A DNA stretch of 42,388 bases from Spirochaetota bacterium (GTDB lineage: Bacteria > Spirochaetota > Spirochaetia > SPDA01 > B32-G16), in the NCBI GenBank assembly GCA_003645645.1, contig QNBH01000008.1, forward strand, positions 1 to 42,388, written 5' to 3'. The notes below the pieces were generated by a model, which was not told the DNA's origin, did not search any database, and saw only the letters and a list, made by a program, of their open reading frames with translations. Shown piece after piece: positions 1 through 42,388 of this stretch. A program made the translations under genes and the position numbers. The first letter of the stretch is position 1. Each line of letters begins with the position of its first letter.

Positions 1-1
1 A

Positions 2-30
2 TTGCCAACTGGATAAATCCGTGTTAAAAT
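2..30 (+). promoter_or_regulatory. candidate sigma70 promoter
   Basis: TTGCCA at 2-7 and TAAAAT at 25-30 are separated by 17 bases, about 120 bases upstream of the first gene. The rest of the 149-base leader is AT-rich with no clear fold. Pattern match only. Confidence 0.3.
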
Positions 31-149
31 AAGAAAAAACAAATTTGCATGATTTATTCGTTGAATTCATTAACTCTAAAATCTTTATTATCAATAATTA
101 CAGTGATAATCCCCTCTGGGATACCTGTTAACAAAAAAGGAGGAAAAAA

Positions 150-1412
150 ATGAGTAACCTGATAGAGAGATTGAAGATTCCCTCGGATCGGTTAAACGAT
201 ATAAACGCCGTCCTGCTCGATCCCGGTATGCGAGTGATTAACGATTTCCTGGATGTTGTTTCTGGGTATGGAACACCGGAAGAGATCAATTCAAAAGCTC
301 GCAATGCCAGAAAGTTAGGTGTTTTACTCGATAAGGTCAGAGCCCGCAAACCGGAATATTTAACCGACCTGGAATGGATCAAGAAGAAACGTGATTCCGG
401 GGCTTTTATAAGTATTACCGACTACCGACACAAGGTCCTTGGAGATAGGGTTGAGACCATGCAATTTGCAGAGGATTTCGCCGTAACCTTGGAGATAAGT
501 GCTCTGCAATATTTTCCCTGGATACGTGTGGCAGCGGAGCAGGCCATTGAGAAAGAGATGCTTATGCCTGGCCGTTTTATCCGCGTACGCAAAATGAAGG
601 AGCAGGAGGAAGACGGCGACCTGGCTGCCGTTGCCGCGGCCATGCAGATTATCGGTGCCAGCTATGTGGAGACCCTCGATACAAGGGGCACAGACGGCTC
701 CAATATTCATCTGGGAGGGCCTGAGACTATTGCCGGCTATTTCGGTGGTGTTGGTCAACCAAACGATTATGCACTCAAGTGGGTAGATGAGTTTCTCTAC
801 TATTACACCAACTACGGTGTTTCCCAGGTTCTGAATGTAAATCCCGGTACGGTCTTTCTGGGCTATATGCTTCACCGACTGGGAGTGGATATTGAGTTTA
901 AGATTTCTGTATTTATGGGTAACGATAATCCCTATGCCGGTCTATGGACACTACTGGGTGCCAAATTATTTGCTCGTGATGATGGGACTTCTCCTCTGAT
1001 CGGTTTTAACTGGTCGAACTCGGTTAACAACAAAACGATAGAAATAACCGCACAGTTTCGTAAGTCCTGGGGGTTTGAAGATCTTGTAAGATTTGAACAT
1101 CACATCACAGAGACTTTCAAGAGCGTGGTACGACAACCTTACAACAGACGGGCGGAGTTGATCGAAATTGTCGATCACATACCCAATATCTCGGCCAAGC
1201 ACGAAGGAGGGGAGCCTGAAATCGAAGAAAAGCGCAACCACCCATCGGATGTGCTGGATTACTTTCGCGATAAGAGCGAGATCATCGATGCGGGAGATTG
1301 GGATGCTCTGCAAATAAACTTCCTGGATAAAATGGATTCCCTCAACAGAACTGCCAGGGCATTGACGGAAAATGGACTTTCCTTTGTAGCGGCGCAGAAC
1401 CTGCATAAATAA
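150..1412 (+). CDS. uncharacterised conserved-looking protein, 420 aa
   Basis: I do not recognise this family. The ATG has an excellent ribosome binding site (AAGGAGG about 8 bases upstream), and the composition is that of a normal soluble enzyme: no signal peptide, no membrane segment, mixed alpha/beta. Notable blocks are SNIHLGGPETIAGYFGG near residue 184 and a stretch with VLNVNPGTVFLGYML near 230, which look like glycine-rich loops of a barrel enzyme. The C-terminal 60 residues are charged and helical. The gene stands alone ahead of lnt, with 125 bases between them. An enzyme with a TIM-barrel-like core is possible, but substrate and function cannot be assigned from sequence alone. Confidence 0.75.
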   Translation: MSNLIERLKIPSDRLNDINAVLLDPGMRVINDFLDVVSGYGTPEEINSKARNARKLGVLLDKVRARKPEYLTDLEWIKKKRDSGAFISITDYRHKVLGDRVETMQFAEDFAVTLEISALQYFPWIRVAAEQAIEKEMLMPGRFIRVRKMKEQEEDGDLAAVAAAMQIIGASYVETLDTRGTDGSNIHLGGPETIAGYFGGVGQPNDYALKWVDEFLYYYTNYGVSQVLNVNPGTVFLGYMLHRLGVDIEFKISVFMGNDNPYAGLWTLLGAKLFARDDGTSPLIGFNWSNSVNNKTIEITAQFRKSWGFEDLVRFEHHITETFKSVVRQPYNRRAELIEIVDHIPNISAKHEGGEPEIEEKRNHPSDVLDYFRDKSEIIDAGDWDALQINFLDKMDSLNRTARALTENGLSFVAAQNLHK

Positions 1413-1489
1413 ATCAGATGCTTTCATCTCAAAAAACCCCCGCCGGACTATACTATATAGTGAGTTTTAAGCCAAGAGTTAAATAGATG

Positions 1490-1518
1490 TTGCGAGATAC
1501 TCTCATCTAATGTAAACT
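1490..1518 (+). promoter_or_regulatory. candidate promoter of lnt
   Basis: TTGCGA (1490-1495) and TAAACT (1513-1518) have a 17-base spacer. The lnt start codon lies 20 bases further on, with AAAGG at 1524-1528 as its ribosome binding site. The 125-base gap also contains the short palindrome ACTATATAGT near 1454. Weak, motif-based call. Confidence 0.3.
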
Positions 1519-1537
1519 TTTACAAAGGTATTTTTGT

Positions 1538-3664
1538 ATGCTCAAGTGTAAGTCACCTTTAGAGCATTTAGTTTCATGGCGCAATAGACTTCAATCTCTT
1601 ATTTTTCTTTTATCATCTCTTGAGTTTATTCATTTCTTATTTGGCCCCATTGGTTCTAAAAGCTCGGCAAAAGGTCTCTCTGATTTTCTTTTTCTTTTAT
1701 TGATTCTATTTCATGTTTTATGGGGTATTCTACTTCTCTCTAAATCCAGGCGAAAACTTCTTTATGCTGTATTTCAATTTCCACAGTTTCTATTCTCAGT
1801 TTCTCTTATTCTATTCATTTTCTCGTTTGTTTATGCCCTTAATGCCAACATGGACTATGTTCAGCGTTTCCAGGCTACAGGTGGTAACATCAATCTTGCC
1901 CCGGATTCAACCACCGAGAGATTAAACTCTCTTATACGTTACTTACCATTTCTCCTGCTTAATGGTTTTGTCCTGGCATTTCTCAGGGTGGTAAAAAAGA
2001 ATCTGGCTTTAAGAGCTGCTGGAGCTTCTGGTTTTATAGGGGTTTGGGGTCTTCCCCTCTGCCTTATCTCCGCAGGTTTTTACGCTTTTTCCTTCCCTTC
2101 TTTTTTAAGTCTCCAGGGGTTTCCTTATCTTGCCTATTTATCTCTGATACCGCTTTTTATCGTTTTCAATCATTCAACTTTCCGGAATGGGGTTTTCTAT
2201 GGAGTTGTGTTCGGGGTTGTTCAAACAATGTTGATAAATTACTGGCTTGGTACCTTCAACCTTCTATCTCTCCAGTTTATAACCATCTATTATCTTATCA
2301 TTTATACTATATTTATGATAGTTACTCTCTGGCTCCATCGTAATACGGGTAAATTTAACTTCTTGGTATTCCCGGCAGCATGGGTTGTGTTCGATTATGT
2401 GAGAACTTACGGTTTTATGGGATATCCCTGGGGTATGCCCGGGACATCCCAGTATGGTTTCATTCCCCTTATTCAAATAGCCTCTTTAACAGGGGTATGG
2501 GGAATAAGTTTTCTTGTAGTACTCTGTAATTCTGTGCTGTCCGAAGTCGTTAGCGCAATCATTGGTGACGGGCTTAAGGAAGAATCGTGGAATATGAAAT
2601 CGCTCTGGAAGAAAATCCCCCTCCTTCCCCCTGCACTTTTTCTTTTACTGTTTCTCCTATCCCTTATCTTCGGATACACTAAACTAAAGCAGGAAAGCAA
2701 TCCCCAACCAGAGCGAACAGTGAAAATAGCTCTAATCCAGCAAAATACAGACCCAAGGAAGCACAATTACGATCTCAGCCTTACAAAACTAAAAAGGCTT
2801 ACCGACATGGCTCTTAAAGAAAAGCCCGACCTTATAGTCTGGCCGGAAACAGCCTTCGTACCAAACATTCGCAGATGGAGCAAAGAAGATCCTGAAAAAT
2901 ATCAGTTGGCCCGTCTCGTTAAAGAGTTTCTTCTCTATCAAAAGCAGACAGGTACATGGCTCCTTACAGGCAACGACGATTATCTGCTAAAAACAGATGA
3001 AATGGGTGATCAGGTCCGTCTTGATTTTAACGCCTCTGTTCTGTTTTCGCACATGGGACAAAGAATTGAAACATACCATAAGGTTCACCTTGTTCCATTT
3101 ACGGAATACTTTCCCTTTAAAGAGGAGCTACCCTGGTTGTACAGACTTCTTTTAAACTTCGATATAAATCTATGGGAACCGGGGGAAGAACGAACGGTTT
3201 TCCTACATCCTCTGTTTAGCTTCTCAACTCCCATTTGTTTCGAAGACTGCTTTCCCGGAGAGATTCGAGACTTTATACTTGCCGGAGCCAATGTGATTAT
3301 AAATCTCTCCAACGACTACTGGTCTTTAACGAGTGTAGAGGCAAAGCAACACTTTATAAACGCAGTATTCAGGGCAGTGGAAACAGGGAAACCGCTTCTT
3401 CGAGCTACTGTCTCGGGGCTTACCTCTTATGTGGATACAGAGGGCAGGCTTATAGAGAGCACACCTTACTACCAGGAAGCTTACATTACTGTAGATGTGC
3501 CCATAGAGAAGTCGCCTCCAACTTTTTATCTCCGTTTCGGAGACTGGTTTCCTGCGGCAATGATTATTCTCCTCGGTGTTATCCTCGAACTAAGTTATCT
3601 TTTAAATACTAAAGTTTTAAAACGAATCATAAGAGCTGTTTTTCGGAAAAAGCCCTTCGCTTAA
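1538..3664 (+). CDS. lnt: apolipoprotein N-acyltransferase (Lnt), long form
   Basis: Transfers the third acyl chain to the N-terminal cysteine of lipoproteins on the periplasmic face of the inner membrane. The carbon-nitrogen hydrolase domain begins near residue 395 and shows the full triad: Glu437 in VWPET, Lys515 in YHKVHLVPF and Cys567 in PICFED. Ahead of it lies a multi-helix membrane region. At 708 residues it is about 200 longer than the usual enzyme (about 510). The excess is N-terminal: about 170 residues with extra hydrophobic helices around 20-35, 50-67, 78-100 and 135-150. One membrane helix follows the catalytic domain. AAAGG 9 bases before the ATG supports the start. It stands alone on this strand. 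Its presence marks a diderm cell making lipoproteins. Confidence 0.93.
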   Translation: MLKCKSPLEHLVSWRNRLQSLIFLLSSLEFIHFLFGPIGSKSSAKGLSDFLFLLLILFHVLWGILLLSKSRRKLLYAVFQFPQFLFSVSLILFIFSFVYALNANMDYVQRFQATGGNINLAPDSTTERLNSLIRYLPFLLLNGFVLAFLRVVKKNLALRAAGASGFIGVWGLPLCLISAGFYAFSFPSFLSLQGFPYLAYLSLIPLFIVFNHSTFRNGVFYGVVFGVVQTMLINYWLGTFNLLSLQFITIYYLIIYTIFMIVTLWLHRNTGKFNFLVFPAAWVVFDYVRTYGFMGYPWGMPGTSQYGFIPLIQIASLTGVWGISFLVVLCNSVLSEVVSAIIGDGLKEESWNMKSLWKKIPLLPPALFLLLFLLSLIFGYTKLKQESNPQPERTVKIALIQQNTDPRKHNYDLSLTKLKRLTDMALKEKPDLIVWPETAFVPNIRRWSKEDPEKYQLARLVKEFLLYQKQTGTWLLTGNDDYLLKTDEMGDQVRLDFNASVLFSHMGQRIETYHKVHLVPFTEYFPFKEELPWLYRLLLNFDINLWEPGEERTVFLHPLFSFSTPICFEDCFPGEIRDFILAGANVIINLSNDYWSLTSVEAKQHFINAVFRAVETGKPLLRATVSGLTSYVDTEGRLIESTPYYQEAYITVDVPIEKSPPTFYLRFGDWFPAAMIILLGVILELSYLLNTKVLKRIIRAVFRKKPFA

Positions 3665-3690
3665 TAAGCTACTCATTATTTTTCACCAAA

Positions 3691-3807
3691 TCATGGAACC
3701 TCAATATCAAAGAAATGACACCTGTTACAAAAAAATACGGATTCACCATGAATCCGATGGCAAAAGTTACAGTTTATCTCTCCCATGTGGGAATCGTGGG
3801 GATTAAG
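3691..3807 (-). pseudogene. fragment of a multihaem c-type cytochrome (C-terminal end)
   Basis: Read leftward, this stretch encodes about 38 residues ending at a stop, with two haem-binding motifs CNFCH and CNRCH, flanking histidines (NPHDSHMGEI, RIHGES) and a closing HFFDIEVP. The pattern H..H.GEI.C..CH..H..S...C..CH.F matches, from memory, the end of the tetrahaem domain of flavocytochrome c fumarate reductases. Upstream in the same frame there is only low-complexity C-rich sequence and then the 3' end of the next gene, so no start, signal peptide or other haem sites exist. I read it as the remnant of a deleted cytochrome gene. Chance is unlikely given two spaced CXXCH motifs. Confidence 0.5.
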
Positions 3808-3842
3808 GGGATAGCTCAGAGTATGGGGATAGGGGTAAGGGG
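3798..3842 (+). other. five GGGG tracts (possible G-quadruplex)
   Basis: GGGG runs lie at 3798-3801, 3807-3810, 3825-3828, 3832-3835 and 3839-3842, with loops of 5, 14, 3 and 3 bases. They fall between the cytochrome fragment and the end of the SGNH gene. A four-tetrad quadruplex on the plus strand is possible although one loop is long. Confidence 0.4.
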
Positions 3843-3854
3843 AAATTGCGTTTA

Positions 3855-4802
3855 TTAATCCCGATGATTTATGAGTACTTCTTTCAAATGATTTTCGAGA
3901 AAACACAGCATCCCTTCCCGATTTAAATGATCGGGATTGTAAAAATATTCCTCTTTGTTACAAACAAGGGTAAAATCGTAAAAGGCTACATCATACTTAT
4001 CCAGTACTTCCTTAATTTCATTATTAAACCGCTCTTCGTTTGGTATAAGCTCATAGAACTCTTTACGAAGAGGTGTTTTTATTACCATTACCTCGATTTT
4101 TTCGGACTGCAAATACTCAATCATCTGTATAAACTCTTGAATGTATTTATTAAAGAGATCTTTGTTAACTTCCTCAGGATAGAGGTAGTCTATCCGCTCT
4201 TTATCTACCCGTTCTGTGGGCTCATAGTTTTTCTCGAAGCTCTCTTCATCTTCCGGAATATCTGGTTTAAAGCGATCATGATTATTTATTTTAACGAAAC
4301 CTGATATATAATTTAAGGCAACTTTTATGTTCACTCCTCTCTTTACACTGTATGATAAGAGCAACCTGGCCAAAACCGGATCGAAAGGAGCTCTCCTGTA
4401 AAGGTCTACATCTTCGATTCTCTCGCCCTCATTCCACATTCTGGAATAAAAAATAAATGAATCCAGGACATAAAGAATATTCTTCGTTTTGTGCCTGGTA
4501 AGAAAATATTCAATTATAAGCCGGTTAAGAACAACTCCTGCACCGGGCATAGAGAGGTTTATGATTTTTGTATCGGTTTTTTGCTGGATCTGTTCTTTCA
4601 TGTCTTTAAAGGTAAAAGGCATGGCATGAGAGGAACCTAAAATAACGTAATCATATTCAATAAAATCGGCGTCTTTTACTTTAAAAAATCTATTCTCCTC
4701 TCCGTATTTATAAACCAATGTCTCTGACCACCAGTAAACTCCTGCATAAAGAATGAGCCCTATCACAGTAAAAAGTAAAACTCGTATACCAAAATTCTTC
4801 AT
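3855..4802 (-). CDS. membrane-anchored SGNH/AlgJ-DltD-like acyl-transfer protein
   Basis: A 315-residue protein with one N-terminal membrane anchor (residues about 7-24) and an extracytoplasmic SGNH-like domain. The nucleophile block is ILGSSHAMPF (Ser58), and the C-terminal block NPDHLNREG supplies an Asp-His pair near residues 291-292. Proteins of this kind (AlgJ/AlgX, DltD, PatB-like) finish O-acylation of an extracellular polymer after an MBOAT protein has moved the acyl group across the membrane. The MBOAT gene is immediately upstream, about 27 bases away, so the two form a pair. The polymer acylated is unknown; no polysaccharide genes are adjacent. Confidence 0.8.
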   Translation of the reverse strand: MKNFGIRVLLFTVIGLILYAGVYWWSETLVYKYGEENRFFKVKDADFIEYDYVILGSSHAMPFTFKDMKEQIQQKTDTKIINLSMPGAGVVLNRLIIEYFLTRHKTKNILYVLDSFIFYSRMWNEGERIEDVDLYRRAPFDPVLARLLLSYSVKRGVNIKVALNYISGFVKINNHDRFKPDIPEDEESFEKNYEPTERVDKERIDYLYPEEVNKDLFNKYIQEFIQMIEYLQSEKIEVMVIKTPLRKEFYELIPNEERFNNEIKEVLDKYDVAFYDFTLVCNKEEYFYNPDHLNREGMLCFLENHLKEVLINHRD

Positions 4803-4829
4803 TTCTGTATGGCTCCTTCGTTAAATATT

Positions 4830-6287
4830 TTAAAATTGCATATAGATAAACTGTTGTACTCCCCACTTTCCCAGAATGATCAATGAAAAAATAAGCACAT
4901 AATGAAAAGCCCATCTTACAGCCAGAGGTTTGGTTTTTAACCTTTCCCACACGCTCTTTCGTTCATCGATAATTTCGAAGATGATCAATATACCTATTAA
5001 AGCGAAGGAGATTAAAAGCTCGGGGGTAAAGTTATAAAACTTTAACAGCCTGGGAATCAGTTTTGCCCTTTTGCTAATATTACTCAGCATGTTAAATCCG
5101 TCTTCAATGGAGTTTACCCTGAAAAAGATCCAGGAAAAAAGAATAAGATGGAAAGTAAAGAGTGACCTTATTATGTTTATAACCGGATTGTCTTTTAGAA
5201 AGGGAACTGTATTCCCTATTTTCTTCCATAAAGGAGAACTTCCGACCGAAACCCACTGGTAAAATCCGTTTAAAGCCCCCCATATCATGAAGGTCCAGTT
5301 TACCCCATAGCCCAGTCCCGCATGCCATAGTCCGCTTATCACAAATACAATCATCAAATTAGCGTAATGTCTGGGTACACCCGCACGGCTACCCCCAAGT
5401 GGGATATACAAATAATCGCGGAACCAGCTCGCCAGCGAAATGTGCCATCTCTTAGCCCAGAACTCCGAAGGGGATTTTGAAAGATAGGGACGACGGAAGT
5501 TCTCCATAAGCTCGAACCCCATAAGTTTTGCAGCTCCCCTGGCTATATCTGTATACCCCGAAAAATCACAATATATTTGAAATGCGAAAAAATAAATTCC
5601 AATAATAATATCTATAGGAGGAGCATAGGCTGGTTTGCTGAAAACATTGTCCACAAAGGGAGCAATTCTGTCAGCAATAACCACTTTCTTAAACAATCCC
5701 AACAGGATCAGGTAGAAACCCATACTTGCTTTTTCCTGATCAAAATGAATTTTTTCCCTTAATTGGGGCAGGAAAGTACGAGCTCTTTCTATAGGACCTG
5801 CGAAAATCTTGGGAAAGTAGGATACATAGAGACCGAACCTTCCCAGATGAGGTTCTGCCTCCATGTCTTTTCGATATACATCAACTATGTAGGTTACGGT
5901 CATAAAAATGTAAAACGAAAGCCCGACCGGTAAAAATAAGTCTGGCTGAGGTATAGAGGTATTTAAAGCACTGTTTAACTGTTCTACAGCAAAATCTGCA
6001 AATTTAAAAACAGCTAATAATCCAAGGTTTATTAAACAACCGATACCCAGAAATAATTTTTTTCTTCCCTGATCTTCATCTGCGTGTTTTATTCCCAAAC
6101 CACAAAAGTAAGCGACCAGAGTAGAGATAACCAGAAGTAGCGGCGGAAGAAGCTTCCATGACCATGATATGTAGAAATATAGACTTGCAATTAGAAGCCA
6201 TGTCCACCTGTATTTATGGGGGATTATAAAAAAAAGAACGACAACAACACCCAGAAAAAGCAGGAAGGAAAAAGAATTAAAGAGCAT
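4830..6287 (-). CDS. MBOAT family O-acyltransferase (AlgI-like)
   Basis: A polytopic membrane protein of 485 residues, typical AlgI length. Family hallmarks are the KRWHISLASWFRDYLYIPLG block (His282) and SGLWHAGLGYG with the catalytic His322, the same number as in AlgI. It would take acyl groups from a cytoplasmic donor and pass them to an extracytoplasmic partner, here the SGNH protein encoded just downstream. I choose the ATG at 6287 because GGAGG lies directly before it; a TTG 18 bases upstream is in frame but overlaps that site. A perfect 10-bp hairpin with a T-rich tail sits just upstream, so transcription entering from the cytochrome gene may be reduced. Confidence 0.88.
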   Translation of the reverse strand: MLFNSFSFLLFLGVVVVLFFIIPHKYRWTWLLIASLYFYISWSWKLLPPLLLVISTLVAYFCGLGIKHADEDQGRKKLFLGIGCLINLGLLAVFKFADFAVEQLNSALNTSIPQPDLFLPVGLSFYIFMTVTYIVDVYRKDMEAEPHLGRFGLYVSYFPKIFAGPIERARTFLPQLREKIHFDQEKASMGFYLILLGLFKKVVIADRIAPFVDNVFSKPAYAPPIDIIIGIYFFAFQIYCDFSGYTDIARGAAKLMGFELMENFRRPYLSKSPSEFWAKRWHISLASWFRDYLYIPLGGSRAGVPRHYANLMIVFVISGLWHAGLGYGVNWTFMIWGALNGFYQWVSVGSSPLWKKIGNTVPFLKDNPVINIIRSLFTFHLILFSWIFFRVNSIEDGFNMLSNISKRAKLIPRLLKFYNFTPELLISFALIGILIIFEIIDERKSVWERLKTKPLAVRWAFHYVLIFSLIILGKWGVQQFIYMQF

Positions 6288-6304
6288 TTTCGCCTCCTTT
6301 TTCA

Positions 6305-6337
6305 AATAAAGCAGGGAAACAGGAAATGTTTCCCTGC
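6305..6337 (-). terminator. intrinsic terminator between cytochrome and MBOAT genes
   Basis: On the minus strand GCAGGGAAAC pairs with GTTTCCCTGC (plus-strand arms 6311-6320 and 6328-6337, perfect 10 bp, 7-base loop), followed by TTTATTT. It lies after the cytochrome stop codon and directly before the MBOAT ribosome binding site, so it could be a full or partial terminator. Confidence 0.65.
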
Positions 6338-6369
6338 CTGTGTGATGTTAGTTCTGTTCGGCCCAGTCA

Positions 6370-6939
6370 TTAATAAGAAGGAGGAAGCTCTCTTAACTCC
6401 GGTGGCAAACTCTCCTTGGGAATAGGTGCATTCGCAGTAAGATAGTGAGCAAGTGTATCCCACTCCTGCTCTGTATGTTCTATTATATTATGATCTCCGC
6501 TGTGGACCAGCAAGTTGTACCATGCGACATAAGTTCTTCTTTCCAGCATGGCAACATTTATGGGATGGCATAATGTACATCTTTCCTCTGCTATCAATCT
6601 GCCAGATGGAGGAAGAGTATTCACATTATACCTTCTGGGGAGTTTATTTTGAGGAATAGGCATATTTATAGCCAAATAGTTCACCAGGGTTGTTACTTCT
6701 TTATCGGATAAACCCGATAGAGCTCCCTTGTCTGAAAAGTACTTCTTCCACTCATCCTGCGTCCTTTTTGTGGTTACAATATTTTTTATATCATCGCAGT
6801 TCTTGCATTTATCCAGCACCTCAAGGAGGATATCGCTTCCCCCTTTTGGCATAAAGTCGTAACCCTGTGCAAAAAGCACTCCGATTACTGCTAGAACAAT
6901 GATTATAGTAATTATCAATTTTTTCCTGGCGCTTTTCAT
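6370..6939 (-). CDS. exported c-type cytochrome with two repeats, one haem site lost
   Basis: 189 residues with an N-terminal signal or anchor (hydrophobic residues 8-24, ending FAQG). The rest is two related units of about 75 residues, each ending in a similar NYLAINMPIPQNKLP / HYLTANAPIPKESLP motif. The second unit has a haem c attachment site CTLCH (Cys121, Cys124, His125). The first has CKNCD at 45-49, so the cysteines remain but the haem-ligand histidine is replaced by aspartate. It thus looks like a former dihaem cytochrome that now binds one covalent haem. It sits downstream of the zinc-ribbon and E1 genes on the same strand; an electron-transfer link to them is only suggestive. AAGGAG 9 bases upstream supports the start. 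Confidence 0.75.
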   Translation of the reverse strand: MKSARKKLIITIIIVLAVIGVLFAQGYDFMPKGGSDILLEVLDKCKNCDDIKNIVTTKRTQDEWKKYFSDKGALSGLSDKEVTTLVNYLAINMPIPQNKLPRRYNVNTLPPSGRLIAEERCTLCHPINVAMLERRTYVAWYNLLVHSGDHNIIEHTEQEWDTLAHYLTANAPIPKESLPPELRELPPSY

Positions 6940-6967
6940 CTCTAGTACTCCTTTTTATAATAGTTTT

Positions 6968-7354
6968 CTAAATTTTATCACCACCTGCGTAATATAAATC
7001 TGTATAATCGACTTTTACTTCCTGATTTTCACTCACCTCTGTTTCTTCACCGCTCTCGGCCTCTTCGGCCTGTTCGGAACTCTTCTCTCCATCAACATCT
7101 TCCAGAGAGAAGACTTCCACTTCTATTACTCTTCTGGCTCTTTCCCTTGGAAACTTTGTTTGCCTCAGCCTGTCGATCATGTAACTGGTTTTTTCATCAT
7201 AGAATTGTTCCATACATTTTTTACAGACCCGTGCAGGAATATCTTCTATAAGTACAGGTTTTTCATTAAACCATAAAAACGTTTTCACCGTATCCTCATA
7301 GGTTAATGAACCGCAATAATTGCACCTAAAATCTCTTGTTTCTTCCTCTCCCAT
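6968..7354 (-). CDS. YgiT-type (MqsA N-terminal-like) zinc ribbon protein with acidic tail
   Basis: 128 residues. The first 70 form a YgiT zinc ribbon: CNYC at residues about 11-14 and CKKC at about 44-47 bracket KTFLWFNEKPVLIEDIPARV, followed by a helical region ending DRLRQTKFPRERARR. The last 45 residues are strongly acidic and low in complexity. Such ribbons are often the N-terminus of MqsA-type antitoxins, but no helix-turn-helix follows and no MqsR-like toxin neighbours it. It is therefore either a stand-alone zinc protein or an orphan. The cytochrome gene follows 28 bases downstream. Confidence 0.7.
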   Translation of the reverse strand: MGEEETRDFRCNYCGSLTYEDTVKTFLWFNEKPVLIEDIPARVCKKCMEQFYDEKTSYMIDRLRQTKFPRERARRVIEVEVFSLEDVDGEKSSEQAEEAESGEETEVSENQEVKVDYTDLYYAGGDKI

Positions 7355-7457
7355 AAACTTCGTTTCCTCTATTCTTAGATTTTATCTAATTAAACGAACT
7401 GTGGAGAAAGATATAGACAATCCTTCCCCACAGAATTGACCGAAGATAGATTTATTT

Positions 7458-8441
7458 TTACTTTCTAAGTAACGCCTTGGCTGCCTCATATACATGAGTA
7501 CCGTTGGGTTTCATGTAATTGAACATCTCGGGTGCACCGGGAGGTGGGGCGTCCGGAAAAGCAATTCGTTTGAACTTTACCCCATCTGTAAACTCTGCTA
7601 TTCTGGCAATTACTTCGGCCCCCGGACAGAGGGTGTACTTTGACTGGTCAACCGTTAATACCCTACCCGTCTTCTTTGCAGATTTTACCAGCGTTTCTGT
7701 ATCCATGGGATTGAGGCATCTCAGATCAATCGTCTCCACGCTTATACCATCACCCTGGAGTTTTTGAGCACCTTCCATTGCTGCGAGCATACCCTGGCCT
7801 GAGCTTACTATTGTCAGATCTGAGCCCCGTGTTCTAACAGCGGCTTTCCCAATAGGAACCTCGTAGGGAGTATCGGGAATATCGTCTGATAGTGCACGGA
7901 AAGCACTGCCATTTAGGTATACGAAGGGATCCTTGCTTTTTACCGCGGTAATCATTAGCCCTTTGGCATCATAAACTGTAGAAGGAATCACCGTCCTTAC
8001 CCCTGGGACATGGGCGTACCAGCTATCAGCCTCGTAGTCCGAGTGCTGCCCTGCCAGCCCAGGCCCCTGACCAGATATATGTATAACCCACACTGCTGGA
8101 ATCGTTGCCTGACCTCCGGTCATATGATGTAGCTTTGCTGCATGTTGACTTACGATTTCAAAAGGATAGGGATTTGCCATGTACATATCATGCCAGTCAA
8201 TGGCTATAGAGCCCACCAGTGCTGCCCCTAAAGTGGCACCTGCATACCACATTTCATCGAGACCCGAGTATCGCACCCGGTCCTCTCCGTATTTTTTTGT
8301 TAAATCTATCGTAGGAAGGCCTGGGGCAGTTGCTATGGGTGTGGTTGCTTCATACCAAAAAATAAAATCATCTGTCCCCAGTTGTTCTAATGCCTGTACA
8401 ATGCCTTCCATTTGCGCATAAAACCAACCTTTCATCGACAT
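7458..8441 (-). CDS. 2-oxoacid dehydrogenase E1 component, beta subunit
   Basis: Pyruvate/branched-chain/acetoin dehydrogenase-type E1 beta, 327 residues, full length. It has the family's transketolase pyrimidine-binding region with the conserved glutamate (LDEMWYAG, aligned to the usual SEAGFAG), QHAAKLHHMTGGQ, the GQHSDYEADSWYAHVPG loop, PSTVYDAKGL and the C-terminal transketolase-C domain (TVDQSKYTLCPGAE). It forms an alpha2beta2 enzyme with the subunit encoded 73 bases upstream and would decarboxylate a 2-oxo acid using thiamine diphosphate. No lipoyl E2 or E3 gene is present in the window. The start has GAGGAGGG about 9 bases upstream. It carries no export signal, unlike its alpha partner. 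Confidence 0.88.
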   Translation of the reverse strand: MSMKGWFYAQMEGIVQALEQLGTDDFIFWYEATTPIATAPGLPTIDLTKKYGEDRVRYSGLDEMWYAGATLGAALVGSIAIDWHDMYMANPYPFEIVSQHAAKLHHMTGGQATIPAVWVIHISGQGPGLAGQHSDYEADSWYAHVPGVRTVIPSTVYDAKGLMITAVKSKDPFVYLNGSAFRALSDDIPDTPYEVPIGKAAVRTRGSDLTIVSSGQGMLAAMEGAQKLQGDGISVETIDLRCLNPMDTETLVKSAKKTGRVLTVDQSKYTLCPGAEVIARIAEFTDGVKFKRIAFPDAPPPGAPEMFNYMKPNGTHVYEAAKALLRK

Positions 8442-8514
8442 TTCTCATACCCTCCTCTAATTTATTAATCTTATCTAAAAAAAATCATAAAACGCACACC
8501 CTGACAGATCCTCA

Positions 8515-9771
8515 TTAAGCGTACGTTTTCCAGGGCGGACAATCTGCCAGCATTCTGGGAAGAACAGATTCCTCTTCAACAAACACATGTCTTAAGCCAT
8601 CCTCCGCCCTTGGCACCGGCTGAGCCTCTGCCCATCTAAAGGCATCCCTTATCTCTGCCTTTACCTCTTCTTCCAGTGCATCTGCCTCTCTTTCGGTTAA
8701 CATGCCCGTCTGAACAAGTGTCTTCCTGTGTTTATCGATTGGATCACGGGCAAGCCACGACAGGAGTTCTCTGTCAGAACGATATCCGAGGCCGAAGGAC
8801 CCGAGTTTTCCCGGTTCGGCTCCCCTTACTCCAAAGTGATCGTAATATCTGTAAGTTTTACACTCAATCAGAGTAGGACCTCTCCCGGCTCTTGCCCGCT
8901 CTACCGCTGCTTTTACGGCATTGTACACATCGAGTACATCCATTCCATCCACAACCACACCAGGAATATTATAAGCAGTCGCCATGATCGCTATGTCATC
9001 GACATTGATGCATTCTGAAATGTGCTGTCCTCGTGCATCCAGATACTGGTTGTTCTCAATTACATAAACCCAGGGGATTTTGTGGGTAGCAGCCTCGTTC
9101 AGTGAAATATGGAAATAGGGAGTTGTAGCGTGAGCATCGCCTCCGAAAGTAAGCGCCACCTGCCCCTTTCCTCTGGCTCTTAAGGCATGGCCTGCTCCAG
9201 CCCCGTAACAACAGCCTGGACCCACAACACCATCCTCACCGAGCATCCCCACATCGGCCTGCATGATGTGCATGGAGCCTCCATAACCGTTGTTGGTTCC
9301 GGATGCTTTAAATATTATCTCTGCCGCCATTTTCCTGATATTTGCACCCTTGGCAATTGCATGGTGATGGCTTCTGTGGTATCCTGCCATCCAGTCGTCT
9401 TTGTTCAAGGCAAAACAGGCGCCGACAGCACATGCCTCATGACCCGGCGAGCCGTGCATATATCCGCGGAAGCCTTTCTCTGTGAGCATCTTATCGGCTA
9501 CCGTGCGGTCATACCATCTGATCTGAAGCATTTTCCTCTGCATTTCGATAAGCTGCTCCCTTGTAAGTCTTTCGGGCCAGTAAATGTCTCTTTCCAGTGG
9601 TATTTTCGATACAGGCTCCTGCTCAGGTGTAGCCAGCAATCTCGTCCCGGTAGTAAATAAGGCAACGCTTGCTCCGGTTACCCCAAGACCCTTCAGGAAG
9701 TTTCTTCGGGAAATAAAGCCCTTTCCCTCTGCTTTAACTTCCTCTACAGTTTTTTCGATAGTGTCAGACAT
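8515..9771 (-). CDS. E1 alpha subunit of thiamine-dependent 2-oxoacid dehydrogenase with Tat signal
   Basis: 418 residues. From about residue 66 this is a standard E1 alpha: MQRKMLQIRWYDRT, GSPGHEA, YHRSHHHAIAKG, the GGSMHI loop and the thiamine diphosphate motif. That motif reads GDA (211-213) with NN at 240-241 instead of the usual GDG-NN. Residues 1-60 are atypical: a charged 20-residue leader, then SRRNFLKGLGVTGASVALFT, a textbook twin-arginine signal (RR at 22-23), then LLATPE. It would be exported folded with cofactor, possibly carrying the beta subunit. tatA and tatB lie 2 kb upstream. I choose the ATG at 9771 because GAGGAGG is 9 bases before it; a TTG at 9789 and an ATG at 9777 are poorly placed. 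Function outside the cytoplasm is unexplained. Confidence 0.88.
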   Translation of the reverse strand: MSDTIEKTVEEVKAEGKGFISRRNFLKGLGVTGASVALFTTGTRLLATPEQEPVSKIPLERDIYWPERLTREQLIEMQRKMLQIRWYDRTVADKMLTEKGFRGYMHGSPGHEACAVGACFALNKDDWMAGYHRSHHHAIAKGANIRKMAAEIIFKASGTNNGYGGSMHIMQADVGMLGEDGVVGPGCCYGAGAGHALRARGKGQVALTFGGDAHATTPYFHISLNEAATHKIPWVYVIENNQYLDARGQHISECINVDDIAIMATAYNIPGVVVDGMDVLDVYNAVKAAVERARAGRGPTLIECKTYRYYDHFGVRGAEPGKLGSFGLGYRSDRELLSWLARDPIDKHRKTLVQTGMLTEREADALEEEVKAEIRDAFRWAEAQPVPRAEDGLRHVFVEEESVLPRMLADCPPWKTYA

Positions 9772-9908
9772 ATCCATAGACCTCCTCAATAGAGATTTTT
9801 ACCCTCCTCCGGCGTGTAGCATTGATTGGCAAAGGCAAAACCGACCGGTATAAGGGCATTTTTCTAACCAGGATTTAAAAGGAAATTTTAAAGGTGTCCT
9901 CTGCCAGA

Positions 9909-10223
9909 TTAGCTTAATTTGTGTGCTAACTCTTTTAGACTCCCTCTTTCGCTGCCTTCCCTGCTATTTAAAAGAACTGTCTGTGTTGAATTGCTCCATT
10001 TGGGATTTTTTGGAGCTGATAATAAGTGTAATTGGAAATGGTCGTTATACCAGAGTATTGGTAGACTGCCATTCCCGTAAAGGTAATTTGATAGAACTGC
10101 GGGTGTTTCTTTAAGATAGGACTCATACGAAGAAAATAAGATCTTCCCATAATCCCGAGAAATTGAAAACAGCTCGTTCTCTTCTTTTACAACTTTCTTC
10201 TTTACATTAAGAGTTTCAAGCAT
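9909..10223 (-). CDS. small hypothetical protein, 104 aa
   Basis: An open frame lying between the E1 alpha gene and the ctpA-like gene on the same strand, with a loosely spaced AAGGAT before its ATG. The predicted protein has no signal peptide, no cysteines and no motif I recognise; it is rich in Ser, Leu, Asn and Tyr, with a mixed, natural-looking composition and a basic N-terminus. If it is not a gene, the region 9772-10357 is a 586-base gap in which I see no RNA gene or repeat. Confidence 0.38.
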   Translation of the reverse strand: MLETLNVKKKVVKEENELFSISRDYGKILFSSYESYLKETPAVLSNYLYGNGSLPILWYNDHFQLHLLSAPKNPKWSNSTQTVLLNSREGSERGSLKELAHKLS

Positions 10224-10357
10224 AAGTTACACTTTATCCTTTTAACTCCTTTAAATACAAATTATATACCATAAAATTCACTTTGTCAATGGATTTTCCT
10301 ATGAAAATTTCAGAATGATTAAAAAGAATTTAATAGTTAGACAATAAAGTATGGATT

Positions 10358-11719
10358 TTAGAAAGGACATTTTTCAATCTGTCTCTTAAGCACTTTTACT
10401 GCTTCCCGTAAAACTGTATCGTACTCCAGGTCATAAATTTTTGAGATGTTGTTTTTAATAATTTCTTGATAAGATTTTTGTTCATCCTCTGTAAGTTCAT
10501 ATTCTTTCACGATTTTATGCGGCGTAATACCTACCATATCGATGTTTGCATCCGAAGGAGTAAAATAACGAGCAGTGGTAAGTCTGAATCCTCCCGGGCC
10601 AAGTGGATTGAGCCTTTGAACAGATCCTTTCCCGTATGTTTCCTCTCCTATCAGGTATGCTCTTCCCCTGTCCTTTAAAGCACCTGCCAGTATTTCAGAA
10701 GCAGAAGCCGAACCTTTGTTAATAAGAACTACTATTGGTATATTGTAAGAAACCTTTGTTTCTTCACTTGCCATGAAATCCATATTCTCAGAGGCTATTC
10801 TTGACCGTGTGCTTACGATAATCCCTCCTGAGAGAAACAGATCAGCCGTATCCACTGCAGAGCTAAGAAGGCCGCCGGGATTGTTTCTCACATCGATAAT
10901 AAGGGAAGTGTATCCTCCTCTCTCGAAGTATTTAAGAGCTTCCTCTACCCTATCAGGCGTAAAAAGGGTAAACTCAGTGATTCTCAAATAGCCGATATCG
11001 GGCGGAATTATAGCTTTTTTTACGGTCGGCACTTCTATAATTTCACGGGTTAAGACTACATCAAACTCGATATCTGCACCCCTAAGAATTTTAATTTTTA
11101 CTTCAGTCCCGGGTAAACCTCGCAGTTTATCAATTACTTCATCTGCAGTCATATCAATAGTGGACTCCTCTTCAATTTCTATTATCAGGTCTCCCGGCAA
11201 AATTCCAGACCTGTGAGCAGGAGTCCCTTCTATAGGAGATATCACACGCACATAGGATGATTCTTCCTCCCTGTTTAAGCTAGGATTAAGTCTATCCCCT
11301 TTTATTTGCTTGATAATAGAGATGCCTATACCGCCATACTTACCCAAAGTGATATCTGTAGTTCGCTCCATATCTTTAGCATCCAGATATGTGGAGTACG
11401 GATCGTCCAGGCTATCTAAAAGCCCATGTAAAGCCCCTTCTAGAAGAGTTTTCGGATCCACCTCATCAACATAATTGTTATAAACGTACCAGAAAACCTG
11501 TTCCAATAGATTTAGATAATCATCGGCGGAAAATCTTTCGTAATCGATTGTATAGGCAGGGACATAAAATCCATCACTACCAGCCGGTCCTATGCTCCCT
11601 AAGGAACGCTCTGGTGGCTCTGCCAGAGCTATTGAAGAGAGGGATAGTAGAAAAATTAAGAGGAGCAATACCCTGCTTATCTTACTGATTTTTTTCGGTT
11701 TCTCCCTTGCTCTCTTCAT
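10358..11719 (-). CDS. S41 carboxyl-terminal processing protease (CtpA/Prc type)
   Basis: 453 residues with an N-terminal signal peptide (hydrophobic 17-33, cleavage near ALA-EP). A PDZ domain (about 120-225; GIGISI, GTPAHRSGILPGDLI) is followed by the S41 protease core. The catalytic dyad is visible: Ser339 in NKGSASASEI and Lys364 in TYGKGSVQ, the same 25-residue spacing as in E. coli Prc. It would trim or degrade envelope proteins in the periplasm. It overlaps the end of tatA by 38 bases, so it is translated from the tat transcript. Ordinary member of its family. Confidence 0.92.
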   Translation of the reverse strand: MKRAREKPKKISKISRVLLLLIFLLSLSSIALAEPPERSLGSIGPAGSDGFYVPAYTIDYERFSADDYLNLLEQVFWYVYNNYVDEVDPKTLLEGALHGLLDSLDDPYSTYLDAKDMERTTDITLGKYGGIGISIIKQIKGDRLNPSLNREEESSYVRVISPIEGTPAHRSGILPGDLIIEIEEESTIDMTADEVIDKLRGLPGTEVKIKILRGADIEFDVVLTREIIEVPTVKKAIIPPDIGYLRITEFTLFTPDRVEEALKYFERGGYTSLIIDVRNNPGGLLSSAVDTADLFLSGGIIVSTRSRIASENMDFMASEETKVSYNIPIVVLINKGSASASEILAGALKDRGRAYLIGEETYGKGSVQRLNPLGPGGFRLTTARYFTPSDANIDMVGITPHKIVKEYELTEDEQKSYQEIIKNNISKIYDLEYDTVLREAVKVLKRQIEKCPF

Positions 11720-11903
11720 CCTTACTTCCTTCTGTTCTCTCTGTTTCCTTCTCTATTTTTGCTTCATCTTCTACTTCTTTAACACCTTTTTCAAACTCCC
11801 TCTTTGCTTTTCCTATAGACTTGGCAAACCTTGGTATTGCTGCTCCTCCGAACAGGAGAACAACAACTCCTGCAATTATGATTATCTCTGTTGTTCCTAA
11901 CAT
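11682..11903 (-). CDS. tatA: Tat translocase subunit TatA
   Basis: 73 residues: a short N-terminal membrane helix (EIIIIAGVVVLLFGGAAIPRF), the hinge with FG and P, an amphipathic helix (KSIGKAKREFEKGV) and a charged tail. This is the standard TatA layout, forming the pore that exports folded proteins with twin-arginine signals. It lies 30 bases after tatB and overlaps the protease gene. No tatC is present in the window. The Tat-signal-bearing E1 alpha is encoded downstream on the same strand. Confidence 0.92.
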   Translation of the reverse strand: MLGTTEIIIIAGVVVLLFGGAAIPRFAKSIGKAKREFEKGVKEVEDEAKIEKETERTEGSKDEESKGETEKNQ

Positions 11904-11933
11904 AATGTTTTACCTCCAAATTAAGTTTATTGG

Positions 11934-12260
11934 TCAACCGGTTTTGTTAGAATCTGATTCATAAGAAGATGGTGGTTTGTGATCGGATTCTTTAGATTCT
12001 GATTCGTTGGAAGCAGATGGGTTCTTTTCTGTATTACCGGATTCTTTTGATTCCAGATTGCTCCCTACCTTTTCGATCGAGCTTAACTTTATGTTTTTCT
12101 CCATTTCATCTACAATTTTTAACATATCGTTGTAAAAGCCGGTAATTTGTTTGTAAAATCTTCCTATTTTCCTGAAAATACCTGGTAAGTCCCTGGGATT
12201 TATAAATATTATAATAAGAATGAGGATAATTATTATCTCCCAAAATCCAATTCCAAACAT
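11934..12260 (-). CDS. tatB: TatB-like Tat translocase subunit
   Basis: Starts MFGIGFWEIIIILILI, the TatB pattern (short periplasmic tip, Gly, Glu in the membrane helix), then NPRDLPGIFRKIGRFYKQ as hinge and amphipathic helix, and a long polar Ser/Glu/Asn-rich tail. About 108 residues. TatB partners TatC to recognise twin-arginine signals. The frame stays open 93 bases upstream, but the conserved family N-terminus and the AGGG just before it favour the ATG at 12260. TatA versus TatB is judged on the N-terminal helix and longer amphipathic region; TatC is not seen here. Confidence 0.82.
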   Translation of the reverse strand: MFGIGFWEIIIILILIIIFINPRDLPGIFRKIGRFYKQITGFYNDMLKIVDEMEKNIKLSSIEKVGSNLESKESGNTEKNPSASNESESKESDHKPPSSYESDSNKTG

Positions 12261-12323
12261 GACCCTTACAAGAAACGAAACATTTAAACTAGCAAAATGA
12301 GAAAAATCGGGACTATACCAAGT

Positions 12324-12353
12324 AGTATAGTATAGCAAGATACCAGTAGTCAA
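12324..12353 (-). promoter_or_regulatory. promoter of the tatB-tatA-ctpA operon
   Basis: On the minus strand TTGACT (12353-12348) and TATACT (12329-12324) have an 18-base spacer, about 64 bases upstream of the tatB start. Close to consensus and well placed between divergent genes. Confidence 0.55.
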
Positions 12354-12371
12354 TTAAATGCTCTAACCTTC

Positions 12372-12400
12372 TTGTCAATTTCCCTCTATCAGGCTATTAT
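12372..12400 (+). promoter_or_regulatory. promoter of the glycosyltransferase-CPBP operon
   Basis: TTGTCA (12372-12377) and TATTAT (12395-12400) have a 17-base spacer, 43 bases before the chosen start codon. It sits back to back with the tat promoter. Confidence 0.55.
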
Positions 12401-12442
12401 CTCAAGTAATCCTTCTTGTGTCTTAAAAAGAGGAACATCAAG

Positions 12443-13564
12443 TTGAGTAAAAAAGTACTTATCCCCTACTTCCTGGCTGGATCGGGTCATTTTGCAATAG
12501 CACAGGCAATCGAGTATTACCTGCGAGAAAGCGGAAAAGATCTTGAAATCAGGTTTCTCGAACCGGGAGAGGAGTTTAAAGACAAGAGACTTAACGACTT
12601 TTTCAAGCAGGCATGGAAACTCATCCTCAAGATGCGCAAGGCACCCAGGGAGATACTTTTTGGTATCGACAAGGCGGTACCTTCCCTATCCTCATTTATA
12701 AACGAGCAATATTTACGTACGGCAATATTCAAGGGTATGGGCTTTCTGGCCGGCTACAGGCCCGATCTGATCATTTCGACTCACTGGGGATGTACCCAAC
12801 TGTTTAACGAGGCAAGAAAAAAGATGGAAATGGATATCCCGCTCTTCTCTGTTTTTACAGAACTTGCGGGCGGTCATAAACTTATAAACTGCGGTGCCGA
12901 CCTCTATTTTGTTATGACCGACGAAGCCTTAGAAGACCTTATGCGATTCGACATTCCGAAAGAGAAAATCAAAAGAGTTAACTTTATAGTACGTCCCCAG
13001 TTCGAGTGCAATAAGTTATCCCGGAAGGAGGCCAGAGACAGGCTCAATCTCCCCGATTCCGCCTTTGTGCTTCTTTTCAGCATGGGCGGAGAGGGGATAG
13101 GTCCTGCGTTTCAGTATATTAACAGGTTCCTGCAAATATTCCCGGAAGGTAAAATGCTTAGCTTAACAGGAAGAAATGAAAAACTCACGAATGAAATTAA
13201 AAAAAAGTATCAGGATGAGGGGATTTCTGTTTTTCCCTATCGCGATGATGTGGAAGTTCTTGTGGCTGCATCGGATGTGCTTGCCGGTAAATGCGGAGGC
13301 AGTTTTTCCACCGAAGCGATAAAAACCAGATCACCTTTTATCATCACCCAGATCGGTGCTCCTAACGAACGGCCGAATATGAAATATATAATAAAACATA
13401 ACTACGGATGGTATACTTCCTCTCCAAGAAAGTTCGCAAGAATACTCGAACAAATCCATTCGGACAGATCCTGTCTGGAATCGGTAAAGCGCAATCTCGA
13501 TAATGTGCCAGAGGAAAACGGTGCTTCAGAAATAGCTTCCTATATTATAAGCATAATCCTATGA
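12443..13564 (+). CDS. MurG/MGDG-synthase-like glycosyltransferase (GT28 type)
   Basis: About 373 residues, GT-B fold. The N-terminal half matches monogalactosyldiacylglycerol synthases and processive diacylglycerol glycosyltransferases (FLAGSGHFAIAQAI; DLIISTHWGCTQLF; the linker RVNFIVRPQF). The C-terminal half has the nucleotide-sugar binding block AGKCGGSFSTEAIKTRSPFI and AASDVLAGKCGG. Likely it adds a sugar to a membrane lipid acceptor at the cytoplasmic face. I choose TTG at 12443, preceded by AAAGAGG at the right distance, over an in-frame TTG 27 bases upstream. It overlaps the next gene by 4 bases (ATGA), indicating coupling. Acceptor unknown; it could glycosylate the lipid made by the acyl-carrier cluster, but that is speculation. 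Confidence 0.82.
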   Translation: MSKKVLIPYFLAGSGHFAIAQAIEYYLRESGKDLEIRFLEPGEEFKDKRLNDFFKQAWKLILKMRKAPREILFGIDKAVPSLSSFINEQYLRTAIFKGMGFLAGYRPDLIISTHWGCTQLFNEARKKMEMDIPLFSVFTELAGGHKLINCGADLYFVMTDEALEDLMRFDIPKEKIKRVNFIVRPQFECNKLSRKEARDRLNLPDSAFVLLFSMGGEGIGPAFQYINRFLQIFPEGKMLSLTGRNEKLTNEIKKKYQDEGISVFPYRDDVEVLVAASDVLAGKCGGSFSTEAIKTRSPFIITQIGAPNERPNMKYIIKHNYGWYTSSPRKFARILEQIHSDRSCLESVKRNLDNVPEENGASEIASYIISIIL

Positions 13565-14349
13565 AAAAAATAGAAATAGCTCTTTATTTTTCACTGGCAA
13601 CAGCCTGCATGGTGATTTTCGTATATCTTACTCCTCCCATTTTGGAAGGAGAGGCTCTAAAGCACATCTTCTTATTTGAGAACCTGGCAGGCGATCTTGC
13701 CGTTTACCTGTGGCGTTTTATTATCTCTTTCCTCTTCCTCGGGCTTATTCCTTTTTTGGGTGCAATCGTCCTGGGATACAACTTTAAAACACTGGGATTT
13801 ACCCTGCCTTTCTCATTTTTAAAAAGTAAGCTTTTTATTCTGCTTCTTTCTGTCGCTCTCCTGATTGGTATCGGAGGCAGGCTTGATCCCAATCTTCAAG
13901 GATACTATCCATATTCTAAGACGCTGGTTTATCTCATTAAAGATAAGGGCTTCTATTTTTTGCTTCATGCCCTTGCTTACTTCTTTTTATACTATTTACC
14001 ATGGGAGTTTTTCTTTAGAGGATTTTTAATAATCCCCCTGCTGGATTTTATCAATGCCGAGGAGCCTTCTATACGATCTGAGAATCGGGGCTTTCGAGTC
14101 ACCTCCTCTGTCGATAAAAACATATCGGGTTATGCTGTAGAGCCTTGTACACTTGCCGTTGCCTGTGTTCAGGTAATTCCTTCTACACTTCTCCATTTCG
14201 GCCATCCCATAACAGAAACTCTCGGTGCAATCCCCGCAGGTATTCTTTTTGGTTATCTGGTGTTAAAAACCCGGTCCATCCTCCCCGGTCTTATTCTGCA
14301 CGGTCTGGTGGGCATTGCCCTGGACATGAGTATTATCTTTATAAATTAA
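13561..14349 (+). CDS. CPBP-family intramembrane protease-like protein
   Basis: 262 residues with about seven membrane helices. CPBP/Abi motifs are PWEFFFRGF (family motif EExxxR, but the first Glu is Trp here), a histidine-bearing helix STLLHFGHP, and LPGLILHGLVGIALD near the end. Family members are membrane metalloproteases such as Rce1, or non-proteolytic relatives. The altered first glutamate makes protease activity uncertain. The ATGA overlap with the glycosyltransferase indicates a two-gene operon. A charged insert near residues 165-190 (EEPSIRSENRGFR) interrupts two helices. Confidence 0.78.
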   Translation: MKKIEIALYFSLATACMVIFVYLTPPILEGEALKHIFLFENLAGDLAVYLWRFIISFLFLGLIPFLGAIVLGYNFKTLGFTLPFSFLKSKLFILLLSVALLIGIGGRLDPNLQGYYPYSKTLVYLIKDKGFYFLLHALAYFFLYYLPWEFFFRGFLIIPLLDFINAEEPSIRSENRGFRVTSSVDKNISGYAVEPCTLAVACVQVIPSTLLHFGHPITETLGAIPAGILFGYLVLKTRSILPGLILHGLVGIALDMSIIFIN

Positions 14350-14574
14350 TGTTGACCCAGTAATTGGGCCACTGTTATTGTATTTTTAACTACCATTTCG
14401 TGTTGTAGTTTTACTACGAAAGAAGACCGATACCATAGGTGGTGGCCTTCTTTCGGAGCATACAACAAACTAAGTAATTTCTGCAAAGCGGAAATTACTT
14501 ATCCCTTGCAGGGCTTGCAAAGCCTTAGGCCTTGCCGGTGGTTGTTTACTACGAAACTTCTTAAAGGATGGAAA
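14350..14574. repeat. intergenic region rich in inverted repeats with a 12-bp direct repeat
   Basis: No gene in these 225 bases. Perfect inverted repeats: TAAGTAATTTC/GAAATTACTTA (14471-14481 and 14491-14501, 11 bp) and a 9-bp pair CGAAAGAAG/CTTCTTTCG beginning near 14418. The direct repeat TTTACTACGAAA occurs at 14410-14421 and 14545-14556. The layout resembles a small non-coding insertion flanked by a duplicated site, or a set of transcript-end hairpins. No T-run follows the hairpins. Confidence 0.5.
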
Positions 14575-15639
14575 ATGAGCGCTTACAACAGAAGGTTCGT
14601 TCTTGTAACAGGAGCCTCAGGCTTTATCGGAAGACACCTGGCACGGGTCCTTATGGAAAGAGGCTACTCCGTACGAGCGGTATACAGAAGGGAGAACCCT
14701 CCTCTCATGCTCAAAGAATTGGAAACAAAAGGTGCAGAACTTCTCCGCCTGGATCTATCCGTAGGTGAGAATCTGTTGAGGGCGGTTTCGGGTGTTGATC
14801 GGGTAATTCATGCAGCGGCCATAGCATCAGACTGGGGAAAGTACGAAATCTTTCACAAATACAATTATGAGATGGCCATAAGCCTTCTGGAAGCGTCAAA
14901 GGAGAGCGGTTGTTCGGTTTTTGTGTATTTAAGCTCGGTTTCGGTTCACGGTTTCGGTAATCATGTGGAAAGTACCGAGGAAGGACCTTACTATCCACCG
15001 GTAAGTTTTTATCAGGAAACCAAGAAAAAGGCAGAGGACTATGTGCTTGCGCAAAATCAAACAGGATACGATAAAGAGGGAAACAAACTTTCTGGAAGAG
15101 CTCTTAAGACAACTGTCATTCGGCCAGGAAATGTATACGGTCCCGAAGATGGCACAACGTTTTTCCCCATTTTCGAAGCAATGGAGAGGGGGATAATGGG
15201 ATACATCGGAAAGGGGCATACCCTTACCTGCCCTGTTTATGTAGAGGATCTGGCAGAAGCAGTTATCCTTGCCATGGAAAAAGAGGAAAGTGCAGGAAAG
15301 TGTTTTAACATAACCGGCGGAGAGAGGGTTACATGGAGAGAACTGCTTAAGTACTGTTCGAGCTTACTTGGCTGTAAACCTCCTGTGTTGAGTATTCCCG
15401 TACCGGCAGCCTTTTTTCTTGCCCATTTAATGGAGTTTATTTTTAAAATGATAGGAATTAAATCTGCACCCCCCCTTACCCTTTACAGAGTCGCCCAGTT
15501 ATCGCACAACTATCACTTTAATATTTCCAGGGCCGAAAAGTTACTCGGGTTTAAGCCAAAAATCCCATGGAAAGAAGGGTTTAAGAGAACTGTATTAGAC
15601 TACCTTGAGAACTACAAACCGGTAGAGAAATCCCTGTAG
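14575..15639 (+). CDS. extended SDR, 3beta-HSD/OleD-like NAD(P)-dependent oxidoreductase
   Basis: About 354 residues. N-terminal Rossmann motif VTGASGFIGRHLA, HAAAIASDWG after strand 4, LSSVSVHG with the catalytic serine region, and YQETK as the YxxxK pair. VIRPGNVYGPED and the C-terminal part with a hydrophobic segment (SIPVPAAFFLAHLMEFIF) resemble 3beta-hydroxysteroid dehydrogenase and OleD-type enzymes that act on lipid beta-hydroxy or beta-keto groups. The ATG at 14575 has AAAGGA upstream and starts right at the family N-terminus. It converges with the PPTase gene (28-base overlap). A role in reducing a lipid keto group from the nearby acyl-carrier system is plausible but unproven. Confidence 0.82.
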   Translation: MSAYNRRFVLVTGASGFIGRHLARVLMERGYSVRAVYRRENPPLMLKELETKGAELLRLDLSVGENLLRAVSGVDRVIHAAAIASDWGKYEIFHKYNYEMAISLLEASKESGCSVFVYLSSVSVHGFGNHVESTEEGPYYPPVSFYQETKKKAEDYVLAQNQTGYDKEGNKLSGRALKTTVIRPGNVYGPEDGTTFFPIFEAMERGIMGYIGKGHTLTCPVYVEDLAEAVILAMEKEESAGKCFNITGGERVTWRELLKYCSSLLGCKPPVLSIPVPAAFFLAHLMEFIFKMIGIKSAPPLTLYRVAQLSHNYHFNISRAEKLLGFKPKIPWKEGFKRTVLDYLENYKPVEKSL

Positions 15640-16316
15640 CATACATGAAGACTCCGTCCCTCTGTGCAAAGGGCTCCAACATAACCGGGAAAGGGATCTA
15701 TATCTCTAGCTATCCACGAGCCGGCTGAATAAATATCTCCCTCGGCACTTATCAAAATAGAAGATAGACTTTCGTCTATATCCGTAACGGCTACTCCCTT
15801 TGCCTTTGCCAGTGCCTCAATACGACTCCATATACGGAAAAAACGGGAAGTCCGGTCGTCAAATATTTCACCCGCTTCGATGCCGGCTCTTTCTTCAACA
15901 GAAAAAAACCGCTCAAGAATTGCATCGGCATGTTTTAAGGGTCTTAGCTTCTCAAGATCAACACCCACCTCTCTATCTACACTAACTGCCACCAGTGCGT
16001 AATCTCCACTGTGGGAAAGATTGAAGTGGATTTGTTGTTTACAGAAGAAAAGGAGAGGTTTCCCCCTCTCTCCTGATACGAACTGTATTTCCCCCGGTTC
16101 TTCTTTTATGTAACTGCTCAGTATCTCTCTTAAACAGCCACGTGCTGCCAAATAATGCTCGCGTTCTCTGTAAGAATAGAATCTCTGCGCTCTTTCAAGC
16201 TCATCTGCAGAGAGAAGTTTTTTAAGTCTTTGAACCTCCCTATCCGGCCGATCCAGAGAGACCCTCCAGAGATGGATCGAGTTGTCTTTACTTCCTTTCG
16301 GTGATTCCATTTTCAT
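15612..16316 (-). CDS. Sfp-type 4'-phosphopantetheinyl transferase
   Basis: 234 residues, normal for the Sfp class. Key motifs: HFNLSHSGDYALVAVS, VGVDLEKL (Mg-binding Asp/Glu) and RIWSRIEALAKAKG (usual WxxKEAxxK, with Arg for the first Lys). It moves phosphopantetheine from CoA onto a serine of carrier proteins. Sfp-type enzymes usually serve secondary-metabolite carrier proteins, so the donor ACP at 36.4 kb is an obvious client. It converges with and overlaps the SDR gene at its 3' end and is divergent from the PIN gene. Confidence 0.9.
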   Translation of the reverse strand: MKMESPKGSKDNSIHLWRVSLDRPDREVQRLKKLLSADELERAQRFYSYREREHYLAARGCLREILSSYIKEEPGEIQFVSGERGKPLLFFCKQQIHFNLSHSGDYALVAVSVDREVGVDLEKLRPLKHADAILERFFSVEERAGIEAGEIFDDRTSRFFRIWSRIEALAKAKGVAVTDIDESLSSILISAEGDIYSAGSWIARDIDPFPGYVGALCTEGRSLHVCYRDFSTGL

Positions 16317-16337
16317 CTTTTATTTTATCGATCTTAA

Positions 16338-16430
16338 GTGATCAGAACAACAGGGGATTTTAACTTTCCCACTTCCTTCGACACACCTGAAAGCTACGTT
16401 CGAAAGATCCGGAAAGACAGAAAGATATGA
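16338..16430 (+). pseudogene. possible stub of an antitoxin ahead of the PIN toxin
   Basis: A 30-residue frame from a GTG ends in a TGA that overlaps the PIN start codon by four bases (ATGA), the usual toxin-antitoxin arrangement. Its end (TPESYVRKIRKDRKI) looks like the basic C-terminus of VapB antitoxins. There is a stop just upstream and no room for a DNA-binding domain before the divergent PPTase gene. It could be a truncated antitoxin or a chance frame. Confidence 0.3.
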
Positions 16431-16801
16431 TCTTGATTGATTCAGATATTATAATATGGTTGTTGAGAGGTGAAGCGATTTATAAAAACAAATTTTCTAT
16501 TGCAGTAGAACGTTTTAAGGCTCAGGTATTTATTACTCCAATACAATATGTGGAAATTATTGCCGGGGTAAAAGAAAAAATCGATACAGAGATTTTCCTG
16601 GATTCATTACGAATAATAAATATCGATAAGGAGGTAGGAAAATTAGCCGGAGAGTTTATGCGACTCTACCGTAAATCACACAATGTGCATGGTGCAGATT
16701 CAATTGTAGCTGCTGTTGCAAAAATACACAATTGCAAATTGTGGACTAACAATAAAAAGCATTTCCCCATGCTTGCGGAAGAGGAGTTTTATACAGCTTG
16801 A
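16427..16801 (+). CDS. PIN-domain ribonuclease, VapC-like toxin
   Basis: 124 residues, full PIN domain. Acidic residues: Asp5 (LIDSDIIIWLL), Glu43 (YVEIIAG), Asp91 (HGADSIVAA) and the polar Asn108 in LWTNNKKHF, giving a complete metal site for RNA cleavage. VapC toxins cut tRNA or rRNA and are normally held by a VapB antitoxin encoded just upstream. Here only a short stub is present there. The gene is intact, so either the cell tolerates it, a distant antitoxin exists, or it has a housekeeping role. Confidence 0.85.
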   Translation: MILIDSDIIIWLLRGEAIYKNKFSIAVERFKAQVFITPIQYVEIIAGVKEKIDTEIFLDSLRIINIDKEVGKLAGEFMRLYRKSHNVHGADSIVAAVAKIHNCKLWTNNKKHFPMLAEEEFYTA

Positions 16802-16885
16802 CTTTCCATTCAAAACGGTAATTACCTGCTCTCCTGCAAAAAATAGTATACAAACATTTATTTTACCATTAAAATACCAAATGTT

Positions 16886-18046
16886 ATGGATATAAAAGAA
16901 CTCGTAAAAAAAGAGAGAGAGCGTATTGTTCAAATCAGGCGCGACCTTCACCGTATTCCCGAACCTGGTTTCAAGGAGAAAAAAACATCCAAATATATTG
17001 TGGATTATATAAACCGGCTGGGTTTTTCTGCAAAATCTGAAATTGCCGGCACGGGGGTTATGGCATTACTCGAAACTTCCAGACCCGGCAAAACGCTCAT
17101 GTTCAGGGCGGATATGGATGCGCTTCCCATAGAAGAACGGACTGGACTGCCCTTTTCTTCCGTCCATCCCGGGTTCATGCACGCCTGTGGTCATGACGGT
17201 CATTCGGCGATGGTACTGGGCGCTTTCACCATTCTATCTCAAATGAGTGATAGACTTAAGGGGAGTGTTAAATTTGTGTTTCAACCTGCAGAGGAGGATC
17301 CCGGAGGTGCAAAGCCGATGATAGAGGCAGGGGTGATGGAGAATCCAGGGGTGGATTATGTTGCAGGTTGTCATCTCTGGCCCTTCATCCCCGAAGGAAA
17401 GGTGGGGGTAAGGGCAGGAGCCGTCATGGCGGCAATGGACAGGTTTGATCTGGAGATCAGGGGAAAGGGAGGTCATGGAGCGATGCCTCATCTGTGTGTG
17501 GATGCCCTGGAAGTGGGAACCCAGGTGGTAAGTGCACTACAGCGTCTTGTAAGCCGCAAAAATAATCCTCTTAAACCTGTGGTACTTACGGTGGGGAGTT
17601 TTCACTCTGGAGAAGCTTTTAATGTAATTTCCGATAAAGCCGTGATGAGCGGTACCACCAGGGCTTTCGACTACGATGTTTGGCATAACTGGCACAAAAA
17701 TATGGAAACCGTTATTAAAGGGATCTGTGAAGCATCGGGGGCACAATACCTGTTCGATTATAAGCGAGGACATCCCCCTGTCGTAAATCATCCCGAGATG
17801 GCGGAGCTGGTAAGAGAATGCGCCGTTGAGGTGGTAGGATCCGATAATGTTATAGAAGCTGACCCGACAATGGGTGGAGAAGATATGGCGTATTTTCTTG
17901 AAAGGGCTAAGGGTTGTTACTTTTTTCTTGGTACAGGTTTTGAGGGATGTTCCCTGCTTCACAGTTCCGGATTTAATTTCAATGAGGAGGTACTGCTTTC
18001 GGGTGTAGAAATATATTTACGTCTTGCCCTTAAACTGCTTTCATAG
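16886..18046 (+). CDS. M20D family amidohydrolase/peptidase
   Basis: 386 residues, typical of the IAA-amino-acid hydrolase/hippuricase/N-acetyl-diaminopimelate deacetylase group. Metal ligand motifs: FRADMDALPI, HACGHDGH, QPAEE with catalytic Glu pair, AGCHLWP, and the C-terminal LHSSGFNFNE (commonly HxxxFDFDE). A central dimerisation domain is present (RFDLEIRGKGGHGAMPH). It removes an acyl group from an N-acyl amino acid or related amide in the cytoplasm. It stands between the PIN gene and the ketosynthase; whether it processes an acyl-amino product of the nearby lipid genes cannot be told. Confidence 0.88.
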   Translation: MDIKELVKKERERIVQIRRDLHRIPEPGFKEKKTSKYIVDYINRLGFSAKSEIAGTGVMALLETSRPGKTLMFRADMDALPIEERTGLPFSSVHPGFMHACGHDGHSAMVLGAFTILSQMSDRLKGSVKFVFQPAEEDPGGAKPMIEAGVMENPGVDYVAGCHLWPFIPEGKVGVRAGAVMAAMDRFDLEIRGKGGHGAMPHLCVDALEVGTQVVSALQRLVSRKNNPLKPVVLTVGSFHSGEAFNVISDKAVMSGTTRAFDYDVWHNWHKNMETVIKGICEASGAQYLFDYKRGHPPVVNHPEMAELVRECAVEVVGSDNVIEADPTMGGEDMAYFLERAKGCYFFLGTGFEGCSLLHSSGFNFNEEVLLSGVEIYLRLALKLLS

Positions 18047-18139
18047 AGCAGGAATAGGTAGATTAAGACCTTGACAACAGGAACATTTATCTGTTGAATT
18101 CTCCCGCAAATTGGTATCAATTTACCGGACTAAAGCAAT

Positions 18140-18163
18140 AGTATTTCCGGTATTAGAAATACT
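18140..18163. repeat. 8-bp inverted repeat upstream of ketosynthase
   Basis: AGTATTTC (18140-18147) and GAAATACT (18156-18163) are a perfect inverted repeat with an 8-base spacer, ending 17 bases before the GTG start. It could be an operator or an RNA hairpin near the ribosome binding site. The remaining 134-base gap shows nothing else. Confidence 0.4.
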
Positions 18164-18180
18164 TCAAGAAAGGGGTTTCA

Positions 18181-19428
18181 GTGTATAACAATAGAAGGGT
18201 AGTTATTACCGGCCTTGGTACCATAAACCCGATCGGAAACAATATTAAGGAATACTGGGACAATTTACAAAAGGGTAAATCCGGTGTAAGGCTGGCGAAA
18301 AATGTTGATTTAAGCGATTATTACGTCAAAATAGCCGGAGAAATAGATCTTCCCGATGTTTCTCAATACTTCCGATCCAAGAGAGACCTGAAGAGGCTCG
18401 ATCGCTATATTATACTTGGTCATGTAGCAGGATGCCAATCAATAGAGGATTCAGGGGTGGAAATACAAAAAGCACCTGAGCGTTACGGGACGTTGATTGG
18501 CGTGGGAAAGGCAGGGCTTCTTTCCCACTGGGCTAATATACCGAGGATATACAACGATGGCATGCACTCCTGTCCTCCTTATTACATAGTTAGTGGTATT
18601 CCTAATACAGGAACTGCCTTCTTGGCCAAAGAGTGGGGGCTCCGTGGTCCATCATTTACAGTAAGTTCTGCATGCGCAACCAGCAATCATGCCATCGGCT
18701 TAGCAGTAACTCTAATTAAAAGCGGGATGGCCGATGCCATGTTCGTAGGAGGGGCAGAAGCTATTATAACCAGACCCGCTTTTGCAGCATTCGGAAACAT
18801 AATGGCCATTTCCGACCGAAACGATTCACCGGAAACCGCAAGCAGGCCTTTCGATGTTGACCGTAATGGTTTTGTAATAAGTGAAGGAGCGGGTGTTCTG
18901 TGCATTGAAGAACTGGAGCATGCCCTTAAAAGAGATGCCCATATTTATTGTGAGATAACAGGAGTGGGTTTCTCCTGTGATGCATACGACATGGTCGCCC
19001 CCCATCCGGAAGGCAGGGGAGCATCCCAATCGATGGAAATGGCGCTAAACTCTGCACAACTTAATCCGGAAGATATCGGACTAATAAATTGCCACGGTAC
19101 CTCTACTCCCATTGGAGACAAGGTGGAAAGTGATGCAATAATTAAGAGCTTTGGTAATTACGGTACAAAGGTTCCAGCCCACAGTACAAAATCAATGACC
19201 GGTCATATGATAGGTGCAGCAGGTGCAGCAGAGGCAATAGCCGCCATCATGGTCTATGAAAAGGGAGTCGTCCATCCTTCTATTAATATCTTCAATCAGG
19301 ATCCGGAAATAAGGCTGAATGTGGTAAAGGAACCTATGGAGAATAAAAAAATAAATCATATACTATCGAACGGATTCGGATTCGGAGGGCAAAACGCTTC
19401 GATAGTTTTATCTCGATTCAGAGGTTAG
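18181..19428 (+). CDS. beta-ketoacyl-ACP synthase, FabF-like
   Basis: 415 residues, full-length condensing enzyme. Catalytic set complete: Cys165 in SSACATSNH, His305 in NCHGTSTP, Lys337 and His342 in TKSMTGHMIG. It extends an acyl-ACP with malonyl-ACP by two carbons. GTG start with AAGGGG 6 bases before. The gene is alone, with no malonyltransferase, reductase or ACP adjacent as in a primary fab operon. It is 17 kb from a second ketosynthase in the beta-branching cluster, and a Sfp-type PPTase is nearby. It may be a specialised synthase working with that cluster, or a spare FabF; I favour the former only weakly. Confidence 0.9.
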   Translation: MYNNRRVVITGLGTINPIGNNIKEYWDNLQKGKSGVRLAKNVDLSDYYVKIAGEIDLPDVSQYFRSKRDLKRLDRYIILGHVAGCQSIEDSGVEIQKAPERYGTLIGVGKAGLLSHWANIPRIYNDGMHSCPPYYIVSGIPNTGTAFLAKEWGLRGPSFTVSSACATSNHAIGLAVTLIKSGMADAMFVGGAEAIITRPAFAAFGNIMAISDRNDSPETASRPFDVDRNGFVISEGAGVLCIEELEHALKRDAHIYCEITGVGFSCDAYDMVAPHPEGRGASQSMEMALNSAQLNPEDIGLINCHGTSTPIGDKVESDAIIKSFGNYGTKVPAHSTKSMTGHMIGAAGAAEAIAAIMVYEKGVVHPSINIFNQDPEIRLNVVKEPMENKKINHILSNGFGFGGQNASIVLSRFRG

Positions 19429-19443
19429 GCATGTAACATGTTG

Positions 19444-20493
19444 CTAAAACCCGACTTCTCTTCCCTCTCTGTGGGATTTATATATCCCCTCGAGTATAAT
19501 TCTTAGAATATTTAACCCGCTTTCAGCAGTGGTGCCTTCATCCTGCTTCTCTTTCCCCCTGATGCATGAAATGAAATGGGCAAGCTCGTTTTTGTAACCC
19601 AGAGAGGCGTGTTCATCCACTGCAGGTTTGGTCCATCCGTGGGTAAAATCTGCCTTTTCCACGGCGTAACCGTACCCTTTCCTGGAGTAGGCCGTTATGG
19701 GGCTGCCGAAGGTAAGATCTATCCTTAAAAGTCCTTCTGAACCGTATATCTCTACAAAGCTGTCCATTCCACCTGTGGTAATGTAGTTTCCTTCCACCGA
19801 TACTTTTACTCCGTTTTTATAGGTAAGGATCCCTATCCCCCAGTCTTCTCCTTCAAAGTTTTTGTGTAAAAGATTATTCTCGCCTCCATCGGAACACCTT
19901 CCCATTATTTTTTCGGGCATTCCCAGAAGAGAGTAAAAAAAGCCGATAGGATGTACTGCCAGGTGTATCATGGCCCCGCCGCCGCAGTATTTTAATTTCT
20001 GCGCATAGATGGAATGGGAGCCACTGTGGCACTCTTTACCCCGATAGTAGAGTGGCTCCCCGATCCCTCCTTCTGCGATTATTTCTTTAGCCCTTACCAG
20101 AGCAGGGGCAAAAATCCAGTCTTCTGCATAGAAGAACATCCTGCCGGTTGTTTTTTGAGTTTCCACGACTCTTTTACCATCTTCTATGGTTACAGCAAAT
20201 GGCTTCTCACATATAACATGCTTCCCTGCCTTCATGGCTTCAACGGCTACTTCGGTATGCATATAATTTGGAAGGCAGATATCCACAACATCGATATCGG
20301 GATCCTCCAGCATGCTCCTGTAGTCGGTATACCCCTTGGGAATTCTGAATCTTTCCTGGAAACTCTCCAGAACCTGCTCGTTTCTGCTGGAAACGGCGAT
20401 AACTTCCGCATCGTCTATCTCTTTAAGACACTCTCCGTGAAACTCTCCTGCAAACTTAGCTCCAATTATGCCAACATTTATTTTTAAAGCCAC
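19444..20493 (-). CDS. Gfo/Idh/MocA family NAD(P)-dependent oxidoreductase
   Basis: 349 residues, standard length. N-terminal Rossmann fold (VGIIGAKFAGEFH), the EKPFAV cofactor/catalytic motif near residue 97, and the C-terminal domain with GGGAMIHLAVHPIGF holding the usual Asp/His-type proton relay region. Enzymes of this family oxidise or reduce a hydroxyl on sugars, inositols or related compounds. GTG start with GGAGGAGGAG before it. Last gene of the operon that runs from livH; so it probably acts on a product of the imported substrate. It ends 15 bases from the convergent ketosynthase. Confidence 0.88.
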   Translation of the reverse strand: MALKINVGIIGAKFAGEFHGECLKEIDDAEVIAVSSRNEQVLESFQERFRIPKGYTDYRSMLEDPDIDVVDICLPNYMHTEVAVEAMKAGKHVICEKPFAVTIEDGKRVVETQKTTGRMFFYAEDWIFAPALVRAKEIIAEGGIGEPLYYRGKECHSGSHSIYAQKLKYCGGGAMIHLAVHPIGFFYSLLGMPEKIMGRCSDGGENNLLHKNFEGEDWGIGILTYKNGVKVSVEGNYITTGGMDSFVEIYGSEGLLRIDLTFGSPITAYSRKGYGYAVEKADFTHGWTKPAVDEHASLGYKNELAHFISCIRGKEKQDEGTTAESGLNILRIILEGIYKSHREGREVGF

Positions 20494-20513
20494 GACTCTC
20501 CTCCTCCAATCAT

Positions 20514-21722
20514 TTACTTCTTAACCATTGTAATAGCACCTCGAACACATAAGTCAATACAGGTAGAGCAGCCGGTGCATTCATCCGGATCAATTACAGT
20601 AGTCGTATCTCCAGGATGGGTTATGGCACTACAGTGGCCGATATTCCAGCACAACCCACAGGCATTGCACCGCTCCTTCTCCACTACCGCGTATCCTTCG
20701 TGGATCCTCAATTCAGCGGCAGAGGCAATATTTTTTAGAAGCAAATCTCTGAAATCTCCTATCTTTCTGTACCCCATCTCCTGCATATATTTTTCTAGCT
20801 CCTCCAATAGTGAAGGCATCCAGTCGAATCCCCTGATTATTGTCTCTGTACAGATCCAGATCGCATCGGCTCCAACCATTATCTGCCGGACAGCACTCTG
20901 CAGATCCGTAACTCCACCGGAGCCGATTACAAAGGGTTCTTTACCCAGATAATAGCGCATCTCGTAAGTATCTCTTAATGCCAGCGGCCTTATCCACGGG
21001 CCAGAAAGACAGCCAAGGGTAATCTGATCCTGCAACCTGTAGATAGATTTCATGGGCTCATATATATCGATATCCGGTATTCCAAGCCTGTTTGCAGTGC
21101 TTCCCACCGCTGCTGCTCCGGCCTGTATGGAAGCGTAGGCCGCCTGTGCTATTTTACCACCCTCGGGAGTTAGCTTGACTATAATGGGGATATTTACCGC
21201 ATCCACAATAAGCTTTACCACCCCGGGTAGCTGTTTGAGGTCGGACCCCAGAGTGGCACCCGTAGCCTTTGTAGAAGGCTCCCCGGTAGTGGTAAGATTA
21301 AAGGACATATTCGGACAGCACATGTTAAGCTCTATGGCCTGGGCACCGGCATCTTCGAACCTCTTCGCAAGCACTGCCCATCCCTCATGCTCCTCTCCGT
21401 CGTAGGTTATGGTGGGGAAAATTACCATCTCTTTGGCTACTTTCCGTGCCTGCTCCAGAAGCTTCAGGGATTGATCGGCCGTAAGTCGGGTTTCTGCGGT
21501 AAAAATGTGAATCTTCTGACGTCTCAGCCATCTGTACCTCGGAGGTAGATTGATGTAAGGAGCAGGATCAATGGCAAGCTTTATGGATGCTCCCCCCCAT
21601 CCATTATCTTCTGCCTTTCGAATCTGTTCCAGGTTCTTCATCGTGGGGCCTGCTCCTACGATGAAAGGATTCCTTAGAGTAAGGTTACCCATTTTAACCG
21701 ATAAATCCACTGCCTGTGTCAT
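20514..21722 (-). CDS. PreA-like dihydroorotate/dihydropyrimidine dehydrogenase-type flavoprotein with two 4Fe-4S sites
   Basis: 402 residues. Residues about 8-320 form an FMN-binding barrel of the dihydroorotate dehydrogenase/PreA class (NPFIVGAGPT, IELNMCCPNMSFNL, IVKLTPEGG, GSGGVTDLQSAVRQIMVGAD). The C-terminal 60 residues carry two ferredoxin clusters, CNACGLC...C and CTGCSTCIDLC. PreA normally pairs with PreT, which brings electrons from NAD(P)H; no PreT gene is near. The position between an MttB-type methyltransferase and a Gfo/Idh enzyme argues against a role in pyrimidine breakdown and for oxidation or reduction of a product of the imported compound. GGAGG 9 bases upstream supports the start. 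Confidence 0.85.
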   Translation of the reverse strand: MTQAVDLSVKMGNLTLRNPFIVGAGPTMKNLEQIRKAEDNGWGGASIKLAIDPAPYINLPPRYRWLRRQKIHIFTAETRLTADQSLKLLEQARKVAKEMVIFPTITYDGEEHEGWAVLAKRFEDAGAQAIELNMCCPNMSFNLTTTGEPSTKATGATLGSDLKQLPGVVKLIVDAVNIPIIVKLTPEGGKIAQAAYASIQAGAAAVGSTANRLGIPDIDIYEPMKSIYRLQDQITLGCLSGPWIRPLALRDTYEMRYYLGKEPFVIGSGGVTDLQSAVRQIMVGADAIWICTETIIRGFDWMPSLLEELEKYMQEMGYRKIGDFRDLLLKNIASAAELRIHEGYAVVEKERCNACGLCWNIGHCSAITHPGDTTTVIDPDECTGCSTCIDLCVRGAITMVKK

Positions 21723-21738
21723 CTATTTTATCCTCCGG

Positions 21739-23130
21739 TTAAGGAATAAGTTCTCTGTATTTATTCTCTATCCGTTTAAGCTCCCTTTTCTGCTCTTCTG
21801 AAAGAATGGGCTCTTTTTCTTCTGCGATAATATTATCTACATAATCGACAGCCCTGTGCTTGAGTGTATCCCTCTCTCCAGCTGATGATCTCTGCTTTCG
21901 TACCAGGAATCGTGGTTCAAAAACGCTTCCCCGAAAATACTTAAATGTTTTCTCCGATTGAAGGTAATCGCCTGTAATTCCAACTTTGCGTATCTCATCC
22001 AGGGAGATGGTTTCATCGTTTACCTCAAAGCCGAGTAGATACTTCCTTGTCATCCCGACTATTTCATTATCTATAACCGCCTGTACGGGAGAGATGGTCT
22101 TCTCCGATTCGAGCTGTCCCACTCCCCATATAACACTGACCTTAGCCTGGGCATGGGCCAACGCCGCCATCGCTTTCTCCAGGGCATTCTGACTGTCAAA
22201 ATGAAGCGAGTCCGTGCACATCCATGATACAGAGGGCAGGTGGTAATACCTGGCCATTTCCGCACCTGCTACAGCCAGCATTATGTTCTCCGGTCCTCCC
22301 GTTACTGCGAAGCCCGAACGCATATCCATCACATGGGCAAACCCCAGATTGAAGAAACATGGCCTTCCCTGCTCCATTACCTGATTTATCACTATGCCGC
22401 TTAAAATCTCTGCCGTTCCTACGGTTACGGTACCCGCCACTGTAACAGGTGCGGTTGCACCTGACATGGGCTCTCCGTTTACCGTACAGGGAACCCCATG
22501 ACCCGCAGTTGCCTTGAAAAGTCCCAGAGCCAGAGAAGTCCATCTCAATGGGCCGTGTGCGGTGAAACCAACACTGAAAACAGGATAATCCCTCAAGTTT
22601 CTCTCCCCTGCAAGTACCTTTCCCATCTCAACCATGGCCTCCCCGCCTTTTGGTGTGAAGGAGAGGGTTCTTAAATGTTTGGAGGTGTTTTCCGCCATAA
22701 TCCTCAAGCCCACAAAATCCCTGTGGGAAGGTTTCACATCCTCCAGGCTGGTTCCTACAACCGCATCGACCTCAGAAAGAGAATCGATGACTTTTGCAAA
22801 ATTCCCTAAATCCTTTGTTTTTATGTGGCGGAATCCCTCTCTGTCCGAGTAAAAGAGCGCTGCTCCCGTCCAGAAAAGGGGTCCACCCTCCGGAGTTACG
22901 GTCCATATATTCCCCCTCCTGTCCGCAATGGGGAAGCTCTCCGGTGCCATTCCCAGGTACTCTTCCACCATTGCTCGGGGGAAACGTACATCCATGGGAC
23001 CTCCTCCCGGTTTTGCCCCGCGTGAAAGGAGGGCGGAAACCAACTGCTCATCCTCTACCCTTACACCGGGGTTTTCCAGCAGGCTTTTCGCGGCATTATC
23101 TATAAGTTCTCTGTCATGATCTGAAAGCAT
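21739..23130 (-). CDS. MttB-superfamily (trimethylamine methyltransferase-like), non-pyrrolysine
   Basis: 463 residues. Family blocks: GPLFWTGAALFYSDREG, GTSLEDVKPSHRDF, the GFTAHGPLRWTSLALG region, EPMSGATAPVTVAGT, GGPENIMLAVAGAEMARYYHLP and SWMCTDSLHFDSQNALEKA. True trimethylamine methyltransferases read through a UAG as pyrrolysine; this gene has no internal UAG, placing it with the widespread relatives such as MtgB (glycine betaine), MtpB (proline betaine) and MtcB (carnitine). These move a methyl group from a quaternary amine to a corrinoid protein. No corrinoid protein is encoded in the window. Only 2 bases separate it from livF, so its substrate is probably what the transporter brings in. 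Confidence 0.9.
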   Translation of the reverse strand: MLSDHDRELIDNAAKSLLENPGVRVEDEQLVSALLSRGAKPGGGPMDVRFPRAMVEEYLGMAPESFPIADRRGNIWTVTPEGGPLFWTGAALFYSDREGFRHIKTKDLGNFAKVIDSLSEVDAVVGTSLEDVKPSHRDFVGLRIMAENTSKHLRTLSFTPKGGEAMVEMGKVLAGERNLRDYPVFSVGFTAHGPLRWTSLALGLFKATAGHGVPCTVNGEPMSGATAPVTVAGTVTVGTAEILSGIVINQVMEQGRPCFFNLGFAHVMDMRSGFAVTGGPENIMLAVAGAEMARYYHLPSVSWMCTDSLHFDSQNALEKAMAALAHAQAKVSVIWGVGQLESEKTISPVQAVIDNEIVGMTRKYLLGFEVNDETISLDEIRKVGITGDYLQSEKTFKYFRGSVFEPRFLVRKQRSSAGERDTLKHRAVDYVDNIIAEEKEPILSEEQKRELKRIENKYRELIP

Positions 23131-23132
23131 AA

Positions 23133-23840
23133 TTACTCCTCAATTCCGAGATAGGCCTTTTTTACTATGGGATCTTCGGCGATTCTCTTCCCCTCACCCT
23201 CCGCAACTATCCTTCCTGTTTCCAGCACATAAGCATAATCGGAAATGTTGAGGGCTTTCTGAGCATTCTGCTCTACAAGAAGAATCGTTAGACCTCGATT
23301 GTTGAGTTCTTGTATCATATTGAAAATTTCGAGTACGAGTTTGGGAGCCAGACCCAGAGAAGGTTCATCCAGCAGGAGAATCCTGGGATCGGACATGAGA
23401 GCCCTTGCTATGGCAAGCATCTGTTGTTCCCCTCCGGAGAGGGTGCCTCCGTCCTGATTTTTTCTCTCTCCGAGAACCGGGAAAAGTTCGAACATGCGTT
23501 GCATATTTTCTTCGACCTTCTCTCCCCCCTTTAATGTATATGCTCCCAGAATCAGGTTCTCCTGTACCGTTATGGAAGGGAAAATCCTCCTGCCCTCCGG
23601 TACCTGGACTATGCCTTTCTTTACTATTTCTTGTGGGGGAATAAGAAGACTCTCACCATCCAGTTTTACATTGCCTCCGGAAGGGATTACCATACCGCTT
23701 ATGGTGTTTATTGTTGTGGATTTACCCGCACCGTTGGCTCCAACCAGCCCTACAATCTTTCCGTCAGGGATGGTTATGGAAACATTATCCAGGGCGGTGA
23801 TTCCACCGTAGCAGACAGTGAGGTTCTCAACCACAAGCAT
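23133..23840 (-). CDS. livF: ABC transporter ATP-binding protein, LivF family
   Basis: 235 residues. Walker A VGANGAGKST, signature LSGGEQQMLAIARALM, Walker B ILLLDEPSLGLAP and switch His region replaced by the family's LLVEQNAQKAL. EGRRIFPSITVQENL is typical of LivF. With LivG it powers import by the LivHM permease of the hydrophobic amino acid (HAAT) class, which also carries amides, urea and betaine-like compounds. Confidence 0.93.
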   Translation of the reverse strand: MLVVENLTVCYGGITALDNVSITIPDGKIVGLVGANGAGKSTTINTISGMVIPSGGNVKLDGESLLIPPQEIVKKGIVQVPEGRRIFPSITVQENLILGAYTLKGGEKVEENMQRMFELFPVLGERKNQDGGTLSGGEQQMLAIARALMSDPRILLLDEPSLGLAPKLVLEIFNMIQELNNRGLTILLVEQNAQKALNISDYAYVLETGRIVAEGEGKRIAEDPIVKKAYLGIEE

Positions 23841-23845
23841 GGCCG

Positions 23846-24610
23846 CTAAACCTCTTCACCAAGGTATGCCTGAAGTACCTCCGGATTTTTCTTTATCTCT
23901 TCCGGTTTTCCCTCTGCAATTTTCAGCCCGAAATCGAGCACATGAATTTTACTGCAAATATTCATAACCAGTTCCATGTGATGTTCTACAATTATAATCG
24001 AAAGTCTCTTCTCTTCTTTTATTTTATATATCAGTTCTATCAAGTTGTGAATTTCTCTGGGGTTTAGCCCCGCAGCAGGCTCATCGAGAAGAAGAAGGGA
24101 AGGTTCGAGCATGAGTGCTCTTGCCAGCTCAAGCCTCCTCTGAAGCCCATAGGGAAGACTATCGGGGCGTTGCATTGAGTATTTCTCAAGGTGAAAGTAT
24201 GAAAGGTAAGAACGGGCTATCTTTTCTAACCTTTTCTCCTGAGAGACCACCCGTGGCAATCTAAACATCTCCTCCCATGTACTGTACGAGAGCCTGGTGC
24301 CTCCAGCCATCATAAGGTTTTCCAGTACATTTAAATTGTGAAAAAGGCGGATGTTCTGGAAGGTCCTGGCGATGCCAAGCCTCGTTATACAGTGTGAGGG
24401 CAGGCTTGTTATCTCGGTTCCATCAAAGAAAATACGCCCGGAATCGAGTGGTTGCACCCCTGTAATTAAATTGAAGGCCGTGGTTTTACCGGCACCATTC
24501 GGGCCTATTATCCCCGAAATCTCCTCTCTTCCCTGCACCATGGAGAAGTCCTTAACCGCGGCTACTCCTCCGAAGCTCTTGGAAATGGAATCCACTTCAA
24601 GAAGAGCCAT
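23846..24610 (-). CDS. livG: ABC transporter ATP-binding protein, LivG family
   Basis: 254 residues. Walker A GPNGAGKTT, the LivG-type signature LPYGLQRRLELARALM, Walker B LLLLDEPAAGLNP and IIIVEHHMELVM. GIARTFQNIRLFHNLNVLENL is characteristic of LivG. I choose the ATG at 24610, preceded by GGAAGG; an in-frame TTG lies 6 bases upstream. It overlaps the livM stop region and is followed 5 bases later by livF. Confidence 0.93.
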   Translation of the reverse strand: MALLEVDSISKSFGGVAAVKDFSMVQGREEISGIIGPNGAGKTTAFNLITGVQPLDSGRIFFDGTEITSLPSHCITRLGIARTFQNIRLFHNLNVLENLMMAGGTRLSYSTWEEMFRLPRVVSQEKRLEKIARSYLSYFHLEKYSMQRPDSLPYGLQRRLELARALMLEPSLLLLDEPAAGLNPREIHNLIELIYKIKEEKRLSIIIVEHHMELVMNICSKIHVLDFGLKIAEGKPEEIKKNPEVLQAYLGEEV

Positions 24611-24612
24611 CT

Positions 24613-25485
24613 TCAATCCTTCCCCTTACGCGGTGCGGTGTGGAAAGATGGCAGGATTCCCAACCATCGTAAGGATAATTCCCAATTTCCGAAAAGACCT
24701 CTGTGTCGGAAAATGACTATTACGATCACAAGAAGGGCAAGTATCACATCTCGCCACACGCTTGCAAACCTGAAAACCTCGCCGAAAGTATAATATAAAA
24801 TAGAAGTTAAAAAAACTCCGGAGAGGCTGTTTAATCCACCTACAAACACGATAACTATAAGCTTTGCAGACTCGAGCCAGTCGAAAAGGTTAGGTTCTAT
24901 AAACATTATATTAAAGGCATAGAGGGCTCCTCCGTATGAGCATATTACAGAGGCAAGAACAAACACCTTCATCTTGTGCCCGTACACGTTTACTCCCATT
25001 GACTGAGCGGCAAGTTCATCATCCCGAATGGCGATACAGTTCCTTCCGAAACGGCCGCCTTTTAAATTGCCGATCAGGAAAACAATGATTACCATGGAAA
25101 CAGCAATCATGGGCAGGCCCACCAGTTTAGGCATACCAGCCACCCCGAGAGCACCACCTGTCAGTTGAGCCGTCCAGAGGAGAAGAGCCCTCACCATTTC
25201 GCTGAACCCAAAGGTAACCAGCAGGAAGTAATCCCGTCTCAATTTGAGAGTAGGCAGCCCTACTATAATACCTCCCACCACTCCCATGAGTACCGCCAGA
25301 AGAGTTGCCAGTGGAAAGGGGAAACCGAAACGGAGGTAGGTAATCGAAGCAGTATATGCGCCAAGCGAGATAAATGCACCCTGACCGAGAGAGAAGAGAC
25401 CGGTTAGCCCGGTCATAAGGTATATTCCCATAACAAAAATTGAGTAAAGCAGGGTTACCTCTGCTACTTTTGCATAAAAAGCCAT
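24613..25485 (-). CDS. livM: branched-chain amino acid-type ABC permease, LivM family
   Basis: 290 residues with about eight or nine membrane helices. Family motifs: TGLTGLFSLGQGAFISLGAY near the start and the cytoplasmic EAA-like loop AIRDDELAAQSMGVN, then VFVGGLNSLSGV. One half of the inner-membrane channel, paired with the LivH protein encoded 9 bases upstream. Confidence 0.92.
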   Translation of the reverse strand: MAFYAKVAEVTLLYSIFVMGIYLMTGLTGLFSLGQGAFISLGAYTASITYLRFGFPFPLATLLAVLMGVVGGIIVGLPTLKLRRDYFLLVTFGFSEMVRALLLWTAQLTGGALGVAGMPKLVGLPMIAVSMVIIVFLIGNLKGGRFGRNCIAIRDDELAAQSMGVNVYGHKMKVFVLASVICSYGGALYAFNIMFIEPNLFDWLESAKLIVIVFVGGLNSLSGVFLTSILYYTFGEVFRFASVWRDVILALLVIVIVIFRHRGLFGNWELSLRWLGILPSFHTAPRKGKD

Positions 25486-25494
25486 GCTAAAACC

Positions 25495-26379
25495 TTATGC
25501 CTTTATAGTGTATAATTTTCCTGCAATACCCTGCGGACGAACGAGAAGGAGAATTATTATACCTGCATAGATAACAATTGGTGTAACGGCAGCTCCGAGC
25601 TCTGCAATAAGCAGAGATTCCACTACCCCGAGCAGTACACCTGCAATGCCACCTCCTGTAAGACTACCCATTCCGCCTACAATGGCTGCAATTATCCCCT
25701 TTAATATAAAACTTCCAATAAAGGGTGTTACCGTATAGGTCATACCGAGAAAATAGCCTGTTATTCCGGCGAGCACTCCTGCAATGAAAAAAGTAATAGA
25801 AATTATAAAATCTGTATTTATTCCCATGAGTGAAGGAGTCCAGATATCCGAAGAAGCCGCTCTGATGGCAATCCCCTGTTTGGTCTTTCTTAAGAAAAGT
25901 GTCAGCCCCAGGAGCACAAGTGCTGAAATAAAAAGCATCATCAGATAGGTCTTTGAAACCACCAGTCTGCCGATATGAAGGGCGGTTTTTTTTATAAACT
26001 CCGGATAGGGGTAATAATCGTATCCCCATAAAGCAGAGAAGAACTGCTGTACGAGCATGGCTACGGTGATTGAGTTAACAAAAAAATAGGTTAGAGGCCT
26101 GCCCTTGATTCTAATAGGTCTGAAAACAAGCTTCTCTACCAGAACACCAACCACGCCACCCAGAAGAGTTGTTGCAAGAAGAGTTATCCAGAGGCTGCCT
26201 GCTACCCTGGTAGCTAAAAAGTAACCGAGGTAGGCACAGATAGCCACCACTCCTCCGTGAGAGAAGTTGGAGAACTTTAAGACGTTAAAAATGATACCGA
26301 AGCCTACTGCCATCAGGGCATAGACTCCCCCAAGAGAGATACCGTTTATCAACTGCTGGAAAAAGATATTTAAATTCAT
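25495..26379 (-). CDS. livH: branched-chain amino acid-type ABC permease, LivH family
   Basis: 294 residues, about eight helices. Motifs: LINGISLGGVYALMAVGFGI at the N-terminus, the loop AIRAASSDIWTPSLMGIN, AIVGGMGSLTGG and LLLVRPQGIAG at the C-terminal end. First gene of the leftward operon livH-livM-livG-livF-mttB-like-preA-like-Gfo/Idh, all with gaps of 20 bases or less. The 153-base space to the right holds the divergent start of the binding-protein gene. Confidence 0.93.
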   Translation of the reverse strand: MNLNIFFQQLINGISLGGVYALMAVGFGIIFNVLKFSNFSHGGVVAICAYLGYFLATRVAGSLWITLLATTLLGGVVGVLVEKLVFRPIRIKGRPLTYFFVNSITVAMLVQQFFSALWGYDYYPYPEFIKKTALHIGRLVVSKTYLMMLFISALVLLGLTLFLRKTKQGIAIRAASSDIWTPSLMGINTDFIISITFFIAGVLAGITGYFLGMTYTVTPFIGSFILKGIIAAIVGGMGSLTGGGIAGVLLGVVESLLIAELGAAVTPIVIYAGIIILLLVRPQGIAGKLYTIKA

Positions 26380-26532
26380 GTGCAGTTAAAACAGTATAAA
26401 CGACGTTACCAAAAGTGTCAATCAAGGGTATTCCTTACAGTTCCGATAATCGAAACGCAGTTGTTGTTAATAAAACTTGATTTTAATTCATCCGTGATAT
26501 AAACTTTAAAAAAAATCAATCAGGAGGTTTTT

Positions 26533-27726
26533 ATGAAAAGATTTTTTTACCTGATGCTTTCACTGGCAATTATTCTTCTTTCGGCAGGAATGGTCTTTGC
26601 CGAAGGAACGAAAGAGGAAGCAGGGCCGATAAAAATCGGGATGTATGCAGACCTTAGTGCAGGAACGGCACAATGGGGTACCGATGCAGAGAAGGGAGCA
26701 AAACTTCGAGTAAAAGAAGAGAATGAGAAGGGTGGGATTATGGGTCGAAAGATCGAGCTTGTAGTCTACGATTGTAAAATGAGCCCCACCGAAGCTGTAA
26801 AAGCGTATACACGGCTTGTCCAGGAAGATAAAGTCTGTGCCGTGTACGGCTCACTTATTTCCAATACAGCCCTTGCAGTCTCTCCTGTAGCAGCACAAAT
26901 GAAGGTTCCAGTAGTCTCCAGAGCCATGGATGAGAGAGCAACCACTCCCGGATTCGATCCCGATAATCCCGAGAAGGATATTCCGCCCAACCCCTATTTC
27001 TTTCTCCTGCAACCCTCCGCTTTCCAGCAGGCAGCGGTAATAGCGGGATATGCCATCGATGAGCTTGGCATGAATACTTTTGCCATGCTCTACGACGAGG
27101 GGAATGCGTACGCAGTCTATCTGGCAAAGGGATTCGAATACTATGTTAAGAAGAGAGGAAAACAAATGCTTGGCTCTTTTACCTTTCAGGCTGGAGATAT
27201 GGACTATAAGGCTCAATTAACAAAAATTAAATCCTTAGGGCCTGACGGTCTCTTTATCCCCAACTACGTTACCCAGAACGCCAATGCTGTAAAGCAGGCC
27301 AGGGAGCTCGGTCTCGAGACAACTTTCCTCGGCAATAATTCCTGGTACAAACCCATGGATGAGGTAGCCGGAGCAGCAGCAGACGGTTCCTACTTTCCCA
27401 ACAATATATCCATGGACGATCCTTCTCTTAAATGGTTTTTCGATACATACAAAAAAGAGTGGGGTGAGGAGCCGAGGCTGCACTCCTTTTCCGGGTATGA
27501 CGATGTGGGGTTTATCATCGAAGCTATAAGAAATGCTCAATCGACAGATCCACAGAAAGTACGTGATGCCATGGAGGCGACACGACAGTTCGAAGGCACA
27601 ATAGGAACCATCAATATCGATCCGAAAACCCATCGTCCTGTTAACTTACCGATGTCAATCCTCTATTTCGATGGCGCAACTATAAAAACTGCAGAGCTTA
27701 AGTATCTGCCCAAACCAATTGAGTAG
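26533..27726 (+). CDS. periplasmic substrate-binding protein of the LIV-type transporter
   Basis: 397 residues, LivK/HAAT class. Signal peptide residues 1-23 with cleavage VFA-EG and no lipobox cysteine, so a soluble periplasmic protein. Mature part begins EGTKEEAGPIKIGMYADLSAG, a start style I associate with spirochaete binding proteins. Two-lobed receptor blocks include NEKGGIMGRKIELVVYD, VCAVYGSLISNTALAV and HSFSGYDDVGFIIEAI. It is transcribed away from livH with its own strong site (CAGGAGG before ATG). Ligand unknown; the neighbouring MttB-like enzyme suggests a quaternary amine or amino-acid derivative. Confidence 0.92.
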   Translation: MKRFFYLMLSLAIILLSAGMVFAEGTKEEAGPIKIGMYADLSAGTAQWGTDAEKGAKLRVKEENEKGGIMGRKIELVVYDCKMSPTEAVKAYTRLVQEDKVCAVYGSLISNTALAVSPVAAQMKVPVVSRAMDERATTPGFDPDNPEKDIPPNPYFFLLQPSAFQQAAVIAGYAIDELGMNTFAMLYDEGNAYAVYLAKGFEYYVKKRGKQMLGSFTFQAGDMDYKAQLTKIKSLGPDGLFIPNYVTQNANAVKQARELGLETTFLGNNSWYKPMDEVAGAAADGSYFPNNISMDDPSLKWFFDTYKKEWGEEPRLHSFSGYDDVGFIIEAIRNAQSTDPQKVRDAMEATRQFEGTIGTINIDPKTHRPVNLPMSILYFDGATIKTAELKYLPKPIE

Positions 27727-27859
27727 CGTCCGGTGTTCCGGATCCTGCACGGATGGAAGTCTTTTGTAATGGCGAGGGATACCTTGACCAATTTATCATC
27801 AGCGGATATATACATTGAAAAAGCTTTCATTTCCGGTAATAATATCTAAAAAATTAGCA

Positions 27860-27885
27860 GGGCAGGCCTGATTAAAGGCTTGCCC
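27860..27885. other. hairpin between binding-protein and DinB genes
   Basis: GGGCAGGCCT (27860-27869) pairs with AGGCTTGCCC (27876-27885), ten pairs with one G-U, 6-base loop. Only a weak T-rich tail (CTGTTTG) follows, so it is a terminator candidate of modest quality. A smaller hairpin TCCGG/CCGGA lies at 27729-27742. The rest of this 194-base gap shows nothing. Confidence 0.4.
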
Positions 27886-27920
27886 CTGTTTGCAAAGAGA
27901 ACCTTGAAAACGGAGGCTCG

Positions 27921-28418
27921 ATGACTCTTAAATCCTACATTATGGCGGAGCTCGAAGAGATTAAGAGAGAGTTTCTCGATGCACTAGAGGGGCTGGATGA
28001 TGACACGATAGGCAGGTTTTCTCCGAAGGGACACTGGCCCATCGCATGGATAGTACAGCATTGCTGTGAGAACTACGATAAGTGGCTCTATAAAAGTCTA
28101 ACCGGTAAATACTGCCTTCAACACGATCTGTTCATAACCGCTCGTCCTATCCAGCCTCCCGATCCTGAGGCAAAATATCCGACCATCGATACGCTGAGAA
28201 AGAGAATCGATAAAGTGCTCTCTTCCATCATCGAAGAGATGAAAAAACTTAAAGATGAGGATCTTGATAACAAACTCCACGGCGAGGAAAGCATCGTCCT
28301 TGGATGTTACAGGGTGATAAATCACACAAACTCTCATTTAAGGAACATCTGGTTCATCCTGGGAGAATTGGGAGTGGACAGGTGGTCGGAGCAGAAACTG
28401 GTTTTTCCTTCAGCATAA
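27921..28418 (+). CDS. DinB/YfiT-like four-helix metalloprotein
   Basis: 165 residues, DinB fold by pattern: four helices with metal histidines in WIVQHCCENYDKW and VINHTNSHLRNIW. Members include bacillithiol or mycothiol S-transferases and metal-dependent hydrolases, but many are unassigned. ACGGAGG about 5 bases before the ATG supports the start. Convergent with the GNAT gene. Its specific reaction cannot be assigned. Confidence 0.75.
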   Translation: MTLKSYIMAELEEIKREFLDALEGLDDDTIGRFSPKGHWPIAWIVQHCCENYDKWLYKSLTGKYCLQHDLFITARPIQPPDPEAKYPTIDTLRKRIDKVLSSIIEEMKKLKDEDLDNKLHGEESIVLGCYRVINHTNSHLRNIWFILGELGVDRWSEQKLVFPSA

Positions 28419-28447
28419 GTAATATCGGAGGGTTTATACACCGATTT

Positions 28448-28987
28448 TTATCGGGAAAAATGGCTGTACCACTCCTCTTCCAGCATACTCATTATGTAAG
28501 GGCTTAAGTATCCCTCCTCAAATCTACGCGCATCCCGGAGAAGACCCTCCATTGTAAATCCTGCCTTTTTGTAACAGGATATGGCCGGGTTATTGTAGTC
28601 AAAAACGAGAAGATCTATCCGATGTAAACCCAGCTCCTCAAAACCCACTTTTAATATTTTCTTTACCATGAGTGTACCCACCCCTTTACCCCTCCACGCA
28701 GGAGGTCCCACAAGTACTCTGGAAAGGGTGGCCGATCGATTGCTCAGGTCTATGTTGTTTAACTCAACATGTCCAAGAACTTCTCCCTGGGGGTAAACAA
28801 CAGCTTTGAAAATCTTTCTCAAGGGAGGGTTTGAGAGAGACCCTTCAAGGTATTTCCCGAGTTGTCCTTCTGTCAACGGAAAGGTGAAAATAGGACCGGC
28901 CCACCTCATAAGCAGTTCGGCCGAATCTATCCACCCGATCAGTCTGGAAAAATCTTCCCGCTTGAAAGGTCTAAGTTCTACCTGCAT
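28448..28987 (-). CDS. GNAT N-acetyltransferase, RimJ/RimL-like
   Basis: 179 residues. LRPFKREDFSRL at the start, acetyl-CoA binding loop VGPPAWRGKGVGTLMVKKIL, and the RimJ/L-type ending LGLHRIDLLVFDYNNPAISC followed by YKKAGFTMEG. It transfers acetyl to an amine of a protein or small molecule. It follows the aminotransferase gene by 6 bases and shares its transcript, so a product amine of that pathway is a possible substrate. Confidence 0.85.
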   Translation of the reverse strand: MQVELRPFKREDFSRLIGWIDSAELLMRWAGPIFTFPLTEGQLGKYLEGSLSNPPLRKIFKAVVYPQGEVLGHVELNNIDLSNRSATLSRVLVGPPAWRGKGVGTLMVKKILKVGFEELGLHRIDLLVFDYNNPAISCYKKAGFTMEGLLRDARRFEEGYLSPYIMSMLEEEWYSHFSR

Positions 28988-28993
28988 AAAGGC

Positions 28994-30367
28994 TTACTCT
29001 CCTTTTAACACCTCATCACATGCCTCTTCCAGCACACCCAGGGACTCCTTAAGAGCTTCCTCTGTTATTACAAGCGGCGGAGCTATTTTGATACACTCTC
29101 CGCCAACCCCGACCGGTGCAAACATTAAAACCCCTTTATGGAAGCATCTCTCATTTATCATTAAAGCTGTATCGGGGTCGGGCTCCTTCGTTCCCTTCTT
29201 AACGACCTGAATACCTGCTACCAGTCCCCTGCCCTGTACACAACCGAGGACATGGGGATACTTGTTCCTGATTCTGTGCAGCTCAGGTATGAGAATCTCC
29301 CCCATTTTTCCGGCGTTTTCGGTGAGATTTTTTTCTTTTATGATTTTAAGATTTTCTATAGCAGCTATTACGGGCAGAGGACTTGCTGAGTGGGTGGAGG
29401 TCATGGAACCGGGGGGATATAGATCCATTATCTCCTTCCGCCCTATTACCGCAGAGATAGGCAGGGATGATGATATACCCTTACCGCAGACTATTAAATC
29501 CGGTTTAACATCGTAGTGTTCAAAACAGAACATTTTCCCCGTTCTGCCGAATCCTGCCTGTATCTCGTCAAATATTGTTAGAATATCGTTTTCTCTGCAA
29601 AACCTCTCCAGTTTTTTTGCATAATCAAAGGGAAGAAAATCGGGACCTACACCCTGGTATGATTCCGTTATAACACAGGCTATCTCACCGGGTTTAACCT
29701 TTTTCTCTTTAAGGCTCCTCTCAAAAAGCTCGAAGGAGGTATCTTCATTCTTAAAACCGTCCGGGAAAGGCACCTGAACGAAGTTTCTCCCCTCATCCAC
29801 CAGCCACTTTTTAAGACTCTCAATACCGCCCGCCAGTTGAGACCCCATGGTACGACCGTGAAAGGCATTTTGAAAGGATACAACATACTTCCTCTTCGGC
29901 CCGTATTTCTCCAGGGCGTATGTTCTGGCCAGTTTCAGACTGTTCTCTATGGCTTCACTTCCGGTTGTAAGCAGAAAAACCCTGTAATTACCGGGTTCGG
30001 GTGCAAGCTGCTTGAGAGCCAGAGTAAGCTCTCTCCTCTTTTCATGGGCAAACACATACGTGGAAAGAAGAGGTTTTCTAATGGCCTGCTTGATAGCATC
30101 TACTATCTCCTTTCTCCCGTGACCGGCGTTGGCTATCAACACCCCCGACGACCAGTCTATCCAGCGGTTTCCCCATTTATCCCATACACAGAATCCCTCC
30201 GCCTTGTCCCATATAACGGGAGGTTGTCCCATCATTGACCTGGGTTCGGATTTCTCCAGATCCCTGAATATCGGTAGTGATTCCGGTACGGGAAGTTTTG
30301 TTTTTATTATACGGTATTTTGTTTTTACATGTGCTACTTCCACCGGTTCGAGATTGTACTTAGCCAT
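28994..30367 (-). CDS. class III PLP-dependent aminotransferase
   Basis: 457 residues. Hallmarks: WIDWSSGVLIANAGHGRKEIV, LTTGSEAIENSLKLARTY, FQNAFHGRTMGSQLAGG, DEIQAGFGRTGKMFCFEHY and VCGKGISSSLPISAVIG with the PLP lysine. This is the 4-aminobutyrate/omega-aminotransferase group. I choose the ATG at 30367, preceded by GGAGG at 8 bases; upstream in-frame starts run into the Gfo/Idh gene. It is translated from the same message as the Gfo/Idh enzyme upstream, suggesting an oxidise-then-aminate pathway (hydroxyl to ketone to amine, or the reverse). Confidence 0.9.
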   Translation of the reverse strand: MAKYNLEPVEVAHVKTKYRIIKTKLPVPESLPIFRDLEKSEPRSMMGQPPVIWDKAEGFCVWDKWGNRWIDWSSGVLIANAGHGRKEIVDAIKQAIRKPLLSTYVFAHEKRRELTLALKQLAPEPGNYRVFLLTTGSEAIENSLKLARTYALEKYGPKRKYVVSFQNAFHGRTMGSQLAGGIESLKKWLVDEGRNFVQVPFPDGFKNEDTSFELFERSLKEKKVKPGEIACVITESYQGVGPDFLPFDYAKKLERFCRENDILTIFDEIQAGFGRTGKMFCFEHYDVKPDLIVCGKGISSSLPISAVIGRKEIMDLYPPGSMTSTHSASPLPVIAAIENLKIIKEKNLTENAGKMGEILIPELHRIRNKYPHVLGCVQGRGLVAGIQVVKKGTKEPDPDTALMINERCFHKGVLMFAPVGVGGECIKIAPPLVITEEALKESLGVLEEACDEVLKGE

Positions 30368-30368
30368 T

Positions 30369-31637
30369 CTATTTTCCTCCTTCCAATTCAACATGTGGTG
30401 TATCTCCATAAACGATTCCGACCGGACGGCCATCCTTTTCTATGGATATACGTGCTGCTTCTACCACCAGCTCGTTAATGTAGCTGTTGGCAGGAGTGGC
30501 GATAATACCTTTATTATCGATTTTAGCGATAATCTCCTGTCGCCTTTTAAGCGAGCTCTCATCATCAAGCCCGGAAACCTCCTGCTCCATTCTGTACATG
30601 GAGCCGATATTTGCCTCGATAGAGTCAAATCCGTATCCTATGGGTTTAAATCCGTCCCCCTCCCATGGGACCAACCTGAAAAAATCCGGATTTATATAGT
30701 TGAAGTGAGACCCTGCAGTTCCTATCCCTTCCAGATAACTGTGGGTTACCCCCCGGAATTGATCGTTGTGTTTGATCATTCCGCTCTTACCCTCTCCTTC
30801 ACAGAAGAGCGTAAGACACTGCTCGTTGCTACCCGCACCCTCATCGGGATACCCAAGCCCATCCGTTACGGTAAGGAGTGCACCGTTTTCGTATCGTATT
30901 CGTCCATTTGCCCACATGTATCCCTCTTTGCCGTTGGGGAACTTTCCTTTTACGCCTGCAACAGAGACTTCCACCGGTTTAACACCGGTTATAAAGTAGA
31001 CCAGATCTACATAATGGCATCCCACGTAAACGAACGGGTCTGTCTGGTCACAGGTAAACCAGTTCTGAAAATTGGAGAAACGGTAGTAGTAGGGCTCTAT
31101 CATTTTGGCCTCTCCCATCTTAAACTCTCCAAAATCTCCTTCTAAATAGTGTTTTCTGGCCAGGAGAGACCTTCTGTCGAATCTCTTATGATACTCCACA
31201 CCCACAAAGAGCCCGCGGTCGAACGCCTTTTTCTTAATCTCTTCTGAATGGGAATATTTTAATACCAGGGGTTTTACACATAATACATGTTGATCAGCCT
31301 CCAGTGCATCCACCACCATTCCGTAGTGAAGCGGATCGGGTACAGCAACTATCACACACTGGCGAGGTTTCATCTCTGCAAGCACATCTTTGTACAGCTC
31401 CGGAAAGTTTCTCGATGACGGTTCGTTAACAGAGGGATGTGGAAGAAAATCCTGTCCGGGGAATGCCATACTGATCTCTCTGTTATCTTTAAGCTCTTTG
31501 AGGGGAGCGCTGTTCAGGGCACAAACCCGAATGTCTCCTACAATGCCCATTCTCTGAAGATGATAAACAGAAGGAAGAATGAGGTCTGCCGTTATCATCC
31601 CCCCGCCAATAATTGTAATATCGATTCTGTTTCCCAT
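30369..31637 (-). CDS. Gfo/Idh/MocA-like oxidoreductase, long variant
   Basis: 422 residues, about 60 more than usual. Rossmann start ITIIGGGMITADLILPSVYH, then CVKPLVLKYS where the family's EKP reads VKP, and the C-terminal domain with YVGCHYVDLVYFITGVKP. The substitution of Glu by Val and the added C-terminal segment set it apart from the Gfo/Idh enzyme at 19.4 kb. It ends just before the aminotransferase ribosome binding site and faces the ROK repressor gene across a palindrome, so it is probably controlled by that repressor. Confidence 0.85.
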   Translation of the reverse strand: MGNRIDITIIGGGMITADLILPSVYHLQRMGIVGDIRVCALNSAPLKELKDNREISMAFPGQDFLPHPSVNEPSSRNFPELYKDVLAEMKPRQCVIVAVPDPLHYGMVVDALEADQHVLCVKPLVLKYSHSEEIKKKAFDRGLFVGVEYHKRFDRRSLLARKHYLEGDFGEFKMGEAKMIEPYYYRFSNFQNWFTCDQTDPFVYVGCHYVDLVYFITGVKPVEVSVAGVKGKFPNGKEGYMWANGRIRYENGALLTVTDGLGYPDEGAGSNEQCLTLFCEGEGKSGMIKHNDQFRGVTHSYLEGIGTAGSHFNYINPDFFRLVPWEGDGFKPIGYGFDSIEANIGSMYRMEQEVSGLDDESSLKRRQEIIAKIDNKGIIATPANSYINELVVEAARISIEKDGRPVGIVYGDTPHVELEGGK

Positions 31638-31680
31638 ATTTGCCTCCGGGTTCAGTTGACTTTACACCACCAACAGGTCT

Positions 31681-31715
31681 AAAATATTTAATAACACCTT
31701 ATGTTATTATATTTT
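31681..31715. promoter_or_regulatory. palindromic operator candidate for the ROK repressor
   Basis: TAATAAC (31689-31695) and GTTATTA (31703-31709) form a perfect inverted repeat with a 7-base centre, extended by AAAATA (31681-31686) and TATTTT (31710-31715). It lies in the 100-base space between the divergent Gfo/Idh and ROK genes, the expected site for autoregulated control. Confidence 0.6.
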
Positions 31716-31737
31716 TGCCGAAAGGTCAATACAGAAC

Positions 31738-32967
31738 ATGCTTTCAGATATTGCAAATATACACGAAGGGAACCGTCACCGGATCAAGGACAGAGAGAAG
31801 GCTCTCATATTTCATTCGGTATTTTCCGGCACAGCCTCTACACGCAAGAGCCTGGCCGAGAAACTTACAATAAGACCCACCACCATATCCAGGGTTGTGT
31901 ATGAGCTCCTCGAGGATCGTATTCTCATTGAGGGAGAAAGGAAAAACGTCGGAAGAAAGGGAAGGCCGGAAAATATTCTTCTACCAAACCTGAACAGGTT
32001 TGTCGCCATTGCAATTTATGTAGTTTCAAGGGAAATGAAAGGAGTGATGATAAATCTGGGAGAAGAGATTCTCTCCGAGAGAGCTTTCTATCTGGATGAA
32101 CACAGTGATAATGATAAAATTTTTCAAAGCATCAAAACCATTACCGATTATTTAGCTCCCTGCAAACCAGAAGGTTCCGAGCTTCTCGGTGCAGGAGTCT
32201 CTCTGCCCGGAACCGTAAATACACGAGAGATGAGATGGATATCAGCTGCCCGATGGCCTTCACTCTCCAATCTCTCCCTTGCAAAGCTTCCCCTCTTTAC
32301 AGGAACAGAAGTTTCTCTGCACCGCGGACTTGATGCGGAGCTGGAGTATCTCCTTCTTAAAAGGGGGGGATATCGACAAGGGGGAATTCTGCTGTTTCAC
32401 TGGGGATTCGGTATCGGTTCTGCCTATGCCCATAACGGTACCGTTCTTAAGTCGAATATCGGCAGATTCGGAGAAATCGGGCACTGCAGGGTTAATTATG
32501 CCGAAAATCCCGCCTTGCAGCTTAAAAAATGCAGTTGTGGCTCTTACGGATGTCTGGAAACAGAAGCCGCACTGTGGGCAATTCTGCCCCAGATACGCAG
32601 TTTTTATCCGGATGCACCGGAAGAGGAGGTGGAGTTTGCAAGGTACATAAACAGTGCACAATCAATCAAAAGGTCGATAGAGACCATTCCTCTGTTACAC
32701 CGGGCATTGAGTTTCGTTATTCTGGGTCTCGCCAATATTAACCAGATATTTTTCCCGGATAAAATTATCCTCTACGGGCCTTTTTTCCAAAACAAGGGGC
32801 TTTTCGATTTTTTTCTAAGGTCATTTCTAAAGGCAGTCCCCTCCTATAGCAGGAATACACTGGAAGTGGAACTCTTAAACGAACCCATTCACGGGGAGAT
32901 TTTCGGGAGTACGCACGCCTTTTTCAAGAAAGCCCTTAAAGAACTACTCATAGCCAGATGGGAATGA
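31738..32967 (+). CDS. ROK-family transcriptional repressor
   Basis: 409 residues. The N-terminus (about 20-80) is a winged helix-turn-helix (TRKSLAEKLTIRPTTISRVV, GRKGRPENILLPN). The ROK domain has GIGSAYAHNGTVLKSNIGRF and the zinc site GHCRVN plus CSCGSYGCLE (His249, Cys265, Cys267, Cys272). ROK repressors bind sugars or sugar derivatives. Divergent from the Gfo/Idh-aminotransferase-GNAT genes, so the inducer is probably a sugar or inositol-type compound handled by them. Confidence 0.87.
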   Translation: MLSDIANIHEGNRHRIKDREKALIFHSVFSGTASTRKSLAEKLTIRPTTISRVVYELLEDRILIEGERKNVGRKGRPENILLPNLNRFVAIAIYVVSREMKGVMINLGEEILSERAFYLDEHSDNDKIFQSIKTITDYLAPCKPEGSELLGAGVSLPGTVNTREMRWISAARWPSLSNLSLAKLPLFTGTEVSLHRGLDAELEYLLLKRGGYRQGGILLFHWGFGIGSAYAHNGTVLKSNIGRFGEIGHCRVNYAENPALQLKKCSCGSYGCLETEAALWAILPQIRSFYPDAPEEEVEFARYINSAQSIKRSIETIPLLHRALSFVILGLANINQIFFPDKIILYGPFFQNKGLFDFFLRSFLKAVPSYSRNTLEVELLNEPIHGEIFGSTHAFFKKALKELLIARWE

Positions 32968-33084
32968 TACTTATCTCAAGTAAGTCTGTTCACAGTCACT
33001 TTTTTCTGCCTAGACTAATCCTCTTAAAAGTCCTCCGATCTGCCGGAGATTGAATAGAATTATATCCCGGAATATAATTACTCG

Positions 33085-34431
33085 ATGGACATTGTAGAAT
33101 ATATATCTCCCGATCGTATCTTTTTTCTTAAAAACACAAAGAAATTACCGGCAATACGGGAATTGATCCAATCTGCCTGTAAGACTATTCCCAATGTGGA
33201 TCCCGAAGAAGTCTTTCAAATCGTGTGGGAGAGGGAGAAGCAGGTAAGTTCTTGGATAGCAACGGGAATTGCCATTCCCCATGGACGTATTCCCGATTTG
33301 GGAGGATTTTATGTTGCCATTGGAAGAAGCAAGGAAGGGGTGGAATACGAATCTACCGATCAAAATCCTGTCAATCTTATGATTCTGATCCTGGGTGATT
33401 CGGGTGAACCAGACCATCATATCATGTTACTGGCTGAGGTAGCCCGGACCATAAAGATGGAACAGATAAAGGAGATGATTCTCTCCGCGGGTACAGAAAA
33501 TGAAATCTATGAAATAATACTTAACCGTAATCGCCTGATTCGTGAATCCCAGAGAGGGCTGTTAATCGATATATCCGGCAGGCTTCTGTCCCACGCCGTG
33601 AAACTTGCCTCAGAGCTGGATGCAAACGCAATTATACTCTATGTCGACGCCATGGCAGATATAAAACAGATCGCAGAACTTAGATCCCCGATTCCTTTAA
33701 TTCTTATTGCCCAGAGAGAATATCCGGAGTTACGTGAAATTAACACTGCACACAGTTTCTTGAGGATACCTTTCCCTGCCCTGAACCGAACAAACCAGGT
33801 AAGTATGATAATTTTGTTCGCCCTTTCCCAGGGTCTAATCCGTCGTAATGACCGGGTGGTCTGCCTTTTCGGTACTCCCGACCCGGCCGTAATGGATAAC
33901 CTGATGGTTATAGATGTCTCCCGGGAGATCCCCATCTTTCTCCCCGCTCATCCCACAAGCCTTCTGGGTGATGTGAAACCACCGGTACTGGAGAAGGTTC
34001 TTCACCTTGCCACTGCCATTTCTCTGGAAGGAAGAGAAGGCAAGCCAACAGGAGCTTTTTTTGTTCTTGGAGATTATGAAAATGTACGACAGATGAGCCA
34101 TCAGCTAATAATAAACCCTTTTAAAGGATACAAGGATGACGAGAAAAGCATACTCGATCCAAGCCTCGAGGAGACGGTGAAGGAGTTTTCCACACTCGAC
34201 GGTGCCTTTCTCGTAAGGGGGGATGGAGTCATCGAAGCTGCGGGTGCTTACCTGAGGTTTCCGAAGGCAATAGCGGAACTGCCTTCAGGTCTGGGAGCCC
34301 GCCACGCAGCAGCAGCAAATATAACCGCCTATACCAGGGCTCTCTCCGTTGCGGTTTCACAGTCAACAGGCAGAGTAAGCCTTTTTAAATCCGGAAGGTT
34401 GATAGTAAACCTGGATAAGCCCAGGGCTTAA
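33085..34431 (+). CDS. PTS EIIA - pyruvate-kinase C-like - diadenylate cyclase (DacZ-like) fusion
   Basis: 448 residues in three parts. Residues about 5-145: PTS EIIA of the fructose/mannitol class with the phospho-acceptor His66 in GIAIPHGRIPDLGG. Residues about 155-300: a pyruvate-kinase C-terminal-like domain (GRLLSHAVKLASELDANAII). Residues about 305-445: DisA_N cyclase with DGAFLV (372) and GLGARHAAAANIT (Arg406, His407), the form I recall from archaeal DacZ enzymes rather than the RHRAA of DisA/CdaA. It should make cyclic di-AMP, an osmotic and potassium signal, and the EIIA part could tie this to sugar phosphotransfer. It follows the ROK gene by 117 bases; its stop overlaps that of the convergent fabZ-like gene. 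Confidence 0.85.
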   Translation: MDIVEYISPDRIFFLKNTKKLPAIRELIQSACKTIPNVDPEEVFQIVWEREKQVSSWIATGIAIPHGRIPDLGGFYVAIGRSKEGVEYESTDQNPVNLMILILGDSGEPDHHIMLLAEVARTIKMEQIKEMILSAGTENEIYEIILNRNRLIRESQRGLLIDISGRLLSHAVKLASELDANAIILYVDAMADIKQIAELRSPIPLILIAQREYPELREINTAHSFLRIPFPALNRTNQVSMIILFALSQGLIRRNDRVVCLFGTPDPAVMDNLMVIDVSREIPIFLPAHPTSLLGDVKPPVLEKVLHLATAISLEGREGKPTGAFFVLGDYENVRQMSHQLIINPFKGYKDDEKSILDPSLEETVKEFSTLDGAFLVRGDGVIEAAGAYLRFPKAIAELPSGLGARHAAAANITAYTRALSVAVSQSTGRVSLFKSGRLIVNLDKPRA

Positions 34432-34964
34432 GCGGATAGGTCGGGGAAATAAACCTCCCCTATGGTAACACATGTAATCTTCCCATCTACGATTGCCTGG
34501 CCTATCATTCTGGCAAAAAAACCATCCCGGTCCAGGCTCTTTGCAATCAGAAGCACCTCTTTATCAGGAAGTAGTGGTTCCATAAAGACAGCCCCTATAA
34601 CCCTGGTAGCCCTGACCGCTACAGGCCTGGCATCATCTTCAAGTACTTCGGTATTTTTGGTGATAAAATATGTGAGACACAACCCCAACTGGCCGATCAT
34701 CTCTATCTGAAATGAACCAGGATATACGGGGTAATCGGGGAAATGCCCTTTAAAAACGGGGTCTTCCTTCCGCATATAGCGCATACCGGTTATCAGCTCT
34801 TCCTCCAGAGAAATACCGGTTATTCTGTCCAGAAAAAGGAGTGGTTCTCTGTGAGGTATTAGCCTCTTTATATCTTCGTTCCGGAGGTCGAGGTTCCGGG
34901 GGAAATTTTCCAGGGGAAGAATTGGTTTCTTTCTGTGTTTTTTAAGAAGTGATTCGTATTCCAT
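34428..34964 (-). CDS. 3-hydroxyacyl-ACP dehydratase, FabZ-like hotdog protein
   Basis: 178 residues. Hotdog dehydratase motifs: IKRLIPHREPLLFLDRI, then FKGHFPDYPVYPGSFQIEMI with catalytic His74 and Glu88. A 30-residue N-terminal extension precedes the FabZ core. It would remove water from the beta-hydroxyacyl-ACP made by the cluster ketoreductase. It lies 163 bases downstream of the oxoamine synthase gene on the same strand, separated by strongly structured sequence, so it may have separate control. Unlike the other genes it is not tightly packed. Confidence 0.87.
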   Translation of the reverse strand: MEYESLLKKHRKKPILPLENFPRNLDLRNEDIKRLIPHREPLLFLDRITGISLEEELITGMRYMRKEDPVFKGHFPDYPVYPGSFQIEMIGQLGLCLTYFITKNTEVLEDDARPVAVRATRVIGAVFMEPLLPDKEVLLIAKSLDRDGFFARMIGQAIVDGKITCVTIGEVYFPDLSA

Positions 34965-34981
34965 ATTATTACAATAGTGTC

Positions 34982-35089
34982 ACCCATATCGCGATCTTCG
35001 ATCGCAACTGAAAGGCCGAAAAGCGATGTGCTATGGGTTTCGGTAGTTTTTGTTTTTTCGCGTTTAAAAATTTAAGTAAAAAAACAAAA
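34982..35089. other. structured intergenic element with interleaved stems
   Basis: Between the oxoamine synthase and fabZ-like genes. CCCATA (34983-34988) pairs with TATGGG (35032-35037); inside lies the hairpin GCGATC-ttc-GATCGC (34991-35005). CCGAAA (35016-35021) pairs with TTTCGG (35038-35043), crossing the first stem as in a pseudoknot. Then TTTTGTTTTTT (ending 35058) can pair with AAAAAAACAAAA (35078-35089). It could be a regulatory RNA, a terminator array or a repeat element. Confidence 0.45.
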
Positions 35090-35127
35090 TCTCGACTGTA
35101 CATAGCATAAAGAAGTTTGGTATCATG

Positions 35128-36399
35128 TCAAATTTCAAGAGCCTCGCCTTTTAATCCCCTGGCTATCACATCCTCGATAATGTTTAAGGACCTATCCATC
35201 TCCTCCCTGGTCAACTGGGCCGACACGGAAATCCTGAATCTTCTGGCATTTGCAGGTACTGCAGGAAAGTCTACAGGCTGGAGAAAAAGCCCGCGCTTCT
35301 GAATCTCCGCTGCAAAGTGCATGAGCTTCTCTCCGGAAGAGCCGATTATAATGGGAATTATCTGCGACTCGGTCTCCCCGATGTCCAGATTCATGGCCTG
35401 GATTCCCTTTTTTAGATATGCAGTGTTCTCCCAGAGCCTGTCTCTTAAAGTGGAGTCCCTCGTTGCCACCTCTAAAGCCTTTATCAGCCCACCTACAACC
35501 GGTGGAGAAGGGGCACAGGAGAAATTCCAGGGGGATGAGTATCCTTTAAGATAGCGAATAATCTCTGCATTCGCACATACGAACCCCCCAACCCCTCCAA
35601 AGGACTTGCTGAAAGTACCGAAAGATACTCCTATCTTGCCCTCCAGCCCAAAGTGCTCCGCCACACCTCTTCCGTTTTCGCCGAACATGAGAGTAGAATG
35701 AGCCTCATCTATATAGATAGGAGCCCTGTACTGCTCGCAAACCTCTGCTATTTCGGGTAGCTTTACCAGATCGCCGTCCATGGAGTAAACCCCCTCAATG
35801 GCCACCATGGTTCTGGCTCCCTTACTCTTCTCAAGCATCGAAGCCAGTGATTCCGGTTTGTTGTGCTCGAAGAATCGCATCTTTACCTGAGCCAGAGTAC
35901 CCCCGTCCACAAGACTCTTGTGGCATTTCTCATCCAGAATGAGCACATCACCCTTACGCATAATCCCCTGTATGGCACCCAGGTTTCCGCCAAAACCGGA
36001 GGAGTAGATAAGACAGTCCTCCTTTTGTTTAAACTCCGCCATCATCCTGGTGAGCTTTACATGTAGGTCGTAAGTACCGGATAGCAGCGGGGCACCGGAG
36101 GCGCCAAGCCCGTATTTATCCAGTGCTTCTTTTGCAGCTTGAATGACCTCCGGATGAGAAGATAGCCCCAGGTAGTTGTAGGATGTGAGATTGATGATCT
36201 TCCGCTTTTTGTTATCTATGTTGCTTAAGATTTCGGTTGAGATGCGTGGGGCGGCTAGCAACTGCTGTTCGAAGAAGGTAAAACTGTGCTTTACCCTTGG
36301 ATGATTTATCCACTGCATAAAATCATCGGGAGGTGAGAGTATATCGGGATTATCGTTGTAGAAAAAATCCGCCAGACTGTAGTTTAAAATATCAGACAT
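35128..36399 (-). CDS. alpha-oxoamine synthase (8-amino-7-oxononanoate synthase/serine palmitoyltransferase-like)
   Basis: 423 residues, PLP fold type I. Motifs: YNYLGLSSHPEV, GLGASGAPLLSGTYDLH, DEKCHKSL (His160 stacking on the cofactor), DEAHS (Asp231, His234) and TFSKSFGGVGGF with the PLP Lys265. The family condenses an acyl-CoA or acyl-ACP with an amino acid and loses CO2, giving an alpha-amino ketone. Its start overlaps the ACP gene by 8 bases, so the acyl donor is almost certainly carrier-bound. There are no biotin genes nearby, which argues against BioF. I infer chain release as a long-chain amino ketone or sphingoid-like base; the amino acid used cannot be predicted. Confidence 0.9.
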   Translation of the reverse strand: MSDILNYSLADFFYNDNPDILSPPDDFMQWINHPRVKHSFTFFEQQLLAAPRISTEILSNIDNKKRKIINLTSYNYLGLSSHPEVIQAAKEALDKYGLGASGAPLLSGTYDLHVKLTRMMAEFKQKEDCLIYSSGFGGNLGAIQGIMRKGDVLILDEKCHKSLVDGGTLAQVKMRFFEHNKPESLASMLEKSKGARTMVAIEGVYSMDGDLVKLPEIAEVCEQYRAPIYIDEAHSTLMFGENGRGVAEHFGLEGKIGVSFGTFSKSFGGVGGFVCANAEIIRYLKGYSSPWNFSCAPSPPVVGGLIKALEVATRDSTLRDRLWENTAYLKKGIQAMNLDIGETESQIIPIIIGSSGEKLMHFAAEIQKRGLFLQPVDFPAVPANARRFRISVSAQLTREEMDRSLNIIEDVIARGLKGEALEI

Positions 36400-36631
36400 A
36401 TTCCATAAACTTATCGGCGAGCTCGTCTATATTGTTGATATCCGAAAGCTCCGAACGGGGGACTTTGATGTTCATCTCTCGCATGGAACTGGAAACAACT
36501 TCTATCATATCCAGACTGTTTGCCCCGTAGTCTCTCATTGATTTTTTCGGATCGATTTCTTCTTCGCTTATATCATCGAGATTTTCTACAATGTTTTTCT
36601 TGATTATCTGGATGACTTCCTCTTTTGTCAT
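36392..36631 (-). CDS. acyl carrier protein, donor (ACP-D) type of beta-branching systems
   Basis: 79 residues. Phosphopantetheine site is Ser39 in DYGANSLDMIEVV. The GANS context and the end SELSDINNIDELADKF resemble the donor carrier proteins AcpK and CurB of polyketide beta-branching cassettes more than primary AcpP (which has GADSLD). AAGGAG lies 6 bases before the ATG. In known cassettes it carries the acetyl group made by malonyl decarboxylation and hands it to HCS. It is the only carrier protein in the window, so the carrier for the growing chain is either this one, another encoded to the right of the window, or the primary ACP. Confidence 0.9.
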   Translation of the reverse strand: MTKEEVIQIIKKNIVENLDDISEEEIDPKKSMRDYGANSLDMIEVVSSSMREMNIKVPRSELSDINNIDELADKFMEYV

Positions 36632-36693
36632 TTTTCACTCCTTGCTACTAAAGTTTTATTTTATAATAGCCGGATCACCAATCCGGTATCGGA

Positions 36694-37500
36694 TTATTTC
36701 TTCTTGAATTGTAGATACCTTATCATAGAATTATCCATAAAAGGTAGCCCATAATCAACATTTATTATCTGTCCGTTTACAGCATCCATGAGACCACTGC
36801 AGAGAGCAAGCACCGCCCTTCCACAATCTTCCGGTGAAAGAATCATCTTCTCGGTTACACCCTGATCTTTTAAAAAGTCGAAAAACTCACTGCCAAAAAT
36901 TGCCTCGAAAGATTCGGTTCTTACCATTCCGAACCGAAGCACATTTACCCTGGAGCCTTCCTCAAACAAGTGCACGGAAAGGTATCTGGAAAAAAACTCC
37001 AGAAGAGCCTTTGAGGCAGCCACAAAATCGTAACCCCTGTAAAAATGATCCGGCCCGTTGCTGGATATCCCCACAATATATTTCGGATACTTTCCGAACC
37101 TCTCTTTTATCTTTCTGCTATATTCAACTATGGGCCAGGTACTGTATTCAAGGGTTTTAAAGAGGGATCTCTTTTTATAATCCTCGATTGTTTCGGTTCT
37201 TAATGCAAAACCCACATTGTTTATATAAACGTCAATACTATTCTCGAGCTTACCGATCTCCTCCATAAGAGTATCTGTATCTTCCGATACGGAAGCATCG
37301 GCCTGTATAAGCACCGGCTTCTCCGCTCCTGCCTCCCGGAAAGCGTCGAATAGCTCTTCTGTATCTGCAGAACCCCACTTGTAGGTGATATAAAGCCTGG
37401 CGCCCGCCCGGCCAAACTCCAACGCTGTAGCCAGGCCTATCCCCTTTGTGCCGCCTGTTACAAGAACAACCCTATCCCTGTAATCTATACTAATCGGCAT
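36694..37500 (-). CDS. SDR with YX6K pair, FabL/FabI-like enoyl-ACP reductase candidate
   Basis: 268 residues. Rossmann start VVLVTGGTKGIGLATALEF and NNVGFAL. The active-site pair is Tyr157 and Lys164 in YDFVAASK, spacing YX6K, which marks enoyl-ACP reductases (FabI, FabL); in ketoreductases it is YX3K and here position 160 is Val. IINVDYGLPF and a C-terminal tail follow. It would saturate the double bond left by FabZ or by ECH2. It overlaps the ECH2 gene by 11 bases and has GAGGAG 4 bases before its ATG. It could still be a ketoreductase with odd geometry, but the spacing favours reduction of C=C. Confidence 0.8.
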   Translation of the reverse strand: MPISIDYRDRVVLVTGGTKGIGLATALEFGRAGARLYITYKWGSADTEELFDAFREAGAEKPVLIQADASVSEDTDTLMEEIGKLENSIDVYINNVGFALRTETIEDYKKRSLFKTLEYSTWPIVEYSRKIKERFGKYPKYIVGISSNGPDHFYRGYDFVAASKALLEFFSRYLSVHLFEEGSRVNVLRFGMVRTESFEAIFGSEFFDFLKDQGVTEKMILSPEDCGRAVLALCSGLMDAVNGQIINVDYGLPFMDNSMIRYLQFKKK

Positions 37501-38239
37501 AAAACTCCTCTATAGTATTTTTTGTCTCCGGAAATCCGAAACTTATTCTGTGCATCATATCTTCCTGAACCCTGGCATCTATTAAAAGCTTTTTCTTCTC
37601 AGCACTCAATACATACTTAAGAAGATAGAGCGATTTTACATTCTTCTCACTAATCTGTAAAGCTATATCCCTGGCTTTCGGAATAACTTCTTTCCTGGGT
37701 AATATATAATTGATATTCGTACCCTTCTCCTCCAGTTCACTCCCCCTGAAACGCTTTCCTGTAAACATCATTTCATTGGCTATAAAGGGACCCATTATAT
37801 ATGGGAGCAGGGTTGTGCATCCCATTCCCGGAGTAAAGCCCATGTTCATAAAAACCGCGCCGTACCTGCTCTCCCTGGCAATAATCACGATGTCGCAACA
37901 CAATGCAAGTACCAGACCACCGCCCACTGCATGTCCCTCGATGGCGGCAATTACCGGGAAGTTGGTGTTAAGAACTCGCTCGGAAAGAAGCAGATCTTTA
38001 ACCACTACCTTCCCATCACATAGATCGAGAAGGCCCTTTTTTTCGGCCCCGCCGCAGAAAACATCTTCCAGCCCTTGAAGTATCATTACTTTGGGTTTGT
38101 GCTTGTTTTCGATTTCATCCATTGCCCGTATAAAATCCTGAATAAAATCGTCGGTAAAAATGTTTCTCCCCTCTCGATCGATCATTTTAAGACAGGCAAT
38201 CCCCGAATGTTCCACCTCTATAGCTATTCTTTTACCCAT
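37490..38239 (-). CDS. ECH2-type decarboxylase of a beta-branching cassette (PksI/CurF-like)
   Basis: 249 residues, crotonase fold. Features that point to ECH2: FCGGAEKKGLLDL in the substrate loop, FPVIAAIEGHAVGGGLVLAL for the oxyanion hole, and the distinctive FMNMGFTPGMGCTTLLPY block seen in PksI and CurF, with ELEEKGTNINYILPRKEV after it. Enzymes of this type decarboxylate 3-methylglutaconyl-ACP to a 3-methylcrotonyl-type product, leaving the beta-methyl branch. It lies between ECH1 (19 bases upstream) and the reductase gene, as in known HCS cassettes. Confidence 0.87.
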   Translation of the reverse strand: MGKRIAIEVEHSGIACLKMIDREGRNIFTDDFIQDFIRAMDEIENKHKPKVMILQGLEDVFCGGAEKKGLLDLCDGKVVVKDLLLSERVLNTNFPVIAAIEGHAVGGGLVLALCCDIVIIARESRYGAVFMNMGFTPGMGCTTLLPYIMGPFIANEMMFTGKRFRGSELEEKGTNINYILPRKEVIPKARDIALQISEKNVKSLYLLKYVLSAEKKKLLIDARVQEDMMHRISFGFPETKNTIEEFYAD

Positions 38240-38258
38240 ACCATCAACCCAAATTACT

Positions 38259-39068
38259 TTAAACCCCTGTTAAAGGCCTCATCGGCCTGTATTTACCGAA
38301 CCAGGGAGGGAGCTCGCCCCGGTTGAAAGCCGATATGGCTTCTATAATCTCTCTTTTCTTGATGAGATTCAAGAGTTTCTCTATGGCAAGTCTTCTTGCC
38401 TCTCCTACTCCTTTGTTTAAAATTCTTAAGGTAAAATCTTTAGTTTCTGCAAGCGCATGAGGAGAAGAACGAAGAAGAGCCTTTATGATCTGTTTAACCC
38501 CCCTTTCAAAGTTCTCAGTAGAAAACACCTCATCGGCAAGACCTATACGACAGGCCTCCTCCGCAGTTATTTTTTTTGCAGTGAGAACAAGATAACGAGC
38601 CTTCTGAAGGGGTATCCTTATCGAAAGAAGAAAAGGTAGAACATTTGCAGGAATAATACCAAAGAGAACCTCACTGAGCTCGAAGGTTGCTTCCGAAGAG
38701 CAGATTACGATATCACAGGCACTAACAATACCCACCCCTCCTGCCTGTACATCTCCAGCAACAAGAACCATGACCGGCTTTGAGGAGGTTAAAATAGAGA
38801 AGAGAAGATCGCTATAAAGGGTAATCGCCCTCCTTAATCTCTCCGAAGACTCTGCCTCTTCCTGCAGAAGGTTTAAATCCATCCCCCTGCAAAAGATTTT
38901 CCCATTGGAACGAAGAACTATAACTCGTACCTCGGGGTCTTTCATGGACTTCTCCATAGCCAGAGAGAGTTTTTCCAGAAGAGCAGTGTTTAGACGATTG
39001 CCCCTTTCGCTATCCGCCAGCGTGATAACTGCAACCTGGGAATCTATAAATTGTTGGATCAACGGCAA
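38259..39068 (-). CDS. ECH1-type dehydratase of a beta-branching cassette (PksH/CurE-like)
   Basis: 269 residues, crotonase fold. FCRGMDLNLLQEE, then VAGDVQAGGVGIVSACDIVI and TFELSEVLFGIIPANVLPFL; the SELLFG-P--VLPFL pattern is characteristic of ECH1 enzymes (PksH, CurE). It dehydrates the HMG-like acyl-ACP made by HCS to the 3-methylglutaconyl form. It begins with a probable TTG 3 bases after the HCS stop, showing tight coupling. ECH1 and ECH2 are clearly different proteins here, not a recent duplication. Confidence 0.87.
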   Translation of the reverse strand: MPLIQQFIDSQVAVITLADSERGNRLNTALLEKLSLAMEKSMKDPEVRVIVLRSNGKIFCRGMDLNLLQEEAESSERLRRAITLYSDLLFSILTSSKPVMVLVAGDVQAGGVGIVSACDIVICSSEATFELSEVLFGIIPANVLPFLLSIRIPLQKARYLVLTAKKITAEEACRIGLADEVFSTENFERGVKQIIKALLRSSPHALAETKDFTLRILNKGVGEARRLAIEKLLNLIKKREIIEAISAFNRGELPPWFGKYRPMRPLTGV

Positions 39069-39071
39069 ACC

Positions 39072-40301
39072 CTAACTCCATTCATAAATGCGGTAAAAGT
39101 TTTTTATTTCTTTCAATACCAGTAATCCCTTTCCTTGATAAAACTCTTTATACCAGTTATTCAGAATCGAAAAATCCGGTTTCACATCCGGCTTCTCTAT
39201 ATAGCTTTCTCTTATATTTTCTATCATCTCATACTCATCTACTGTGACTTCTCTCCTTCTCTGCAAAGCATCGTCAATATGCATGGCCTCTACAGTCTCT
39301 TTTGCCTCGTCGCAGATAACGCCACTGTAATATTCACCGATAGCACCAGAACCGTAAGCGAAAAAGCCAACTCTGTCTCCTGCTTTAACATCATCATTTT
39401 CAACCAGCAAACTGCATAACCCTGCAAAGTTGCTTGCTCCGTAAGTGCTACCAACCTTGCGGGAATAACGAAGGGTGGGGTAGACTTTCCGATTAAAGCT
39501 TTCCTTTATTTCCTGTTTGCTTCTCCTTCTCCACAGGTTGCACAGTGTACGATGAGCCTGAAAGGCCATACCCGCAAATGGGGTGTGATAGATGTTGTAT
39601 TTAAAGTAATTGTCAAAATCTATCTCTTCTCCGGTATTCCGAACATAGTGCGTATATGAGCCTTCAAGCGCATCCAGATAGCTGTACAGACTTACCTCGT
39701 TGTTTCCCACCTCGTGGATAGCGCTTGGTCGAAATGTATCATACACATTGGTAGTCCAGGTACCCTTTTTTTCGATTTCATACTCGACGACTTTCGGTTT
39801 CTCGCTTACCAGCAGAGCTGCAGCAGCTCCTCCCAGCACAAACTCCTCTTTTAAGTTTAAGTGTTTTCTGCTGAAATCACTGGAGATAACCAGAGCCTTT
39901 CTCCCTTTATTTAAACCGGATGCAATCCAGTTTACCGCGGTATCAAGAGCAGCCACTCCGCAGTAACAGGCGTGTTTAACCTCATAATTCCTAACGTTCG
40001 GATTAAGCCCGAGTGCACCATGGATATTTGTGCTTATTGGTTTACCGAAATCAGGAGAACCCTCCGTGCCGACTATCAGCATCCCTATGGCATCCTTATC
40101 TTCATCCTCAAGAATGGGTTTGGCTGCATTGGCGCCCATGGTGATTGTATCTTCATAGGGTGGATTTAGCGAACGAGATTCTATCAAGAAATCATTTACA
40201 ACCATATCGGGGTCTTTACCCCTTGCAACGGCAAGCTTTCTCTGATCAAGAAAAAGGGAGGTGCCGTAAAAATTTATCTTCTCTATACCGACTCTTCTCA
40301 A
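39072..40301 (-). CDS. HMG-CoA-synthase-like HCS of a beta-branching cassette (PksG/CurD-like)
   Basis: 409 residues. Catalytic residues visible: Glu80 in VGTEGSPDFGKPIS, Cys112 in VKHACYCG and His239 in YNIYHTPFAGM. The start VGIEKINFYGTSLFLD and the PDFGKPIST stretch match PKS-type HCS (PksG) rather than MvaS of the mevalonate route, and no other mevalonate genes occur. It attaches acetate from the donor ACP to the beta-keto carbon of an ACP-bound chain. Start is a TTG with GAGGAGG 5 bases before it. Encoded between the ketoreductase and ECH1 genes. Confidence 0.9.
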   Translation of the reverse strand: MRRVGIEKINFYGTSLFLDQRKLAVARGKDPDMVVNDFLIESRSLNPPYEDTITMGANAAKPILEDEDKDAIGMLIVGTEGSPDFGKPISTNIHGALGLNPNVRNYEVKHACYCGVAALDTAVNWIASGLNKGRKALVISSDFSRKHLNLKEEFVLGGAAAALLVSEKPKVVEYEIEKKGTWTTNVYDTFRPSAIHEVGNNEVSLYSYLDALEGSYTHYVRNTGEEIDFDNYFKYNIYHTPFAGMAFQAHRTLCNLWRRRSKQEIKESFNRKVYPTLRYSRKVGSTYGASNFAGLCSLLVENDDVKAGDRVGFFAYGSGAIGEYYSGVICDEAKETVEAMHIDDALQRRREVTVDEYEMIENIRESYIEKPDVKPDFSILNNWYKEFYQGKGLLVLKEIKNFYRIYEWS

Positions 40302-40316
40302 AACAACCTCCTCAAT

Positions 40317-41057
40317 CTATGGTATATAGGTAAGTCCGCCGGATACATGTATGACCTCACCGTTTATGAAACTTGCATCCTCGGTAGTAAGATAGTAAAC
40401 CATAGCCGCTATCTCCTCAGCCTTTCCTATTCTTTTCATGGGGCAGTATTCTACCCAAATTTTTTTCAGCTTGTCAGAGAGGTAATTCGCTGTCATATCG
40501 GTTTCTACATACCCCACGACTACAACGTTGCAGGTAATCCCCTTTGCCCCATACTCCCGTGCAAGGGTCTTTGTCAAACCCAGAAGACCCGCCTTGCTTG
40601 CTGCATAGTTGGCCTGCCCGCTTGCTCCCCCTTGTGCCAAAGAAGATATATTGATAATTCTCCCCATTTTATTGGAGAGAAAATGGAGGAGGAAACTGCG
40701 ACAAACGAAAAAAGGACCCGATAGATTGGTATCTATCACATCCTTCCATTCTTCATTGCTCATCAGGGCAGCAGCATTGTTTCTCACAACTGCCGCATTG
40801 TTAACTACAACATGAATATTTTCGAACGCCTCTATTGCCCCTTCTGCAACACTTTCTATTTCGGCTACATTCTTCAGATCCATTCGGTATGCCTTGACAT
40901 TGGCTTTAGAGTCTATCTTCTTACAAAGGTTCAAGGTCTCATCTGCTGCTTCTTTCTTGCTCGAATATGTAAAGGCACACCCATATCCTTCCTCCACCAT
41001 TTTGAGTACAATTGCACGTCCAATCCCCCTGGAGCCTCCCGTAACAAATACATTCAT
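40317..41057 (-). CDS. 3-oxoacyl-ACP reductase, FabG-like SDR
   Basis: 246 residues, classical SDR. NADP loop VTGGSRGIGRAI, NNAAV, and the catalytic set Ser138/139, Tyr151, Lys155 (YAASK, the YX3K ketoreductase spacing). ends with FINGEVIHVSGGLTYIP. It reduces the beta-keto group of the growing chain in cycles where branching does not occur. It starts 3 bases after the ketosynthase stop and is followed by HCS after 15 bases, so the branch point between reduction and methyl-branching is encoded side by side. Confidence 0.9.
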   Translation of the reverse strand: MNVFVTGGSRGIGRAIVLKMVEEGYGCAFTYSSKKEAADETLNLCKKIDSKANVKAYRMDLKNVAEIESVAEGAIEAFENIHVVVNNAAVVRNNAAALMSNEEWKDVIDTNLSGPFFVCRSFLLHFLSNKMGRIINISSLAQGGASGQANYAASKAGLLGLTKTLAREYGAKGITCNVVVVGYVETDMTANYLSDKLKKIWVEYCPMKRIGKAEEIAAMVYYLTTEDASFINGEVIHVSGGLTYIP

Positions 41058-41060
41058 TGG

Positions 41061-42344
41061 TTATCCCTCATACCGCCTTATGAGACTACAACAGTTTATC
41101 CCTCCGAAACCGAAGGAGTTTTTAAGCATCAAGTTTATCCCGTGTTCGGTGACCCTATTCGGACAAATATCAAGATCCACTTCCGGATCGAGATTATCTA
41201 TATTGGTAGTTGGGTGAAGTTTGCCGTACTTCATCTGGAGCAACCCCCCTATGGTTTCGACTATAGGAGATGCCCAGCATGTATGCCCCAACATGGACTT
41301 GGGAGCATTGAGCTTTATTTTGTAGGCATGATCTCCAAAAGTCTCTTTTATAGCCCTGATCTCCTGTATGTCGCCCACCTTTGTCCCGGTGGCGTGGCAG
41401 TTTACATAATCCACATCTTCGGGCTTAAGACCTGTTACCCTAAATAATTCCCTCATAACCTTTGCCTGCTTGGCCGCTCCCGGCTGGGGCAGATGGCAGG
41501 CATTGGAGTTTGCACTGACTCCGAGAACTTCACCGTAGATCCGTGCATTTCTCTTTAATGCAGAATCCAGTTCTTCTAAAATTAATGTTCCTGTTCCGTG
41601 GGAGTAGACAAACCCACATCGGGCTTGATCGAAAGGCCGTGATGCCTTTTCGGGTTCACTCTGATATTCTGGTTTGGCCACTACTGCATTTATGATCACC
41701 GATGCCTGAATATCTGCAGCAGAGACATCAAAGAGAGCACCTGTTATAATCGACCTTTCACACTCTCCCCACTGTATATCCCGCATACCTTCCCGGAGAG
41801 CCAGGTTCCCGCTTGCACAGGCTCCGCCGATTGTAAAAGTAGGACCTTCCAGCTTAAGAACCTCGGTAATAAGGGCAGGCACATTTGGATCAATAGCCTC
41901 TACCCCGCATAAAGGGTCTATAAACTCAGGCTCTTCCATAAATTGCTTTCCATTGCGAAATATATAGTTGGAGTTAAGGTTATGCCCTGCAACAATAACA
42001 CTGGTTCTATCGGGATCTACATCCTTTCCCAGTAAGCCCGCATCCCTGTACGCATCCATGGTACACAAAATTGATAACCTGGCGGAAAATGTGGTGGTAC
42101 GGAAAAGTTTTTTTATCTTCTTAAATTGCCCATCGGTAAAATAACTTTTAAAGTTCTCCAGTTTTCCGTTCCAGTCGTAATCTCCAAGATCGCCTCCGAT
42201 CTTGCACTCTATATTTGTAAGATCCAGAGATTCCCACACCTTTATCCCCGATTTTCCATCCATGAGATTTTTATAATATGTATCCAGATCGTCGCCCAGA
42301 GGATTAATGGTACCCATTCCGGTAATAACTACTCTTCTTTTCAT
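41061..42344 (-). CDS. beta-ketoacyl-ACP synthase of the beta-branching cluster
   Basis: 427 residues, FabF-like. Complete active site: Cys176 in GGACASGN, His317 in NCHATGTKVGD, Lys349 and His354 in PKSMLGHTCWASP. It can therefore condense, not just decarboxylate. In known beta-branching cassettes the companion ketosynthase often has Ser for this Cys and only makes acetyl-ACP. I choose the ATG at 42344, where the conserved MKRRVVITGMGTINPLG begins; an in-frame TTG at 42380 would add 12 residues. It is the first cluster gene visible, but only 44 bases precede it, so more genes may lie beyond the window edge. Confidence 0.88.
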   Translation of the reverse strand: MKRRVVITGMGTINPLGDDLDTYYKNLMDGKSGIKVWESLDLTNIECKIGGDLGDYDWNGKLENFKSYFTDGQFKKIKKLFRTTTFSARLSILCTMDAYRDAGLLGKDVDPDRTSVIVAGHNLNSNYIFRNGKQFMEEPEFIDPLCGVEAIDPNVPALITEVLKLEGPTFTIGGACASGNLALREGMRDIQWGECERSIITGALFDVSAADIQASVIINAVVAKPEYQSEPEKASRPFDQARCGFVYSHGTGTLILEELDSALKRNARIYGEVLGVSANSNACHLPQPGAAKQAKVMRELFRVTGLKPEDVDYVNCHATGTKVGDIQEIRAIKETFGDHAYKIKLNAPKSMLGHTCWASPIVETIGGLLQMKYGKLHPTTNIDNLDPEVDLDICPNRVTEHGINLMLKNSFGFGGINCCSLIRRYEG

Positions 42345-42388
42345 GAGGCATAACTTACCTTTTTTAAAGAAGCTTATCAAGTATAGGC

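Follow-up and report, generated by a model that had tools for sequence, protein, structure and literature searches.

The window, that is, the whole 42,388-nucleotide stretch of Spirochaetota DNA analysed, carries on its minus strand six genes, whose order is common to all of the five loci identified: E1 alpha with a twin-arginine (Tat) leader, E1 beta, a YgiT-type zinc finger protein, one or two monohaem cytochromes c, an MBOAT acyltransferase and an SGNH-type protein. The cassette reaches past the interval (8515-12260) covered by a previous sequence-only reading of this DNA, and extends to 3855. The features are as follows.

3855-9789, minus strand: whole cassette, six genes, order kept in five loci
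9631-9771, minus strand: Tat leader of about 47 codons (TAT_signal models, hydropathy, conserved R-R and K)
9691-9711, minus strand: SRRNFLK motif of the E1 alpha leader
8515-9771, minus strand: E1 alpha subunit (E1_dh family) with N-terminal Tat signal (Pfam, AGGAGG, orthologues)
7458-8441, minus strand: E1 beta subunit, no export signal (Pfam, orthologues, hydropathy)
6968-7354, minus strand: YgiT-type zinc finger protein (NCBIfam YgiT_finger, 7.1e-8)
6370-6939, minus strand: monohaem protein resembling c-type cytochromes, its signal or anchor of the Sec type (CTLCH at 6565-6579)
4830-6287, minus strand: MBOAT acyltransferase ending FIYMQF (4833-4850) (Pfam MBOAT, 1.6e-27)
3855-4802, minus strand: SGNH/DltD-like periplasmic protein with N-terminal membrane anchor (motifs; anchor hydropathy 2.57)
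11682-11903: tatA
11934-12260: tatB

The five copies of the cassette, found in two phyla, share order and strand at 27-54% protein identity. Identity to the window copy is about 48-51, 52-54, 34-41, 27-33, 49-52 and 37-43% for the six cassette proteins, the first two figures referring to E1 alpha and E1 beta. The flanks, in which gene names were read by eye from the translations, differ between loci, and nothing common was seen outside the cassette. RtcB-like and kinase-like genes flank the copy at locus L063, MutY and xanthine dehydrogenase genes the copy at L064. The window copy is bordered by an Lnt-like gene at one end, and at the other by tatA, tatB and the gene for a C-terminal processing protease. 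The tatA and tatB genes (11682-12260) adjoin the protease gene, TatC being encoded on another contig. Both genes, the proximity of which had been stressed in the sequence-only reading, are real, but have no bearing on the conserved unit. They have been dropped as cassette members because the surroundings of the other four copies yielded no tat homologue.

Other loci reside in the window. The segment 34428-42380 (minus strand) encodes a ketosynthase, two ketoreductases, an HMG-CoA-synthase-like protein, two crotonases, a PLP-dependent oxoamine-synthase-like protein and a FabA-like protein, and resembles a cassette of the beta-branching polyketide or fatty-acid-like type. Possibly linked to it are two genes at 15612-19428, one phosphopantetheinyl transferase-like, the other for a second ketosynthase. 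The segment 20514-27726 encodes an MttB-family (non-pyrrolysine) methyltransferase next to a ferredoxin protein similar to dihydroorotate dehydrogenase, and an ABC transporter of the branched-chain amino acid type together with its binding protein; it is a possible locus for quaternary-amine uptake and demethylation.

Relatives and distribution

In 393 genomes of the phylum to which the window belongs, the E1 alphas closest to that of the window show about 40% identity and lack a leader. A strict scan for six motifs in 84,980 species genomes retrieved no relative, since the motifs chosen differ in the orthologues. The Glu residue of the FHE motif, found in the general E1 alphas compared, is Ile in the window protein, and the scan that led to the discovery of the orthologues used a DNA pattern demanding a residue other than Glu at this position, first tried on known members. 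It identified 24 loci. Twenty-three of them (L029-L052 except L033), mostly Chloroflexota E1 alphas in which the Glu of the FHE motif is missing, are 31-34% identical and lack a leader. The remaining locus, L033, resides in the betaproteobacterium FW602_bin.15. Its E1 alpha is 49% identical to that of the window and carries the leader SRRTFMK...AWA-N; its E1 beta shows 52% identity. Three further orthologues were found by searching the 98 genomes of the same family. The four betaproteobacterial E1 alphas are 48-51% and the E1 betas 52-54% identical to the window proteins, and the five E1 alphas form one clade with 100/100 support.

The cassette is rare. It was not found elsewhere in 297 genomes of the class of the window, and among 399 genomes each of the order and the phylum of the betaproteobacterium it occurs only in the family of L033. 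Scans of viral contigs gave 27-32% identical relatives or nothing, and searches of plasmids only general E1 sequences. The pattern used for discovery does not cover three of the four betaproteobacterial copies, which read GYAGEMH or GYAAEMH, and the number of copies found is therefore a lower bound. The same applies to all distribution counts. The sample consists of five copies, four of them from one family, in fragmented assemblies.

Leader and thiamine site of the E1 subunits

The mechanical reading frame of E1 alpha reaches a TTG at 9789. The start has been placed at the ATG at 9771, which is preceded by a perfect AGGAGG ribosome site; between the leader and the E1 domain there is no in-frame start with a comparable site. 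The leader scores above the cut-off with Pfam TAT_signal (26.3 bits, cut-off 22.7; 6.2e-6) and with the NCBIfam TAT domain, and a full E1_dh domain (210.7 bits, 3.1e-62) follows, so that a Tat signal ahead of a complete E1 alpha, as read from the letters alone, is confirmed. Three of the four orthologues score under the Pfam cut-off, but the motif is nonetheless clear: SRRTFMK in two proteins, SRRTFLK and TRRTLLK in the others, as compared with SRRNFLK in the window. Hydropathy of the window leader is moderate (1.49); the five E1 alpha leaders range from 1.3 to 1.6, the cytochrome leaders from 1.8 to 3.5. The cleavage region reads AWA-N in the four orthologues and LLA-T in the window copy, in which cleavage after LLA is possible, a clean A-x-A site being absent.

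Alignment of the five E1 alphas revealed that the leaders have in common the R-R pair, the K and a few small residues, and have otherwise diverged. Retention of R-R and K in an otherwise variable segment suggests selection on the signal rather than recent common descent. The twin-arginine leader is present in 5/5 orthologues and in 0/36 more distant E1 alphas, which excludes chance. Export of E1 alpha by the Tat pathway is, at the level of sequence comparison, strongly supported. The check on homologues called for by the sequence-only reading gave what it had anticipated, as the leader accompanies an E1 beta in every copy, and E2 and E3 are missing from all five loci. A structure of E1 alpha predicted from the five sequences was poor (pLDDT 42).

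E1 beta matches Transketolase_C (8.6e-26) and Transket_pyr (1.3e-10). A hydrophobic leader was sought by hydropathy and is absent, in agreement with the notion that this subunit has no signal of its own. The further proposal, in which E1 beta is a predicted passenger of the alpha leader, draws strong support from the fact that two phyla have conserved this leader. E1 alpha residues H107, R134, D213, N242, Y244 and H313 (P0001 numbering) and E1 beta residues E63 and H133 are invariant in the five copies, and these site positions align with the structures of PDH and BCKDH. By established knowledge of these enzymes, the former bind thiamine diphosphate and magnesium, and the latter are the catalytic Glu and His. 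The GDA reading of the thiamine motif in the window was considered as a mark of altered chemistry. The idea has been abandoned: GDG stands in the four orthologues, and all copies retain the metal-binding D, N and Y, hence GDA is not telling.

Partner genes and host genome

The zinc finger protein has four cysteines and an EDIPA motif invariant in the five copies. It is probably cytoplasmic, and one might guess at an assembly or regulatory factor. The CxxCH motif of the cytochrome is invariant in nine homologues, and the leaders are Sec-type. The predicted structure of the cytochrome has a pLDDT of 82, and no solved structure matched at E < 0.001. Weak profile similarity, below the cut-off, was found to the haem domain of the quinohemoprotein amine dehydrogenase alpha subunit, with which the protein shares one CxxCH, the remainder of that enzyme being missing. 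Genes for c-type cytochrome maturation are present in the genome of the window. In the 98-genome betaproteobacterial family the cytochrome profile hits the 4/4 genomes bearing the E1 (two copies each) and 0/94 others. The downstream haem gene singled out earlier has thus proved to be a constant neighbour, a CxxCH protein being encoded at the same place in every copy.

The nearest solved relatives of the MBOAT protein are DltB proteins. WHAGLG, which includes the conserved His, and the C-terminal FIYMQF are invariant in the five copies, and the latter agrees with the FXYXXF acyl-shuttle motif. The tyrosine of this motif is the carrier of the acyl group both in PatA and, within a separate microprotein, in the Dlt system (PMC12148441). 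In the SGNH-type protein the motifs GxSHAMP and DHLNR are invariant in five copies, and matches to DltD and GDSL are weak, below cut-off. At L033 (5372-7399) the SGNH-type gene runs in frame into what resembles a periplasmic solute-binding protein, in a frame of 675 amino acids, which may be a fusion or an assembly artefact. Like DltB/DltD, PatA/PatB and AlgI/AlgJ, the pair combines an MBOAT protein having a C-terminal FXYXXF with an SGNH-type partner having an N-terminal anchor (PMC12148441); unlike them, it resides in a fixed unit with a thiamine enzyme and cytochromes. Conservation of three further genes, for the zinc finger, MBOAT and SGNH-type proteins, makes a link to acyl transfer a serious possibility. 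At least four of the six cassette products carry a signal or an anchor, and thus belong to the membrane or the periplasm.

None of the five cassette loci includes E2 or E3 genes, and their absence, first remarked for the window, is therefore a property of all copies. The catalytic E2 domain (PF00198, 2-oxoacid_dh) was not found in the genome of the window in a search in which controls worked; this absence is not absolute, because the assembly consists of 380 contigs. Genome G393 has ordinary E2s elsewhere, outside the cassette. The claim that the genome of the window lacks lipoyl proteins was dropped, as contig C75 encodes one. In this contig (L080; 1270-2775 and 2776-4758, minus strand) a 501-amino acid fusion of lipoyl, E3-binding and ketoacyl synthase III (FabH-like) domains lies beside a fused E1 alpha-beta gene. 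The ketoacyl synthase III replaces the acyltransferase expected in an E2, and the fusion may hand acyl groups of a 2-oxo acid directly to the condensing enzyme. The pair is separate from the cassette.

Candidate roles of an exported E1

E1 enzymes are textbook cytoplasmic (or organellar) components of E2/E3 complexes. Like the alpha2beta2 E1 of PdhAB, BkdA and AcoAB, the cassette E1 has both subunit domains, the thiamine and metal ligands and the catalytic Glu and His of the beta subunit. Unlike the E1 of PDH and branched-chain complexes, it carries a Tat leader on its alpha subunit, lacks E2 and E3 genes in the unit, belongs to a clade of its own and scores 249 bits against a PDH equivalog cut-off of 394 bits. 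As judged from its genes, it departs from 2-oxoacid dehydrogenase complexes in two defining features, the E2 partner and the predicted location. All parts belong to known kinds; what is new to us is where they are located and how they are combined, and no published account of an exported thiamine E1, or of this gene unit, was found among open-licence full texts. The conserved cassette is read as encoding a thiamine enzyme system located in the envelope, a reading with about an even chance of being correct.

The process may be envisaged in four steps. In the first, which is very probable, E1 alpha and beta would fold, with thiamine diphosphate bound, while still in the cytoplasm; Tat would then export their complex, beta being a passenger of the alpha leader. 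Export of the folded complex is inferred from HybOC and PaoABC, for which passenger export on Tat is established (PMC4273604). In both, as in the cassette E1, one subunit has the twin arginines and its partner in a cofactor enzyme lacks a signal. No thiamine enzyme was found among the Tat passenger complexes described in open-licence full texts. In the second step, nearly as probable as the first, E1 would decarboxylate a 2-oxo acid outside the cytoplasm, with neither E2 nor a lipoyl partner. Ligands and catalytic residues are in place, E2 occurs in 0/5 cassettes, and the E1 of Geobacillus stearothermophilus alone oxidises pyruvate with DCPIP, giving acetate (PMC2663715). In the third, for and against which the balance is roughly equal, the co-encoded cytochromes c would oxidise the enamine intermediate, and electrons would enter the respiratory chain. 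The suggestion stems from the invariant co-occurrence of the genes and from the known reduction of artificial acceptors by E1 enzymes. To our knowledge, no E1 donates electrons to cytochrome c. Of the periplasmic decarboxylase or oxidase passing electrons to a cytochrome, as pictured from sequence at the outset, Tat export is strongly supported and the absence of E2/E3 holds in all copies; electron transfer keeps its conditional standing. In the fourth step the MBOAT and SGNH-type proteins would move acyl groups to an acceptor in the envelope. That these groups derive from the E1 product is a tentative idea, on balance doubtful. Characterised MBOAT-SGNH systems draw acyl groups from the cytoplasm, and we know of no precedent for a thiamine enzyme feeding an acyl transfer step. 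The complete scheme, in which a Tat-exported E1 would oxidise 2-oxo acids, giving electrons to dedicated cytochromes c and acyl groups to the MBOAT-SGNH pair without CoA or lipoate, is a proposal that is unlikely to hold in full.

Two other scenarios, each with a rather low probability, assume export of the enzyme. The reaction might be non-oxidative, the exported E1 either decarboxylating a 2-oxo acid in the periplasm or coupling the two-electron unit that results to an aldehyde or a ketone there, in a carboligation, and the cytochromes serving another step of the pathway. The intact thiamine site would allow it, thiamine enzymes lacking E2 can carboligate, and the structural path of electrons to the haem is conjectural. 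Yet the cytochromes are invariant members of the cassette and co-occur perfectly with E1, which favours a redox reaction. Alternatively, E1 could be the very source of envelope acylation, acyl-thiamine, formed by oxidation on the outer side of the membrane, being transferred to the SGNH-type protein or to the C-terminal tyrosine of the MBOAT protein, and then to a polymer, in place of cytoplasmic acyl-CoA, with electrons going to the cytochrome. An apparently complete MBOAT-SGNH pair with FXYXXF fixed in the cassette, both proteins being membrane or periplasmic, is consistent with this scenario. However, the cassette contains no gene for polymer synthesis, and PatA uses cytoplasmic acetyl-CoA (PMC12148441), thus an MBOAT protein would be unnecessary for a periplasmic donor.

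It is considerably less probable that E1 stays in the cytoplasm, with a leader that is skipped or is no more than a remnant. Every characterised E1 enzyme known to us is indeed cytoplasmic or organellar, but R-R is retained in five divergent copies, the good ribosome site is found solely before the leader, and the products of the partner genes are envelope proteins. Adjacency of the six genes by chance or shared ancestry, with no common function, is hardly credible: only five copies are known, four of them in one family, but order and strand have been kept across two phyla at such low identity while flanks changed, and E1 and cytochrome co-occur perfectly in the family of 98 genomes.

An exported, conserved E1 would, if true, give thiamine chemistry a location and an outlet for electrons that are both new, and add to the cofactors known to be transported by Tat. 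Its union with an MBOAT-SGNH pair raises the question of the source of the acyl groups used to modify the envelope.
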